Assembly: GCF_900105925.1 (NCBI RefSeq)
Contig: NZ_LT629791.1
Coordinates: 2,205,278-2,269,277, forward strand
Reading direction: 5' to 3'
From: Jiangella alkaliphila
GTDB lineage: Bacteria; Actinomycetota; Actinomycetes; Jiangellales; Jiangellaceae
Length of the DNA: 64,000 bases
Shown here: one piece after another, positions 1 to 64,000 of the stretch
How the letters are laid out: each line of letters begins with the position of its first letter
Position numbering within the stretch: the stretch's first letter is position 1
Made by a program: the position numbers and the translations under genes
Notes under the pieces: generated by a model
Told to the model about the DNA's origin: nothing
Seen by the model: the letters and a program-made list of their open reading frames with translations, nothing else
The model's database searches: none

Positions 1-177
1 CGCAGCTCGCTCTGGTACCGCATCCGGCTCAACCTGCAGCACGTGCCCGAGGACCGCCGACCCGAGCAGGAGCCGCTCGAGGTCGACTACGACCCGTGGG
101 CGGGCACCCCGTGGTCGAACGCCGGCGAGGCGGTCCGGGAGGCGCGGGAGGCCGCTCGCGACTCCGCGTCCGACTGA
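1..177 (+). CDS. 3' end of an unidentified gene
   Basis: This is the last 58 codons of a gene that begins before the window, read in frame 1 and ending at TGA. The visible tail contains SLWYRIRLNLQHVPEDRR and then an acidic, Trp-containing stretch (DYDPWAGTPWSNAGEA) and an Ala/Arg/Glu-rich helix-like end. I do not recognise the family from this fragment. It ends 10 bases before the stop codon of the convergent MerR gene. The frame is open without interruption and has the expected GC-rich third positions, so it is probably real. Confidence 0.55.
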   Translation, partial: RSSLWYRIRLNLQHVPEDRRPEQEPLEVDYDPWAGTPWSNAGEAVREAREAARDSASD

Positions 178-187
178 CCCCGCGGTC

Positions 188-889
188 TCAGCTGGTCAGG
201 TAGGCGTGCAGCCGGCCGGCGCCGTCCAGCATGGCCAGCGCCCGCGCGGTCTGCTGCTCCCGCCGCTGGGCGAGGACGGCGCGCAGCGCCTCGGTGCTGG
301 CCGTGCGGCGCAGTTCGCCGAGCACCAGGCGCACCTGCGGCAGCCCGTACCGGCTCTGCCGCAGCAGGTTGACCAGTTGCGCGTCGCGGACGTCGTCGGG
401 GCCATAGCTGCGGTACGACGTGCCCGGCTCGCGCGCGGGCGTGAGCAGGCCGTACGCCTCCCACGTGCGCAGCGCCGACGGCCGCACGCCGATCCGCCGG
501 GCGACGTCGCCGACGCGAAGGCCGGGCTCGCCCCGCGTCGAGGGCGCAGGCTGCGTGGGACCGGCCGCGAGGGTCTCGACGGCGGCGGCGGTCTCGCGCA
601 GCTGCCGGCGCTGGTCGTGCAGCTCCGCGTGGACGGCGTCGACCTGCGCGAGCGCAGCGGCGACGTCGCCGTCGTGCACCGTCAGCATGATCGAGCGCGC
701 CGCGACGACGCCGTAGCCCGCCAGCAGCGCCCGGTAGGTGAGCAGCGCCTGGCGGTGCCGCTCGGAGAACTGCCGGTAGCCCGACTCCGACCGCGGCACC
801 GGCGGCAGCACGCCGGCCTCCTCGTAGTTGCGGACCTGCTGCGCCGAGACGCCCACCGTCCGCGCGAGATCGACCGGCCGCAGCGCCAT
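188..889 (-). CDS. MerR-family regulator with two HTH domains
   Basis: A 233-residue transcription factor with two MerR-type winged HTH domains, at about residues 5-72 (RPVDLARTVGVSAQQVRNYE) and 124-192 (RVGDVARRIGVRPSALRTWE), joined by a helical linker at about 75-108. Each domain has the usual YxxxGLL/VLxPxR and YRxY/F pattern. I chose the ATG at 889 because a GGGAGG lies just upstream. It is divergent from the UvrA-like ABC gene, a pairing I know from actinomycetes, where such regulators control the drug-efflux or repair-like ATPase. The 102-bp gap carries several TTGAA half-sites that may be its operators. The ligand cannot be inferred. Confidence 0.85.
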   Translation of the reverse strand: MALRPVDLARTVGVSAQQVRNYEEAGVLPPVPRSESGYRQFSERHRQALLTYRALLAGYGVVAARSIMLTVHDGDVAAALAQVDAVHAELHDQRRQLRETAAAVETLAAGPTQPAPSTRGEPGLRVGDVARRIGVRPSALRTWEAYGLLTPAREPGTSYRSYGPDDVRDAQLVNLLRQSRYGLPQVRLVLGELRRTASTEALRAVLAQRREQQTARALAMLDGAGRLHAYLTS

Positions 890-903
890 CCGTTCGCCTC
901 CCC

Positions 904-990
904 TTGAACGCCGTACTTGAAGCTTATCCGGACGCTCGCTGCGCCGTTCGCGGCAAACCTTCAAGAAGCAGTTGAATGAGAGAATTGAAG
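904..990. promoter_or_regulatory. Cluster of TTGAA half-sites between divergent merR and uvrA-like genes
   Basis: Five copies of TTGAA or its complement lie within 87 bases: 904-908, 917-922 (TTGAAG), 959-965 (CTTCAAG), 972-976 and 985-990 (TTGAAG). The third and fourth form an inverted repeat CTTCAA-N7-TTGAA, and the last sits against the ATG of the UvrA-like gene. Recurrence on both strands in a divergent promoter suggests binding sites for the MerR protein. Assignment to that regulator is inference. Confidence 0.4.
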
Positions 991-991
991 G

Positions 992-3541
<2,550 letters not shown>

Positions 3542-3552
3542 CCCCGAGCCCG

Positions 3553-3626
3553 AGTTGATCTTGGAGTAGTTCGGCCATCTATCGGACAATTCGCCCAGTA
3601 ACTGGCGAACAACTCCAAGATCAACT
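3553..3626. repeat. Intergenic palindromic repeat, copy 1 (GTTGATCTTGGAG family)
   Basis: A 74-bp inverted repeat between the UvrA-like and LLM genes. The arms begin AGTTGATCTTGGAG and end CTCCAAGATCAACT, pairing over about 21 bases with one mismatch. The loop (about 32 bases) holds GGCCATCTATCGG, which recurs in the copies at 12791 and 56926. It could form a strong RNA hairpin and end transcription, but it has no T-tract. Confidence 0.85.
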
Positions 3627-3673
3627 TGGGTCAGGGTTGACCTCAAGGTTGGTTGAGGTAGTGGACTGGGGTC

Positions 3674-4615
3674 ATGGCTAACTCGATCCTGTACGGCGCG
3701 GCGCTCCCAGCATCGGCGAAGCGGCTCCCGGAACTGCTCGAGGCGGCCGCGATCGCGGAGGAGCTCGGCGCCGACCTCGTGACCGTCGCCGACCACCCGT
3801 ACCTGCCGTCCGAGCTGGACGCGTGGACGCTGGTCCCGCTGCTGCTGGCCCGGACGCGGCGGGTCCGGGTGGCGACGAACGTGACGGCGCTGCCGTTCCG
3901 GACGCCCACCGTCATCGCGAAGGGCGCGGCCACGCTCCAGCACACCAGCGGCGGACGGTTCGTGCTCGGCCTCGGCGCCGGCGGCCCGTACGACGGACTG
4001 CCCGGCTGGGGTGCGCAGTGGCCGACGCTCGGCGAGTCGATCGGCGCGCTGGACGAGGCGATCCCGCTGCTGCGGCGGCTCTGGTCCGGCCGGCCGGTGA
4101 CCCACGACGGCGAGTACTACCGGCTGCACGACGCCGTCGCCGTAGCGGGAGCCGCCGCCGACCCCGTCCCGCCGGTGTGGGTCGGCTCGTTCAAGCCGCG
4201 GATGCTCGCGATCACCGGCCGGCACGCCGACGGCTGGCTGCCTACCAACGCGTACTTGTCGCTGGACGAGGTCCCGGCGATGCAGCGCGCCGTCGACGAG
4301 GCCGCCGTCGCCGCCGGGCGCGAGCCGTCCGCCGTACGCCGCGTCTTCAACGTCATGGGGGTCATCGACGACGAGCGGCCGCGGCGCAACGACCAGCTGC
4401 TCATCGGGCCGGCCGGGCACTGGGCCGAGGCGCTGACCGACTACCGCGAGCGGCTCGGCTTCGAGACGTTCGTGTTCTGGCCGGTGCACGGCGACACGAG
4501 GCGCCAGGTCGAGCTGTTCTTCCAGTCCGTCGTTCCCAGGGTGCGTCTCCCGGGTCCGTGGCCTACTGCGCGACGCCCAGGCGGCGCCTCGCTGCGTTCT
4601 CGTCAGTCGACGTAG
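3674..4615 (+). CDS. LLM-class (F420-dependent type) oxidoreductase with altered C-terminus
   Basis: A luciferase-like monooxygenase family protein, opening MANSILYGAALPASAKRLPE. Family features include TVADHPYLP, the RVRVATNVTALPFRTP strand-turn, GGRFVLGLGAG and PPVWVGSFKPRML. Such TIM-barrel enzymes in actinomycetes usually use F420 or FMN; the substrate is unknown. The natural domain ends near FFQSVVPRV (about codon 293). From there the frame continues into a terminal-repeat element (4539-4701), which supplies an Arg/Pro-rich tail ending SLRSRQST and the stop. Thus the protein probably carries about 20 foreign residues after the element inserted at its 3' end. Start ATG at 3674. Confidence 0.85.
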   Translation: MANSILYGAALPASAKRLPELLEAAAIAEELGADLVTVADHPYLPSELDAWTLVPLLLARTRRVRVATNVTALPFRTPTVIAKGAATLQHTSGGRFVLGLGAGGPYDGLPGWGAQWPTLGESIGALDEAIPLLRRLWSGRPVTHDGEYYRLHDAVAVAGAAADPVPPVWVGSFKPRMLAITGRHADGWLPTNAYLSLDEVPAMQRAVDEAAVAAGREPSAVRRVFNVMGVIDDERPRRNDQLLIGPAGHWAEALTDYRERLGFETFVFWPVHGDTRRQVELFFQSVVPRVRLPGPWPTARRPGGASLRSRQST

Positions 4616-4701
4616 AACCTCCCGCTATGCCTCCTTCCTCGGCCTTGCGAGGCATCCACCTGAACGCCGCTCGCTACGCCCGAGACCCGGGAGACACACC
4701 C
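4539..4701. mobile_element. 163-bp MITE-like element with 16-bp terminal inverted repeats
   Basis: The ends are GGGTGCGTCTCCCGGG (4539-4554) and, inverted, CCCGGGAGACACACCC (4686-4701), matching at 15 of 16 positions. No transposase fits in 163 bp. The element contains further short palindromic stretches (GATGCCTCGC/GCGAGGCATC-like). It lies exactly between two convergent genes: the LLM frame reads through its left half, and the last base of its right end is the first base of the TAG of the MmyB-type gene. I could not identify a clear target duplication. A non-autonomous mobile element or a structured intergenic repeat are both possible. Confidence 0.6.
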
Positions 4702-5534
4702 TAAGCTCTGAGGTCCTGCAGCCCGACGACCTTGAGCAGCTGCAGCGCCTGGTGCGACGGCGTGCCGGGCGCGGCGGTGTAGAGGACCAGCCGCTGGTCG
4801 CGGTCCGGGATCAGCAGCGTCTCGCAGTCCAGCTCCAGCACGCCGACGACGGGGTGCACGACCCGCTTGTGCGTCGACCGGCGCACGTCGACCTCGTGCC
4901 GGTCCCACAGGTCGCGGAACAGCGCGCTGCCGGCGGTGAGGTCGCCGATCAGCCGCCGCAGCTCGGCGTCGCGGGGGTAGCGGGCGGCCGCTGCGCGCAG
5001 GTCGGCGACCGCCTCGCGGGCGAACTGCGTGTGCTCCGCCGCGAACGCGGCCGCCGCGGGCGAGAAGAACCCGCGCAGCGAGTTGAGCTGCTCCAGCGGC
5101 AGACCGGCCGGGTCGACGGCCATCAGCGCCGCCCACATCGGGTTCCACGCGAGCACGTCGTACTTGGCGTCGATGACGACGGCGGGCGAGTCGTCCAGCC
5201 GCTCCAGCAGGTGCAGGATGCCGGCCGGCACGTCGCGCCGCGGGCCGGTCGACGGCAGCGGCGCCCGGCCGGTCAGGTGGAACAGGTGCGCCCGCTCGTC
5301 GCCGGTCAGCCGCAGCGCCCGGGCCAGCGCCTCGACCACCTGGGCCGACGGGTGTGGGCCGCGGGCCTGCTCGAGCCGGATGTAGTAGTCGGCGGAGATG
5401 CCGGTCAGCTGAGCGACCTCCTCGCGCCGCAGGCCGGGCGTGCGCCGGTTCCGTCCGGCCGTCAGCCCGACGTCCACCGGCCGGACGTGCGCCCGCCGGC
5501 TGCGCAGGAAGGCGGCCAGCTCGGTGCGGTCCAT
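4701..5534 (-). CDS. HTH regulator with MmyB-like ligand-binding domain
   Basis: A 277-residue regulator. Residues about 10-95 form an XRE-type HTH (GLRREEVAQLTGISADYYIRLEQARG), and about 100-270 an MmyB-like domain (WNPMWAALMAVDP, LRRLIGDLTAGSALFRDLWDRHEV, HPVVGVLELDCETL). This architecture is abundant in actinomycetes and frequently sits divergent from, and represses, a short-chain dehydrogenase, as here with the SDR at 5636. The MmyB domain is thought to bind a small hydrophobic molecule. The stop codon abuts the terminal-repeat element at 4539-4701. Start ATG at 5534. Confidence 0.88.
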   Translation of the reverse strand: MDRTELAAFLRSRRAHVRPVDVGLTAGRNRRTPGLRREEVAQLTGISADYYIRLEQARGPHPSAQVVEALARALRLTGDERAHLFHLTGRAPLPSTGPRRDVPAGILHLLERLDDSPAVVIDAKYDVLAWNPMWAALMAVDPAGLPLEQLNSLRGFFSPAAAAFAAEHTQFAREAVADLRAAAARYPRDAELRRLIGDLTAGSALFRDLWDRHEVDVRRSTHKRVVHPVVGVLELDCETLLIPDRDQRLVLYTAAPGTPSHQALQLLKVVGLQDLRA

Positions 5535-5635
5535 GCGTCCATAGTCCCTCGCCGGATCGCCGGGTGGGAGGGACCGCCGGTCCCAGCCTCACCCGTGCTC
5601 TCCCGCTCCGCGCCCGTCGCGGCGAGGGTCGAAGC

Positions 5636-6367
5636 ATGAACGACACCACGATCGCCCTGGTCACCGGGGCCAACAAGGGAATCGGCAAGGAGACCGCGCG
5701 GCAGCTCGCGGCGGCCGGGCACACCGTCGTGCTCGGCGCGCGCGACGCCGGACGCGGCCGGGCGGCGGCGGCGGAGGAGCTGACCGGCCTGGCCGGCGAC
5801 GTCCACGTCGTCGAGCTCGACGTCACCGACGACGCGTCCGTCGCGGCCGCCGCCAAGACCGTCGACGGCCGGTTCGGCCGGCTGGACGTGCTGGTCAACA
5901 ACGCCGGCATCGCACTGGGCTGGGCGACGCCGAGCGAGACCTCCGTCGACGACGTGCGCGGCACCTACGCGGTCAACGTCTTCGGGCTGGTCGCCGTGAC
6001 GAACGCGCTGCTGCCGCTGCTGCGCCGGTCCGCCGCCGGGCGCATCGTCAACGTCTCCAGCGACCTCGGCTCGCTGACCCGCCAGCAGGACCCGGCGTCG
6101 CCGTTCTACGGCCAGCTGCCGCTGGTCGCGTACTCGTCCTCGAAGACCGCCGTCAACGGCGTCACCGTCGCGTACGCCCAGGAGCTGGCCGCCGCGGGGA
6201 TCAAGGTCAACGCCGTCAACCCCGGCTACTGCGCGACCGACCTCAACGGGCATTCCGGGCACCTGTCCGCCGCCGACGGCGCCCGCGTCGTCGTCCGCGC
6301 CGCGCTGGTCCCGGCCGACGGCCCGACCGGCGCGTTCTTCACCGACGGCGGCACGCTGCCGTGGTGA
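5636..6367 (+). CDS. Short-chain dehydrogenase/reductase (SDR)
   Basis: A 243-residue classical SDR: TGANKGIG at residues 9-16 binds NAD(P), NNAG follows LDVLV, the catalytic Ser is in IVNVSSDLGS and the YxxxK is YSSSK. After it, VNPGYCATDLNG is typical of carbonyl-reductase-like members. The resemblance is to plant/bacterial carbonyl reductases with an extended substrate loop. Divergent from an MmyB-type regulator with 101 bp between starts, suggesting control by it. A GAGGG precedes the ATG at 5636. The substrate is unknown. Confidence 0.88.
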   Translation: MNDTTIALVTGANKGIGKETARQLAAAGHTVVLGARDAGRGRAAAAEELTGLAGDVHVVELDVTDDASVAAAAKTVDGRFGRLDVLVNNAGIALGWATPSETSVDDVRGTYAVNVFGLVAVTNALLPLLRRSAAGRIVNVSSDLGSLTRQQDPASPFYGQLPLVAYSSSKTAVNGVTVAYAQELAAAGIKVNAVNPGYCATDLNGHSGHLSAADGARVVVRAALVPADGPTGAFFTDGGTLPW

Positions 6368-6389
6368 CGCGGGGACTACCATCGGGCGC

Positions 6390-7967
6390 ATGCCCAAGGC
6401 GTTCTACGTCACCACTCCGATCTACTACGTCAACGACGCACCGCACATCGGCCACGCGTACACCACGGTCGCCACCGACTTCATCGCCCGCTGGCACCGC
6501 CAGCGCCAGGAGGACGTCTGGTTCCTCACCGGCACCGACGAGCACGGCGAGAAGGTGCTGCGGACCGCGCAGGCCAACGGCGTCACGCCGCAGGAGTGGG
6601 CCGACCGGCTGGTCGAGACCGCCTGGAAGCCCGTGCTGCAGACCATCGACGCGTCGAACGACGACTTCATCCGCACCACCGAGCCGCGGCACGTGGCCCG
6701 GGTGCAGGAGTTCATCCAGCACCTCTACGACGCCGGTGAGATCTTCGAGGGCACCTACGAGGGCTACTACTGCGTCGCCTGCGAGGAGTTCAAGCTGCCC
6801 GGCGACCTCGTCGAGGGCACCGGCGAGTACGCCGGCCAGCTGGTCTGCTCCATCCACGGCCGGCCGGTCGAGAAGCTGTCCGAGACGAACTACTTCTTCC
6901 GCATGTCCGCCTACACCGAGCGGCTGCTGGAGTTCTACGAGCAGAACCCCGGCTTCGTGCAGCCCGAGAGCGCCCGCAACGAGGTGCTCGGCTTCGTGCG
7001 GCAGGGGCTGCAGGACCTCTCCATCTCGCGGTCGACGTTCGACTGGGGCGTCCCGGTGCCGTGGGACCAGTCGCACGTCATCTACGTCTGGTTCGACGCG
7101 CTGCTGAACTACGCGACCGCCGCCGGATACGGGGCCGACCCGGAGAAGTACGAGCGCACCTGGCCTGCCGACATCCACTTCGTCGGCAAGGACATCCTGC
7201 GCTTCCACGCGGTCATCTGGCCGGCCATGCTGATGGCCGCCGGCGAGCCGCTGCCGAAGAAGGTGTTCGCGCACGGCTGGCTGCTGGTCGGCGGCGAGAA
7301 GATGAGCAAGTCCAAGCTCACCGGCATCGCGCCGGACCAGATCACCGACACGTTCGGCTCCGACGCGTTCCGCTACTACTTCCTGCGCGCCATCGCGTTC
7401 GGCAACGACGGCTCGTTCTCGTGGGAGGACATCGCCGCGCGCTACCAGGCCGAGCTGGCCAACGGGCTGGGCAACCTCGCCTCGCGGGTGGCGGCCATGG
7501 TCGGCCGCTACTTCGACGGCGCCCTGCCCGCCCCCGGTCCGGCGACCGACGCTGAGGACGCGCTGGCCGCCGTGGCCGCGACGGCGGCGGCCGACGCCGA
7601 CGCCGCCGTCGACCGCGTCGCGCCGCACGAGGCGCTGGCCGCCGTGTGGACGCTGGTCGACGCCGCCAACGGCTACATCACCGAGCAGCAGCCGTGGGCC
7701 GTCGCCAAGGACGAGGCACAGCGGGAGCGGCTGGCCACCATCCTGTACGCCTCGGCCGAGGCGCTGCGGGCGCTGGCGGTGCTGCTCAACCCGGTCATGC
7801 CGAAGGCGACGGCGAAGCTCTGGGACTCGTTGGGCGCCGAGAAGGCGCTCGGCGCGCTGGCGGCGCAGCCGGTCGCCGACGCTGGCCGCTGGGGCCAGCT
7901 GGCCCCGGGCGCCGAGGTCACCAAGGGCGACGCGCTGTTCCCGCGGCTGGACCCCGCCGCCTCGTGA
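6390..7967 (+). CDS. metG: Methionyl-tRNA synthetase
   Basis: A 525-residue class I tRNA synthetase that charges tRNA-Met. HIGH is at residues 19-22 and KMSKS at 304-308. A zinc knuckle is suggested by CVACEEF and CSIHG in the connective domain. The anticodon-binding helical domain follows (ELANGLGNLASRVAAMVGRY, then NGYITEQQPW). There is no C-terminal EMAP/Trbp111-like tRNA-binding domain, in keeping with the short actinobacterial form. It begins the conserved run metG-tatD-rpf-rsmA-ispE; its stop overlaps the next start by 4 bases. ATG at 6390. Confidence 0.97.
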   Translation: MPKAFYVTTPIYYVNDAPHIGHAYTTVATDFIARWHRQRQEDVWFLTGTDEHGEKVLRTAQANGVTPQEWADRLVETAWKPVLQTIDASNDDFIRTTEPRHVARVQEFIQHLYDAGEIFEGTYEGYYCVACEEFKLPGDLVEGTGEYAGQLVCSIHGRPVEKLSETNYFFRMSAYTERLLEFYEQNPGFVQPESARNEVLGFVRQGLQDLSISRSTFDWGVPVPWDQSHVIYVWFDALLNYATAAGYGADPEKYERTWPADIHFVGKDILRFHAVIWPAMLMAAGEPLPKKVFAHGWLLVGGEKMSKSKLTGIAPDQITDTFGSDAFRYYFLRAIAFGNDGSFSWEDIAARYQAELANGLGNLASRVAAMVGRYFDGALPAPGPATDAEDALAAVAATAAADADAAVDRVAPHEALAAVWTLVDAANGYITEQQPWAVAKDEAQRERLATILYASAEALRALAVLLNPVMPKATAKLWDSLGAEKALGALAAQPVADAGRWGQLAPGAEVTKGDALFPRLDPAAS

Positions 7968-8854
7968 CTGACGCTCCCCGGGAGCGGCGGTCGGCGACGG
8001 ACGAGGCCGGCCGCAAGCGCGACCGATCCCGGCCGCCGCTGCCCGAGCCGCTCCCGCTGCCGGTCACCGACACGCACTGTCACATGGACATCGCCGACGG
8101 CGACGACGACGCGTTCGGGGTGACGGAGGCGCTGGACGCCGCCGCGAAGGTGAACGTGACGCGCGTCGTGCAGGTCGGCTGCGACCTTCCGGGCGCGGCC
8201 TGGGCCGTCGACGTCGCCGAGCGGTACCCGTCGGTCGTCGCGACCGTCGCGCTGCACCCGAACGAGGCGCCAGGGCTGGCCGCGGCCGGTGAGCTGGACG
8301 ATGCGCTGGCCGAGATCGACCGGCTGGCGGGCTCCAGCGCGCGGGTGCGCGCCATCGGCGAGACCGGCCTGGACCACTTCCGGACCGGGCCCGAGGGGCG
8401 GGCCGCGCAGGAGTACTCGCTGCGGGCGCACATCGAGATCGCCCGGCGCCGCGGACTGGCGCTGACCATCCACGACCGCGACGCCCACGACGACGTCCTG
8501 CGGGTCCTCGACGACGCCGAAACGCCCGATTGTGTCGTATTTCACTGTTTCTCCGGGAACGAGACCTTCGCTCGCGACGTCGCAGCACGAGGCTGGTACC
8601 TGTCCTTCGCCGGCCCGGTCACGTTCAAGAACGCGGCCGAGCTGCGTGCCGCTCTCGCCGTCACGCCGCCGGAGAATCTGCTTGTCGAGACCGACGCGCC
8701 ATTCCTGACCCCGCACCCCTATCGGGGCCGGCCGAACGCGTCGTACCTGGTCCCGGTTACCGTCCGGTACATCGCCGAGGCGCTCGGGCAGGACCTCGAG
8801 ACCGTGTGTCACACCCTCCAGGCGAACACCGACCGTGCTTTCGGCCCATGGTGA
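7964..8854 (+). CDS. TatD-family metal-dependent hydrolase (DNase)
   Basis: A 296-residue TIM-barrel metallohydrolase of the TatD family. Metal ligands are visible in order: DTHCHMD, the Glu of AIGETGLDHF, the His of LTIHDRDAH, the His of VVFHCFSG and the Asp of VETDAPFLTPHP. TatD proteins are 3'-5' DNases or phosphoesterases with roles in DNA quality control. The GTG at 7964 overlaps the metG stop (GTGA), so translational coupling is likely. It has an N-terminal basic extension of about 30 residues before the core. Confidence 0.93.
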   Translation: MTDAPRERRSATDEAGRKRDRSRPPLPEPLPLPVTDTHCHMDIADGDDDAFGVTEALDAAAKVNVTRVVQVGCDLPGAAWAVDVAERYPSVVATVALHPNEAPGLAAAGELDDALAEIDRLAGSSARVRAIGETGLDHFRTGPEGRAAQEYSLRAHIEIARRRGLALTIHDRDAHDDVLRVLDDAETPDCVVFHCFSGNETFARDVAARGWYLSFAGPVTFKNAAELRAALAVTPPENLLVETDAPFLTPHPYRGRPNASYLVPVTVRYIAEALGQDLETVCHTLQANTDRAFGPW

Positions 8855-9035
8855 CAGGACGTCATTTGCGCTGGTCACGCGGCTGCTGCGGAGGGGTGCC
8901 GCCGGCGCGTGGGCGAGGGCGTCCCGCGTGGGCGCGTCACAGCGTCACAACTCCGCCAGCCGAGGCGAAATGTTCGGTTTCGACCCCCACGTCAGTTGTC
9001 CGGCAGGCCGCGATACGTTACCGTCCCGAGATTGT

Positions 9036-9180
9036 TAGCCGGGGTCGGGGAAACTTCGGGTGGCAGATGAACGGCCGGACACACCGTCCGCCCAGCAGCG
9101 CGCCGAACTGGCGTGCGGTAGCTTGGCGAGCCGGGTGAGCGGCCGTGCCGCGCGGTCCCGTGCCCGGACGGTACGACCAA
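9036..9180 (+). promoter_or_regulatory. Possible ydaO-type (c-di-AMP) riboswitch in the rpf leader
   Basis: The 334 bases between tatD and the preferred rpf start hold no convincing gene. From about 9036 the leader has GGGGAAAC, then GGGTGGCAGATG, and later GCCGAACTGG and GGTAGCTTGGCGAGCC, which loosely follow the order and type of conserved blocks in ydaO-class RNAs. Rpf and other wall-hydrolase genes of actinomycetes are established ydaO carriers. It ends directly before the AAGGAG of rpf. The similarity was judged by eye and is imperfect. Bases 8855-9035 hold a GCGTCACA direct repeat and nothing else I recognise. Confidence 0.38.
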
Positions 9181-9188
9181 GGAGCACA

Positions 9189-10319
9189 GTGCGCCTGTCC
9201 GCGAAGACGTTGGCGATCAACGCCACCGTCGTCACTGCTCTGGTAGGCGGCGGCGTCGCCTACATCACGCTCGACAACGCCGTCACCCTCACCGTCGACG
9301 GCCAGACCGAGACCGTGCACACCTTCGGCGGCGACGTCGAAGACGTCCTGGAAGAGCGGGACATCGAACTGAGTGCGCGCGACGAGGTCATCCCCTCGCT
9401 GGACAGCGACATCGAGGACGGCACCGAGATCAGCGTCCGCTACGCCCGTCAGGTCACCGTGACCGTCGACGGCGAGGAGCAGCAGATCTGGACGACGGCG
9501 CTGTCCGTCGACGAGGCGCTGGGCGACCTCAACATCCGTGCCGCCGGCCTCGACCTCTCCGTGGACCGCTCGCAGCCCATCGGCCGCGGCGGCATCGACT
9601 TCGAGGTCCGCACGCCGAAGGAGATCACCGTCACCGCCGACGGTGCGACGAACCCGCTCACCACGACCGGGCTGACCGTCGCCGAGGCGCTGACCGAGGC
9701 CGGCATCACGCTCGGCGAGCTCGACCTCGTGGAGCCCGCGGCCGACACCGTCCTGGCCGACGCGCTGGCCGTCACCGTCCGGCGGGTCACCGTCGAGACC
9801 GCGACGGTCACCGAGGAGCTGCCGTTCGAGGTGACCGAGCAAGAGGACGACACCCTCGAAGAGGGCACCGAGTCGGTCGAGACCGAGGGCCAGGAGGGCT
9901 CGGTCGAGAAGGTGGTGCAGACCACCTACATCGACGGTGAGGTCTCCGAGCAGGAGGTCCTGTCCGAGACCGTCCTCGCGGCCCCGGTCGACGAGCTCGT
10001 ACTGATCGGCACCATGGAGCCGCCGGCTCCGCCCGCCGAGGACGAGGGCGGCGGCGGTGGTGACGACGTCGACGGCGGCGTCTGGGACGACCTCGCACAG
10101 TGCGAGTCCGGTGGCAACTGGTCCATCAACACCGGCAACGGCTACTACGGCGGCCTGCAGTTCTCGGTCGGCACCTGGCGCGCCTTCGGCGGCTCGGGCT
10201 ACCCGCACGAGAACAGCAAGGCCGAGCAGATCCGCATTGCCACGAAGGTCCGCGACAACCGCGGCGGGTACGGCGACTGGCCGGCCTGCGCCCGGTCGCT
10301 CGGCCTGCCGCTCGGCTGA
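9189..10319 (+). CDS. Resuscitation-promoting factor, RpfB-like
   Basis: A 376-residue wall hydrolase. An N-terminal membrane segment (TLAINATVVTALVGGGVAYITL) is followed by repeated DUF348 domains, a G5-like domain (VVQTTYIDGEVSEQEVLSETV), an acidic Gly-rich linker and a C-terminal Rpf transglycosylase domain with the catalytic Glu in AQCESGGNW. This is the RpfB layout: lysis of peptidoglycan to wake dormant cells or spores. An upstream in-frame GTG at 9060 would add 43 residues, but GTG 9189 has a strong AAGGAG four bases before it and puts the membrane anchor at the N-terminus, so I prefer it. The gene lies in the usual place between tatD and rsmA. Confidence 0.92.
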   Translation: MRLSAKTLAINATVVTALVGGGVAYITLDNAVTLTVDGQTETVHTFGGDVEDVLEERDIELSARDEVIPSLDSDIEDGTEISVRYARQVTVTVDGEEQQIWTTALSVDEALGDLNIRAAGLDLSVDRSQPIGRGGIDFEVRTPKEITVTADGATNPLTTTGLTVAEALTEAGITLGELDLVEPAADTVLADALAVTVRRVTVETATVTEELPFEVTEQEDDTLEEGTESVETEGQEGSVEKVVQTTYIDGEVSEQEVLSETVLAAPVDELVLIGTMEPPAPPAEDEGGGGGDDVDGGVWDDLAQCESGGNWSINTGNGYYGGLQFSVGTWRAFGGSGYPHENSKAEQIRIATKVRDNRGGYGDWPACARSLGLPLG

Positions 10320-10355
10320 CACCGGTTCCGCGACCGGGCCGGTAGGCTCGGGGCG

Positions 10356-11246
10356 GTGCAGAACGACGAGACGTCCGCCGGTCCCAGACTCCTGGGGCCG
10401 GCGGACGTTCGCCGTCTGGCGGCCGAGCTCGACCTGCGGCCGACCAAGACGCTGGGGCAGAACTTCGTCATCGACCCCAACACGGTGCGGCGCATCGTCC
10501 GGGTGGCCGGTGTCGGCGCCGACGACGTCGTGGTCGAGGTCGGCCCCGGGCTGGGCTCGCTGACGCTGGCGCTGCTGCCGGTCGTGGCCCGGGTGGCGGC
10601 GGTCGAGGTCGACCCCGCGCTGGCGGCGCGGCTGCCCGCGACGGTGGCCGAGTACGCGCCGGGCGTGGCCGACCGGCTCGAGGTGGTGCCGGGCGACGCG
10701 CTGCGGGTGTCCGCCCTGCCCGGGCCGGCGCCGACGGCGCTGGTGGCCAACCTGCCGTACAACGTGTCCGTGCCGGTGCTGCTGCACCTGCTGCAGACGT
10801 TCCCGAGCCTTCGGCGCGCTCTGGTCATGGTGCAGAAGGAGGTCGCCGACCGGCTGGCCGCCCCGCCGGGGTCGCGCACGTACGGCGTCCCGTCGGTCAA
10901 GGCGGCCTGGTATGCGACGGTGTCGCCGGCCGGGTCCGTGGGCCGCAACGTGTTCTGGCCGGCGCCGAACGTCGACTCCGGGCTGGTGCTGCTGCAGCGG
11001 CGCCCGTCCGGCCGCGACCCGGCCGAGCGGGCCGCCGTCTTCGCCGTCGTCGACGCCGCGTTCGCCCAGCGGCGCAAGGGGCTGCGGGCCGCACTGAGCG
11101 GCTGGGCCGGCTCCGCTACGGCCGCCGAGACGGTGCTCGCGGCGGCCGGCGTCGACCCCCGCGCACGCGGCGAACAGCTCACCGTGGACGACTTCGCCCG
11201 GATCGCCGCGGCACGCCCGAAAATAGACATCTCTGGCGACTCTTGA
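10356..11246 (+). CDS. rsmA: 16S rRNA dimethyladenosine transferase (KsgA/RsmA)
   Basis: A 296-residue SAM-dependent enzyme that dimethylates two adjacent adenines near the 3' end of 16S r[13 protein letters not shown] is the N-terminal family signature, [12 protein letters not shown] is the SAM motif I, and NLPYN (residues 132-136) is the catalytic motif IV. The C-terminal helical domain carries [13 protein letters not shown]. The preferred start is GTG at 10356. It is 27 bases upstream of ispE and continues the conserved rpf-rsmA-ispE order. Confidence 0.95.
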
Positions 11247-11273
11247 GCTGGTATCTCCGGTAAGGTCTCGCTG

Positions 11274-12164
11274 GTGCTGCAGGTGATCGCCCGCGTCCCG
11301 GCGAAGATCAATCTGATGCTGTCCGTCGGTCCGGTCCGCTCCGACGGTTTCCACGAGCTCGCGACCGTCTTCCACGCCGTCTCGCTCTACGACGAGGTCG
11401 CCGCCGTCCACGCCGACGCCGTCACCGTCCACGTCACCGGTCCGTACGCGGGTCACACTCCCGCCGACGAGTCCAACCTCGCCGTCCGTGCCGCCCGGGC
11501 GCTGGCCCGCCGGGCCCGGCTGCGCAGCGGTGCGCAGCTGCGCGTGCACAAGGAGATCCCGGTCGCCGCCGGGCTGGCCGGCGGCAGCGCCGACGCCGCG
11601 GGGGCGCTGCTCGCCTGTGACCGCCTCTGGGGGCTGAAGCTGCCCGAGTCGCGGCTGTCCGCCGTCGCCGCCGGGCTCGGCAGCGACGTGCCGTTCGCGC
11701 TCACCGGCGGCACGGCCGTCGGGACGGGGCGCGGCGAGCGGCTGCGCCCGGTGCCGGTCGGCGCCCCGCTGCACTGGGTCCTCGCGACGGCCGACGGCGG
11801 CCTGTCGACGCCCGAGGTCTACCGCCGCCTCGACGACCTCCGCTCCGACCGCAAGGTGCCCGCGCCGGCGGTCCCGGGCGAGCTGCTGGCGGCGCTCGCG
11901 TCCGGCGACGTCGACGCGCTGGCCGCGCTGCTGCACAACGACCTTCAGGAGGCCGCGCTGGCCCTGCGGCCGGCGCTGGGTGACACGCTGCGGGCCGGGC
12001 GCGAGCTCGGCGCGCTGGCGGGCATCGTGTCCGGCTCCGGGCCCACGTGCATCTTCCTGGCCCGCGACGGCATGTCTGCCGGCGCCCTGGCCGTCGGCCT
12101 CGCCGCGTCGGGCACCTGCGCCAGCGCCCTGGCCGTCACCGGTCCCGCCGCCGTCGGCACCTGA
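11274..12164 (+). CDS. ispE: 4-diphosphocytidyl-2-C-methyl-D-erythritol kinase
   Basis: A 296-residue GHMP kinase of the MEP isoprenoid pathway, phosphorylating CDP-ME. VPAKINLMLSVG is the N-terminal signature; the ATP-binding GHMP motif PVAAGLAGGSADAAGAL lies at about 96-112; GSDVPFALTGGTAVGTGRG and the C-terminal SGSGPTCIFL complete the family motifs. The start is GTG at 11274. It follows rsmA as in most actinobacteria. Confidence 0.95.
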   Translation: MLQVIARVPAKINLMLSVGPVRSDGFHELATVFHAVSLYDEVAAVHADAVTVHVTGPYAGHTPADESNLAVRAARALARRARLRSGAQLRVHKEIPVAAGLAGGSADAAGALLACDRLWGLKLPESRLSAVAAGLGSDVPFALTGGTAVGTGRGERLRPVPVGAPLHWVLATADGGLSTPEVYRRLDDLRSDRKVPAPAVPGELLAALASGDVDALAALLHNDLQEAALALRPALGDTLRAGRELGALAGIVSGSGPTCIFLARDGMSAGALAVGLAASGTCASALAVTGPAAVGT

Positions 12165-12174
12165 GGCCGCGGTC

Positions 12175-12798
12175 GTGCCCGGCCATCCGCCGCTGGACCG
12201 CTGGGTGCCGCTGACCCCGTCCGCCGTCGCCGCGGTGCTGGACGGCTGGGCCGCGCCGTGGTGGATCGCCGGTGGGTACGCGCTCGAGCTGGCCGTGGGC
12301 CGGTCCTGGCGGGCGCACGCCGACGTCGACGTGCTCGTGCTGCGCCCGTCGGCCGGCGAACTGCACGATGTCCTGCCCGGCTGGCAGCTGTGGGCCGCCG
12401 ACCCGCCGGGGGCGTTGCGGCCGTGGCCGGCGGACGAGCCGCTGCCCGGCCACGTCCACGACATCTGGTGCCGGCGCCCGTCCTCGCCGGCCTGGGAGCT
12501 GCAGTTCATGGTCGACGACGCGGACGGCGCGGTGTGGACGTCCCGCCGTGACGCCCGGGTGCGTGCGCCGGTGGCGTCGATCGGGCAGCGGAGCGCTGAT
12601 GGGCTGCCGTACCTGCGCCCGGAGATCCAGCTGTTCTACAAGGCGAAGCGGCCGCGGCCGAAGGACGAGACCGATGCCGCCGTCGTCCTGCCGCTGCTCG
12701 ACCCGGCGGCGCGGGCCTGGCTGGACGACGCGCTCGCGCTGACGCTGCCGGACCACCCCTGGCGGACCGCGCTCGCCCGTCCTCCGACCCGAAGTTGA
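12175..12798 (+). CDS. Nucleotidyltransferase-fold protein
   Basis: A 207-residue protein resembling the nucleotidyltransferase families that include ANT(2'')-like adenylyltransferases: WWIAGGYALEL (about 29-39), then RAHADVDVLVLR with a candidate Asp-x-Asp at 50/52, and later GLPYLRPEIQLFYKAKR. The mid region WELQFMVDDADGAVW fits the same fold. The substrate, whether a small molecule or a protein, is unknown. GTG at 12175 is 10 bases after ispE. Its TGA stop (12796-12798) lies inside the palindromic repeat at 12791, so the last residues (PTRS) may be set by the repeat insertion. Confidence 0.75.
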   Translation: MPGHPPLDRWVPLTPSAVAAVLDGWAAPWWIAGGYALELAVGRSWRAHADVDVLVLRPSAGELHDVLPGWQLWAADPPGALRPWPADEPLPGHVHDIWCRRPSSPAWELQFMVDDADGAVWTSRRDARVRAPVASIGQRSADGLPYLRPEIQLFYKAKRPRPKDETDAAVVLPLLDPAARAWLDDALALTLPDHPWRTALARPPTRS

Positions 12799-12868
12799 TC
12801 TTGGAGTTGTTCGGCAATTGCGGTCCGAAATGCCCGATAGATGGCCCACTTTTTCCAAGATCAACTTC
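12791..12868. repeat. Intergenic palindromic repeat, copy 2
   Basis: A 78-bp inverted repeat with arms GAAGTTGATCTTGGA and TCCAAGATCAACTTC. Its loop (CGGTCCGAAATGCCCGATAG) is the reverse complement of part of the loop of the copy at 56926, so the two are in opposite orientation. It overlaps the 3' end of the nucleotidyltransferase-like gene, providing its TGA, and lies between convergent genes. Confidence 0.85.
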
Positions 12869-12881
12869 GCTGGGTGGTCGG

Positions 12882-13709
12882 TCAGCGGCGGGCCAGCATG
12901 ACCGTCCGGGTGCCGCGCACCCGCAGGTCGTCGCGGCGGTGCAGTGAGCCAGGGCCGTCGCCGTCCAGCAGCTCCTCCAGGGCGCTGGCGTCGGCGGGGT
13001 CGAGGTCGTCCACGTGCCGTGCCATCCGGCCGAACCAGATGGCGGCGTAGGCGGCGGTGGCCGGCGGCGCGGGCGAGAGGTCGATGTCGAACGTCCGCTC
13101 GTCGACCAGCGTGAACCCGGCCGCCGCCAGCCGGGCCGGCCAGTCCGTGCCGAGCTCCGGCAGCCGCTCCGCCTGATGCTGTTCCAGGCCCTCCAGCAGC
13201 CGCGTCTCCAGCCCGGAGCCGGCCTCGTCCGGCAGGAACCGGATCTGGACCGGGAACTCCGCGACGGCGATCAGCCCGCCGTCGCGGGTCGCGGCATGGA
13301 CGTCGCGCAGGACGCGGTCGGGGTCGGCCAGGTGGTGCAGCGACAGCGATGCCCACGTGAGGTCCACCGGGCCGGGCACCGGCCAGGTCTCGTCGAGGTC
13401 GGCGTGGACCGTCGTGATGCGGTCGGCCAGCCCCTGGTCCAGCGCCTTCGTGCGGACGCGGTGCAGCAGCGCGGCGTCCGCGTCGACGGCGATGATCTCG
13501 GCGCCGGCGAACCGGTGCGCCAGCCGCAGCGTGCCGGTGCCGGTCCCGGCGCCGAGGTCGACGATGCGCCGTCGCCGGTCGCCGCCGGCCGCGCGGCGCA
13601 CGAAGCTCAGCGCGTCGGCCCAGTACTCGTGCAGCACGTCGCCGTCGAGGTCGAGCAGGTCGCCGAACGAGCTGTCCTCGCCGCCGTGGTCGTGGTGGTG
13701 GTCGCTCAT
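12882..13709 (-). CDS. Class I SAM-dependent methyltransferase
   Basis: A 275-residue methyltransferase. RRIVDLGAGTGTGTLRLA is motif I, EIIAVDADAALL follows, and VDLTWASLSLHHLADPDRVL resembles the UbiE/Methyltransf_11 class. It begins with a His/Asp/Glu-rich stretch (SDHHHDHGGEDS) that might bind metal. ATG at 13709 leaves 47 bp to the divergent cupin regulator, a pairing that suggests common control. An alternative start further upstream would overlap the divergent promoter and is less likely. The acceptor is unknown. Confidence 0.85.
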   Translation of the reverse strand: MSDHHHDHGGEDSSFGDLLDLDGDVLHEYWADALSFVRRAAGGDRRRRIVDLGAGTGTGTLRLAHRFAGAEIIAVDADAALLHRVRTKALDQGLADRITTVHADLDETWPVPGPVDLTWASLSLHHLADPDRVLRDVHAATRDGGLIAVAEFPVQIRFLPDEAGSGLETRLLEGLEQHQAERLPELGTDWPARLAAAGFTLVDERTFDIDLSPAPPATAAYAAIWFGRMARHVDDLDPADASALEELLDGDGPGSLHRRDDLRVRGTRTVMLARR

Positions 13710-13729
13710 AGGGCGACGGTAGGCGACCG

Positions 13730-13766
13730 ATGCGCCGATCGCATAGAGTCTTGCCAATGGAGCAAG
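13730..13766. promoter_or_regulatory. Two short palindromes between the methyltransferase and XRE-cupin genes
   Basis: ATGCG-N5-CGCAT (13730-13744) and CTTGC-N7-GCAAG (13750-13766) occupy most of the 47-bp divergent interval; the second spans the ATG of the regulator. Their placement suits autoregulation by the XRE-cupin protein. This is inferred from symmetry and position only. Confidence 0.35.
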
Positions 13767-14353
13767 GCGAGGTGGACGTCGACGCGGTGATCCGGGCCCG
13801 GATCCGTGGGCTCCGGCAGGCCAAGGGCTGGTCGCTGGACGCGCTGGCCGCCCGCTGCCACCTGAGTCCGTCGACCCTGAGCCGCATCGAGACCGGCGCG
13901 CGGCGCATCTCGATCGACCAGCTGGTGCCGATCGCCCGCGCCCTCGACACCACCCTCGACCAGCTGGTCGAGCCGGTCGAGGACGCCGACGTCGTCATCC
14001 GGCCGCGGCACGACCGCCAGCACGGCGCGACGATCTGGCAGCTGTCGCGCGACGACGGGCCGCACGGGCTCACCGTCGCCAAGATGCGGATCACCCGGCT
14101 GACGCGGCCGAAGCAGCTGCGCGTCCACCCGGGCCGCGACTGGTTCACCGTGCTGTCGGGGACGATCCGGCTGTACCTCGGCGACCGGGTGATCCTGGTG
14201 GCGGCCGGTCAGGCGGCGCAGTTCTCGACCATGGCGCCGCACGCGGTCGTCGCGCACGAGAAGCCGGCGGAGCTGCTCACCATCCTCGACCGCGACGGGC
14301 AGCGGGCGCACCTGGACGCCGTCGACCTCACTCCGGAGACGTCGCCGCGGTGA
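13757..14353 (+). CDS. XRE-family regulator with C-terminal cupin domain
   Basis: A 198-residue regulator: HTH at about 10-70 (IRGLRQAKGWSLDALAARCHLSPSTLSRIE) and a cupin beta-barrel at about 105-190 (HPGRDWFTVLSGTIRLYLGDR, then VVAHEKPAELLTILD). The fusion couples DNA binding to sensing of a small molecule. It is divergent from the methyltransferase at 12882 and probably controls it. Its last 26 bases overlap the 3' end of the convergent OhrR-like gene. I prefer the ATG at 13757 over one 27 bases upstream because it follows the intergenic gap. Confidence 0.85.
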   Translation: MEQGEVDVDAVIRARIRGLRQAKGWSLDALAARCHLSPSTLSRIETGARRISIDQLVPIARALDTTLDQLVEPVEDADVVIRPRHDRQHGATIWQLSRDDGPHGLTVAKMRITRLTRPKQLRVHPGRDWFTVLSGTIRLYLGDRVILVAAGQAAQFSTMAPHAVVAHEKPAELLTILDRDGQRAHLDAVDLTPETSPR

Positions 14354-14777
14354 TCACGCGCGCGAGCGAGGCGTTCAGGGCCTCCAGTTCGGCGACCGGC
14401 AGGCCCAGCCGCTCGACGACGGCGTAGGGGATCTTCTCGGCGTCGTCGCGCAGCGCCCGGCCGGCGTCGGTCAGCTCGACGACCAGCAGCCGCTCGTCGT
14501 CGGTGCTGCGCCGCCGCGAGATGTACCGGGCCGCCTCCAGGCGCTTGAGCAGCGGCGACAGCGTCGCCGACTCCAGCTGCAGGGTGCCGCTGAGGTCCTT
14601 GACCGAGCGCGGCTCGCGCTCCCACAGAGCGAGCAGGACGAGGTACTGCGGGTGCGTCAGGCCCATCGGCTCGAGCAGCGGCCGGTACAGCCCGATGACG
14701 CTGCGGGCGGCGACGGCGAGGGCGAAGCAGACCTGCCGGTCGAGGGCCAGCGGATCGTCGCCGAGGTCTGTCGTCAT
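14328..14777 (-). CDS. MarR-family regulator, OhrR-like
   Basis: A 149-residue winged-helix regulator. The N-terminal part LDRQVCFALAVAARSVIGLYRPLLEPMGLTHPQYLVLLALWE closely follows OhrR, including a Cys at the position that senses organic hydroperoxides, and the wing carries RRSTDDERLLVVELT. OhrR normally represses ohr, but no ohr gene lies beside it. ATG at 14777 is chosen; a GTG two codons earlier is also possible. The gene is divergent from a small zinc-ribbon protein and shares a 26-bp 3' overlap with the XRE-cupin gene. Confidence 0.87.
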   Translation of the reverse strand: MTTDLGDDPLALDRQVCFALAVAARSVIGLYRPLLEPMGLTHPQYLVLLALWEREPRSVKDLSGTLQLESATLSPLLKRLEAARYISRRRSTDDERLLVVELTDAGRALRDDAEKIPYAVVERLGLPVAELEALNASLARVITAATSPE

Positions 14778-14803
14778 GGTCACACTCTATCGCACGCGAT
14801 TGA

Positions 14804-14815
14804 TTAGTGTGCTAA
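14804..14815. promoter_or_regulatory. Candidate MarR/OhrR operator
   Basis: TTAG-TGTG-CTAA is a palindrome in the 48-bp gap between the OhrR-like gene and the divergent zinc-ribbon gene. A MarR dimer could bind here and control both directions. Position and symmetry are seen; the binding protein is inferred. Confidence 0.35.
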
Positions 14816-14825
14816 CTGTTAAGAC

Positions 14826-15026
14826 ATGAAGAGAAAGCTGCCGTGGTACGGCCGGCTCACCGAGGTGCTGATGCCGTTGCTCGGCCCGGCCGACCTGGGC
14901 CGGCAGGACGACGCGCCGCCGCCGCATCCGGTGCGTGAGATCGAGTGCCCGCTGTGCCACCACCCGATGTCCGAGCACCGGCTCGAGCAGGTGGGTGGGA
15001 AGAACAGGCACTACTGCCCGGCGTGA
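14826..15026 (+). CDS. Small zinc-ribbon protein
   Basis: A 66-residue protein starting MKRKLPWYGRLTEVLMPLLG, with CPLCHHPMSEH and a C-terminal HYCPA. The Cys and His residues suit one zinc site. There is no signal peptide. It is 15 bases upstream of the ABC-F gene in the same direction and divergent from the OhrR-like regulator, so it may be redox-responsive, but no function is known to me. Confidence 0.65.
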   Translation: MKRKLPWYGRLTEVLMPLLGPADLGRQDDAPPPHPVREIECPLCHHPMSEHRLEQVGGKNRHYCPA

Positions 15027-15041
15027 GAAACTGGGCGTGAC

Positions 15042-16802
15042 ATGGCGCCCCGTAACCTCATCAACCTCGAGTCGGCCTCGCTGGCCTACGGCACCCGGTT
15101 CATCCTCGACGGCGTCTCGCTCGGGGTCGCCGAGGGCGATCGCATCGGCGTCGTGGGACGCAACGGCAGCGGCAAGTCCACGCTGCTGCGGGTGCTGGCC
15201 GGGCTCGAGCAGGTCGACACCGGCCGGGTCAGCCGTACCGGCGGGCTGCGCATCGGCCGGCTCGGCCAGAGCGACGAACTCGATCCCGCGGCGACGGTCG
15301 GCCAAGTGGTCATCGGCGACCGAGCGACGCACGAGTGGGCCGGCGACGCGCGCATCCGCGACGTGCTGGCGCATCTGGTGCCGGGGTTGTCGACGGACGC
15401 GCTGGTCGGGCCGCTGTCCGGTGGCGAGCGCCGCCGGGTCGCGCTGGCCCGCCTGCTGATCGGCGACGACGACCTCGTGCTGCTGGACGAGCCGACCAAC
15501 CATCTCGACGTCGAAGCGATCGACTGGCTGTCGCGGCACCTGGCGGCGGGAAATCGATCTCTCGTCATGGTGACGCATGACCGGTGGCTGCTGGACACCG
15601 TCGCGACCACCACGTGGGAGGTCACCGACGGCGCCGTCCACTCCTATGAGGGCGGCTACGCCGAGTACGTCCTGGCCCGGGCCGAACGGGTCCGGCTGGC
15701 CGCCGCCGACGAGTCGCGGCGGCAGAACCTGCTGCGCAAAGAGCTGGCCTGGCTGCGCCGCGGGCCGCCGGCGCGGACGTCGAAGCCGCGCTTCCGCATC
15801 ACCGCCGCCAACGCCCTGATCGAGAACGAACCGCCGCCCCGCGACCGGTACGAGCTGGCCAAGATGGCGACGACCCGTCTGGGCAAGAGCGTGTTCGACG
15901 CCGAGGACGTCACCGTGTCGCTCGGCGGCCGCACCCTGCTCGACCACGTCACGTGGCGGCTCGGCCCCGGCGACCGCGCCGGCATCGTCGGTGTCAACGG
16001 CGCCGGCAAGACGACGCTGCTGCGGCTGCTCGACGGCACGCTCGCGCCCGACTCGGGACGGGTGAAGGTCGGCCGCACGGTCGCCGCCGCCCACCTCGAC
16101 CAGGAGGTCGTCGGCCTGGAACCGGGGAAGCGGGTGCTCGAGACCGTCGAGGAGGTCCGCCGCGAGGTCCAGCTGGGCGGTGGCGACACCGTCACGGCCG
16201 GGCAGATGCTCGAACGGTTCGGGTTCGCCGGCCAGCGCCAGTGGTCGGTCGTCGGCGACCTGTCCGGTGGCGAGCGGCGGCGGTTGCAGTTGCTGCGGCT
16301 GCTGATGGGCGAGCCCAACGTCCTGCTGCTCGACGAGCCGACCAACGACCTCGATGTCGAGACCCTGAACGTCCTGGAGGACGTCCTCGACGGCTGGGCG
16401 GGCTCGCTCGTCGTCGTCAGCCACGACCGCTGGTTCCTCGAGCGCGTCACCGACGCGGTGTGGGCGCTCCTGGGCGACGGCCGGATCGTCCAGCTTCCCC
16501 GTGGGGTCGACCAGTACCTCGAGCTGCGGCGGGATCAGGCCGCCTCGGCCGAGGCGGCCGCAGCGGCGGGGGGTGCGCGGGCGCGGTCGGGGGACACGCG
16601 GGCGGTGCGCAAGGAGGTCGCCCGGATCGAGCGCGACCTGGAGAAGCTGGAGCGGCGCGAGAAGAGGCTGCACGAGCAGATCGCGGACAACGCCACGGAC
16701 CACGAGAAGGTACTGGCGCTGGACACGGAGCTGCGGTCGGTGCACGGGGAGCGGGAGTCGCTCGAGGAGCGCTGGCTGGAGTTGGCGGACGAGTTGGGTT
16801 AG
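15042..16802 (+). CDS. ABC-F family ATPase
   Basis: A 586-residue soluble protein with two ABC domains and no membrane segment. Walker A motifs are GRNGSGKST (39-47) and GVNGAGKTT; both domains have LSGGERRR signatures and LDEPTN Walker B extensions. After the second ABC there is a basic coiled coil (KEVARIERDLEKLERREKRLHEQI and following), as in Uup-type ABC-F proteins. Such factors act on the ribosome, on branched DNA or in antibiotic protection; which applies here cannot be told. This gene commonly follows ispE in actinobacteria, though here several genes intervene. ATG at 15042. Confidence 0.9.
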   Translation: MAPRNLINLESASLAYGTRFILDGVSLGVAEGDRIGVVGRNGSGKSTLLRVLAGLEQVDTGRVSRTGGLRIGRLGQSDELDPAATVGQVVIGDRATHEWAGDARIRDVLAHLVPGLSTDALVGPLSGGERRRVALARLLIGDDDLVLLDEPTNHLDVEAIDWLSRHLAAGNRSLVMVTHDRWLLDTVATTTWEVTDGAVHSYEGGYAEYVLARAERVRLAAADESRRQNLLRKELAWLRRGPPARTSKPRFRITAANALIENEPPPRDRYELAKMATTRLGKSVFDAEDVTVSLGGRTLLDHVTWRLGPGDRAGIVGVNGAGKTTLLRLLDGTLAPDSGRVKVGRTVAAAHLDQEVVGLEPGKRVLETVEEVRREVQLGGGDTVTAGQMLERFGFAGQRQWSVVGDLSGGERRRLQLLRLLMGEPNVLLLDEPTNDLDVETLNVLEDVLDGWAGSLVVVSHDRWFLERVTDAVWALLGDGRIVQLPRGVDQYLELRRDQAASAEAAAAAGGARARSGDTRAVRKEVARIERDLEKLERREKRLHEQIADNATDHEKVLALDTELRSVHGERESLEERWLELADELG

Positions 16803-16924
16803 TGGCCGTCCCCCTGCTGCCCATTCTCTTAGCCGTGAACGCGCGCCTCAAGTCCGACGCCGCTGCTGGTTGCGGTGGTCTGTGGTTGGGGGCTCTGGAC
16901 TTGACCCGCGCGTCCCCGGTCTAA

Positions 16925-17999
16925 CGACGTTGTGCGCAATAGGGATCGGGGCGTCCTCGGCTGAGGTGTCGGCTGTTTCGGCTACCGGGCGGCGGCGCGG
17001 TCGGAGACCAGCGATGCGACGGCGGCGATCGTCTCGGGTAGGTCGTCGCGGCGGCCGATCCAGCGTTGCAGGGGGCGCCAGTGCTTGAGTTCGCCGATGC
17101 CGTGCTCGACACAGATCCGGGTCGATGACTGGGCGTGGCGGGCTGCTCGCCAGGCGGCGAGGTCGTTCTCGGTGGCGTCGCCGCCAGGCTTCTTCGGTGG
17201 GATGCGCACCTGGCCAGGGTGGGCCTTGGCCAGGCCTTTGTAGCCATCGTCGAGTTCGGCTTCGACCCCCGGGTACAGGTCGAGCAGCTCGTCGATGCCG
17301 TCGGTTTTGACCGCGGTCTGGTCATGCATCCGGCCCGGCCGATACCCGCCGGCGAACAAGGTCCGCCCATGGGCGTCGGTGATCTGGCGTGAACTTGATC
17401 GTGTTCTGCCGCTTCTTCCCGGACACGAACGCCCGCCGCCCGGGCCGGTTCGCTCTCGGGCGGCGGACCTGGATCTCCGAGCCGTCGATTCGCAGCGTGA
17501 CCCCGTGATGGGCGGCGTAGGCGAACACGTCGGCCAGGGTGCGCAGCCGGACCCCGGCCGGGGCGGCGTACCCGCGACCGGCCAGCAGCGGACGGACCTG
17601 ACGCACCGCCCGGGTGATCGTGGACCGGTCGACCCCATACAGCCGGGCCAGCGCGGCATGCGGCAGCTGCAGCCGCAGCACGACCAGCGTGACGATCACC
17701 CGGTCGACGAAGACCAGCTCGTGCTTGCGCCCAGCCCCTTCGGCGCGGCCACGGCGTTGTCGGCCACGGCGCTGGGCCAGCTCAGACTCCCGCCGGCCCG
17801 CCCATGGCCCGGCCAGCTCGGCCACGAGGCGACCCAGGTGGTGACGGGAGATCCCGATGAAGGCAGAATGAACCAAGGCCGCACGAGCCCATGATCGACT
17901 AGACACCGCTTCATGATCTTGTGCGGCCGCCCATCAGCTCCGCAGCGACGCGCCGTGACCAGCAATCACCTGCCGTCACCTCTATTGCGCACCAAGTCG
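16925..17999 (-). mobile_element. IS5-family-like insertion sequence, 1075 bp
   Basis: Terminal inverted repeats are CGACGTTGTGCGCAATAG (16925-16942) and, inverted, CTATTGCGCACCAAGTCG (17982-17999), with 16 of 18 matching. The element is flanked by direct TAA at 16922-16924 and 18000-18002, a 3-bp TNA-type target duplication as known for some IS5 groups. Inside is one transposase gene on the minus strand with a frameshift. It sits within the palindromic element. Confidence 0.88.
16982..17906 (-). pseudogene. DDE transposase, frameshifted
   Basis: The N-terminal part (from about 17906) has an HTH (LARLYGVDRSTITRAVRQVRP) and the first catalytic Asp region (LRIDGSEIQVRRP). It goes out of frame near 17385, after GKKRQNTIKFT; the adjacent frame continues with QITDAHGRTLFAGGYRPGRM, HDQTAVKTDG, DDGYKGLAKAHPG and the Glu region RICVEHGIGELKHWRPL, which complete a DDE_Tnp_4-type core. 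Restoring one base (one C too many on the minus strand) joins the frames. The break is inside the catalytic domain, so a programmed frameshift is unlikely and the gene is probably dead. Stop at 16982. Confidence 0.85.
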
Positions 18000-18176
18000 T
18001 AAGAACTCGGCAGCTATCAGGGGGACGGGGGAGGTGTGGCGACGGGGCGGGTCCTGGTCTGGCGTTACGTCGTGGTCTGCCGTTACGCGGAATGGCGGAT
18101 TCGGGGCTGGTGGCGTGACTGGGGACAAGGACGTGACGGCAGACCAGGACCCCGGCCTTACCAACCTGGGTGTGGA

Positions 18177-18248
18177 GCGCGTCCTGGGTGTGAGTCGCGT
18201 TTCCGGGCCCGTTTCGCCGGTTCGGCGCGACTCACACCCAGGACGCGC
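18177..18248. repeat. 23-bp perfect hairpin inside the palindromic element
   Basis: Arms 18177-18199 and 18226-18248 (GCGCGTCCTGGGTGTGAGTC... and complement) pair perfectly over 23 bases around a 26-base loop. A CACACCCAGG direct copy follows the right arm. A second imperfect arm pair (GGTCCTGGTCTG / CAGACCAGGACC) surrounds it at about 18050-18150. Confidence 0.8.
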
Positions 18249-18501
18249 GTCACACCCAGGAAGCCAACGGTGCATATCGGGCGCGGCTGTGCCCGGTTCT
18301 TCCCCGTCCCCCTGATAGCTGCCAGTTCTTGGCCGCGTGCGCGCGGGTCAAGCGGTCATCGTCGCGCGAAGCGCCCATCAGTCCGCTTGAGGCGCGGGTG
18401 CGCGGCTAAGAGAATGGGCAGCAGGGGGACGACGCCCAACTAGGCAAACCCCGGCTGACTGGGCGCATAGGAGCGAACGAAGCGGGTAGTACGAAGGAAC
18501 G

Positions 18502-19239
18502 TCAGACGTCGACGCCCTGCTCCTCGAGCCACGAGCGGGGGTTGACCGGGTCGCCGCCGCCGGGGTGGACCTCGAGGTGGAGGTGCGGCCCGGTGGAGTT
18601 GCCGGTGGAGCCGACACGGCCGATGACCTCACCGGGGGCGACCTCGCCGGAGCGAAGGACGAAGCGGGAGAGGTGGCAGTACCAGGTTTCGGTGCCGTCC
18701 CAGTGCTGAACGATGATCTTGTTGCCGTACGGGCCGTCGTAGCCGGCGAAGATGATCTCGCCGGACGAGATCGACCGTACCTCGGTGCCGGTCGGTGCGG
18801 CGAAGTCGAGGCCGGTGTGCCGGTTGGACCACATGGACCCGCCGGCGCCGAAGCCGGCGGTGATGCGGTAGTCGTCGAGAGGGAGCAGCCAGCGCTTGGA
18901 TTCGCGCTCGGCGCGGGCGGCCTCTTCGGCGGCCTCGATGCGCTGCTGCTCGACGATGCGAGTGTGCGCCTCCTGGGCGACCTCGCCGGTCTCGGCCGCG
19001 AGCGACTGCTCAGCGGCGACCAGGGTGTCGAGCGCGCCGCCCTCGGTCGGATGCCCCGACTCCTGGGGGCGCTGCGCGATGGCGTTGAGCCCGTCCTGGC
19101 TGTCGGTGGACCCGACCGCGTGAGGCATGGCCAGAGCCCCGGAAGCCGCTGCTGCTACCGCTACGGAACCGACCACCGACGGGACACTGACGTGCCTGCG
19201 GCGGCTACGGTGACGCCCGCTGCCGGAGCGTTGCGACAC
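18502..19239 (-). CDS. M23 (LytM-type) metallopeptidase
   Basis: A 245-residue secreted peptidoglycan endopeptidase. The N-terminus is very basic, followed by a hydrophobic segment (VPSVVGSVAVAAAASGALAM) acting as signal or anchor. A coiled coil (about 95-150, rich in Glu/Ala/Arg) precedes the M23 domain, in which NRHTGLDFAAPTGTEV gives HxxxD and GPHLHLEVH gives HxH zinc ligands. GTG at 19239 is preferred; upstream in-frame ATGs at up to 19359 lie in the regulatory region. A CRP-like site and a hairpin lie upstream. Stop at 18502. Confidence 0.88.
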   Translation of the reverse strand: MSQRSGSGRHRSRRRHVSVPSVVGSVAVAAAASGALAMPHAVGSTDSQDGLNAIAQRPQESGHPTEGGALDTLVAAEQSLAAETGEVAQEAHTRIVEQQRIEAAEEAARAERESKRWLLPLDDYRITAGFGAGGSMWSNRHTGLDFAAPTGTEVRSISSGEIIFAGYDGPYGNKIIVQHWDGTETWYCHLSRFVLRSGEVAPGEVIGRVGSTGNSTGPHLHLEVHPGGGDPVNPRSWLEEQGVDV

Positions 19240-19298
19240 GCCAGGACCTTTCGCCGGGGACAAGGACTCGCAGGACACTAACCGCCCCCTAGGGGTCC

Positions 19299-19328
19299 TG
19301 CCAAACGCCTCCACCCCAGCGTTTGGCA
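19299..19328. promoter_or_regulatory. Hairpin in the M23 leader
   Basis: TGCCAAACGC (19299-19308) pairs perfectly with GCGTTTGGCA (19319-19328) over a 10-base loop, 60 bases upstream of the GTG of the M23 gene. If transcribed it could act in RNA-level control. No known riboswitch class was recognised. Confidence 0.4.
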
Positions 19329-19450
19329 TGGTGATCACGCACTGTGACGCTGGAAGCAACGCTGAGTAGCCCGTAATCGGGTCGTGACCTCGACCGACGG
19401 GTATGCCTTGATCAACCTTGTCGGCGCAAGGTTCGTGACGCTCTGTGACA

Positions 19451-19466
19451 TGTGATCTGCATCACA
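19451..19466. promoter_or_regulatory. CRP-type binding site
   Basis: TGTGATCTGCATCACA matches the Crp consensus TGTGA-N6-TCACA exactly, with six perfectly symmetric bases per arm. It lies 118 bases before the B12-binding protein gene and 212 before the M23 start, in a 344-base divergent gap. Crp of mycobacteria and streptomycetes uses the same consensus. Which gene it controls is open. Confidence 0.7.
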
Positions 19467-19583
19467 TTGAGCAACCTTCATCCGACCTGACGAGTCGGGG
19501 TCCACCGAACGGAGGGCGGCGCCCTCGTCTCCAGGTACTGTCGGCAACATCCGTCGGATCAGCGTTGTTCCCTGGAGGTAGTC

Positions 19584-19997
19584 ATGGCGGAGGGACGTCC
19601 CCTGCGGGTCGTGGTCGCGAAGCCCGGTCTGGACGGGCACGACCGCGGCGCCAAGGTGGTGGCGCGTGCGCTGCGTGACGCCGGCGTGGAGGTCGTCTAC
19701 ACCGGGCTGCACCAGACGCCGGAGCAGATCGTCGAGGCGGCCATCCAGGAGGACGCCGACGCCGTCGGGCTGTCCATCCTTTCCGGCGCGCACATGACAC
19801 TGTTCAAGCGCGTGCTCGAGCTGCTGGCCGAGCGCGAAGCCACGGACATCGTGGTGTTCGGGGGCGGCATCATCCCCGACGCGGACATCCCGCTGCTGAC
19901 GGAGCTCGGCGTCGCCCAGGTGTTCACGCCCGGGGCGTCGACGCAGGACATCGTCGCGTGGGTCGACACGCTGCGTGACCGCGCGCAGGCGTCCTGA
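19584..19997 (+). CDS. Cobalamin B12-binding domain protein (mutase small-subunit type)
   Basis: A 137-residue stand-alone domain like the C-terminal B12 domain of methylmalonyl-CoA mutase. DxHxxG is D17-G-H19-D-R-G22, the His being the lower cobalt ligand; SILSGAHM and [13 protein letters not shown] are the other cofactor-contact motifs. It would pair with a separate mutase large subunit, not in this window. GGAGG lies seven bases before the ATG. The gene is divergent from the M23 peptidase. Confidence 0.9.
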
Positions 19998-20120
19998 CCC
20001 GAGCCAGAATGAAAATGGTTTCCGCCGATAGCACGACTATGCCCTGACTCGGTAAGGTTTGCCGGAAATTCACCGTGTTGCGGCCCGCCGCTCGATGGCG
20101 GGTCGTTCGGCATCGATGGG

Positions 20121-23100
20121 GTGAACTCCGTGCTGAATCGACGTGATCGCGCGCGCACCGCCGCCCTCTCCGCCGCCGTTCTGCTCGCCGGCGGCCTGCT
20201 CGTCGTCCCGGCGGCTGCCGCCGTCGAACCGGACGACCTCACCCGCCCCGGCGAGTCGGTCCTGGTCGGCTCCGACCGGCAGACCATCGCACCGGGGATG
20301 GAGCTGACGACGTTCAATCGGCTCGAGGACGGCGGCTGGAACGCCGGCAGCATCCTCGAGGTCGACCTCGACGCCGGCGTCACGCTGGACTACCAGTACT
20401 CCGGCGAGGTGACGAAGACCGCCACCGTCCGGTCGCTGGCCGAGGCGAGCGGCGCGACGGCCGCGATCAACGGCGACTTCTACGACATCAACAACTCCGA
20501 CGCCCCGCTCGGCGTCGGGGTCGGCCGCGACGAGGGCCTGGTCACCGCCCCGACCGCGGGCCACGAGAACGCCATCGCGGTCGACGCCGCCGGCGCGGTC
20601 GCCATGGCGCAGGTCTTCCTGGAGGGCACCGCGGTCACCGGCGACGGCGTCAGCCTGCCGCTCGCGGGGGTCAACACCCACCGCCTGCCGGCGAGCGGCA
20701 TCGGCGTCTTCACGTCGGCCTGGGGCGACTACACCCGTGCGAACGCCGTCGGCACCGCCGCGAACCGGGCCGAGGTCACCGTCGTCGACGGCGTCGTCAC
20801 CGCGGTGGGCACGACGCTCGGCACCGGCCCGATCGCCGCGAACACGGTGATCCTCGTCGGCCGCGACGCCGGCGCCACCTCTCTCTTGGCGCTGCAGCCC
20901 GGCGACACCGTCGACGTCTCCTACGCACCGCGCTCGGACCTCGGCGAGATCGCGGTCGCGGTCGGCGGCGACGTGCTGGTCGACGACGGCGTCCAGCGCA
21001 CGTTCGCCGACACCGAGCCGGCCGCGCGCACGTCGATCGGCCTCTCCGAGGACGGCCGCACCATGTATCTGGTGTCGCTCGACGGCAAGCAGGCGCACTC
21101 GCGCGGCATGACGCTCACCGAGTTCGCCGAGCTGATGTACGACCTCGGCGCCTACGACGCGCTGAACATCGACGGGGGCGGCTCGTCCACGCTCGTGGTC
21201 CGCGACCCCGGCACCGACGACCGCACCGTCGTCAACACCCCGTCCGACGGCGCCGAGCGGTCGGTCGCCAACGGCCTGGCGTTCTTCGCGGCCGAGGGCT
21301 CCGGCGAGCTGGACGGCTTCCGCGTCCTGGCCGGCGCGGCCGAGAACACCGACCGGGTCTTCCCCGGCCTCACCCGCACCGTCGAGTCGCGCGGCCACGA
21401 CGAGACGTTCGCTCCCGTCGAGGCGCGGCCGCGGTGGACGACGGCGGACCGGCGGGTCGCCTCGGTGCTGCGCGGCGCCACCCCGGAGACGGCCGTCGTC
21501 ACCGGCATCCGGCCCGGCACGACGGACGTGCAGGCGGACCTGCGCGGCGAGACGGGCGCGTTCGGCATCACCGTCCTCGGCGCGCTGCAGCGGCTGGAGC
21601 CGACCGCCACGCTGATCCCGCTGGCCGACGCCGCCGACGCCGGGTCCGTCGCGCTCACCGGATACGACATCGACGGCTACCGTGCGCCGATCGAGACCGC
21701 CGACATCACCGTCACTGGCGGCGACGGCGTGGTCGAACTGGTGCCCGACGGCGACGGGTTCGCCATCGACCCGCTGGTCGACACCGGTTCGGCCCTGGTC
21801 ACCCTCGAGGCCGGTGGCGTAGAGACGAGCGTCGCCGTGACGATCGGCCTGGCCGAGGTCCCGGTGGCGACGTTCGACGACGCCGCGAGCTGGACCGTCC
21901 TGTTCGCCCGGGCCACCGGCGCCATCGCCCCGACGGAGGGCCCGGACGGCCGCGACGGGGTGCGGCTCACGTACGACTTCACCGGCGGCAACACCCGCGC
22001 CGCCTACGCCACGCCGCCGACGCAGTTCTCCATGCCGGGGCAGCCGCAGAACATCAAGGCATGGGTGAAGGGCGACGGTCAGGGCACCTGGATCCGGATG
22101 CGCGTCTACGACCCCAACGGCACGCTGCTCACGCTGAACGGCGGTTACACCACGTTCACCGGCTGGCAGCAGCTCACCTTCCCGGTCCCAGCCGGTACGG
22201 AGTACCCGCTGCGGTTCCGCGACATCTACGCCGTCGAGGCCTCCGGCGCGCGCAACTACCACGGCGAGACGTCGTTCAGCGACATCAGCGTCGAGATCGC
22301 GCCGCCGGTGGAGCTGCCCGACGCCGGGCGGTTCGCCGACCCCGTCATCGTCACCAACGGCACGGCTGACGACGCCGGCCAGCGGATCGCCGTCATGAGC
22401 GACTCGCAGTTCGTCGGGCGCAACCCCGACAGCGACATCGTCGCGGCCGCCCGCCGCACGCTCCAGGAGATCGTCGCCGAGGACCCGGACGCGCTGGTCA
22501 TCAACGGCGACCTGGTCGACGAGGCGGCACCGATCGACTTCGACCTCGCCCGCCGGGTGCTGGACGAGGAGCTGGCCGGCGTCGACTTCCCCTGGTACTA
22601 CGTGCCCGGCAACCATGAGGTTCAGGGCGGCCCGATCGGCAACTTCATCGAGGAGTTCGGCGCCACCCAGCACACCGTCGACCTGCCCACCGACGAGGGC
22701 ACGACCCGCATCATCACGCTGAACTCCGCCTTTGGCACGCTGCGCGGCGGCGGGTTCGCCCAGATCGCCGAGCTGCGCTCCGCGCTGGACGAGGCCGCCG
22801 CGGACGACGAGATCACCGGCGTGCTGGTCTTCGCCCACCACCCGCCGAACGACCCGCTGCCGACGGACAACAGCCAGCTGGCCGACCGGCGCGAGGCGGC
22901 CATGCTGGAGACCTGGCTGGCCGACTTCGAGGCCGAGAGCGACAAGTCGGCGGCGTTCGTCGGCGCCCACGTGGGCGTGTTCGACGCCGGCTCGGTCGAC
23001 GGCGTGCCGTTCCTCGTCAACGGCAACTCCGGCAAGGCGCCGTCCTCGACCCCGGACAACGGCGGCTTCACCGGCTGGACGCTGCTCGGCCTGGAGCCGT

Positions 23101-23447
23101 CGCGCGGGGACAAGAACGACGACGACGGCTGGCTGCGGGCCGAGGTCCGGGCCCGGGTCGACGCGATCACGCTGCAGGCCCCGGCGACGCTGGCGCCCGG
23201 CGCGACCGGCGCGGTCTCGGCCACCGTCGCGCAGGACGGCGTGCGCACCGTCCCGGTCCAGTGGCCGGTGTCGGCGCAGTGGGGCGGCACCGGCGTCTAC
23301 GTCGGCCCGGCCGACAAGGCGCCGCGCTGGGCCGTCGTCGCGGTCGACCCCGCGGCCGGCACGATCCAGGGCCTGCGGGCCGGCGCCGCCACCGTCACCG
23401 TCACCGTGAACGGCGAGACCGCGAGCCAGGCGGTCACCGTCGGCTGA
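20121..23447 (+). CDS. Secreted phosphodiester glycosidase (NAGPA) + metallophosphoesterase fusion
   Basis: A 1108-residue exported protein with a signal peptide (RTAALSAAVLLAGGLLVVPAAAA). About 40-390 is a phosphodiester glycosidase (NAGPA) domain (AAINGDFYDINN, DALNIDGGGSSTLVV, VANGLAFF). Ig-like and carbohydrate-binding-like beta domains follow at about 400-730. About 750-1000 is a calcineurin-type phosphoesterase (VMSDSQF, INGDLVDEA, VPGNHEV, VFAHHPP, VGAHVGVF). Canonical DxH is DSQ and canonical GHxH is GAHVG, so metal binding may differ. A last Ig-like domain ends the protein. It may act on wall teichoic acid or glycolipid phosphodiesters. Start GTG 20121; GTG 20130 is an alternative. 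Confidence 0.85.
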   Translation: MNSVLNRRDRARTAALSAAVLLAGGLLVVPAAAAVEPDDLTRPGESVLVGSDRQTIAPGMELTTFNRLEDGGWNAGSILEVDLDAGVTLDYQYSGEVTKTATVRSLAEASGATAAINGDFYDINNSDAPLGVGVGRDEGLVTAPTAGHENAIAVDAAGAVAMAQVFLEGTAVTGDGVSLPLAGVNTHRLPASGIGVFTSAWGDYTRANAVGTAANRAEVTVVDGVVTAVGTTLGTGPIAANTVILVGRDAGATSLLALQPGDTVDVSYAPRSDLGEIAVAVGGDVLVDDGVQRTFADTEPAARTSIGLSEDGRTMYLVSLDGKQAHSRGMTLTEFAELMYDLGAYDALNIDGGGSSTLVVRDPGTDDRTVVNTPSDGAERSVANGLAFFAAEGSGELDGFRVLAGAAENTDRVFPGLTRTVESRGHDETFAPVEARPRWTTADRRVASVLRGATPETAVVTGIRPGTTDVQADLRGETGAFGITVLGALQRLEPTATLIPLADAADAGSVALTGYDIDGYRAPIETADITVTGGDGVVELVPDGDGFAIDPLVDTGSALVTLEAGGVETSVAVTIGLAEVPVATFDDAASWTVLFARATGAIAPTEGPDGRDGVRLTYDFTGGNTRAAYATPPTQFSMPGQPQNIKAWVKGDGQGTWIRMRVYDPNGTLLTLNGGYTTFTGWQQLTFPVPAGTEYPLRFRDIYAVEASGARNYHGETSFSDISVEIAPPVELPDAGRFADPVIVTNGTADDAGQRIAVMSDSQFVGRNPDSDIVAAARRTLQEIVAEDPDALVINGDLVDEAAPIDFDLARRVLDEELAGVDFPWYYVPGNHEVQGGPIGNFIEEFGATQHTVDLPTDEGTTRIITLNSAFGTLRGGGFAQIAELRSALDEAAADDEITGVLVFAHHPPNDPLPTDNSQLADRREAAMLETWLADFEAESDKSAAFVGAHVGVFDAGSVDGVPFLVNGNSGKAPSSTPDNGGFTGWTLLGLEPSRGDKNDDDGWLRAEVRARVDAITLQAPATLAPGATGAVSATVAQDGVRTVPVQWPVSAQWGGTGVYVGPADKAPRWAVVAVDPAAGTIQGLRAGAATVTVTVNGETASQAVTVG

Positions 23448-23523
23448 GCGCACCCCTCTCGCTGCGGCACGGGGGCCGCGCGGATAGGCTGCGCTCGACC
23501 GAGACTCTGAAGGATGGATTCGC

Positions 23524-24711
23524 GTGGACCTGATGGAGTACCAGGCGAAGGAGCTCTTCGCCAAGCACAAGGTCCCGGTACTGCCGGGGTCCGTGGCCGA
23601 GACGGTGGACGAGGCCCGCAGGGCCGCTGCTGAGATCGGCGGCCAGGTCGTCATCAAGGCACAGGTGAAGACGGGCGGCCGCGGCAAGGCCGGTGGCGTC
23701 AAGCTGGCCGAGAACGAGGTCGAGGCCGAAGAGAAGGCCCGGGCGATCCTGGGCATGGACATCAAGGGCCACACGGTCCACCGGGTGCTGGTCACCCAGG
23801 CCAGCGACATCGACCAGGAGTACTACGTCTCCTACCTGCTCGACCGCGCCAACCGCACCTTCCTGGCCATGGCCAGTGTCGAGGGCGGCATCGACATCGA
23901 GCAGCTGGCGGTCGAGCGGCCCGAGGCGCTGGCCCGCATCCCGGTCGACGCCATCGCCGGCGTCGACGCGGCGAAGGCAGCCGAGATCGCCGACGCCGCC
24001 GGGTTCCCCGCCGACGTCCGCGACCAGGTCGTCGCCATCCTGCAGCAGCTGTGGACGGTGTTCATCAGCGAGGACGCCACGCTGGTCGAGGTCAACCCGC
24101 TGGTGAAGACGCCCGACGGCAAGGTCGTCGCGCTCGACGGCAAGGTCAGCCTCGACGACAACGCCGAGTTCCGCCACGAGGAGCACGCGCAGTTCGAGGA
24201 CAAGGCCGCCGCCGACCCGCTCGAGGCGCGCGCCAAGGAGAAGGACCTCAACTACGTCAAGCTGTCCGGCGAGGTCGGCATCATCGGCAACGGCGCCGGC
24301 CTGGTCATGTCGACGCTCGACGTCGTCGCGTACGCGGGTGAGGAGTTCGGCGGCGTCAAGCCGGCCAACTTCCTCGACATCGGCGGTGGCGCGTCGGCCG
24401 AGGTGATGGCGAACGGCCTCGAGATCATCCTGTCCGACGACGAGGTCAAGAGCGTCTTCGTCAACGTGTTCGGCGGCATCACCGCCTGCGACGCCGTCGC
24501 CAACGGCATCGTGCACGCGTTCGGGCTGCTCGAGAGCCGCGGCGACCAGGTCACCAAGCCGCTGGTCGTCCGTCTCGACGGCAACAACGCGGTCGAGGGC
24601 CGGCGCATCCTGTCGGAGTTCGCCGCGCAGGCGCCCGCGGGCCTGATCGAGCAGGTCGACACCATGGACGGCGCCGCGCGACGCGCGGCCGAGCTCGCGG
24701 CAGCGAAGTAG
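23524..24711 (+). CDS. sucC: Succinyl-CoA synthetase beta subunit
   Basis: A 395-residue ADP-forming subunit of the TCA-cycle enzyme interconverting succinyl-CoA and succinate with substrate-level phosphorylation. [15 protein letters not shown] opens the ATP-grasp domain, with [13 protein letters not shown] and VEVNPLV; the CoA-ligase domain has FLDIGGGAS and [15 protein letters not shown] at 23524 follows GAAGGATGGA. Spacing to sucD is 14 bases, so one operon. Gene order sucC-sucD upstream of perM-purN-purH agrees with mycobacteria. Confidence 0.97.
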
Positions 24712-24725
24712 GGGCGACGAGAGTC

Positions 24726-25625
24726 ATGGCAATCTTCCTCGACGAGAACAGCAGGATCATCGTCCAGGGCATCACCGGCGCCGAGGGCACCAAGCACACG
24801 CAGCGGATGCTCAAGGCCGGCGCCAAGATCGTCGGCGGCGTCAACGCCCGCAAGGCCGGCCAGGAGCTCGACTTCACCGAGTTCAGCCCCGACGCCGTCC
24901 TCACCGTGTACGGCACCGTCGCCGAGGCGATGGACAAGACCGGCGCCAACGTGTCGGTCGCGTTCGTCCCGCCGAAGTTCACCAAGGACGCCGTCGTCGA
25001 AGCAGTAGATGCGGCCGTCGGCCTGTTGATCGTCATCACCGAGGGGATCCCGGTGCACGACACCGCCGAGTTCTGGGCGTACGCCCAGTCGAAGGGCAAC
25101 AAGACCCGCATCGTCGGGCCGAACTGCCCCGGCGTCATCAGCCCCGGCCGGTCCAACGCCGGCATCATCCCGGCCGACATCACCGGCGCCGGTCCGATCG
25201 GCCTGGTCAGCAAGTCCGGCACGTTGACGTACCAGATGATGTACGAGCTGCGCGACATCGGCTTCTCCACCGCCGTCGGCATCGGCGGCGACCCGGTCAT
25301 CGGCACGACGCACATCGACGCGCTCGAGGCGTTCGAGGCCGACCCCGAGACCAAGGCGATCGTGATGATCGGCGAGATCGGCGGCGACGCCGAGGAGCGG
25401 GCCGCGGCCTACATCAAGGAGCACGTCACCAAGCCGGTCGTCGGCTATGTCGCCGGCTTCACCGCGCCTGAGGGCAAGACCATGGGCCACGCCGGCGCCA
25501 TCGTGTCCGGCTCGTCCGGCACGGCGCAGGCCAAGAAGGAGGCGCTCGAGGCCGCCGGCGTCGCCGTCGGCAAGACCCCGAGCGAGACCGCCCGGTTGAT
25601 GCGGGAGATCTACCAGAAGCTCTGA
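24726..25625 (+). CDS. sucD: Succinyl-CoA synthetase alpha subunit
   Basis: A 299-residue subunit with a CoA-binding Rossmann domain ([15 protein letters not shown]), [14 protein letters not shown] and the catalytic His255 in [15 protein letters not shown], which carries the phosphate. It forms the heterodimer or heterotetramer with SucC. ATG at 24726 has a GGGGCGACGAG upstream. A strong hairpin follows the stop. Confidence 0.97.
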
Positions 25626-25648
25626 GACCATCGGGGATCGGGAGAGAC

Positions 25649-25682
25649 TCGGCCGGGCCGTCCTCGCGGGCGGCCCGGCCGA
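25649..25682 (+). terminator. Hairpin after sucCD
   Basis: TCGGCCGGGCCG (25649-25660) and CGGCCCGGCCGA (25671-25682) form a perfect 12-bp GC-rich stem with a 10-base loop, 23 bases after the sucD stop. A T-rich tail is almost absent (TTCCCGTT), as is common for actinobacterial terminators. Confidence 0.7.
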
Positions 25683-25708
25683 TTCCCGTTCCAGGAAGTG
25701 AGGCGCAC

Positions 25709-26131
25709 GTGAGCGACGTCCTGGCCGAACTGCGGCACGTGTTCGACGGCGCGGTGAAGGACCCCGACGGCTACCGGATCGTCTACGGCTACGACGCGGT
25801 CGAGAAGAACTACGTCGTGGTGAAGCGGACGATCATCCACTCGTTCGTGGTCGGCTACGTGCCGGGCACGAAGGACCTCGCGATCGTCGAGGTCGACGGC
25901 GATCCGGGCGCGCTCGCGGCCGGCCAGCCGCTGTACGTCACCGCTGACACGCTGAAGTCGGCGAAGAAGGACCTGCAGCGCCGCTACGTCATCCGGACCA
26001 CCGACGGCGCCAAGGTGCGGTTCACGGTGCTGCCGAAGGTGCCGCGGCTGCTGCAGGCCGCCTACGTCCTGGACGTCGAGCAGCGCGACGAGGCCGCCGC
26101 GTTCGGCGAGTACTTCGACACGCTGCGCTGA
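25709..26131 (+). CDS. Conserved-looking hypothetical protein
   Basis: A 140-residue soluble protein, preceded by GGAAGTGAGG and starting with GTG at 25709. It reads as an alpha/beta domain: an N-terminal helix (SDVLAELRHVFDGAV), beta-rich centre (YRIVYGYDAVEKNYVVVKRTIIHSFVVGYV) and C-terminal helix with EQRDEAAAFGEYFDTL. There is no signal peptide, membrane segment or catalytic motif I recognise. It follows the sucCD terminator and is convergent with the TetR remnant (6 bases apart). Confidence 0.65.
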   Translation: MSDVLAELRHVFDGAVKDPDGYRIVYGYDAVEKNYVVVKRTIIHSFVVGYVPGTKDLAIVEVDGDPGALAAGQPLYVTADTLKSAKKDLQRRYVIRTTDGAKVRFTVLPKVPRLLQAAYVLDVEQRDEAAAFGEYFDTLR

Positions 26132-26137
26132 CTCCGG

Positions 26138-26671
26138 TCAGCGCGGGCCGTACGCCGCCAGGAAGACGCGGACGCCCTCGTCGGCGTAGCGGCGCAGCTC
26201 CGCGGCCGGCGGGGGAGCGTCGTCGCCGGTGAGCATGGCCCGGTTCAGCGGAATGGACATCACCAGCCAGTTGAAGTGCGCGGCCGCGAGGTCGGGGTCG
26301 TCGGCGGCGAGCAGGCCGCGCTCGGTGAGCCCGCGGAACGCCGCCGAGAGGTCGGCCATGGTCCGCGCCGGGCCGCGCTCGGCGAACAGCCGGCCCAGCT
26401 CGGGGAAGCGGCCGGCCTCGCCGATGACCAGCCGCCGCAGCCGCGGCCGCATCACCATGGTCAGCTGGCGGCGGGCGAGGTCGCGCAGGTCGGCCGCGAC
26501 GTCGCCGGTGTCGCGCAGGCTCGCGACCTCGGCGTGCACCGGCTCGGCCGCCTCGTCGACCGTGTGCGTCACGATCGCGGTGAACAGCGCCTGCTTGCCG
26601 GGGAAGTGCGCGTAGACGGTCGGCTTCGAGACGGCGGCGGTGGCCGCGATCTGGTCGATGGTGGTGCCGGT
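26138..26671 (-). pseudogene. TetR-family regulator, 5'-truncated
   Basis: The frame holds most of a TetR protein: GTTIDQIAATAAVSKPTVYA, then HFPGKQALFTAIV (the DNA-reading helices) and an all-helical ligand domain to AAYGPR. Immediately upstream in the same frame is TAA (26672-26674), and no start codon precedes the HTH; the usual first 25-30 residues (helix 1) are absent. The earliest in-frame start codon, GTG at 26572, lies after the HTH. The break is right next to the reductase gene at 26698, suggesting a deletion removed the TetR 5' end and the shared promoter. A sequencing error near 26672 is the alternative. Confidence 0.8.
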
Positions 26672-26697
26672 TTAGATCCATGCTCGAGGAGGCAGTC

Positions 26698-27288
26698 ATG
26701 GGCAAGATCGTGGTCATCGAGAACGTCAGCCTCGACGGCGTCATGCAGGCGCCGGGCGGGCCTGACGAGGACACCCGCGGCGGCTTCCGGCACGGCGGCT
26801 GGGGCGCGCCGTACGCCGACGAGGTCGCGATGCGAGAGATGAGCGCGGGCATGGCGCAGGGCTCGGCGGGTGGCCCGCTGCTGTTCGGCCGCGTCACGTA
26901 CCAGAACTTCGAGGGGTTCTGGCCGAAGCAGACCGACGGCAACCCGTTCACGCCGGTGCTGAACGCCGCCACCAAGTACGTCGTGTCGACCAGCCTCACC
27001 GAGCCGCTGACCTGGGAGAACTCCGTCCTCGTTCGCGACGGCGGCGAGCTGGCCGCCGTCAAGGAGCGCGAGCCCGGCGACATCGGCGTGCTGGGCAGCG
27101 GCGAGCTGGTGCAGACGCTGCTGCGCGACGACCTCGTCGACCAGTTCGTGCTGTCGATCCATCCGCTGGTGCTCGGCGAGGGCACCCGGCTGTTCCGCGA
27201 CGGCTCTCAGCTGGCGGCGTTCCGGCTGGTGAAGTCGGTCCCGACCACGACCGGCGTCATCATCGCGACCTATGACCGGGACCGCTGA
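26698..27288 (+). CDS. Dihydrofolate reductase / RibD C-terminal-like protein
   Basis: A 196-residue protein of the RibD_C fold: MGKIVVIENVSLDGVMQAPG opens the family, LLFGRVTYQNFEGFWP carries the LxGRxTY motif, KYVVSTSLTEPLTWENSVL follows and DEFxLxIHPLVLGEG-type ending is present as DQFVLSIHPLVLGEGTRLF. Such stand-alone proteins are probable NADPH reductases of unknown substrate and often sit beside a TetR-type regulator; here that regulator is truncated. The ATG at 26698 has GAGGAGG ideally spaced; an ATG at 26680 precedes this RBS and is rejected. Confidence 0.85.
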   Translation: MGKIVVIENVSLDGVMQAPGGPDEDTRGGFRHGGWGAPYADEVAMREMSAGMAQGSAGGPLLFGRVTYQNFEGFWPKQTDGNPFTPVLNAATKYVVSTSLTEPLTWENSVLVRDGGELAAVKEREPGDIGVLGSGELVQTLLRDDLVDQFVLSIHPLVLGEGTRLFRDGSQLAAFRLVKSVPTTTGVIIATYDRDR

Positions 27289-27295
27289 CCGGACG

Positions 27296-27347
27296 CTTTG
27301 CAATGAGCACCTATACGCACCGGTGCGTATAGGTGCTCATTGCAAAG
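27296..27347. repeat. 52-bp perfect palindrome between convergent genes
   Basis: The two 26-base halves are exact reverse complements with no spacer, centred between 27321 and 27322; each half reads inward from CTTTGCAATGAGCACCTATA. It sits between the reductase gene (stop 27288) and the stop of kynureninase (27360). A bidirectional terminator is the simplest role. It is markedly AT-richer than its surroundings. Confidence 0.85.
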
Positions 27348-27359
27348 GGCCCTGAACGG

Positions 27360-28592
27360 TCAGGTGACGGCGGCGCGGGCGGCGTTCTCGGGGCGGCGGT
27401 GCTCGTCAGCGGCCAGGATGGCGGCCATGTGCTCGACCGCGTCGTACACGTCGGCGAAGCGGGTGTAGAGCGGCGCGACGCCGAACCGGGCGAGGTCGGG
27501 CTCGCGGAAGTCGCCGACGACGCGGCGGGCGATCAGCGCCTGCACGAACCCGTACGCCTCGGGCAGCCGCAGGCACAGCTGCGAGCCGCGGGCGGCGTGG
27601 TCGCGCGGCACCTCGGCCTCGACGCCGTAGGCGCTCAGCCGGTCGGCGGCGAGGGTGAGGAACAGGTCGGTGAGCGCCAGCGACTTGCGGCGCACCGCCG
27701 CGATGTCGACGCCGTCGAACGCGTCCAGCGCGGCGTCCAGCACCGCCGTCCCGATGACCGGCGTGGTGCCGCTGAGCAGCCGCCGCACGCCGTCGGCCGG
27801 CCGGTAGTCGCGCTCCAGCGCGAACGGCGCCGCGTGCCCGAACCAGCCGGTGATCGGCTGGTCGACGGTGTCCAGCCAGCGCGGCGCGACGTAGCCGAAC
27901 GCGGGCGCGCCGGGGCCGCCGTTGAGGTACTTGTAGCCGCAGCCTGCCGCGAGGTCGGCGCCCCAGCCGGCGAGGTCGACGGCGACGGCACCGGCCGAAT
28001 GGCACAGGTCCCACAGCACGACGGCGCCGGCGTCGTGCACCGCGCGGGTGACGGCGGCGCCGTCGTGCATGCGCCCGAGCCGGTAGTCGACGTGGCACAG
28101 CGAGACCACGGCGACGTCGTCGTCCAGCACCGCGCTCAGCGGTTCGTCGTCGGCGGACCACCACCGCACCGTCAGCCCGAGCAGCCGCGCGACGCCGTCG
28201 ATGACGTAGGAGTCGGTGGGGAAGTTGCCCGGCTCGGTGACGACGACCCGCCGGTCCGGCCGCAGCCGGGCGCCGGCCACCAGCAGCTTGAACAGCTGGA
28301 CGCTGGTGGAGTCGCCGACGGTGACGGTGCCGGGCTCGGCGCCGAGCAGCGGCTCCAGCTTCGCCCCGACCGTCGCCGGCAGGTCGTACCAGCCGTGCGT
28401 GTTCCACGACGTGATGAGGTCGTCGCGCCATTCGGCGCCGACCAGCCGGCCGACCCGCTCGGCCACGCCGCGCGGCAGCGGGCCGAGCGAGTTGCCGTCC
28501 AGATAGATCAGCCCGTCCGGCAGGTCGAACCGGTCGCGCAGGTGCGCCAGCGGGTCGTCGCGGTCCAGGGCCTCGGCGTCGGTGCGCTCCAT
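27360..28592 (-). CDS. kynU: Kynureninase
   Basis: A 410-residue PLP enzyme cleaving kynurenine to anthranilate and alanine. YLDGNSLGPLP is the N-terminal signature; WNTHGWYDLP, DSTSVQLFKLL, VSLCHVDYRLGRMHD and WDLCHSAGAVAVDL bind PLP and substrate; the Schiff-base Lys is in GCGYKYLNGGPGAPAF. No kynurenine dioxygenase or formamidase gene is next to it, so its role may be tryptophan breakdown with partners elsewhere or secondary metabolism. ATG at 28592. Confidence 0.93.
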   Translation of the reverse strand: MERTDAEALDRDDPLAHLRDRFDLPDGLIYLDGNSLGPLPRGVAERVGRLVGAEWRDDLITSWNTHGWYDLPATVGAKLEPLLGAEPGTVTVGDSTSVQLFKLLVAGARLRPDRRVVVTEPGNFPTDSYVIDGVARLLGLTVRWWSADDEPLSAVLDDDVAVVSLCHVDYRLGRMHDGAAVTRAVHDAGAVVLWDLCHSAGAVAVDLAGWGADLAAGCGYKYLNGGPGAPAFGYVAPRWLDTVDQPITGWFGHAAPFALERDYRPADGVRRLLSGTTPVIGTAVLDAALDAFDGVDIAAVRRKSLALTDLFLTLAADRLSAYGVEAEVPRDHAARGSQLCLRLPEAYGFVQALIARRVVGDFREPDLARFGVAPLYTRFADVYDAVEHMAAILAADEHRRPENAARAAVT

Positions 28593-28612
28593 GACCCGCA
28601 GCGTACGACGCC

Positions 28613-30115
28613 TCAGCCGGCCACCCGCGCGACCGCGCTGGCCAGCAGCCCGGTCGCGACGCCCGGCCAGTCGCCGCCGGACGGGTCGCCCATCGCGTTG
28701 AACGCGACCGCGACGACGAGGTTGCCGACGCGGGCGACCCCGAGGCCGGCGAACGAGGTCTCCGAGCCGGGGTTGTCCGCGGTCGGGACGCTCTCGACGG
28801 TCCACGCGACGGCGTCGTCGGCGCCCTCGACCTCGACGGCGACCGGCTCGCCCACCGTCTGCTCCCGGTCGGCGTCCACCTCGCCGCAGACGTCGGGCAG
28901 CGAGGTGTGCGCGGCGACCACCTGGAAGGCCGAGTCGGCGTCGGGCAGTTGCCCCACCCACTCGTAGAGGCTGGCGTCGAGGTCGTGGTTGTAGCCGAGA
29001 CCGGCGACGGTGACGGCGCCGAAGCCCATCGGGTCCTGCAGGCAGGGCGCCGACCCGAAGTCGACGTCCATCTCCGGCTGTCGGACGAAGCCGGTGGCCG
29101 TGCCGATCGCGGCGACGTCCGCCTCGGTGAGGAACGGGTCGTCGGCGAGCTCGAGCAGCTCCTCGGCCGGCGTCGTGGGCTCGTCGTCAGGCGCCTCTTC
29201 GGCCGGGCCGTCGCTCGGTTCACCGGTGGGGTCGCCGGTCGGGTCGCCCTCCGGCGCGTCGGCGGAGCTCTCGGGTTGGAGGTCGGCCCCGGCGAGGTCC
29301 TCGGTGCCGGGCTCGGCCACGCAGGTGGTGCCGAACAGCACGTCGCACAGCCGCGCCGCCGCCGCGGCCGGCACCGCGAGGTCCAGCTCGACGTCACCCA
29401 CCGTGTCGGCCGTGGTCTCGGTCTGGACGGTGACGCTGACGACGTCGCCGCTGCGCACGATCGCGACCACGGCGACGGTGGCCTGCTGGTCGGCCGGGTC
29501 CAGGTAGTAGCGGGTCAGCCAGCCCTCGTCGCCGACGCCGGTGAGCGCCAGGGTGTCGCTGACGTACGGCACGCCGTCGTCGGCGCTCTCTTCGTCCAGG
29601 CACGTGACGAGGGTGTCGGCCACGCCGGTGGCGCTGCCGCCGTCGGCGAACCGCACGAGATCCTGCCGGACCTCGCCCACCTCGGCGGCGAAGCCCACCT
29701 GGGCACGGTCGAGGATCGAGCTCATGGTGTCGATGGTCGCGGCCGGGTCGCAGGCGATCTCGGGGCCGGGCTCGGACGCGGCGGTCCACTCGATCCCGGT
29801 GTCGCCGGCGACGTCCGCGGGGGTGAACAGCGCGGCGTCCAGCTCGGGCGGCGTCGTCGTGGGCTCGGGGTTCAAGGTGGACAGGCTGGCCGGCGGCGCC
29901 GGCTCGGGCGTCGCCGTGAGGTCGGACGGGCCGACGGCGAATACGCCGCCCGCGACCACCGCGACCCCGGCCAGCACCCCGCCGGTGACCTGGTGGCGGG
30001 TCCGCTTCGCCGCCCGCCGGCGGGCCGCCGACGGTCCCGGCAGTGAGACGCCGTCGAGGTCGGCCGACAGCCCTGTGAGGCGGCGCCGCAGCTCGTCGTC
30101 CAGGGGATCCGTCAC
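28613..30115 (-). CDS. Membrane-anchored extracytoplasmic sensor-like protein (module 1)
   Basis: A 500-residue protein. A cytoplasmic N-terminus of about 40 residues with an Arg-rich ARRRAAKRTRHQVTGGVLAG precedes one membrane helix (VLAGVAVVAGGVFAVG). Outside, two sensor-like beta domains (about 90-270 and 315-500) with paired Cys are joined by an acidic Pro/Thr/Gly linker with DPTGDPTGEP repeats. It starts with GTG overlapping the sigma-factor stop (GTGA). The layout fits an anti-sigma factor or sensor for that sigma, although no zinc anti-sigma HxxxCxxC motif is visible. A paralogue lies at 30636. Confidence 0.75.
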   Translation of the reverse strand: MTDPLDDELRRRLTGLSADLDGVSLPGPSAARRRAAKRTRHQVTGGVLAGVAVVAGGVFAVGPSDLTATPEPAPPASLSTLNPEPTTTPPELDAALFTPADVAGDTGIEWTAASEPGPEIACDPAATIDTMSSILDRAQVGFAAEVGEVRQDLVRFADGGSATGVADTLVTCLDEESADDGVPYVSDTLALTGVGDEGWLTRYYLDPADQQATVAVVAIVRSGDVVSVTVQTETTADTVGDVELDLAVPAAAAARLCDVLFGTTCVAEPGTEDLAGADLQPESSADAPEGDPTGDPTGEPSDGPAEEAPDDEPTTPAEELLELADDPFLTEADVAAIGTATGFVRQPEMDVDFGSAPCLQDPMGFGAVTVAGLGYNHDLDASLYEWVGQLPDADSAFQVVAAHTSLPDVCGEVDADREQTVGEPVAVEVEGADDAVAWTVESVPTADNPGSETSFAGLGVARVGNLVVAVAFNAMGDPSGGDWPGVATGLLASAVARVAG

Positions 30116-30630
30116 GACGCCTCACCTCCCGCCGGGAGCCCCGCGGTGTCGCCGCTGTCGGTGAGCAGTTGTGCCAGCGCCGCCCGCCCCCGCGACAGGC
30201 GTGCCTTGATGGTCCCCGACGGTGTCCCGGTCTCGGCCGCGATGTCGTCGACGCTCATCCCGACCAGGTGGTGCAGCACGATCGCCTGCCGCTGGCTCTC
30301 CGGGATCTGCTTGAGCGCCGTGACCAGCGCGACGTGGTCCGGGTCCGGCGACGGCGAGTGGTCGGGCACACCGTGCTTGACCAGCGCGGTGACGCCGTTC
30401 TTCGCCTTGCGCCAGCGGCTGGCGGCGATGCGCCAGGCGACGGTGCGGATCCAGGCCTCCGGGCTGCTGGCCTGGCTGACGGTCTTCCAGCGCTGCCAGG
30501 CTCGGGCATACGCCTCCTGCGTGCACTCCTGCGCGTCGGCGAGGTTGCCGGTCATCGCGTACATCTGGTGCAGGACGCGGCGGTGGGTGGCGTTGTAGAA
30601 CTCGTCGAAGTCGTTGGTGTTCGCGGCCAT
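30112..30630 (-). CDS. SigE-family ECF RNA polymerase sigma factor (module 1)
   Basis: A 172-residue ECF sigma. Region 2 is DFDEFYNATHRRVLHQMYAM to SSPEAWIRTVAWRIAASRWRKAK, binding core polymerase and the -10; region 4 is ALKQIPESQRQAIVLHHLVG with the HTH DIAAETGTPSGTIKARLSRGRAAL for the -35. ATG at 30630 follows GGGGTGAGG. Translationally coupled to the membrane sensor at 28613. Its stimulus is unknown. Confidence 0.92.
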   Translation of the reverse strand: MAANTNDFDEFYNATHRRVLHQMYAMTGNLADAQECTQEAYARAWQRWKTVSQASSPEAWIRTVAWRIAASRWRKAKNGVTALVKHGVPDHSPSPDPDHVALVTALKQIPESQRQAIVLHHLVGMSVDDIAAETGTPSGTIKARLSRGRAALAQLLTDSGDTAGLPAGGEAS

Positions 30631-30635
30631 CGTCC

Positions 30636-32096
30636 TCACCCCCCGATCCGCTGCGCGGCGAGTTCCATCAGCCGCTGCATCTGCTCGGGCGAGAGGTCGA
30701 CCTGGTCGACGCCGTAGTAGACGACGGTGACGACGTTGCCGCTGACCGCGGCGCCGGAGAGGAACACCGACCCGAACTCGGCGTTCTCCGAGCGCCAGGT
30801 GGTGGCCTCGTAGCCGTCGGTGGAGACCGACCCGGTGTTCTCCATCACGTCGCCGGGCTGGGTGAACTGGTCGACCGCGGCCATCAGCTCCGCGTAGTGG
30901 GCGCGGGCGGCCTCGGCGTTGGGGAACGTGGCGCGTTCCTGGTTGATGTTCGGCCCGCCGGGTTCCAGGGGGTCGCTGTAGTAGCGCTGCTCCATGACCT
31001 CGGCGCCGTCGGCGAACGGGTCGCGGGTGAACGCGACGTAGCCGTAAGCGGCGGGTCCGCCCTCGTCGTTGCTGCTGAGGACGTCACTGCCCTGGCTGAG
31101 CGCTTCGAGCCCGGCCTCGGAGAGGTCGTCGGCGGTGAGCCACCCGTCGACGTCGCCGGCCGGCTCGGGGTAGAGCTGCTCGCGCTCCGGCTCCGACGGG
31201 CACTCGGTGTCAGCGACCGCGCACAGCCGGCTGGTCGCCTCGACCGCGTCGTTCGGCTGGGCCACGCCGTTGTAGTCCTGGCCCTCGCCGCCCCTGACGA
31301 CGATGTCGACGAAGCCGCCGGCGCGCGTGAGGCTCGCCTCGACGTAGGTCTGGGTGTCGGCGGTGGACGGCGGCCCCCGCCAGACCAGCAGGTACGTCTC
31401 GTCGCCGACGCCGCCGACCTGCCACTCCTGGATGAGGTTGTGGTCGTCGCCGTTCGCGCACGAGGTGATCTGGTCGCGCAGCTCCGCGAGCCGGGCCTCG
31501 GCGCCGGCTCCGGCCGGCTCGACGATGTGCTCGACGCGGTAGTAGGGCTCGACGGCGAACGCCGCCGCCGCGGCACCGTCACCAGCCACCGGCATGCACG
31601 GCAGCCAGCTGTCGCCCGCCGGGACCTCGACCCAGTCGGACGGGAACTCCTCGCCGCGGGTGAGGTACTCGAGGTCGATCAGCGCGCCCGGCGGAACGGC
31701 CAGCGAGCTCGTCCCGCCGCCGCCGTCATCGCCACCGGTGCCGCCGTCCTGGCCGTCGTCGCCGCCGGGGGTCTCGGTGCCGGTCGGGTCCGGGGTGGGC
31801 TCGACCGGCGTCGTGGTGGACGGGGTCGGCTCCGGCGTGGGGACGGCCGTCGGCGTGCCGGTCTCGCTCGGCGAGTCGACCGGCTCCGGCGACGCGATGA
31901 ACTCGGGCGGGCTGACCGCGAGCACGCCGAGCGCGACCGCCGTGACGCCCGCCAGTACGCCGCCGGTCACCTGGTGCCTGGTCCGCTGCGCGGCACGGCG
32001 CCGGGCGGCGGCCGGACCGGCGAGCGACATGCCCGCAAGGTCCGATTCGAGCGACGACAAGCGCCGGGAAAGGCTGTCGTCGTGGCTGTCAGACAC
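30636..32096 (-). CDS. Membrane-anchored extracytoplasmic sensor-like protein (module 2)
   Basis: A 486-residue paralogue of the protein at 28613. The juxtamembrane stretch ARRRAAQRTRHQVTGGVLAG and the single helix (VTAVALGVLAVSPP) are nearly identical, whereas the outside part is different: a long Pro/Thr/Gly linker with TPEPTPSTTTPVEPTPDPTG, then two beta-rich domains with Cys pairs. GTG at 32096 has GGAGG upstream and overlaps the stop of its sigma gene by 8 bases. It ends 5 bases before the start of the module-1 sigma gene, so both modules probably form one transcript. Confidence 0.75.
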   Translation of the reverse strand: MSDSHDDSLSRRLSSLESDLAGMSLAGPAAARRRAAQRTRHQVTGGVLAGVTAVALGVLAVSPPEFIASPEPVDSPSETGTPTAVPTPEPTPSTTTPVEPTPDPTGTETPGGDDGQDGGTGGDDGGGGTSSLAVPPGALIDLEYLTRGEEFPSDWVEVPAGDSWLPCMPVAGDGAAAAAFAVEPYYRVEHIVEPAGAGAEARLAELRDQITSCANGDDHNLIQEWQVGGVGDETYLLVWRGPPSTADTQTYVEASLTRAGGFVDIVVRGGEGQDYNGVAQPNDAVEATSRLCAVADTECPSEPEREQLYPEPAGDVDGWLTADDLSEAGLEALSQGSDVLSSNDEGGPAAYGYVAFTRDPFADGAEVMEQRYYSDPLEPGGPNINQERATFPNAEAARAHYAELMAAVDQFTQPGDVMENTGSVSTDGYEATTWRSENAEFGSVFLSGAAVSGNVVTVVYYGVDQVDLSPEQMQRLMELAAQRIGG

Positions 32097-32574
32097 GGTG
32101 GCCTCCGGTGAGAGCGGCGATGTCGCCGGGGAGAATACGAGCCAGGGTGGTGTGGGCCTTCGCAAGCCGGTTCTCGACGGTCGCGACGGACGTTCCGGTC
32201 TCGGCCGCGATGTCGGCGACGGCCGCACCGGCGAGATACCGGACGACGAACGCGTAACGCTGTCTTTCCGGCAGCCGCAGCAGCGCCGCGACGAGGTCCG
32301 CGGACTCGGCGCCGGGCGGCGCCGCGGGTTGCTTCGGGCCCCGCTTCACGCCCCGCCGCAACGGGCCGGACGCCAGCCGCCACGCGGTGCCGCGAACCCA
32401 CGCTTCCGGGCTGGTGGCAGCGGTGACGGCGGGCCAGTGGCGCCAGGCCCGCGCGTACGCCTCCTGGGTGCAGTCGCGGGCCCGGCCGAGGTCTCCGGTC
32501 AGCGCGTAGAGCTGATGCAACACGCGGCGGCTCGTGGCGTCGTAGAACGCGTCGAAGTCCGCGGGTTCGCGCAT
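32089..32574 (-). CDS. SigE-family ECF RNA polymerase sigma factor (module 2)
   Basis: A 161-residue ECF sigma, paralogous to the one at 30112: DFDAFYDATSRRVLHQLYALTGDLGRARDCTQEAYARAW is the same region-2 block, and VADIAAETGTSVATVENRLAKA is the region-4 HTH. The linker between regions is shorter and Pro/Lys-rich. I chose ATG at 32574, preceded by GGGAGG, over an upstream in-frame start at 32649. It is divergent from perM with 193 bp between. Confidence 0.92.
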   Translation of the reverse strand: MREPADFDAFYDATSRRVLHQLYALTGDLGRARDCTQEAYARAWRHWPAVTAATSPEAWVRGTAWRLASGPLRRGVKRGPKQPAAPPGAESADLVAALLRLPERQRYAFVVRYLAGAAVADIAAETGTSVATVENRLAKAHTTLARILPGDIAALTGGHRV

Positions 32575-32767
32575 GCCGAAAACCTCCCCTGTGCCTATCG
32601 TTCTCCGCTTACACCCAGGAGGACCCGTGAGTGCGCCCCACGGTTGCACGACTTATTCGGTGATCGGGCGCGTTTCCTCGTAATCCGCTCGCGGGAAAGG
32701 CAGTCGATCAGGGCATCCCCGGCGTGGTGCCGCGGTTTCCCGCGGCCTTTCCGGTGACCATGGAGAC

Positions 32768-34201
32768 GTGGCCGACCTGCTGACCCGACCGCTGCTCCGG
32801 CGCGACGAGCCGGCGTGGGGGTCGCGGGTCCCGTGGCTGGCGGCCATCGTGGCGACGGCGTGGGCGCTGCTGGCCGGGTTCGCGCTGTGCGTGCTGCCGG
32901 GGGTGGCGGTCTGGATCGCCGAGGGCGCGGTCGGGCCGCTGGGCGACCCGCTGCGGTTCGCCTCGCGCGTCTGGCTGACCGCGCATCATGCCGGTCTCGA
33001 GGTCGGCGAGGGGTCGTTCACGCTCGCCCCGCTCGGCCTCACCGTGTTGTTCGTGCTGCTGCTGCACCGGTCGGCCCGGTGGGCGGCGCACTCGGCCGGG
33101 GTGGCGACGACGCGCGGCGCGGCCGCCGTCGTCGTGCCGGTCGTGGTCACGTACGTCGTGGGCGCCGGGATCATCGCCGCGTCCACGGCCACCTCCGACG
33201 TCGCGGGCGACCCGTTCGAGGCGATGCTGTGGGCGGCGCTGTGGTCCGGCGCCGCCGCGACGACCGGGGTGGCGCACGAATCCGGACTGCTGGCCGACTG
33301 GTGGTGGCGGGTGCCACCTCTGATGCGCGCGGCACTGGCCGGCGCGGCCGCGGCGGTGGCGGGGCTGGTCGGAGTGGGCGCGACGCTGCTGGGGGTCAGC
33401 CTGCTCGCGCACACCGGCCGCATCGGGGACCTCGCCACCGCCCTGGACGCCGGCCCGCTCGGCGCGACGCTGCTCGTCGCCGGCTGCGCGCTGCTGGTGC
33501 CGAACCTGGTGGTGTGGTCCGCGGCGTTCGCGCTCGGACCCGGCTTCGCGGTCGGGACGGCGACCTCGGTGGCGCCCGACGGGGTCACGCTCGGCCTGCT
33601 GCCCGCCGTCCCGGTGTTCGGTGCGCTGCCGTCGGACCTGCCCGGCTCGGTGACGTGGCTCGTGGTCGCCGGGCCGGTCGTGGCCGGCGTGCTGGCCGGG
33701 CTGATCGTGCATCGGCGGCTCGGCTCGGTCCCGGTCCCAGCCGGTGCGGAGGTGGACGAGAGCGACGAGGAACCGGGCGGGGAGGACGTCGAAGGGGCGG
33801 ACGTCGAGGAGCAGCCGGTGGTGCCGCTGTGGCCGGCGGCCGGGGTGGCGGCCGGCGCCGCGGCGATCGCGGCGGTCGCGATGGCCGTGCTGGCGCTGCT
33901 GTCCGGCGGTTCGGTGGGCGCGGAGCGGCTGACGGCTCTGGGCCCGGTGCCGTGGGAGGTCGCCGCCGCGACGTTCGGCCTGGTCGCGGTGCCGGCGGTC
34001 GTGGTCGTCCTGGCGCTCCGGTTCCGCCGCCGCCCTGCTGCTCCGGTGGACGCCCCGGTGGACGCCCCGGTGGACGCCCCGGCAGACGATGCGGCGCATG
34101 CGGCGGACGTCGACCCGGCGGACCGGGCAGAAGACACAGCGGAGGGTGAGCCGATCTCCGTCAAAGAAGAGGAACCACCACCTCCGCCACCAGAACAATA
34201 G
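32768..34201 (+). CDS. DUF6350 / PerM-like integral membrane protein
   Basis: A 477-residue membrane protein with roughly ten hydrophobic segments (for example WLAAIVATAWALLAGFALCV, LTVLFVLLLHRSA, AAVVVPVVVTYVVGAGIIAA). Position directly upstream of purN-purH identifies it with the mycobacterial PerM (Rv0955) family, tied to cell division under stress. A cytoplasmic acidic insert lies at about 325-350 and the C-terminus is Asp/Pro-rich, with APVD repeated three times (DNA repeat GTGGACGCCCCG at about 34047-34082). GTG at 32768. Confidence 0.82.
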   Translation: MADLLTRPLLRRDEPAWGSRVPWLAAIVATAWALLAGFALCVLPGVAVWIAEGAVGPLGDPLRFASRVWLTAHHAGLEVGEGSFTLAPLGLTVLFVLLLHRSARWAAHSAGVATTRGAAAVVVPVVVTYVVGAGIIAASTATSDVAGDPFEAMLWAALWSGAAATTGVAHESGLLADWWWRVPPLMRAALAGAAAAVAGLVGVGATLLGVSLLAHTGRIGDLATALDAGPLGATLLVAGCALLVPNLVVWSAAFALGPGFAVGTATSVAPDGVTLGLLPAVPVFGALPSDLPGSVTWLVVAGPVVAGVLAGLIVHRRLGSVPVPAGAEVDESDEEPGGEDVEGADVEEQPVVPLWPAAGVAAGAAAIAAVAMAVLALLSGGSVGAERLTALGPVPWEVAAATFGLVAVPAVVVVLALRFRRRPAAPVDAPVDAPVDAPADDAAHAADVDPADRAEDTAEGEPISVKEEEPPPPPPEQ

Positions 34202-34220
34202 GTCCGGGTATTGTCGCCGG

Positions 34221-34826
34221 GTGACCTGCCGGATCGTGGTGCTGGTATCGGGTGCCGGCAGCAACCTCGCCGCTCTGCTCGATGCCTGCGCCGACCCGTC
34301 CTACGGTGCGTCGGTCGTGGCCGTCGGCGCCGACCGTGACGGCATCCGCGCGCTCGACCTCGCCGCCGAGGCCGGCGTGCCGACGTTCGTCGAGCGGGTG
34401 AAGGACCACCCCGAACGCGCCGGCTGGGACAGCGCGCTGGCCGAGCGGACCGCCGAGCACTCGCCTGACCTCGTCGTCTCGGCGGGGTTCCTGAAACTGG
34501 TCGGCCCGGCATTCCTGCGCCGCTTCGGCGACCGCTATCTCAACACCCACAACGCGCTGCTGCCGTCGTTCCCGGGCATCCACGGCCCCCGCGACGCGCT
34601 CGCGTACGGCGTCAAGGTCACCGGCGCCACGCTGTTCTTCGTCGACGAGGGCGTCGACACCGGCCCGATCGTCGCGCAGGTCGCCGTCCCGGTGCACGAC
34701 GACGACACCGAGGACACGCTGACCGAGCGGATCAAGGTCGCCGAGCGCGCCCAGCTGGTCGACTACATCGGGCGGCTGGCCCGCGAGGGCTGGACCATCA
34801 ACGAGAGAAAGGTCACCATCCCGTGA
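34221..34826 (+). CDS. purN: Phosphoribosylglycinamide formyltransferase
   Basis: A 201-residue enzyme of purine synthesis transferring formyl from 10-formyl-THF to [18 protein letters not shown] binds substrate phosphate, and the catalytic Asn108 and His110 lie in [17 protein letters not shown] with the Asp of [13 protein letters not shown] at 34221 gives the normal family length. It overlaps purH by four bases (GTGA). Confidence 0.95.
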
Positions 34827-36385
34827 GCGAGGCCCGTACGCCGATCCGGCGCGCGCTGATCAGCGTCTACGACAAGACGGGGCTGGAGGATCTCGCCCGC
34901 GGCCTGCACGCCGCCGGCGTCGCCATCGTCTCGACGGGGTCGACGGCGGCCCGCATCGCCGCCGCCGGGGTGCCGGTGACGGCGGTCGAGGAGCTCACCG
35001 GGTTCCCCGAGTGCCTCGACGGACGGGTCAAGACGCTGCACCCGAACGTGCACGCGGGCCTGCTCGCCGACGTCCGGCTGGAGAGCCACCGCGGGCAGCT
35101 CGAGGAACTCGGCATCGAGCCGTTCCAGCTGCTGGTGAGCAACCTGTACCCGTTCGCGCAGACGGTCGCGTCGGGCGCCGGGCCGGACGAGGTGATCGAG
35201 CAGATCGACATCGGCGGGCCGTCGATGGTCCGCGGCGCGGCGAAGAACCACGCGAACGTCGCCGTCGTCGTCGACCCCGCCCGCTACGGCGAGGTGCTGG
35301 CCGCCGTCGAGGCCGGCGGGTTCAAGCTGGGCGAGCGGCAGCGGCTGGCGCTACAGGCGTTCACCCACACGGCCACCTACGACGTGCACGTCGCGTCGTG
35401 GCTGGGCAGCGTCGTCGCGCCGCCGGCCGACGGCACCGTCTTCCCCGAGTGGGTCGGCGGCAGCTGGGATCGCAGCGCCGTCCTGCGCTATGGCGAGAAC
35501 CCCCACCAGGCCGCGGCGCTGTACCGCAGCGGCTTCGGCGCGCCCGGGCTGGCCGGCGCGGAGCAGCTGCACGGCAAGGAGATGTCGTACAACAACTACG
35601 TCGACGCCGACGCCGCGTGGCGCTCGGCGCACGACTTCGCCGAGCCGGCCGTCGCGATCATCAAGCACGCGAACCCGTGCGGCATCGCCGTCGGCGCCGA
35701 CATCGCCGACGCGCACCGCAAGGCCAACGCGACCGACCCGGTGTCGGCGTACGGCGGCGTCATCGCGGCGAACCGCCCGGTCACGGCCGAGGCGGCGGAG
35801 CTGATCTCGACGATCTTCACCGAGGTCGTCGTGGCGCCCGACTTCGAGCCGGGCGCGCTGGACCTGCTGACGCAGAAGAAGAACGTGCGGCTGCTGCGGG
35901 TCGCCGGCGCCGACGCCCGGCCGGTCGAGTCGCGGGCGATCTCCGGCGGCCTGCTCGTGCAGCAGGTCGATCGCGTCGACGCCGAGGGCGACGACCCCGC
36001 CACCTGGACGCTGGCCGCGGGCGACGCCGTCGACGAGGCGACGCTGGCCGACCTCGTGTTCGCGTGGCGGGCCGTGCGGTCGGTGAAGAGCAACGCGATC
36101 CTGCTGGCCAGCGGCGGCGCCGCGGTCGGCGTCGGCATGGGCCAGGTCAACCGCGTCGACTCCGCCCGGCTCGCGGTCACCCGCGCCGCCGAGCGCGCCG
36201 CAGGCTCCGTCGGCGCCTCCGACGCGTTCTTCCCGTTCCCCGACGGCCTGCAGGTGCTCGCCGAGGCCGGCGTCCGCGCCGTCGTCCAGCCGGGCGGCTC
36301 GGTGCGCGACGAGGAGGTCGTGGCCGCCGCCCGTGAGGCCGGCATCACGATGTACTTCACCGGTACGCGGCACTTCTTCCACTGA
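34823..36385 (+). CDS. purH: Bifunctional AICAR transformylase / IMP cyclohydrolase
   Basis: A 520-residue enzyme catalysing the last two steps to IMP. The N-terminal cyclohydrolase domain begins [20 protein letters not shown] and has the [12 protein letters not shown] motif; the transformylase domain includes [28 protein letters not shown] and [13 protein letters not shown], ending [11 protein letters not shown]. It is translationally coupled to purN. Usual full length. Confidence 0.96.
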
Positions 36386-36443
36386 CGACCGCGGCCCGGT
36401 TCGTCGGGGGTCGCCGCGTCGGACGGGGGAGGCCACGTTGGCC

Positions 36444-36797
36444 GTCCCCCTGCTGCCCATGGTCTTAGCCGCGGACCCGCGCCTCAAGCGGACTGTGGGG
36501 CGCTTCGCGCCGGCGATGACCGCTTGACCCGCGGGTCTGCGGCCAAGTGCGGGCAGTTATCAGGGGGACGGGGGAGTCTGGCGACGGGCGTCCCGGTCTG
36601 GTGTCACGTCCGTGCTGTCAAGACCGAGTTACTGGTGCTCTGGCCGTAGTAACTCGGTCTTGACGGCGTCGGGAGGGAGTCTTCCTCGCTATGGCGGGGA
36701 AAACTCCCATCGGACGGGGCGACGGCACACATCCGAGCTGCGCCCGGTCTTTCCCCGTCCTCTGATAGCGGCCAAGAGAATGGGGCAGCAGGGGGAC
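36444..36797. repeat. Nested palindromic element, copy 2
   Basis: A 354-bp copy of the element at 16808. The outer arms are 36444-36471 (GTCCCCCTGCTGCCCATGGT...) and 36771-36797; inner arms GGCAGTTATCAGGGGGACGG (36552-36571) and its partner near 36752-36773 keep the same order. Inside, 36617-36633 and 36648-36664 form a 17-bp perfect hairpin differing in sequence from the copy-1 hairpin. It fills most of the 600-bp gap between purH and the DUF5302 gene; no coding frame is convincing there. Confidence 0.8.
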
Positions 36798-36988
36798 GGC
36801 GAACGCGGCAACCCCAGACGCACGTGAGCCCGGCGAGCCAGTTCGCCGAGCGACCCAGGTCGCCTGGCCTACCTATGGCGCCCGGCCCACGGAACGGGTC
36901 GACGAGCCTCATTTCGGGGGCGGAGGTGGCGGTGAGGGGCGCCGGAATCGGTGATGATCAGGGGAGTTGGCGAGGTAGGGTGACGACT

Positions 36989-37162
36989 ATGGCAGCCAAG
37001 AAGTCCGGCGGCAACGACGATCTCAAGGCCAAGATGCGTGAGGCCTTGGAGCGGAAGAAGACCGCCGACCACGAGCACCCGGACGACCAAGTGTCCGGCA
37101 CCGGACCCGCGCACGAGGACGCCGCGAAGACCCAGCGGATGTTCCGCCGCAAGAGCGGCTGA
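36989..37162 (+). CDS. DUF5302 family small protein
   Basis: A 57-residue, highly charged protein: [20 protein letters not shown], then a His/Asp-rich middle and the characteristic ending [10 protein letters not shown]. This pattern is that of DUF5302, small actinobacterial proteins of unknown function. ATG at 36989. An in-frame start further upstream would run into the intergenic repeat area and is rejected. It precedes folD by 43 bases. Confidence 0.82.
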
Positions 37163-37205
37163 GCACCGGTCGGCCGCCGGTTCGGACCATGCGAGAATCA
37201 GATAC

Positions 37206-38075
37206 GTGAGCGCGAAGATTCTCGACGGCAAGAACACGGCGGCCACCATCCGGTCCGAGCTCACCGCCCGGGTCAAGGCCCTGGGCGAACGGGGCATGGT
37301 CCCGGGCCTGGGCACCGTCCTCGTCGGCGACGACCCCGGCAGCCACGCCTACGTCGTCGGCAAGCACCGCGACTGCGCCGAGGTCGGCATCGAGTCGCTC
37401 CAGATCGAGCTGCCCGCCACGGCCACGCAGGCCGAGGTCGAGGCGGCCATCGCCGAGATGAACGCGAACCCCGCGTGCCACGGCTTCATCGTCCAGCTGC
37501 CGCTGCCGAAGGGCCTGGACGAAGAGCGGGTGCTGTCGGCCATCGACCCCGCCAAGGACGCCGACGGCCTGCACCCGCAGAACCTCGGCAAGCTGGTGCT
37601 CATGCAGCCGGCGCCGCTGCCCTGCACGCCCCGCGGCTGCCTCGAGCTGCTGCGTCGCTACGACGTCCCGACCGACGGCGCCGAGCTGGTGGTCGTCGGG
37701 CGCGGTGTCACCGCGGGCCGTCCGATGGGCCTGCTGTTCTCCCGGCGCAGCGAGAACGCCACCGTCACGATCTGCCACACCGGTACCCGCGACCTCGCGG
37801 GCACGGTGCGGCGGGCCGACATCGTCATCGCCGCGGCCGGTGTGCCGGGGCTCGTCACCGCCGACATGATCAAGCCGGGGGCGGCCGTCCTCGACGTCGG
37901 CATCACCCGCGTCGTCGGTCCTGACGGCAAGGGCCGCTACACCGGTGACATCGCGCCCGAGGTGCGCGAGGTCGCCGGATATCTCGCCCCGATGCCCGGC
38001 GGCATCGGCCCCATGACTCGTGCAATGCTGTTGGCCAACGTCGTGGAGGCGGCCGAGTCCGCCGTCCGCGCCTAG
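37206..38075 (+). CDS. folD: Methylenetetrahydrofolate dehydrogenase / cyclohydrolase
   Basis: A 289-residue bifunctional C1 enzyme making 10-formyl-THF, which PurN and PurH use. The catalytic region is [18 protein letters not shown] (Tyr and Lys), [14 protein letters not shown] is a substrate loop, [13 protein letters not shown] follows, and [17 protein letters not shown] binds NADP. GTG at 37206. Its position near purNH suits shared one-carbon metabolism. Confidence 0.95.
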
Positions 38076-38150
38076 GCCGGACCCACGCCCGGCGAGCGGG
38101 CCGGCGTCTCGACGCCGGTTCGTTCTTGCCCCTCGAGGAGGATCCATTTC

Positions 38151-39274
38151 ATGGCCGAGAAGTCTCCGCGCGGCCTCGCCGACGTCGTGGCCGCGTCCAC
38201 GTCGATCTCCGACATCGACGGGCGGGCGGGTCGGCTCTCCTATCGCGGCTACGACATCCACGACATCGCCGGGCGCATCTCCTTCGAGGAGTGCGTCCAT
38301 CTGCTGCAGCGGGGCACGCTGCCCACCCAGGCCGAGCTGGACGGCCTGATGGCCGAACTGGCCGACGGCCGCCGGTACGGCTCGGTCGCCACCACGCTGC
38401 TGCCGTACGTCGTCAAGAGCGGCACCCCCATGGAGGCCCTGCGCACGCTGGTGTCGTCGCTGGCCATCGACGACCCCGACGCCGCCGACGCGTCCATCGA
38501 GGCCGATCGCCGCAAGGCGACCCGGCTGGTCGCGCAGATGCCGGTGCTGGTGGCGTCGTACGAGGCGCAGCGGTCCGGCCGCGAGGTCCCCGAGGCCGAC
38601 CCCGAGCTGGGCATCGCCGGCAACTTCCTGCTGCAGATCACCGGTGAGCGGCCGGCGCCGCGGGCCGCGGAGCTGTTCGACGAGTGCCTGGTGCTGCACG
38701 CCGACCACACGATGAACGCGTCGACGTTCACCGCGCGGGTCATCGCCGCCACGCTGTCCGACATGCACTCGGCCATCACCGGCGCCATGGGCGCGCTGCG
38801 CGGCCCGCTGCACGGCGGCGCGAACGAGGCGGTCATGAAGACGCTGACGTCCATCGACGGCGAAGCCGACGCCGTCGACCAGTTCGTCCGCGACGAGCTC
38901 GCCGCCGGCCGCAAGCTCATGGGGTTCGGCCACCGGGTCTACAAGACCGAGGACCCGCGCGCCACGCACCTGCGCCGCATGAGCGAGGAGCTGGCCGAGC
39001 TCACCGGCAACGGCCGCTACTACGAGTTCTCCCGCCGCATGGAGCAGGTGGTGCTCGACGAGAAGGGCCTGTACCCGAACGTCGACTTCTTCGCCGCCAG
39101 CGTCTACCACGCGCTGGGCATCCCGACCGACCTGTTCACGCCGGTGTTCGCGATCTCGCGGATGAGCGGCTGGACGGCGCACGTCATCGAGCAGCACGAG
39201 GACAATCGACTCATCCGGCCCGACAGCGACTACACCGGGCCGCACGACCAGCAGTGGGTGGAGATCTCGAAGCG

Positions 39275-39278
<4 letters not shown>
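38151..39278 (+). CDS. Citrate synthase (type 2-like)
   Basis: A 375-residue citrate synthase condensing oxaloacetate and acetyl-CoA. It lacks the extra N-terminal part of hexameric GltA, so it is of the short CitA/2-methylcitrate-like class. Motifs include LSYRGYDIHDIA, ADHTMNASTFTARV (catalytic His), PLHGGANEAVMK (His) and GFGHRVYKTEDPRA, and an Asp is expected in the C-terminal part (YPNVDFFAASVYHALGIP). GAGGAGG precedes ATG 38151. DUF3017, mdh and icd follow. Confidence 0.9.
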
Positions 39279-40658
<1,380 letters not shown>

Positions 40659-40668
40659 TCGTCTGTTA

Positions 40669-40682
40669 TCTTGACGTCGAGA
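40669..40682. promoter_or_regulatory. Near-perfect palindrome upstream of icd
   Basis: TCTTGACGTCGAGA is symmetric at 12 of 14 positions and lies 32 bases before the icd start and 11 after the mdh stop. TTGACG within it could also serve as a -35. It may be the operator of a TCA-cycle regulator; the protein is not known to me. Confidence 0.4.
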
Positions 40683-40713
40683 CAAACATTCTCATCCAGG
40701 AGTTGCTGACACC

Positions 40714-41931
40714 ATGGCGAAGATCAAGGTAGCCGGGCCCGTCGTCGAGCTCGACGGCGACGAGATGACGCGGATCATCTGGTCGTTCATCAAAGAGCGG
40801 CTGATCCACCCGTACCTCGACATCGACCTGCGCTACTACGACCTCGGCATCGAGCACCGCGATGCCACCGACGACCAGGTGACCATCGACGCCGCCAACG
40901 CCATCAAGGAGCACGGCGTCGGCGTCAAGTGCGCCACCATCACGCCCGACGAGGCGCGGGTCGAGGAGTTCGGCCTGAAGAAGATGTGGGTCTCGCCCAA
41001 CGGCACGATCCGCAACATCCTCGGCGGCGTGGTGTTCCGCGAGCCGATCATCATCTCGAACATCCCGCGGCTGGTGCCGGGCTGGACCAAGCCGATCATC
41101 ATCGGCCGTCACGCGCACGGCGACCAGTACAAGGCGACCAACTTCAAGGTGCCCGGCGCCGGCGAGCTGACCATCACGTTCACCCCGGCCGACGGCTCCG
41201 AGCCGATCCAGCACGTGGTCGCCAACTACGGCGACGACGGCGGCGTGGCCATGGGCATGTACAACTTCAACAAGTCCATCGAGGACTTCGCCCGCGCCTC
41301 GTTCTCGTACGGCCTGCAGCGCAACTACCCGGTCTACATGTCGACGAAGAACACCATCCTCAAGGCCTACGACGGCGCCTTCAAGGACATCTTCGCCGAC
41401 GTCTTCGAGCGGGAGTTCAAGGCCGAGTTCGAGGCGGCCGGCCTGACCTACGAGCACCGGCTCATCGACGACATGGTCGCGGCCGCGCTGAAGTGGGAGG
41501 GCGGCTACGTCTGGGCCTGCAAGAACTACGACGGCGACGTCCAGTCCGACACCGTCGCGCAGGGCTTCGGCTCGCTCGGCCTGATGACGTCGGTGCTCAT
41601 GACGCCCGACGGCAAGACCGTCGAGGCCGAGGCCGCGCACGGCACCGTCACCCGGCACTACCGCCAGCACCAGGCCGGCAAGCCGACGTCGACCAACCCG
41701 ATCGCGTCCATCTACGCCTGGACCGGCGGCCTCAAGCACCGCGGCAAGCTCGACAACACTCCCGAGGTCACCGGCTTCGCCGAGACCCTCGAGGACGTCA
41801 TCATCAAGACGGTCGAGTCCGGCGTCATGACGAAGGACCTCGCGCTGCTGGTCGGCCCGGACCAGGAGTGGAAGACCACCGAGGACTTCCTCGGCGCGCT
41901 CGACGAGAACCTCGCCAAGCGGCTCGTCTGA
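40714..41931 (+). CDS. icd: NADP-dependent isocitrate dehydrogenase
   Basis: A 405-residue homodimeric IDH (eukaryote-like type II). [19 protein letters not shown] opens the family, [20 protein letters not shown] and [19 protein letters not shown] bind isocitrate, [20 protein letters not shown] gives the metal-binding Asp residues, and [16 protein letters not shown] binds NADP. ATG at 40714 follows CCAGGAG. Full length. Confidence 0.96.
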
Positions 41932-42033
41932 CCGGGGTTCTCGGCCCGCGACGTCGTGTGCCCGGTCGCTCCTGGGGAGTGGCCGGGCGGCGTACGCTCG
42001 GTCGGCTTCCGCCTTGGCGCGTCTGGCCATCCT

Positions 42034-42102
42034 CTTGGCAAGGCTGGTCGTCGCAGGGCCTGCGTGAAATGTCCGGCTCGTGGAGCGACCAGCCTTGCCA
42101 AG
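42034..42102. terminator. 17-bp perfect hairpin downstream of icd
   Basis: CTTGGCAAGGCTGGTCG (42034-42050) and its exact complement (42086-42102) enclose 35 bases. It starts about 100 bases after the icd stop and could end icd transcripts, though there is no T-run. The rest of 41932-42226 holds a 23-base imperfect tandem repeat at 42139-42183 and nothing else recognised. Confidence 0.45.
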
Positions 42103-42226
42103 GCGCGGAGCATCTGCGTGCGGCTGCGCGAGGCTACTGCGGAATCCTGCTAGTGAGCGACGCGGAATCTGCCTAGTCGGCGATGTGGGATCCTCTGTGG
42201 TCTGCTGTCCGGCGTACGGTGTGGCC

Positions 42227-44041
42227 GTGAGCGAAAGCGCGCATCGTCAGGTCCTTGCGGAGTTCGTCGCCTGGGCGGAGGGCAACCATCCGGGGGTCCA
42301 GGTCGAGCCTGACGTCGTCGAGACCATTCTGGAGTTCAAGGCGAGTTACTTCGACTCCACGGACCCGGCCTCATGGCGGGCCGGCGAGATGACCGAGATC
42401 CTGGTCGACATCGTCCCGCGGAAGGTGATCGCGGACCAGGAATGGACCGAGGCGCTGGTCCGCACGGTCCCGCTCTTCGTCGAGTTCCTGGCCGACCAGA
42501 AGCGGCCCTACGCCATTCGGCGGCTCAGGGCGGAGGCCGAGTCCGCGGTGTCGGCATTCGCCGCCGCGGTGAACGACCCCGAACGGTGGGGCATGGGCAA
42601 GCGGCTGCTGTCCGCCATGGGCGCGGAGGGCATACCGGACCAGGCCACACTGGACGAGCTGACTGCCGAGTTCAACGCACTGCCCTTCGAGGAGCGCGAC
42701 CGCATCCTCGGCGCGGTGCCGCCCGCCGGCCCGCCGCCGCAGCCACCGGTGCCATTGCCGGCCGTGCGGGTGGCGCCGGTCGCCGAGCTCGTCGATGCGG
42801 CTCGGTCGGCACCGCTGGTCGCCGATGTCCTATCTCTGGTGCGCTGGCTCGGCGATCGCCGGGAAGTCACGGCCACGGGTGCGCTCCGTGTCAAGGACGG
42901 CAGGCAGGCGGCCCTCGACCTCGGCTTGGTCGATCCGGCGGAGCTCGCCCGCCGCGAGCTGATGTGGCCCCTCCGCAGCAGCGCGGACCTGCGGGATCTC
43001 GACGAGTTGTGGAGTTACGCGGCCGGGTCGGGCTTCGTCCGCCTCACCGCCAGCCGGGCCTATCCGGGCGAGGCGATGGACGCCTGGCAGTCGGGCGACG
43101 GCGACGCGGTGCTCTCGGCGTGGGGCGACCTCTTCGATGCCGTCCTGGCCGCACTCGTTGAGGGCGACATGGCCGCCATGACCTATCAGGCGGACGTCCA
43201 CGCCGACCTCCCCCCGATGCTGTTCACCGCCTATGCCGACGGGGAGATCTCGCGGGAGCGCGTCGTCGAGAGCCATGCCGAGCAGATCGCCGGGCACCAG
43301 GTCTTCACTCTGCCGAGCTTCGACCCGAGAACCGAGGTGGCGGAGGCTCTCGATGGCGGGTTGAGCCGGCTGGAGCGGCTCGGAGCGGTGACGCTCGTCG
43401 GCGACGCCGTCCGATTGACGCCGCTCGGCGTGTGGAAGCTCAACACGCTGTACACCTCGTTCGGCTGGGACGCGCCGAGCGTGGGCGACCTCTCCGGCGC
43501 GGACACGATCACCAGGCTTACAGGTCTGTCGCAGCTGACCGATGACGACGCGGAGGCCGAGCTCGCGGCCTGGCTCGACGCCGCCGACCACGAGACGCTG
43601 GCCGGCGAGCTGGCCAATGCGATCAGCGAGGCGGACCCCCACATCCGGCCGGTCGTGTTCGACCTGCTCAATCGCATCGGGCCGGCAGCGCGCCCGGCCG
43701 TTGCCCGGCTGATCGACACACCATGGTGGCGCTACGCGGCGACGTGGTTCGAGCTGCGCGGTGAGTCCGGTCCCCGGCCGATGTCCGATACTGATCGCGC
43801 CTGGATGGCGGCCGAGCAGCTCGCTCCGATGATCGATGCGCTGGGCACTGAGACGGACGAGCTTCGGGAAGCCATGCCCGGGGAGATCGCCGAGGCGAAC
43901 CCAGCACCCTTCTTCGACGGGCTGTCACGTACCGACCACCCGCGAGCGGGAGACGTCCTGGAGGCGATCTCCCGCATCGTGACTGACAAGGCGGTGTCGA
44001 AGGCCGCCCGGAAGGCCGCGTTCAAGGCTCGTAGCCGTTGA
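42227..44041 (+). CDS. Hypothetical protein, 604 residues
   Basis: A soluble, mostly helical, acidic protein I cannot assign. It begins SESAHRQVLAEFVAWAEGNHPG; a Pro-rich break (PPAGPPPQPPVPLP) at about 165-178 divides an N-terminal helical domain from the rest; a winged-helix-like stretch (SRLERLGAVTLVGDAVRLTPLGVWKLN) occurs at about 377-405, and the C-terminal part resembles helical repeats (PHIRPVVFDLLNRIGPAARPAVARL). It ends in basic AARKAAFKARSR. No catalytic motif, signal peptide or membrane helix. GTG 42227 is chosen; GTG 42221 is equally possible. Convergent with the DUF4185 gene. Confidence 0.7.
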   Translation: MSESAHRQVLAEFVAWAEGNHPGVQVEPDVVETILEFKASYFDSTDPASWRAGEMTEILVDIVPRKVIADQEWTEALVRTVPLFVEFLADQKRPYAIRRLRAEAESAVSAFAAAVNDPERWGMGKRLLSAMGAEGIPDQATLDELTAEFNALPFEERDRILGAVPPAGPPPQPPVPLPAVRVAPVAELVDAARSAPLVADVLSLVRWLGDRREVTATGALRVKDGRQAALDLGLVDPAELARRELMWPLRSSADLRDLDELWSYAAGSGFVRLTASRAYPGEAMDAWQSGDGDAVLSAWGDLFDAVLAALVEGDMAAMTYQADVHADLPPMLFTAYADGEISRERVVESHAEQIAGHQVFTLPSFDPRTEVAEALDGGLSRLERLGAVTLVGDAVRLTPLGVWKLNTLYTSFGWDAPSVGDLSGADTITRLTGLSQLTDDDAEAELAAWLDAADHETLAGELANAISEADPHIRPVVFDLLNRIGPAARPAVARLIDTPWWRYAATWFELRGESGPRPMSDTDRAWMAAEQLAPMIDALGTETDELREAMPGEIAEANPAPFFDGLSRTDHPRAGDVLEAISRIVTDKAVSKAARKAAFKARSR

Positions 44042-44053
44042 GTCGCCCCGCCG

Positions 44054-45133
44054 TCACTCCCGGGTGAGCGTCGAGCGCATCAGCGTCACGTTGTACGGGC
44101 CCCACTGGGTCAGCGCGAAGTAGAGGTCCGGGCCGCTGGACCACGGGTGCAGGTACCCGCCGTACAGCGCCGGATACTCCGCGCCGTCGACGATGACCTG
44201 CTCCTCACCCCACGGCCCGGTCGGCCGTGGCGCGTCGCGCAGCACGATCTGCGCCCGCGACTCGTCGAGGTACGTCATCAGCCAGCGGCCGGTGTACTCG
44301 TTGTACTGCACGGACAGCTCGCCGATCGGCCCGTCGGCGACGGGCGCGGCGGCCGCCTCGTCGCGGGACCAACCGGCGCCGTCCCAGTACCGGTACGCGT
44401 CCTTGTCCTGCACCCGGCCGGCTGGGACGCGCGCCACGTGCGCGTCGCCCCACCGGCCGTTGGGCGTGCCGAACAGGTAGACGTGGCCGCGGTGGCGGGC
44501 GTACGCGGTCATCTGGAAACTACTGTCCCACTCAGGCGTGTTCGCCCAGACCGCGTCCGGGTCCTTCGTCCACGTCTGGCCGTCGTCGTCGGACCAGGCG
44601 ATGCCGGAGTGGTTGGTGAACCAGGTGCCGGCCGGGCCCCAGTGGTTCACCGACATGTAGTGGATGTAGCTGCGCCCGCCGACCGCGATGCCGGCCGTCG
44701 GGATCACCGTCTCTTCCACCTCGTTCTGCTTGAGGCAGTCCAGCAGCTGCCCGGCGTGGCCGGGCCGGTCCTGCACCATCGAGTCGAACGTCATGCCGTC
44801 GGCCAGGTCGCGGTCCGAGGACGTCGCCAGCACGTTGCACCGCCAGTCCGCCTCGCGCGGCCCGGCGCCGTTGCCGCCCCAGCCCTCGCCATAGGTGTCG
44901 CCGAAGGCCATCAGCACGTCGCCGGCGCCGTTGTCCCACATGATGCCGAGGTCGGTGCCGTACACCTGATAGTTCGCCGCGGTCTCGTTGATCGAGCCGG
45001 CGCCGGTCAGCCGAGCCACCGGCACGCCGCGGGTGACGGTGACGCCGTCCGACGGCGCCGGTCCACCGTCCGCGGCGAGGGCGGTCGCTAGCAGCAGACC
45101 GGCGATGGTCGCCGTCGGCAACAGGGTTCTCAT
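44054..45133 (-). CDS. Secreted DUF4185 (GH183-type) glycoside hydrolase, putative endo-D-arabinanase
   Basis: A 359-residue exported protein: MRTLLPTATIAGLLLATALA is a signal peptide without a lipobox Cys. The rest is a beta-propeller of the DUF4185 family (GTDLGIMWDNGAGDVLMAFGDTYG, DWRCNVLATSSDRDLADGM, HYMSVNHWGPAGTWFTNHSG, VYLFGTPNGRWGDAHVARV, LHPWSSGPDLYFALTQWG). DUF4185 members characterised as GH183 are endo-acting on mycobacterial D-arabinan. Asp61 and Asp79, 18 residues apart, are candidate catalytic acids. It is the last gene of a LacI-controlled operon, 24 bases after the GH172 gene. The exact polysaccharide is inferred. Confidence 0.8.
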   Translation of the reverse strand: MRTLLPTATIAGLLLATALAADGGPAPSDGVTVTRGVPVARLTGAGSINETAANYQVYGTDLGIMWDNGAGDVLMAFGDTYGEGWGGNGAGPREADWRCNVLATSSDRDLADGMTFDSMVQDRPGHAGQLLDCLKQNEVEETVIPTAGIAVGGRSYIHYMSVNHWGPAGTWFTNHSGIAWSDDDGQTWTKDPDAVWANTPEWDSSFQMTAYARHRGHVYLFGTPNGRWGDAHVARVPAGRVQDKDAYRYWDGAGWSRDEAAAAPVADGPIGELSVQYNEYTGRWLMTYLDESRAQIVLRDAPRPTGPWGEEQVIVDGAEYPALYGGYLHPWSSGPDLYFALTQWGPYNVTLMRSTLTRE

Positions 45134-45157
45134 ACGACACCTCCGGGGAGCGGATCG

Positions 45158-46213
45158 TCAGAACAGCCGTTCGTCCGGGCGCGGCAGCCGGTCGGTCACC
45201 GGCGGCAGCGGCGGGACCTGTGCGTGCGGCTCGGTCTGGTACCAGTACGCCGTGCTCGACCAGTCGTCCGAGCGATGATTGTTGTGCCCGTGCTCGATGG
45301 TCACCTTGATCGACCGCTGGAACCGGACCGGGTCCTCGATGTGGTAGCGATACAGCGAGATCTTCCCGGACCAGTTCTGCCCGCCCGGCAGCACGATGCC
45401 GTGGTAGGGCGCGTTGTACTCCTCGGCCGGGCACCAGGCGGTGTTGAAGTAGTCCTCGGTGCCGGTGCCGTGCAACGACGGCGGGAACGGCTCGCCGTCG
45501 ACGAAGATCATGTCGTCGCCCTCGCCGTACCAGTTGAACTGCGCGGGCCCGACCTGGCGCAGGTTCTCGATGTCGACATGGCAGCCGACGTAGTGGCCCT
45601 CGCCCACGGCGTCGAGCAGCACGTAGTTGCCGGCGCCGTCGGTGTTGGCGCCGCCGAACTGGAACTCGCTGTTCGTCAGCCCGGACTCGTCGGCCAGTCC
45701 GTCGGTCGGGTTCTGCCGCTGCCATCGGGCGTGGAACCGGCCGGCCCGCGGGTCCGGGGCGCCGGTGAGGTCGTAGTCGACGTAGTAGTAGAAGACGACG
45801 TCGGTGGCGCACTCGTTGGCCACCTCGATGCGGGCGGAGTCGAACGGCATCGGGAACCAGCAGTTGAACGCCTTGCCGTCCTGCGGGCTCATCTGCAGTG
45901 GCATGGACACGAAGTTGCGGTGCTGTGCGTGCCCGAGCCCGAAGAAGTCGCCCACCGGCGCCTCGACGCACGGGCTGTCGGCGCCGTCCCAGTACATCCG
46001 CAGCACGATCTTGCGCAGGTAGTGCTCGTCGTCGCAGGCGATCGTCACCCAGATGTGCCGCACCACGCCCGGTTCGTCGATGGCCGCGAGCTGCGCCGTG
46101 TCGCCAGGCGCGATGGTCAGGCGGTCGTCGTTGCCGCCGGTCCGGTCCCAGCTGGAGGCGCGGGCGCTCCTGGTCCCGGTCAGCTGCGGCAGGTTCGACA
46201 GGGGTCCGGTCAT
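45158..46213 (-). CDS. DUF2961 / GH172 family furanosidase, probably cytoplasmic
   Basis: A 351-residue enzyme of DUF2961, now GH172, whose known members cleave alpha-D-fructofuranosyl or alpha-D-arabinofuranosyl bonds from chain ends. Two jelly-roll-like halves are seen; FNWYGEGDDMIFVDGE (Glu231) and LHGTGTEDYFNTAW (Glu253) are strongly conserved-looking and carry the probable catalytic acids. IWVTIACDDEHYLRKIVLRMYWDG and APVGDFFGLGH are family blocks. No signal peptide, so it should act on imported oligosaccharides. GAGGAG precedes ATG 46213; the permease stop lies 15 bases upstream. Confidence 0.87.
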   Translation of the reverse strand: MTGPLSNLPQLTGTRSARASSWDRTGGNDDRLTIAPGDTAQLAAIDEPGVVRHIWVTIACDDEHYLRKIVLRMYWDGADSPCVEAPVGDFFGLGHAQHRNFVSMPLQMSPQDGKAFNCWFPMPFDSARIEVANECATDVVFYYYVDYDLTGAPDPRAGRFHARWQRQNPTDGLADESGLTNSEFQFGGANTDGAGNYVLLDAVGEGHYVGCHVDIENLRQVGPAQFNWYGEGDDMIFVDGEPFPPSLHGTGTEDYFNTAWCPAEEYNAPYHGIVLPGGQNWSGKISLYRYHIEDPVRFQRSIKVTIEHGHNNHRSDDWSSTAYWYQTEPHAQVPPLPPVTDRLPRPDERLF

Positions 46214-46227
46214 CGGCGATCTGCTCC

Positions 46228-47115
46228 TCAGCCCTTGAGGCCGGTCAGTTTGATGCCCTCCACGAGCCGGCGCTGGAGGACGAAGAACAGGATGAGCGTC
46301 GGCAGCGCCGCCAGCGTCGAGGCGGCCATGATCAGGTGGTACTGGGTGCCGTGCTGGCCGGTGAACTGCTGCATGCCCAGCTGCACCACCCACAGGTCCT
46401 GCGACTGCGTGACGATGAGCGGCCACAGGAAATTGTTCCAGTTGGCCAGGAAGAAGAAGATGCCCAGCGCCGCCAGGATCGGCCGCGACAACGGCAGCAC
46501 GATGTGCCAGTACACCTTGACCAGGCCGGCGCCGTCGACGATCGCCGCCTCCTCGAGCTCCCGAGGTAGCGACAGGTAGAACTGCCGCAGCAGGAAGATG
46601 CCGAACGCGTGCGGGATCATCGGGATGATCAGGCCCTGGTAGGTGTCTACCCAGCCCAGCCAGTCGACGATGATGAACAGCGGGATCACGATGACGGTGA
46701 ACGGCACCATCAGCGTCGACAGGATGGCCAGGAAGATCGCGTTGCGGCCGGGGAAGCGCAGCCGGGCCAGCGAGTACGCCGCCATCGAGTGGAACAGCAA
46801 CGACACCGCCGTGACGACGGTCGCGACGAACAGCGAGTTCAGCAGGTACCGCGCGAACGGCACCTGCTCGAACACGTCGATGTAGTTCTGGAAATGCAGC
46901 TCGCGCGGCAGCACCGTCGGCGGGTTGGCCAGCACCTCGGAGCCGTCCTTGAGCGAGCTGGACAGCATCCACAGCAGTGGCCCGGCCAATACGACGAACG
47001 CCAGGATCGCCAGCGTGTACAGCACCAGCCGGTCGGCCAGCCGGCGCCGGCGACGGGGGACCGGCGGGCGGGCGGTGAGCTCCCGGACCGGCGCGGCCTC
47101 AGTCGTATGACTCAT
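46228..47115 (-). CDS. Carbohydrate ABC transporter permease (MalG type)
   Basis: A 295-residue inner-membrane permease with six predicted helices; the first is LVLYTLAILAFVVLAGPLLWML after a basic N-terminus. The EAA loop is ELEEAAIVDGAGLVKVYWHIVLPLSRP, which contacts the ATPase. It pairs with the permease at 47099, with a 17-base overlap. No ATPase gene is in the operon, so a shared MsiK-type ATPase is expected, as usual for actinobacterial sugar importers. Confidence 0.92.
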   Translation of the reverse strand: MSHTTEAAPVRELTARPPVPRRRRRLADRLVLYTLAILAFVVLAGPLLWMLSSSLKDGSEVLANPPTVLPRELHFQNYIDVFEQVPFARYLLNSLFVATVVTAVSLLFHSMAAYSLARLRFPGRNAIFLAILSTLMVPFTVIVIPLFIIVDWLGWVDTYQGLIIPMIPHAFGIFLLRQFYLSLPRELEEAAIVDGAGLVKVYWHIVLPLSRPILAALGIFFFLANWNNFLWPLIVTQSQDLWVVQLGMQQFTGQHGTQYHLIMAASTLAALPTLILFFVLQRRLVEGIKLTGLKG

Positions 47116-48010
47116 GGCGGAAGATCCGTAGCTGGAGGAGGGAGAAGACCAGGATGATCACGAACAGCGCCACCGACAGCGCCGACGCATAGCCCAGCTG
47201 CAGGAACTGGAAGGCGGTCTCGTAGATGTAGACGACGGTGGTGCGAGTCGCGCCGGCCGGGCCGCCCTGCGTCAGCACATAGATCGGGTCGAACAGCTGC
47301 AGCGCGCTGATGAACGTGATGAGCAGGACGAACACGCTGGTGGGGCGCAGCAGCGGCAGCGTGATGCCGCGGAAGCGCCGCCACGCGCCGGCGCCGTCGA
47401 CCACCGCCGCCTCGTAGTAGACCTTCGGGATGTCCTGCAGCCCGGTCAGGAAGATGATCATGCTGTAGCCGACGCCTTGCCAGAGCGTCACCAGGATCAC
47501 CGACACCAGCGCCAGCCGGGTCGAGCCGAGCCACGGCTGCGGGTCGATGCCGAAGAGCCCGATGATCGCGTTCAGCACGCCGCCGGGGTCCTGCAGCATG
47601 AACCCCCAGATGACCGAGGCCACCACCAGCGACACCATGAACGGCGCGAAGTAGGCCGACCGGAAGAACCCGCTCAGTGCCAGGCCGCGGTTGACCAGCA
47701 GCGCCAGCGCAAGAGACAGCACGAACAACAGCGGCACGAACGTGACCGTGTAGACGGCGGTGATCCTGAGCGAGTCGCGGAACGCCTGGTCCTGCAGCAG
47801 CGTCTCGTAGTTGGCCGTTCCGGACCACTCCCGCGCCCCGATGCCGGTCCAGTCGTGGAACGAGATGTAGAACGCGCCCAGGATCGGCAGCGCCACGAAC
47901 ACCGCCAGGCCCAGCAGGTCCGGCAGCAAGAACGCGTACCCGACCAGCCGCTGCTCGCCGCGCCGGGTTCGCCACCAGCGCGGCGGCGCGGTGTCGACGG
48001 CGCTGCTCAC
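47099..48010 (-). CDS. Carbohydrate ABC transporter permease (MalF type)
   Basis: A 303-residue permease with about six helices (LVGYAFLLPDLLGLAVFVALPILGAFY first). The EAA loop is YYEAAVVDGAGAWRRFRGITLPLLRP. LFDPIYVLTQGGPAGATRT is the family's periplasmic loop motif. GTG at 48010 overlaps the stop of the binding-protein gene (GTGA). Confidence 0.92.
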   Translation of the reverse strand: MSSAVDTAPPRWWRTRRGEQRLVGYAFLLPDLLGLAVFVALPILGAFYISFHDWTGIGAREWSGTANYETLLQDQAFRDSLRITAVYTVTFVPLLFVLSLALALLVNRGLALSGFFRSAYFAPFMVSLVVASVIWGFMLQDPGGVLNAIIGLFGIDPQPWLGSTRLALVSVILVTLWQGVGYSMIIFLTGLQDIPKVYYEAAVVDGAGAWRRFRGITLPLLRPTSVFVLLITFISALQLFDPIYVLTQGGPAGATRTTVVYIYETAFQFLQLGYASALSVALFVIILVFSLLQLRIFRHESYD

Positions 48011-49329
48011 GTGCTCTCGGGATTGAGCGGCGCGCCCTGGTACGAAGAGAGGAACCTGTCGATGGCGTCGGCTGCCACCGCCGCCGCGTCCTCGCCGCTC
48101 GCGCCGCGGAACATCGCCGCCTGGAGGCCGTCGCCGACCGCCTTGACCACCTGGTCGGGGTAGCGCGGCTCAGCCCGGGCGATGGGCAGGATCTGCTCGG
48201 TGAACACGCTGTGCGGGTCGCCGCCGAACACGTCGCCGCAGGCCTCGTTGACGGCTTCGCGCGGCGAGAACTTCGAGCCGGCTCGGCAGGCCCACTCCTC
48301 GGCGAACACGTCGTCGTCGACCCACAGCCACTTCGTGAACGCCTTGGCCGCGTCCAGCCGCGGGCTCTCGGCGTTGAGCATCTGTGTCCAGCCGCCGTAG
48401 ACGGAGACCGGAGTGCCGCCGTCGGGCGCGGGAATCGGGATGACGTTGATCGGCTGGTCGGCGAATTCCTCCTGCAGCGCGGCGATCGCCCAGAACCCGC
48501 ACACCTGCATGGACGTCTCGCCCCGGCCGAGCGTGCCGATGTCGGTGGTCGACGTCGCGTTGTCGTTGGGCGCGTAGCCCTCGGTGACGAGGCGCCCCCA
48601 CAGGTCGAACGCCGCGGCCGCCTCCGGGGTGCGCAGCGCCGACTCCGTCGAGTCCTCGTTGACCACCTCGCCGCCGGCGCTCCACAGGAACGGGTACCAG
48701 GTGAAGTTCTGGTACGGCCCGGGGGCGACCTCGATGATGATGCCCTTGCGCTCGGCGGCGGTGAGCTCCTGTGCGGCGGAGAACAGCCCGTCCCAGGTGG
48801 TGGGTGGTTCGATGCCGGCGTCGGCCAGGTGGTCCTCGCGGTAGAACAGGGCCACCGGTTCGATCTCGAACGGCAGCGCCTGCATCGCCCCCTCGACGGT
48901 GACGGCGGCGACGGAGGCGGGGTTGTACCCGCTCTTGTCGACGAGGTCGTCGACCGGCGCGGACACTCCGGTGTTGACGTAGTTGAGGAACGCGCCGGGG
49001 CTGATCCAGAACACGTCCGGGCCGTTGCCGGCGGCGAACGCTGTGGTCAGCTTGGTGCCGGTGTAGTCGGCGAACGGGAAGGTCTGGAACTTCACCTGCA
49101 TGTCCGCGTTCTCGGCGTTCCAGCGCTTGATGGCGGCCTCGATCTGCGGATCGTCGCCGTCGGCGACGAACTTCCAGAACTGGATCGGCCCGCCCCCGCT
49201 GCTGCCACTGCTGTCGTCGCCTCCGCAGGAGGAGAGCAGCGGCGCGAGAACACCGGCAGAGGCGCCCGCGGCGAGCATCCTGGTCGTGAACTGACGGCGG
49301 GTGAGCACTGGTGGGCGGTAACCGGCCAT
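48007..49329 (-). CDS. Extracellular sugar-binding lipoprotein of an ABC importer
   Basis: A 440-residue family 1 solute-binding protein. The N-terminus has a twin-arginine-like TRRQFTTRMLAAGASAGVLAP followed by LLSSC, so it is probably a lipoprotein, perhaps Tat-exported. GPIQFWKFVADGDDPQIEAAIKRWN starts the binding domain; FAAGNGPDVFWISPG and MQALPFEIEPVALFYRED are family motifs. ATG at 49329 follows GGGAGA; an in-frame start at 49404 would overlap the promoter and operator and is rejected. It should capture the oligosaccharides released by the secreted DUF4185 enzyme. Confidence 0.92.
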   Translation of the reverse strand: MAGYRPPVLTRRQFTTRMLAAGASAGVLAPLLSSCGGDDSSGSSGGGPIQFWKFVADGDDPQIEAAIKRWNAENADMQVKFQTFPFADYTGTKLTTAFAAGNGPDVFWISPGAFLNYVNTGVSAPVDDLVDKSGYNPASVAAVTVEGAMQALPFEIEPVALFYREDHLADAGIEPPTTWDGLFSAAQELTAAERKGIIIEVAPGPYQNFTWYPFLWSAGGEVVNEDSTESALRTPEAAAAFDLWGRLVTEGYAPNDNATSTTDIGTLGRGETSMQVCGFWAIAALQEEFADQPINVIPIPAPDGGTPVSVYGGWTQMLNAESPRLDAAKAFTKWLWVDDDVFAEEWACRAGSKFSPREAVNEACGDVFGGDPHSVFTEQILPIARAEPRYPDQVVKAVGDGLQAAMFRGASGEDAAAVAADAIDRFLSSYQGAPLNPEST

Positions 49330-49368
49330 CTCGCGTCTCCCTCTCTCGTCGACTCCGATGTCGACCGA

Positions 49369-49414
49369 GAAATCGATTTCGATGACGCTAGGCGCGGGCT
49401 CCACCCACTGTCAA
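49369..49414 (-). promoter_or_regulatory. Promoter and LacI operator of the importer-hydrolase operon
   Basis: On the minus strand, TTGACA (complement of 49409-49414), 18 bases, then TAGCGT (complement of 49385-49390) make a good promoter. Directly downstream is GAAATCGATTTC (49369-49380), a perfect 12-bp palindrome with the central CG usual for LacI-family operators. It sits 40 bases before the start of the binding-protein gene. Confidence 0.75.
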
Positions 49415-49431
49415 GGGCTGGGTCGGCGAGG

Positions 49432-50442
49432 TCAGGCGGTGGCGCGGATCGAGCTGGCCCGGATCTGCAGCGCCGTGGGCAGCACGATGCGGGTGGGCTC
49501 GGCGGCTGGGCTGGCCAAGCGCTTTGTCAGCAGCTGCGCCGCCCGCCGGCCGACCTCGTAGGTCGGCTGGGCGACCGTGGTCAGGGTGGGCCGGATGAGG
49601 TCGGCCCACGGGATGGCGTCGAACCCCACGATGGCGACGTCAGATGGCACCGTCACTCCGCGCTCGACCAGGCACTCCATGGCGCCGATGGTCATGAGGT
49701 TGTTGGCCGCGAAGACGGCGTCGGGCGGCGCCGCGGCGTTGTCGTCGAGCAGCGACGCCATGGCCTCGTACCCGCCGCGCTCGCGGAAGTCGGCGTGCCG
49801 CACGAGGGCGGGGTCGACCGGCTGCCCGGCCTCGCGCAGCGCGCGGCCGTAGCCGTCGAGCCGCTGGGTGGCGGTGCTGAGCCAGCGTGGCCCAGCGATG
49901 CACGCGATGCGGCGAAAGCCTTGCTCGACGAGGTGCGCGGTGCCCAGCTGAGCGCCGTGCTCGTTGTCGACCAGGACGGTGTCGGTGCTGAGGCCGTCCA
50001 GTTCGCGGTCGATGACGACCACCGGGCAGCCGGCCTGGAGCAGCAGCTCGACGTCGTCGACGCGGTTCGACGACGGCGAGATGACGACCCCGGCCATGCG
50101 CTCGGCCAGCGCCGCCGTGATGTAGTTCGACTCCTTTTCCGGGTTCTCGTCGCTGTTGCAGAGCACGACGGAGTACCCGGCGGAGAGCGCGACGTCCTCG
50201 ATGCCGCGGACCATCGAGGTGAAGAAAGGGTTCTGGACGTCGGAGACGATGACTGCCCACAGCGTGGTCTGGCTGATGCGCAGGTTGCGGGCGACGGCGT
50301 TGCGGCGGTAGCCGAGTTGCGCGACCGCGTCGGTGACCCGTCCCGCCAGCACCGGATCGACCTTGACGTGGCCGTTGAGCACGCGCGACACGGTGGCGGC
50401 CGACACGCCCGCCTGGCGTGCAACGTCGTAGATGGTGACCAC
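49432..50442 (-). CDS. LacI-family transcriptional regulator
   Basis: A 336-residue repressor: TIYDVARQAGVSAATVSRVLNG is the HTH, NAVARNLRISQTT the hinge region, and the rest a periplasmic-binding-like effector domain (VIVSDVQNPFFTSMVRGIED, GVVISPSS, VPSDVAIVGFD). It lies between the importer-hydrolase operon and the divergent isomerase-kinase operon, each with an AATCGATTTC site, so it should repress both until a sugar, perhaps an arabinose or oligosaccharide, binds. GTG at 50442 starts the canonical MVTIYDVA. Confidence 0.93.
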   Translation of the reverse strand: MVTIYDVARQAGVSAATVSRVLNGHVKVDPVLAGRVTDAVAQLGYRRNAVARNLRISQTTLWAVIVSDVQNPFFTSMVRGIEDVALSAGYSVVLCNSDENPEKESNYITAALAERMAGVVISPSSNRVDDVELLLQAGCPVVVIDRELDGLSTDTVLVDNEHGAQLGTAHLVEQGFRRIACIAGPRWLSTATQRLDGYGRALREAGQPVDPALVRHADFRERGGYEAMASLLDDNAAAPPDAVFAANNLMTIGAMECLVERGVTVPSDVAIVGFDAIPWADLIRPTLTTVAQPTYEVGRRAAQLLTKRLASPAAEPTRIVLPTALQIRASSIRATA

Positions 50443-50475
50443 CGTGCCCCCGTTCCGTGCTCGACCGCGAGCCCG

Positions 50476-50522
50476 TTGACATTCGCTGCGCCGTCATCCT
50501 ACCGTGGCGCGCAATCGATTTC
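50476..50522 (+). promoter_or_regulatory. Promoter and LacI operator of the isomerase-kinase operon
   Basis: TTGACA (50476-50481), 18 bases, TACCGT (50500-50505), then CAATCGATTTC with the core AATCGATTTC at 50513-50522. The arrangement is the same as at 49369-49414 on the other strand, including the spacing and an operator just after the -10. The isomerase start is at 50554. Confidence 0.7.
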
Positions 50523-50553
50523 TTACCGTTCCCGCCGACGCGAGGAGTGCACT

Positions 50554-51963
50554 GTGGCACGTATCGGCCTGTTGACGATCTCCGACGGACGCGACTTCGT
50601 GCACCGCGACATCGCGGACTGGGCCCGCTCGTCCGAGGACGCGATCGCCGCGGCGCTGGAGGGCGCCGGGCACGAGGTGGTCCGGGCCCCCGAGCTGGTG
50701 TGGACCAACGAACTGGCGTCCAGCCAGGCCCGGCTGGTCGCCGAGGCGCGGCCCGACCTCACGATCTTCAACTACTCGGTGTGGGCGTTCCCGCACTTCT
50801 CCATGCTCGCCGCCGACGCGACGCCGGGACCGCTGGTGCTGCTGTCGAACATCGACCCGGTGCAGCCCGGCATGGTCGGCATGCTGGCCGCGGGTGGCGG
50901 GCTGGACCAGATCGGCCGCGTGCACGGCCGGGTCTGGGGCGACGTCGCCGACCCGGTGACGCTGGAGCGGCTGCTGGTGCACGTCCGGGCGGCGCAGGCG
51001 GTCGGCGGGCTGCGGGGGAGCACGTTCGGCCGGTTCGGCGGCCGCCCGATGGGTATGTACACCGCCGTCGCGAACACCGACCAGTGGCTGGCGACCTTCG
51101 GCGTCGACGTCGAGGAGATCGACCAGTGGGAGATCGTCCGCCGGTCCGAGCTGGTGTCGCCCGCCCGGGCCAAGGAAGGCCGGGAGTGGCTGGAGAAGCA
51201 CGCCAACGTCCACTACGACGGCAAGCAGCTCACGCCCGAGCTGCTGGAGCGGCAGATCCGCTCGTACCACGCGGTGCGTGAGCTGATCGACGAGTGGAAC
51301 CTCGACTTCTCCGGCATCAAGGGCCAGCCGGAGCTGACGACGCACTTCACCACGATGGACATCACCGAGGCGTTCCTCAACGACCCGTACGACTGGGAGG
51401 GCCCGAAGCCCAGCCACGTCACCGCGACGGAGTCTGACATGGACGCCGCGCTGACCATGCAGATCCTCAAGCTGATCTCCGGCGACCCGGTGCTCTTCGC
51501 CGACGTCCGGCACTACCACGCCGACCGCGACATCTGGGACATGGCCAACTCCGGCCAGCACGCCACCTGGTACGCCGCCCGCAGCGACGACCCGGCGGAG
51601 AACCTGCGCCGCGTCCACCTGTACCCGGAGGTGTTCTTCTTCCCGGCCGGCGGCGCGTCGGTGCACCACATCGCCGCACCCGGCGACATGACGCTGGCCC
51701 GGCTCACCCGGCACAGCGGCCGCTACCGCATGCAGGTGGTGCGCGGCGCGTTCGAGGACTACGGCGACGAGGTCAACGAGCAGCTGGCCCGGCAGTCGAC
51801 GTTCGAGTGGCCGCACGCGTTCACCCGCATGGACGTCCCGGCCGACGAGTTCCTGTCCCGGTTCGGCGCCAACCACATCCACGCCGTCCCCGGCGACTAC
51901 GTGGCCGAGCTCGAGCAGGTCTGCCGGCAGCTGGACGTCGACTTCCAGCGGCTGGGCGGGTAG
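50554..51963 (+). CDS. L-fucose/arabinose isomerase-family protein, putative D-arabinose isomerase
   Basis: A 469-residue protein of the fucose/arabinose isomerase superfamily. FSGIKGQPELTTHF, with the Glu of the GIKGQ block, and HVTATESDMDAALTMQIL, with Glu and Asp, match the metal and acid-base region; GNHIHAVPGDY-like FGANHIHAVPGDY at the C-terminus gives a His for the active site. FucI enzymes also convert D-arabinose to D-ribulose, which suits the GH183/GH172 context. GTG at 50554 has GAGGAG ahead. Three bases separate its stop from the kinase start. Confidence 0.82.
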   Translation: MARIGLLTISDGRDFVHRDIADWARSSEDAIAAALEGAGHEVVRAPELVWTNELASSQARLVAEARPDLTIFNYSVWAFPHFSMLAADATPGPLVLLSNIDPVQPGMVGMLAAGGGLDQIGRVHGRVWGDVADPVTLERLLVHVRAAQAVGGLRGSTFGRFGGRPMGMYTAVANTDQWLATFGVDVEEIDQWEIVRRSELVSPARAKEGREWLEKHANVHYDGKQLTPELLERQIRSYHAVRELIDEWNLDFSGIKGQPELTTHFTTMDITEAFLNDPYDWEGPKPSHVTATESDMDAALTMQILKLISGDPVLFADVRHYHADRDIWDMANSGQHATWYAARSDDPAENLRRVHLYPEVFFFPAGGASVHHIAAPGDMTLARLTRHSGRYRMQVVRGAFEDYGDEVNEQLARQSTFEWPHAFTRMDVPADEFLSRFGANHIHAVPGDYVAELEQVCRQLDVDFQRLGG

Positions 51964-51966
51964 CGC

Positions 51967-53451
51967 GTGCCCGAGTTCGTCCTCGGGATCGACATCGGGA
52001 CGGCCAGCAGCAAGGCCGTCCTGGCGTCGACCGGCGGCGAGGTGGTGGCCGTCGAGGTCGTCGAGCACGACACCTCGCGGCCGCGGCCGGGCTGGGTCGA
52101 GCAGGACGCCGACGCCGTCTGGTGGGCCGACGTGTGCGAGCTGAGCCGGCGGATGACGGAGCGGTTCCCGGCGGGTTCGATCGGCGCGGTGTGCGTCAGC
52201 GGCATCGGGCCGACGGCGCTGGTGGCCGGCGCCGACGGGGCGCCGCTGCGGCCGGCGATCCTCTACGGCGTGGACACCCGCGCCGTCGGGCAGGCCGCGG
52301 CTTTGTCGTCGCGGCTGGGCGAGGACGCCGTGCTGGAGCGGTGCGGGTCGCGGCTGTCGTCGCAGTCGGCCGGCCCGAAGCTGGCGTGGATCCGCGAGAA
52401 CGAGCCGGACGTGTGGGCCCGGACCCGGTACTTCTTCATGGCCAACTCGTATGTCGTGTACCGGCTGACCGGCGCGTACGTGCTCGACCACCACTCGGCG
52501 AACCAGGCCCAGCCGCTGTACGACCGGCGCCGGGGCGAGTGGATCGCCGAGTGGGCCGAGGTCGTCGCGCCCGGGCTGGCGCTGCCGTCGCTGCGCTGGC
52601 CGACCGACGTCGCCGGTCACGTGACGGCGGAGGCGGCCGCCGCGACCGGGCTGCCGGCCGGCACGCCGGTCGTCGTCGGAACCATCGACGCCTGGGCCGA
52701 GGCCGAGAGCGTCGACGTCGGGCGGCCCGGCGACGTGATGATCATGTACGGCTCGACGATGTTCTTCATCGCCGTGACGTCGACGCCGGTCGCGCATCCG
52801 CAGCTGTGGGGGACCGTCGGCCAGCACCCGGGCCTGCACACGCTGGCCGGCGGCATGGCCAGCTCCGGGTCGATCACCGGCTGGTTCCGCGACCTCACCG
52901 GCGGCCGGCCGTACCCGTCGCTGCTGGCGGACGCTGCCGCTGTGCCGGCCGGCTCGGACGGCCTGCTCGCGCTGCCCTACTTCGACGGCGAGCGGACCCC
53001 GTTCGCCGACCCGGACGCGCGCGGCGTGCTGGCCGGGCTGACCCTGCGCCACAGCACCGGCCACGTCTACCGGGCGCTGCTCGAGGCGACCGCGTTCGGC
53101 GTGCGGCACAACCTGGCCGAGTTCGCCGCCGCGGGTGTCACGGCCTCGCGCGTGGTCGCCGTCGGCGGCGGCACCCAGGGCGACCTGTGGACCACGATCG
53201 TCAGCAGCGCCGCCGGGGTGACGCAGGAGGTGCCTCGGGTGACGGTCGGCGCGGCCTATGGCGACGCGAAGTTCGCCGCGGTCGCGATCGGCGCGGCAGA
53301 CCGCGACGCGGACTGGAACGGCGGCGGCGTCACCGTCGCGCCCGACCCCGCCGACGCTGCCGTGTACGACCGGTTGTTCCCGCTCTACCGCGAGCTGCAC
53401 GAGCGGACGGCGGACGTCCAGCACGCGCTGGCTGTCGGAGCCCGCCGATAG
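51967..53451 (+). CDS. FGGY-family carbohydrate kinase, putative D-ribulokinase
   Basis: A 494-residue sugar kinase. VLGIDIGTASSKAVL is the N-terminal phosphate-1 motif, WVEQDADAVWW is typical of the family, the catalytic Asp is in VVVGTIDAWAEAE, and VAVGGGTQGDLWTTIVS with AYGDAKFAAV binds ATP. Xylulokinase, ribulokinase and related activities all share this fold; the adjacent isomerase makes D-ribulose the best guess. GTG at 51967 is three bases after the isomerase stop, so translational coupling is likely. Confidence 0.88.
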   Translation: MPEFVLGIDIGTASSKAVLASTGGEVVAVEVVEHDTSRPRPGWVEQDADAVWWADVCELSRRMTERFPAGSIGAVCVSGIGPTALVAGADGAPLRPAILYGVDTRAVGQAAALSSRLGEDAVLERCGSRLSSQSAGPKLAWIRENEPDVWARTRYFFMANSYVVYRLTGAYVLDHHSANQAQPLYDRRRGEWIAEWAEVVAPGLALPSLRWPTDVAGHVTAEAAAATGLPAGTPVVVGTIDAWAEAESVDVGRPGDVMIMYGSTMFFIAVTSTPVAHPQLWGTVGQHPGLHTLAGGMASSGSITGWFRDLTGGRPYPSLLADAAAVPAGSDGLLALPYFDGERTPFADPDARGVLAGLTLRHSTGHVYRALLEATAFGVRHNLAEFAAAGVTASRVVAVGGGTQGDLWTTIVSSAAGVTQEVPRVTVGAAYGDAKFAAVAIGAADRDADWNGGGVTVAPDPADAAVYDRLFPLYRELHERTADVQHALAVGARR

Positions 53452-53460
53452 CCTCGGCGG

Positions 53461-53877
53461 ATGGTGTACCACGACGACGACGTCCCCGACGAGATCGTCG
53501 AGCCGCTGCGTGAGATCTGCATGAGCCTGCCCGACGCCTACGAGGAACTGGCCTGGGTCGGCACGCGGTGGCGGGTGCGCGGGCGCACGTTCGCCCACGT
53601 GCTCACCGTCGATCCCGAGTACCACGCCGTCTACACCGCGGTCAGCGGCGCCGACCGGCCGGTGCCGCTGCTGACGTTCCGCGCGCCACCGGAAGACCTC
53701 CACGCACTGGTGTCGAGCGGGCCGCCGTTCTTCCGCGGCCGGTGGGGCCGCGACGTCGTGGTGCTGGTGTTGTCCGACGGCGACAACGACTGGTCCGAGA
53801 TCGCCGAACTGGTCACCGAGAGCTACTGCGTCCTGGCGCCGAAGAAACTGGTCGCGCTGGTCCGCAATACGACGTGA
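53461..53877 (+). CDS. MmcQ/YjbR family protein
   Basis: A 138-residue protein of the MmcQ/YjbR fold: PDAYEELAWVGTRWRVRGRTFAHVL, VPLLTFRAPPEDLHAL, PPFFRGRWGRDVVVLVL and the C-terminal ELVTESYCVLAPKKLVALV are family hallmarks. The CyaY-like fold is thought to bind DNA or ligands; the role is unknown. It begins nine bases after the FGGY kinase stop, so it may share the transcript without sharing the pathway. Confidence 0.87.
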   Translation: MVYHDDDVPDEIVEPLREICMSLPDAYEELAWVGTRWRVRGRTFAHVLTVDPEYHAVYTAVSGADRPVPLLTFRAPPEDLHALVSSGPPFFRGRWGRDVVVLVLSDGDNDWSEIAELVTESYCVLAPKKLVALVRNTT

Positions 53878-53888
53878 GGATGGGCGGC

Positions 53889-54695
53889 ATGAGTGAGACC
53901 ACCGTGCCGCACGTCGCCGTCGTCACCGGAGCCAACGCCGGCATCGGCGCCGCCACCGCGGTCGCCCTCGCCCGCCGCGGGGTGTCCGTGCTGGTGGCGT
54001 TCTTCCGCCCGGGCGACGCCGAGGGGCAGGAGGAGGCGTACAACCGGGCCCGGCGCGGCGACGCCACCGACGTCGTCGCCGCGGTCGAGGCCGCGGGCGC
54101 CCGCGCGTACGCCGTCGAAGCCGACCTCACCGACCCGGCCGCGCCCGCCCGGCTGTTCGACCTCGCCGAGCAGCACCTCGGGCCGGTCGACGTCCTCGTC
54201 AACAATGCCAGCGGCTGGGTCCAGGACACCTTCGCGCCGGCCAGCACCGACCGGTTCGGCCGGCCGATGACACAGGTCACCGAGGCGACGTTCCGGCAGC
54301 AGTTCGGCGTCGACGCCATGGCGCCGGCGCTGCTGATCGCCGAGTTCGCCCGCCGCCACGTCGCCCGCGGCGGCACCTGGGGCCGCATCGTCGGGCTGAC
54401 GTCGGGCGGCCAGCACGGCTTCCCCGAGGAGGTGTCCTACGGCGCGGCCAAGGCGGCGCAGGAGAACTACACGATGTCCGCGTCGGTCGAGCTGGCCGCG
54501 TACGGCGTCACGGCCAACATCGTCTACCCGCCGGTCACCGACACCGGCTGGGTCACCGATGAGGTGCGCGCCGCTGTCGAGGCCAGCCGCGAGCTCAGCC
54601 ACGTCGCCACCCCCGAAGAGGTGGGCGACGTCATCGCCTGGGTGGTGTCCGACGAGGCCCGGCTGCTGACCGGCAGCGTGGTGCGGCTGCGCTGA
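53889..54695 (+). CDS. SDR family oxidoreductase
   Basis: A 268-residue classical SDR: TGANAGIG for cofactor, VDVLVNNAS, catalytic Ser region LTSGGQ and YGAAK. The region between beta-2 and beta-3 is extended (FFRPGDAEGQEEAYNRARRGD). ATG at 53889 has AGGA eight bases upstream; an ATG at 53880 lies within the likely RBS. It could be a sugar or fatty-acyl reductase; there is no decisive evidence. Its stop directly abuts the stop of the convergent siderophore-interacting protein. Confidence 0.85.
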   Translation: MSETTVPHVAVVTGANAGIGAATAVALARRGVSVLVAFFRPGDAEGQEEAYNRARRGDATDVVAAVEAAGARAYAVEADLTDPAAPARLFDLAEQHLGPVDVLVNNASGWVQDTFAPASTDRFGRPMTQVTEATFRQQFGVDAMAPALLIAEFARRHVARGGTWGRIVGLTSGGQHGFPEEVSYGAAKAAQENYTMSASVELAAYGVTANIVYPPVTDTGWVTDEVRAAVEASRELSHVATPEEVGDVIAWVVSDEARLLTGSVVRLR

Positions 54696-55649
54696 TCAGT
54701 TCTCGGACCGGCCGGCGCGCCAGTAGCCCATGAAGGAGACGGCGCCCTTGTCGATGCCGCGCTCACGGACGAGGTGCCGCCGGATGGTCTTGACGGCGCC
54801 GGCCTCGCCCGCGATCCAGGCGTAGGCGCTGCTGCCGGCCGCCGCGGCGACCTCCCACAGCACCTCGAGGTCGATGTCGACGGTGTCGACGGTGCTCGCG
54901 TCCAGCGCGGCGGCCCGGGCGCCTCGGCCGAACTCGGCCGCGCACACCGCGTCGAGCAGCAGTTCGCCGTTGGCCGCGACGGTGCCGTCGGGGCGGTTGC
55001 GGGTCAGCCAGGTGATCTCGGCCTGGTCCGGCGCCAGCAGCGGCAGCACGTCGGCGGCGTCGGGGACCTCGAGGAACACCTGGATCCGGACGCCGGGATC
55101 GAGCGTGCCCCTCAGCCGCTCGAGCACACCGCACACCGCCGGGACCGCGGTCTCGTCGCCCGCGATGAGCACGTCGCGGACGTCGACCGGCGGGCTCCAC
55201 TCGTGGCCCTGGCAGTCGGCGCCGTAGAGCCGGTTCGGGCCGATCAGCGCGACCTCCTGGCCGACCGTCGCCGCGACCGCCCAGGCCGACGCCGGGCCGG
55301 CGTCGCCGTGCAGCGCGAAGTCGACGTCGACCTCGCGCTGGGCCGGGCGCACGGCGCGGATGGTGTACGTGCGCAGCGTGCCGCGGACCTCCGGGTCCAT
55401 GGCGCGGTACTGGGCGAACCAGTCGCCGGCCGGCGCGTCGGGCAGGTCCTGGCCGGCGCGCGGCAGGTAGAGCTTGATGCGCTGGTCGGGTCCGTCGTGA
55501 CCGAACTCGTCGAGGTCGCCGCCGGTGAAGGTGATGCGCAGGAAGCACGGCGTGAGCTGCTGGACGCGCGCCACGGTCACCCGGAACGGGCGCCAGGCCG
55601 GCACGTCGGCAGCGCGCCGGACGGCACGCTCGGTGGTCGCGGTGGTCAT
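54696..55649 (-). CDS. Siderophore-interacting protein (ViuB/SIP type ferric reductase)
   Basis: A 317-residue FAD-binding ferric-siderophore reductase. RTYTIRAVRPAQREVDVDFALHG is the FAD-binding RxYTxR motif, GPASAWA contacts phosphate, VLIAGDETAVPAVCGVLERL starts the NAD(P)H domain, and YAWIAGEAGAVKTIRRHLV with GYWRAG ends the family signature. It frees iron from imported siderophores in the cytosol. An IdeR/DmdR-type iron box lies 33 bases upstream of ATG 55649. Confidence 0.93.
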   Translation of the reverse strand: MTTATTERAVRRAADVPAWRPFRVTVARVQQLTPCFLRITFTGGDLDEFGHDGPDQRIKLYLPRAGQDLPDAPAGDWFAQYRAMDPEVRGTLRTYTIRAVRPAQREVDVDFALHGDAGPASAWAVAATVGQEVALIGPNRLYGADCQGHEWSPPVDVRDVLIAGDETAVPAVCGVLERLRGTLDPGVRIQVFLEVPDAADVLPLLAPDQAEITWLTRNRPDGTVAANGELLLDAVCAAEFGRGARAAALDASTVDTVDIDLEVLWEVAAAAGSSAYAWIAGEAGAVKTIRRHLVRERGIDKGAVSFMGYWRAGRSEN

Positions 55650-55681
55650 CGAGTCCCCGTGTGAAGGTTGCTTCGCCTTAC

Positions 55682-55700
55682 TTAGGGGAGGCTAACCGAT
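55682..55700. promoter_or_regulatory. IdeR/DmdR-type iron box
   Basis: TTAGGGGAGGCTAACCGAT agrees with the DtxR-family consensus TTAGGTTAGGCTAACCTAA at 15 of 19 positions. It lies upstream of the siderophore-interacting protein gene, so iron-dependent repression is likely. Confidence 0.75.
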
Positions 55701-55739
55701 GGATTCCTTGATCGCACCCCCGACCCCCGAGTTTCGGCG

Positions 55740-56123
55740 TCAGTCGCGCGCGCCGGCCGGGTTCGGGTCGTCGCCCGGATAGGTGCCGTGGCCCTCGCGC
55801 ACGCGGTCGCCGTCGAAGATCAGCACCTCGTTCACCAGCACGTCCTGCTGGTTCCGGTAGGTGATGACGATGGCGGTGACGCCCGCGTAGACGGCCTCGA
55901 CGGTGAACCGCAGATCCGGGATGAGCCGCAGACCCTCGGTCCAGTACCGGCGCAGCTCGTCCTTGCCGCGCAGCACGCCGCCCGACTCCGGCAGCACCCG
56001 CGCGGCCACCGGCGACGTGAACACGACGTCGTCGTGGAAGTGCCTGAGCACCGCCTCGACGTCGTGGGCGTTCCAGGCGGCGAGCCAGTCGCGGGCGAAG
56101 GCATGCGGGTCGGGTGTCGACAT
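55740..56123 (-). CDS. NTF2-like / SnoaL-like protein
   Basis: A 127-residue cone-shaped alpha+beta domain: FARDWLAAWNAHDVEAVLRHFHDDVVFTSP, GKDELRRYWTEGLRLIPDLRF and TYRNQQDVLVNEVLIFDGDRV are typical of SnoaL-like families. Some are isomerases or hydrolases; most are unassigned. ATG at 56123; 41 bp divergent from the GNAT gene. Confidence 0.85.
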   Translation of the reverse strand: MSTPDPHAFARDWLAAWNAHDVEAVLRHFHDDVVFTSPVAARVLPESGGVLRGKDELRRYWTEGLRLIPDLRFTVEAVYAGVTAIVITYRNQQDVLVNEVLIFDGDRVREGHGTYPGDDPNPAGARD

Positions 56124-56164
56124 GCCCGCGATCCTCTCACCGACAGCTTCGTTACCCTGATTCG

Positions 56165-56932
56165 GTGTTGAGTCCCACGCTCGTCGAGCTGCCGGATCAC
56201 GCCGCGCTCGTCGCCCGCAGCGCCGGCCACCCGTTCGTCCGCTGGCACCACTCGGCGGCGACGTTCGAGCGCGCGTGGGTGCTCGGCGGGGCGGCCGGCT
56301 GGACGGTGAACGGGCGGTACGGTCCCGTGCTGGTCGCGGTCGGCGACGGCGCCGACGCGGGCCTGCTGACGACGGCGGCGCTGTCGCTGGTGCCGGCGGT
56401 GGCGCGGATCGTGGTCGCGGTCGACGCGTTGCCGCATGTCGACGCGCCGCTCGGCGAGGGCGACGACTGGGACTGGTTCTGGACGACGTCCGTGCCCACA
56501 CCGCCGCGGCCGGGCGAGGCCGCCGTCGTTCGGCTGGGTCCGGGTGACCAGAACGACCTGGTCGAGCTGCTGCACGTGTCGTCGCCGCGGACGTCCGCCC
56601 GGGCCGACGACGCGAGCGTGCGCACGTGGTTCGGTGTGCGGGACGAGGCGGCCGGGTCGGGCCGGCTGGTGGCGTGCGCCGCCGAGCACGAGGAGTCGCC
56701 GGGCGTCTGGCACCTGCGGGCGATCGCGACGCATCCGTCGTTCCGCGGCCGGGGTCTCGGCGCCGATGTCACCGCCGCTGCCACCCGCGCCGGGCTGACA
56801 TCGGGCGCGACGTCCGTGACGCTGGGCATGTACGCCGACAACCACGTCGCCCGCCGCATGTACGAACGCCTCGGCTTCCGCGTCGGCCAATCTTTCGCCA
56901 CCCGCGCCGTCGCCCGCCCGACGCCAAGTTGA
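56165..56932 (+). CDS. GNAT-family N-acetyltransferase
   Basis: A 255-residue protein with a C-terminal GNAT domain (about 120-250): HLRAIATHPSFRGRGLGADVTAA binds acetyl-CoA and NHVARRMYERLGFRVG is the last motif. The N-terminal 115 residues form a second, degenerate domain, as in double-GNAT proteins. GTG at 56165. The TGA stop (56930-56932) lies in the palindromic repeat at 56926, so the last residues are set by the repeat. The substrate is unknown. Confidence 0.85.
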   Translation: MLSPTLVELPDHAALVARSAGHPFVRWHHSAATFERAWVLGGAAGWTVNGRYGPVLVAVGDGADAGLLTTAALSLVPAVARIVVAVDALPHVDAPLGEGDDWDWFWTTSVPTPPRPGEAAVVRLGPGDQNDLVELLHVSSPRTSARADDASVRTWFGVRDEAAGSGRLVACAAEHEESPGVWHLRAIATHPSFRGRGLGADVTAAATRAGLTSGATSVTLGMYADNHVARRMYERLGFRVGQSFATRAVARPTPS

Positions 56933-57001
56933 TCTTGGAGTTGTTCGGCCATCTATCGGGCATTTCGGACCGTAATCGGCGAAGAACTCCAAGATCAACT
57001 T
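56926..57001. repeat. Intergenic palindromic repeat, copy 3
   Basis: A 76-bp inverted repeat with arms AAGTTGATCTTGGAG and CTCCAAGATCAACTT and the loop GGCCATCTATCGGGCATTTC, which matches copy 1 and, reversed, copy 2. It lies between convergent genes and supplies the TGA of the GNAT gene. Confidence 0.87.
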
Positions 57002-57020
57002 TGGCGGGCGTGGTGGGCGG

Positions 57021-57928
57021 TCAGAGGGCGGCGATGGTCCAGGTGGTCTGGTGGGTCTGGCCCGGCGCCAGCACGACGAGGTCGGTGCCGGAGTTGAAGG
57101 CGTCGGGCGGGCAGGTCATGGGCTCGACCGCGAGGCCGATGCGGTCGCCGGGCTCGCCGGGGCGGTCGGCGGTGTGGATCTGCACCCACGGGCACTCGGC
57201 CGCGACCCAGGAGCACTCCACGCCGCCACCGCCGGCGGCGCGGACGAGCACCCGCGCGACCCCGTCGGCGTCGGTGGCCAGCGAGGTGAAGGCGTGGTCG
57301 ATGAAGAGGTCGCCCAGCACCCGCGGCGACCGGAAGTCGAACCCGGCGGACTCGACCTTCTCGACGTCGACCGGGAGCAGCCGGTCCGGCGTGACGGCCA
57401 GGTACTCGGCGGCGGGCAGCTCCAGCGACCAGTCGTCGACGCGGCCGGCGCCGGCGACGAGGTAGGGGTGCGGGCCGGTGCCGTACGGCGCCGGGCCGGA
57501 GCCGGTGTTGGTGGCCGTGACGGTCCAGTGCAGGCCGGCGTCGTCCAGGGCGTAGCGAACCCGCAGGTCCAAGGGGTGCGGGTATCCGGTGAACGGCACC
57601 AGCGAGTGCCCGAACGTCGCCGCGGCGGCGTCCTGCTCGAGCACGTCCCAGCGGACCCAGGCGACCAGGCCGTGCAGCGCGTTGCCGCGGGTCGGCTCGG
57701 TGAGCGGTAGCTGCCGCTCCTGGCCGTCGAACGTGTAGACGCCGTCGGCGATGCGGTTCGGCCACGGCGCCAGCACCGCGCCGCGGAAGTTCGGCCGGAT
57801 CTCGTCGGCGCCGAACCCGGCGACCAGCGGCCGATCGCCGTGGCGCAGCTCGCGCAGGGTGGCGCCGACCTCGGTGACGACGGCGGAGTAGTCGCCGTGG
57901 CGCAGTTCGACCTGGGTCCCGCTGGGGC

Positions 57929-57932
<4 letters not shown>
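57021..57932 (-). CDS. Aldose 1-epimerase (galactose mutarotase-like)
   Basis: A 303-residue epimerase of the GalM fold. RPNFRGAVLAPWPNRIADGVY carries the substrate-binding Asn-Arg, NALHGLVAWVRW the catalytic His, and GTGPHPYL another His; IGLAVEPMTCPPDAFNSG carries the catalytic Glu. It interconverts sugar anomers to feed GalK. GTG at 57932 overlaps the galK stop. It is the last gene of the operon. Confidence 0.9.
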
Positions 57933-59031
<1,099 letters not shown>

Positions 59032-59035
<4 letters not shown>

Positions 59036-59988
59036 CGCTGCATGAACGTCCACGCGTCCTCCACGATCTGCTCCAGGCCGTGCTCCGGCCGCCAGCCGAG
59101 GTCGGCGGCGATGCGATCGGCCGACGCGACCAGCACCGGCGGGTCGCCGGCCCGCCGTTCCCTGTCGGTGGTGGGCACCGGGTGCCCGGTGACCCGTCGC
59201 ACGGCCTCGACGACCTCGCGGACCGAGTACCCGGTGCCGGAGCCCAGGTTGTAGACGCGGTGCTCGCCGGACGCCGCGCCGGTGCCGGTCCAGTCCAGCG
59301 CCAGCAGGTGCGCCCGGCCGAGGTCCTCGACGTGCAGGTAGTCGCGGACGGCGGTGCCGTCGGGCGTCGGGTAGTCGGTGCCGAACACGTCGACGGCGGC
59401 GCGCCGGCCGGCCGGGACCATCAGCACGTTGGGGATGAGGTGCGTCTCGGGGTCGTGCCGCTCGCCGTGCCGGCCCAGAGCGCCCCCGACGTTGAAGTAG
59501 CGCAGGCTGACCGCGGCCAGGCCGTGCGCCACCGCCTCGCCGGCCAGGGCGTGGTCGACGGCGAGCTTGCTCTGGCCGTACGGGTTGATCGGCACCGCCG
59601 GGGTGTCCTCGGTGATCGGGCTGACCTCGGGCCGGCCGTACGTCGCAGCCGTCGACGAGAACACCAGCCGCCGCACGTCCGCCGCGCGCATCGCGTCGAG
59701 CAGGCGCAGCGTGCCGACGACGTTGTTCCACCAGTACAGCTCCGGCTCCGCGACCGACTGGCCGACCAGCGACCGGGCGGCGAAGTGCAGGACGGCGTCG
59801 AAGCTGGAATCGACGACGTCGGCGGCTTCGTCGATGCCCGCGTGCACGAACCGGGCGCTGTCGGGCACCGCCTCCTCGTGGCCGGTGAGCAGGCTGTCGA
59901 CCACCACGACCTCGTGGCCGGCCGCGACCAGCTGCGACCCCACCACCGAGCCGATGTACCCGGCTCCGCCGGTGACCAGCAGCTTCAT
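59032..59988 (-). CDS. galE: UDP-glucose 4-epimerase
   Basis: A 318-residue extended SDR. LLVTGGAGYIGSVVGSQL binds NAD; the catalytic pair is the Ser of VFSSTAATYG and the YGQSK of NPYGQSKLAVD. AVSLRYFNVGGA and HVEDLGRAHLLAL are GalE hallmarks. ATG 59988 overlaps the galT stop (ATGA). Confidence 0.94.
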
Positions 59989-61058
59989 CGAGCCTCCCGC
60001 AGTCGGGCCGCGACGTCCTCGGGCAGCACGTCGGTGATGAACGCACCCATGCCCGACTCCGAGCCGGCCAGGTACTTCAGTTTGTCCGCCGCCCGCTTCA
60101 CCGAGAACACCTGCAGGTGCAGGTAGCCGAGGTCGCGGTCGGCCCGCACCGGCGCCTGGTGCCAGGCGGCGATGTAGGGCAGCGGCGCGTCAAAGAGCGC
60201 GTCGAACCGGCGCAGCACGTCAAGATACAGGGTGACGAACTCGTCCCGCTCGGCGTCGTCGAGGTCGCCGATCTCGGCCAGCTGACGGTGCGGGTACAGG
60301 TGCACCTCGACCGGCCAGCGCGCGGCGGCCGGCACGAACGCCGTCCAGTGCTCCGTTCGGCCGACGACGCGGACGCCGGACGCCCGCTCCTCGGCGAGCA
60401 GGTCGGCGAACAGGTTGCGGCCGGTGCGGTCGCGGTGCTCGCGCGCGGACTGCATCATCCGGGCGGTGCGCGGCGTGACGTACGGGTAAGCGTAGATCTG
60501 GCCGTGCGGGTGCGACAGCGTGACGCCGATCTCCTGGCCGCGGTTCTCGAAGCAGAACACCTGCTCGACGCCGGGGACGGCGGACAGCTCGGTCGTCCGG
60601 TCGGCCCAGGCCTCGACGACCAGCCGGGCGTGCTCGGGCTCGAGGGTGGCGAAGGACGCGTTGTGGTCGCTGCTGAAGACGAGCACCTCGCAGCGGCCGA
60701 TGCCGGGGCGGACGGGGACCAGCTCGGTGCCCGTCTCGGTGGTCGTCGCGTGCGTCGACAGGCTGGGGAAGCGGTTCTCGAACGCGACGACGTCGTACTC
60801 GCTGGACGGGATCTCCGTCGGCCGGTCCGCGGTCGAGGCGCACAGCGGGCACAGGTCCTTCGGCGGCAGGAACGTGCGGGTCTGCCGGTGCCCGGCCATC
60901 GCCACCCACTCCGCAAGCACGGGGTCGTAGCGCAGCTGCGACGTGGTACTCACCGGCGGCAGGTCGCGCGGGTCGTCCAGCCGGTGCGTGGCGTCGTCGT
61001 GGCGGTCGAAGTAGATGATCTCGCGGCCGTCCGCCAGCCGCGCCGTCGTGCGTTTCAT
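59985..61058 (-). CDS. galT: Galactose-1-phosphate uridylyltransferase
   Basis: A 357-residue HIT-superfamily enzyme. The active-site HPHGQIYAYP contains the nucleophilic His, CPLCAS binds zinc, and YDVVAFENRFPSL and APVRADRDLGYLHLQVFS are family blocks. ATG at 61058 overlaps the deoR stop (ATGA). Confidence 0.95.
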   Translation of the reverse strand: MKRTTARLADGREIIYFDRHDDATHRLDDPRDLPPVSTTSQLRYDPVLAEWVAMAGHRQTRTFLPPKDLCPLCASTADRPTEIPSSEYDVVAFENRFPSLSTHATTTETGTELVPVRPGIGRCEVLVFSSDHNASFATLEPEHARLVVEAWADRTTELSAVPGVEQVFCFENRGQEIGVTLSHPHGQIYAYPYVTPRTARMMQSAREHRDRTGRNLFADLLAEERASGVRVVGRTEHWTAFVPAAARWPVEVHLYPHRQLAEIGDLDDAERDEFVTLYLDVLRRFDALFDAPLPYIAAWHQAPVRADRDLGYLHLQVFSVKRAADKLKYLAGSESGMGAFITDVLPEDVAARLREAR

Positions 61059-61849
61059 CGGTGTCCATCCATCGGGTGCGTCGGAGCGAGGATCAGCTCG
61101 CCGACCTGGTCGGCGAGGGCTTCGCGGGCGTCGGCAGGCAGGCCGTCGTCGGTGACCAGCACGTCCGCGCCGGCCAGCCCGGCGATCGTGCTGATGCCCA
61201 CGGTGCCCCACTTCGTGTGGTCGGCGACGACGACCAGCCGGCGCCCGGCGGCGACCAGCGCGCGGTCGGTGTCGGCCTCCAGCAGGTTCGGCGTGGTGAA
61301 CCCGGCGCCGGCGTCCATGCCGTGCACGCCCAGGAACACGACGTCGAGGTGCAGCTGGTGCAGCGACGAGACCGCGACCGGCCCGACCAGGGCGTCGGAC
61401 GGCGTGCGCACCCCGCCGGTCAGCACGACGTCGAGGTCGGTGCGGTCGTCGTCGTGCAGCTCGTCGGCGATGCGGATCGAGTTCGTGACGACGGTGAGCC
61501 GCGGGATCTCGCGCAGCCGCCGGGCCAGCGTCCACGTCGTCGTCCCGGCCGACAGCCCGACGGCCGACCCCGGCTCGACCAGCTCGGCGGCGGCCCGTGC
61601 GATGGCCTCCTTCTCCGCCTGCTGACGCAGCTGCTTGGTCCGGAAGCCGGGCTCGTCGGTACTGGGAGAGCGCTTCGACGTGGCGCCGCCGTGCACCTTG
61701 TCCAGCTCACCGCGGGCGACCAGCGTGTCGAGGTCGCGGCGGATCGTCATGTCCGAGACGCCGAACCGGCCGGCGAGGTCGCTGACCGTGGCGGCGCCGC
61801 GTCGCTGGACCTCGTCCAGGATGAGCGCCTGCCGTTCGGCGGCCAGCAT
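61055..61849 (-). CDS. DeoR/GlpR-family transcriptional regulator of the gal operon
   Basis: A 264-residue regulator: HTH at about 5-55 (ERQALILDEVQRRGAATVSDLAGRFGVSDMTIRRDLDTL) and a sugar-phosphate-sensing domain (GLSAGTTTWTLARRL, VVTNSIRIADEL, VVLTGGVRTPSDALVG, VVVADHTKWGTVGISTI). As the first gene of the unit it probably autoregulates, with a sugar phosphate as inducer. ATG at 61849. Confidence 0.92.
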   Translation of the reverse strand: MLAAERQALILDEVQRRGAATVSDLAGRFGVSDMTIRRDLDTLVARGELDKVHGGATSKRSPSTDEPGFRTKQLRQQAEKEAIARAAAELVEPGSAVGLSAGTTTWTLARRLREIPRLTVVTNSIRIADELHDDDRTDLDVVLTGGVRTPSDALVGPVAVSSLHQLHLDVVFLGVHGMDAGAGFTTPNLLEADTDRALVAAGRRLVVVADHTKWGTVGISTIAGLAGADVLVTDDGLPADAREALADQVGELILAPTHPMDGHR

Positions 61850-61863
61850 CGAAGCCGTGCCCT

Positions 61864-61890
61864 TCTGTGCGAACCTGTTCGACTCTGTGC
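61864..61890. promoter_or_regulatory. Direct repeat TCTGTGC, 20 bp apart, upstream of deoR-gal
   Basis: TCTGTGC occurs at 61864-61870 and 61884-61890, exactly two helical turns apart and 15 bases before the ATG of the DeoR-type regulator. DeoR proteins often bind spaced direct repeats, so this is a candidate operator. Inference from position. Confidence 0.4.
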
Positions 61891-61942
61891 TCTTACGTTA
61901 GCACTGCAGCGGCGGGCGGGTGATTCTGCACCCTTGTTTCCG

Positions 61943-62011
61943 CCGAGTTGATCATGGAGAAGGTCGGGCTCCGCGGCCGTCGAGAGGCGACCTTCTCCAT
62001 GATCAACTCGG
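61943..62011. repeat. Intergenic palindromic repeat, copy 4 (GATCATGGAG variant)
   Basis: Arms 61943-61966 and 61988-62011, beginning CCGAGTTGATCATGGAGAAG, pair perfectly over 24 bases around a 21-base loop. Core GTTGATCATGGAG is one base from the other three copies, but the loop is unrelated, so it is a sister family. It lies between divergent genes, not convergent ones. Confidence 0.8.
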
Positions 62012-62080
62012 CAAGGGGGGGTGTGCCGTGGGGCGGAAATCGAGGTGCGGCGCGACCGCCGGGCCGCCTAGCGTGCGGCC

Positions 62081-62587
62081 ATGACCACGGAATTGCTCAG
62101 CGCCCTCGGTGACCCGAAGCGGGTGGCCGTGCTCGGCGCCCTGTGCGCGCGGCCGGAGGTCAGCACCGTCGCGGAGGTCGGGGCGCGGGCCGGGTTGTCC
62201 GAGCGCGACGTGCAGCGGGCGCTGGCGGTGCTCGGCGGGGCCGGACTGGTCCGCCGCGACGACGCCGGGCTGAGCGCCGACCTCGAGCCGATCCGGGCAG
62301 CCGCCGCCGCTGCCGTGGCGGCGACACCGGTCGGCCGGGTGGCGGCGGACTTCCCGCGGCTGGACGGCTGCCTGAAGAACGGCCGCATCGCCACCATACC
62401 GGCCGGCAACGGGCTCAAGGCCGAGCTGGGCCGGCTGGTCGTGGCCGCCCTGCCGCAGCGCGACGCGTACACCGAGAAGGAGCTCACCGCCGAGCTGGCC
62501 GCCCTGGGCGACGAGCCGGTCGCGCTGCGCCGGCTGCTGGTCGACCTGCGCCTGGTCGGCCGGGCCGCCGACGGCTCGCGCTACTGA
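62081..62587 (+). CDS. DUF2087 protein with ArsR-like HTH
   Basis: A 168-residue protein: about 1-65 is a winged helix (LLSALGDPKRVAVLGALCARPEVSTVAEVGARAGLSERDVQRALAVL), and about 90-168 is the DUF2087 domain (FPRLDGCLKNGRIATIPA, YTEKELTAELAALGDEPVALRRLLVDLRLV, ending ADGSRY). Probably a transcription regulator; its target is unknown. ATG at 62081. Confidence 0.87.
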   Translation: MTTELLSALGDPKRVAVLGALCARPEVSTVAEVGARAGLSERDVQRALAVLGGAGLVRRDDAGLSADLEPIRAAAAAAVAATPVGRVAADFPRLDGCLKNGRIATIPAGNGLKAELGRLVVAALPQRDAYTEKELTAELAALGDEPVALRRLLVDLRLVGRAADGSRY

Positions 62588-62660
62588 CTCACGTCCTGAC
62601 CCTTGCCGGTGGTACTGGCGGTACCTGGGAACCGAGGCCGCGTGGCCCGAGCCTGGACGC

Positions 62661-63521
62661 ATGGAGCATGCGGTGGTCACGGGGGCGAACTCGGGCATCG
62701 GCGAACAGATCGCGACGGGCTTGGCCCGGCACGGAGCGTCCGTGGTCCTCGTCGCGCGGAATCGGGAGCGGCTCGAGGCGGCCCGGCGCCGCATCGCGCA
62801 GGTCGCACCCGGGGTGGACCTGGAGGTGGAGCCGGTCGACCTCTCGGACCTGGACGGGGTCCGTACCCTGGCCGAACGGCTGGCCGGGCGGGACCCGTCG
62901 ATCGTGGTGAGCAACGCCGCGGTCATCGCCCCGCTCGACGATCGGACTCCCGAGGGACTGCATCGGTCGCTGGCGACGAACCACCTCGCGCCGTACCTGC
63001 TGCTGCGCACGATCGCGGAGCGACCGAGCCCGCGGAGTCGCCGGTTCGTCGTGGTCGGCGGCTCACCGAGCGGACTGCGACGGACCCCCGTCGACCTGGA
63101 CGACCTCAACCTCGAGACCGGCCGGGGATTGGCCTGGCCGCCGAGCTTCCGCCCGTTCGCCGCCTACGCCCGCACGAAGAACATGAACACGATGTTCGTG
63201 TACGGCCTCGCGCGGCGGCTGCGCGGCACCGGCTCGACGGTGAACGGCGCCCACCCGGGCATCATCAAGGGCGGGCGCCTGAACCGCCACGACCGCGGGG
63301 CCTTGCGGGTGTTCGGCTCGGTGGTCGGTGTGTTCTCGCCGGGCACCGAGACCGGCGCTGACACCCCGCTCTGGCTGGCGACGGCCCCCGAGGTCGACGG
63401 CGTGTCCGGGCGGTTCTACGTCAAGCGCAAGGCCGTGGAGACAGCCGGCCACACCACCGATCCGGACCGCGTCGAACGGCTCTGGCGCGAGAGCGCCCGG
63501 CTGGTCGGGCTACCGGCCTGA
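62661..63521 (+). CDS. SDR family oxidoreductase (retinol-dehydrogenase-like)
   Basis: A 286-residue SDR: TGANSGIG at 7-14; the usual NNAG is SNAA, and VVVGGSPSG with YARTKNMN give Ser, Tyr and Lys. Sequence style (NHLAPYLLLRTI, AHPGIIKGG) resembles WWOX/retinol-dehydrogenase-like members. It is convergent with, and overlaps by 12 bases, an MmyB-type regulator gene, recalling the MmyB-SDR pair at 4.7-6.4 kb. ATG at 62661. The substrate is unknown. Confidence 0.85.
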   Translation: MEHAVVTGANSGIGEQIATGLARHGASVVLVARNRERLEAARRRIAQVAPGVDLEVEPVDLSDLDGVRTLAERLAGRDPSIVVSNAAVIAPLDDRTPEGLHRSLATNHLAPYLLLRTIAERPSPRSRRFVVVGGSPSGLRRTPVDLDDLNLETGRGLAWPPSFRPFAAYARTKNMNTMFVYGLARRLRGTGSTVNGAHPGIIKGGRLNRHDRGALRVFGSVVGVFSPGTETGADTPLWLATAPEVDGVSGRFYVKRKAVETAGHTTDPDRVERLWRESARLVGLPA

Positions 63522-64000
63522 CCGGGTGCTCGCGCCGGCGCGCAGCTGGTCGAGCTTGGCCGCGTCCTCACTGCCGGGCGGCGCGCTGTAGACCACGATC
63601 CGGAGGTCGGAGTCCAGCGCGGAGAACACGTCGCAGTCGAGTGTGAGCGGGCCGATCTCCGGGTGGTCGACGGTCTTGCGCTCGGCCACCCGATGGGGCA
63701 TGGCGAAGTCGTCCCACAGCCCGGCGAAGGCGGGGCTCACGGACCGCAGCTCGGCCACGAGCGCCGCGAGGTCAACGTCCTCGGGGTACGTAGCGACCGC
63801 TCGCCGCAGGTCGGCCACGAGTTCGCGGCCGAGCCGCTCGTGCTCCTCGGCCGTGTGCGCCACGGGGCTGGGCCGGCCGGTGAAGTGATGCCACGCGAGA
63901 TTCGCCTCGCGCCCGGACGCGTCCGTCGTGATGCCGATGAGCGCGACCCACAACCCATTGGCGAGCACGAGGTCCCAGCTCGCGGTGAAGACCGCCGTGG
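63510..64000 (-). CDS. C-terminal part of an MmyB-type HTH regulator
   Basis: The visible 163 or so residues are the MmyB-like ligand-binding domain: TAVFTASWDLVLANGLWVAL, EANLAWHHFTG, LVADLRRAVATYPEDVDLAALVAEL, FAGLWDDFAMPHRVAERKTVDHPEIGPLTLDCDVFSALDSDLRIVVYSAPPGS. The N-terminal HTH lies beyond the window end. Same family as the gene at 4701. It ends at TAG and overlaps the 3' end of the SDR gene by 12 bases. Confidence 0.87.
   Translation of the reverse strand, partial: TAVFTASWDLVLANGLWVALIGITTDASGREANLAWHHFTGRPSPVAHTAEEHERLGRELVADLRRAVATYPEDVDLAALVAELRSVSPAFAGLWDDFAMPHRVAERKTVDHPEIGPLTLDCDVFSALDSDLRIVVYSAPPGSEDAAKLDQLRAGASTRSGR

Follow-up and report, generated by a model that had tools for sequence, protein, structure and literature searches.

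Our analysis suggests that a four-gene locus of Jiangella alkaliphila could encode an autoregulated ECF circuit with two inputs and one output, accompanied by a derived sigma factor, a reading in which, based on sequence comparison, we place about even confidence. The window (the whole stretch of 64,000 nucleotides that was analysed, positions 2205278-2269277 of a 7.7-Mb one-contig Jiangella genome) carries the four genes at 28613-32574 on the minus strand, in the operon order sig2-sens2-sig1-sens1, between sucCD on one side and DUF6350-purN-purH on the other. The open reading frames thus bear out an earlier note on this DNA, which had described two sigma genes and two sensors running in one direction. 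The first gene, sig2 (32089..32574), encodes an ECF sigma factor of 161 amino acids with Pfam Sigma70_r2 and r4_2 matches above the cut-off, and sig1 (30112..30630) encodes a SigE-family (TIGR02983) ECF sigma factor of 172 amino acids that is conserved across the family. The genes sens2 (30636..32096, with a GTG start) and sens1 (28613..30115) encode putative anti-sigma sensors of 486 and 500 amino acids, each with a single membrane pass. There is an overlap of 8 nt between sig2 and sens2, a gap of 5 nt between sens2 and sig1, and an overlap of 4 nt between sig1 and sens1. A kynureninase gene (27360..28592, minus strand; TIGR01814 264.1 bits, cut-off 246.4), which is also adjacent in relatives, begins 20 nt past the sens1 stop and is a possible fifth member of the operon. 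The named relatives with the locus belong to Jiangella and Phytoactinopolyspora.

In the circuit that we propose, sens1 and sens2 would be single-pass, class II-like anti-sigma factors whose cytoplasmic segments of about 42 residues would both hold sig1. Their tandem PknH-like outer domains would sense something in the cell envelope, whereupon sig1 would be released to transcribe its own operon from a TGCAACC-N17-GTC element, and perhaps the kynureninase gene too. The derived sigma factor sig2 would probably have a different set of targets. The anti-sigma role of both sensors is assumed from gene order, and we infer binding, anti-sigma function, the user of the promoter and the mechanism of release.

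The two sensors have nearly the same inner end, as the earlier note had pointed out. The segment RTRHQVTGGVLAG, at the boundary between cytoplasm and membrane, occupies residues 38-50 of both (31947..31985 in sens2 and 29966..30004 in sens1, both minus strand, read directly) and is identical at 13 of 13 positions, and by BLASTP residues 1-72 are 67% identical (E 7e-18). Residues 1-62, encoded on the minus strand at 31911..32096 (sens2) and 29930..30115 (sens1), are predicted to form a cytoplasmic two-helix segment and a transmembrane span. The highest 19-residue hydrophobic peak lies at 43-61 in both sensors (2.13 and 2.15); the lesser peaks (1.6-1.7; 212-230 and 454-472 in sens1, 441-459 in sens2) coincide with strands of the modelled outer domains, so that we assign one membrane span to each sensor. 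The resulting layout is about 42 residues inside, the span, a stalk of low complexity and a pair of outer domains. The N-terminal helices are predicted at 5-20 and 28-60 in sens1 and at 3-21 and 28-56 in sens2, with pLDDT below 60 in both models, and the second enters the membrane as AARRRAA-RTRHQ. We also agree that a classical zinc anti-sigma domain is missing: no zinc anti-sigma model matched either sensor at E 1 (Pfam, NCBIfam) or the related sensors at E 0.1 (Pfam), and cysteine is absent from residues 1-62 of sens1 and sens2 and occurs there in a single one of 35 related sensors. Neither sensor thus combines such a model, which covers the zinc type only, with the HxxxCxxC motif of class I. 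CnrY, of class II, is membrane-anchored. The sensors are reminiscent of class II anti-sigma factors (CnrY/CnrH, NepR/EcfG) in their short inner segment with two predicted helices, but they differ in their large PknH-like outer part. Class II domains (CnrY, NepR) embrace the sigma factor, according to PMC8103513, and in PMC7406223 anti-sigma domains of fewer than 50 residues are set aside as possible class II.

In contrast to the claim of the earlier note that the outer domains differ completely, our comparison indicates that they are homologous. The relationship is easily overlooked, since BLAST of the outer parts of the two window sensors alone gives a weak match (27% over 146 residues, E 4e-4); past residue 62 a forced global alignment yields 29.7% identity. 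Profiles built without the N-terminus nevertheless align at E 1.1e-21. The first outer domains account for a strong profile alignment (E 3.7e-22) and the second for a weak one (E 2.4e-4, probability 43). AlphaFold2 predicts two tandem outer domains in each sensor, whose strands and helices come in the same order (mean pLDDT 64.5 and 75.1), and the best Foldseek match of both models is PknH 4esq (E 2.4e-5 and 1.4e-5, TM by target 0.52 each). Residues 316-486 of sens2, its second domain, superimpose on the PknH fold over 156 residues (VIA Z 15.4, rmsd 2.8), although families beyond those on the VIA list may be related as well. In sequence searches, sens2 reaches 15.7 bits against PknH_C PF14032, under its gathering score of 27, and a search of sens1 with the same model gave no match; among relatives, PF14032 is found at E 0.1 in 5 of 11 sens2 rows and 1 of 11 sens1 rows (best E 8.9e-5 and 1.4e-5). 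Both predicted structures thus have the PknH outer-domain fold, and the sensors, as modelled, carry two tandem, homologous and fast-evolving PknH-like domains. In PknH itself the outer domain belongs to a Ser/Thr kinase. The likeness to the PknH extracellular domain (4esq, PF14032) and to TiME lies in the predicted fold, whereas two tandem copies on a putative anti-sigma factor, with scores under the Pfam cut-off, set the window proteins apart. The notion of a conserved inner and a diversified outer end therefore stands in part. In 10 Jiangella genomes (pooled Nei-Gojobori estimates, rough for GC-rich DNA; G003 and G006 left out) dN/dS is 0.35 and 0.39 for residues 1-42 of the two sensors and 0.64-0.84 for the outer domains, but the outer parts are related, having diverged as copies of a single type of domain.

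The duplication of the sensors looks older than the divergence of the sigma genes. In a tree of 36 sensors, whose root is unsure because of the long branch of the outgroup row, sens1 (15 sequences) and sens2 (20) are split by one 98/98 branch, and each clade holds members from Jiangella and Phytoactinopolyspora. The sigma tree has four well-supported branches out of 30. We rejected gene conversion between the sens1 and sens2 inner segments of Jiangella in view of their separate tree groups and the higher identity between orthologues: the inner segment of sens2 is 85-87% identical to its orthologues in nine genomes (69-70% in G003 and G006), as compared with 66% to its sens1 counterpart within one genome.

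Gene order varies among the relatives, and the patterns of loss and homogenisation, like gene order, homology and promoter conservation, can be read directly from the genomes. Two of them have the order sensor-sigma-sensor. In G003, a Jiangella assembled in one contig, sig2 is missing and the promoter element, sens2, sig1 and sens1 are kept; at E 1e-8 the sole matches of the sig2 protein there were sigma factors that are 52% and 37% identical to it. In G021 an additional sens1-type gene with the promoter element and no sigma gene of its own is followed by a sigma gene and sens2. A single module is present in five genomes (G012, G015, G016, G018, G020) and also in G013 and G029, and G014 (75% complete) gave no sensor match. 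In G019 (Phytoactinopolyspora halotolerans), a sens1-clade and a sens2-clade sensor each stand behind one of two sigma genes that share an identical run of 493 nt, which begins 24 nt past the start and reaches the stop. Outside this run, identity in 60-nt windows falls to 38-49% upstream and 34-78% in the sensors, and the G019 sigma gene is 76-90% identical to the sigma genes of five other genomes. The simplest reading of the sequences would be a recent gene conversion confined to the sigma gene, although the identity is possibly an assembly effect. An assembly effect is likelier still in G017, where 360 identical nucleotides of sigma sequence run to a contig end and the evidence is weaker. 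One sigma sequence thus stands beside two different sensors in G003, G019, G021 and probably G017. That G019, and probably G017 too, combine unlike sensors with sigma genes that hardly differ also fits the idea of a conserved inner and a diversified outer end. G019 and G021 have short sens1-type proteins of 301 and 292 amino acids, each with one outer domain.

The two modules are not equivalent on the sigma side, and to this extent the picture of two like sigma/sensor pairs does not hold. Against TIGR02983 (curated cut-off 141.55 bits), sig1 scores 145.7 bits and sig2 106 bits, under the cut-off, yet this is the best model for sig2; both were scored on longer frames of 175 (sig1) and 186 (sig2) amino acids. 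Identity of sig1 is 85-97% to its Jiangella orthologues, 76-85% to the sigma factors of single- and double-module family relatives, and 66-71% to those of G013, G029 and L099. By comparison, sig2 is present in 11 of 12 Jiangella genomes, where it is 49-60% identical to the sig1 of the same genome, and in no other locus examined (the search was genome-wide in its own genome, by sig1, and in G003 and G021, and limited to the loci elsewhere). The codon of Glu134 in sig2 (32173..32175, minus strand) corresponds to Arg171 of E. coli sigmaE, as judged from an alignment of sig1 region 4 with 2h27 and a survey of the own genome; at this position region 4 of a sigma factor usually reads the -35 element by means of Lys or Arg. 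The alignment has Glu at this position in 11 of 11 sig2 rows and Lys in 22 of 22 sig1-type rows (Lys142 in sig1). Among 30 sigma loci of the genome, taken from the best of 59 matches, 24 have Lys or Arg and five have Ala, Met or Asn, sig2 being the only one with an acidic residue. PMC6713349 reports that the equivalent of Arg171 (Lys170 in SigW) forms a bond with the G that lies opposite C-31 and that the position is Lys or Arg in the ECF sigma factors of B. subtilis.

Selection on the two sigma genes also differs, with an overall dN/dS of 0.33 for sig2 and 0.17 for sig1 in the 10 Jiangella genomes. By region, sig2 has 0.17 in 2.1-2.2 (mean identity 91%), 0.34 in 2.3-2.4, 0.79 in the linker (9 codons) and 0.18 in 4.2, and sig1 has 0.007, 0.07 and 0.30 in 2.1-2.2, 2.3-2.4 and 4.2. 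That region 4.2 is held more tightly in sig2 than in sig1 favours a working, changed reader over decay, and the reading frame of sig2 is intact in 11 of 11 genomes. These comparisons suggest that sig2 is a Jiangella copy of sig1 with altered DNA-reading residues, which may well be an active sigma factor with its own promoters. With its opposite charge at a residue that reads bases, this young paralogue makes it possible to test how a new sigma specificity, or a decoy, comes into being.

Alignment with relatives revealed a promoter-like element, TGCAACC-N17-GTCCT, ahead of the four-gene operon (32620..32648, minus strand). Its more general form, TGCAACC-N17-GTCNT, precedes every one of the 24 operon or module starts whose upstream DNA is intact, and TGCAACC-N17-GTC also precedes the single modules of G013 and G029, the latter from another family with the same sucCD/DUF6350 setting, which brings the total to 26 of 26 (G017b, at a contig edge, was left out). 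As these starts include that of G003, the Jiangella without sig2, the element is probably used by sig1, or by another sigma factor reading TGCAACC-N17-GTC, to drive the operon. A search for TGCAACC-N17-GTCNT gave 6 sites in the own genome (reversed control, 4) and 103 over 22 genomes (reversed control, 67). The locus itself accounts for 24 of the 103, leaving 79 against 67, so that no clear wider regulon emerged from the 22 genomes with this control. Some additional sites recur in relatives, ahead of genes that we take to resemble those of LCP and peptidoglycan-binding proteins; they are too few for a regulon claim. Motif matches within the coding frame of the L104 group, presumably glutamine-synthetase-like, were discarded as coding.

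The usual view of ECF sigma/anti-sigma pairs is that each sigma factor has one sensor. Natural losses that leave sensor-sigma-sensor, together with the apparent homogenisation of sigma genes, make the idea of several inputs to one sigma factor directly testable. Among known systems, SigE-family (TIGR02983) sigma factors with a single-pass partner are like sig1, whose overlapping partner has a short Arg-rich inner segment; the locus differs from them by its tandem copies, its shared promoter and a sub-cut-off sig2 with an acidic -35 reading residue. Sharing of partners between sigma and anti-sigma factors is found in the EcfG/NepR sets, PhyR and FpvR-FpvI-PvdS, according to PMC4256889, PMC4814048 and PMC8999054. 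EcfG/NepR and PhyR, the latter a mimic of a sigma factor that frees EcfG (PMC8999054), come from alphaproteobacteria, a lineage other than that of Jiangella. FpvR is one sensor that serves two sigma factors, FpvI and PvdS (PMC4256889), whereas the evidence here points to two sensors and one sigma factor. None of the known systems compared here has the same arrangement, and none of the open-access publications among the matches listed concerns this locus.

Alternatively, the locus could comprise two insulated pairs, with sens2 holding sig2 and sens1 holding sig1, as usually happens once a sigma/anti-sigma pair has been duplicated. We consider this possible but rather unlikely. The genes of both pairs overlap in 11 of 12 Jiangella genomes, the sigma factors are just 49-60% identical, and sig2 is under purifying selection (0.33; 0.18 in region 4.2). 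However, sens1 and sens2 still share 60-71% identity over their inner segments (residues 1-62) in the 11 Jiangella genomes with sig2, as compared with 57% in G003 and with 47%, 60% and 50% in G017, G019 and G021, which have one sigma sequence. That these segments are no further apart beside two unlike sigma factors than beside one speaks against insulation, as do the retention of sens2 in G003 without sig2 and the near-identical sigma genes that accompany two sensors in G019 and probably G017. By analogy with PhyR, which acts in this way on NepR (PMC8999054), sig2 might instead be a sigma-like decoy, a poor reader of promoters that competes for the sensors and raises the level of free sig1. 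This idea, improbable in our judgement, would agree with the conservation of region 2.1-2.2 (91%, dN/dS 0.17) next to changes in region 2.3-2.4 (0.34), the linker (0.79) and the -35 residue, and with the position of sig2 before sig1 in the same operon. But region 2.1-2.2 of a sigma factor is also a binding site for core RNA polymerase, and an active sigma factor would be expected to conserve it as well; region 4.2 is itself conserved among sig2 genes (0.18). If true, it would describe an anti-anti-sigma factor born from a sigma factor. We give similarly little weight to a bolder version in which one sigma factor has several interchangeable inputs. In this version, gene conversion keeps the sigma copies of Phytoactinopolyspora identical, G003 and G021 lack a copy, and in Jiangella the copy has become an anti-anti-sigma decoy with an altered -35 reader.

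Decay of sig2 after duplication seems very doubtful to us: the gene is missing from one of the 12 Jiangella (G003) and its linker is relaxed, with indels, but the intact frame in 11 of 11 genomes, the dN/dS of 0.33, the invariant Glu134 and the conserved region 4.2 are hard to reconcile with it. We find it barely credible that the membrane proteins lack an anti-sigma role and are envelope proteins merely travelling with a sigma gene. It is true that no known anti-sigma domain model of Pfam or NCBIfam matches them. Nevertheless, no other part of the sensors is as well conserved as the inner segment. Moreover, in 15 of 24 other sigma loci of the genome (from the best of 59 matches) the sigma gene is followed by the gene of a single-pass partner whose inner segment is just as short, with an overlap of 4 nt in 12 of those 15.

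The module type is thus common in this genome, and its architecture is ordinary; special to the locus are the shared promoter, the unequal fate of the two sigma genes and a sensor duplication that looks older than the divergence of the sigma genes. The 24 loci, chosen by their match to sig1 and not by a TIGR02983 score, are those remaining of 28 besides sig1 and sig2 among the best of 59 matches (L020, L027, L029 and L030 left out). Those not counted as short were L011, L017, L022, L023, L025 and L026 (first span at 80-138), L028 (at 56), L024 (no partner found) and L019 (an unrelated-looking frame), and L005 was counted by its second start. A second tandem pair, at about 7.495-7.498 Mb, follows the trend seen here: the sigma factors are 77% identical, the inner 60 residues of the sensors 68% and the rest 43%.

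The kynureninase gene (27360-28592), which is carried on the same (minus) strand as the sensor gene sens1 and begins 20 nt past it, is a possible target of the sigma/sensor circuit. It adjoins the module in 11 of the 12 Jiangella genomes, the locus being cut by a contig end in the remaining one (G009), and also in G016 and G018, two relatives with a single sigma/sensor module. In G013, another relative of this kind, the gene lies upstream of the sigma gene, and no kynureninase gene was found within the locus stretches examined in Phytoactinopolyspora.

With sig1 as query, we obtained 59 sigma-like matches (E 0.001) in the J. alkaliphila genome itself, where 15 of the 24 sigma loci examined include a membrane partner with a short inner segment. 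Two of its loci, L005 and L008, form a second tandem pair of such sigma and membrane genes (C1, approximately 7495182-7497663), with 77% identity between the sigmas, 68% between the inner segments and 43% over the rest.

The promoter-like element TGCAACC-N17-GTCNT was also observed upstream of genes at L103, L116, L107, L121, L122 and L123 in several relatives. These genes appear to encode LCP and peptidoglycan-binding proteins, and the sites may belong to other ECF sigmas. Within the window, GCAACC-N17-GTC with at most one mismatch occurs at 41 sites, more than in any of 100 shuffles (mean 26.7, maximum 39).
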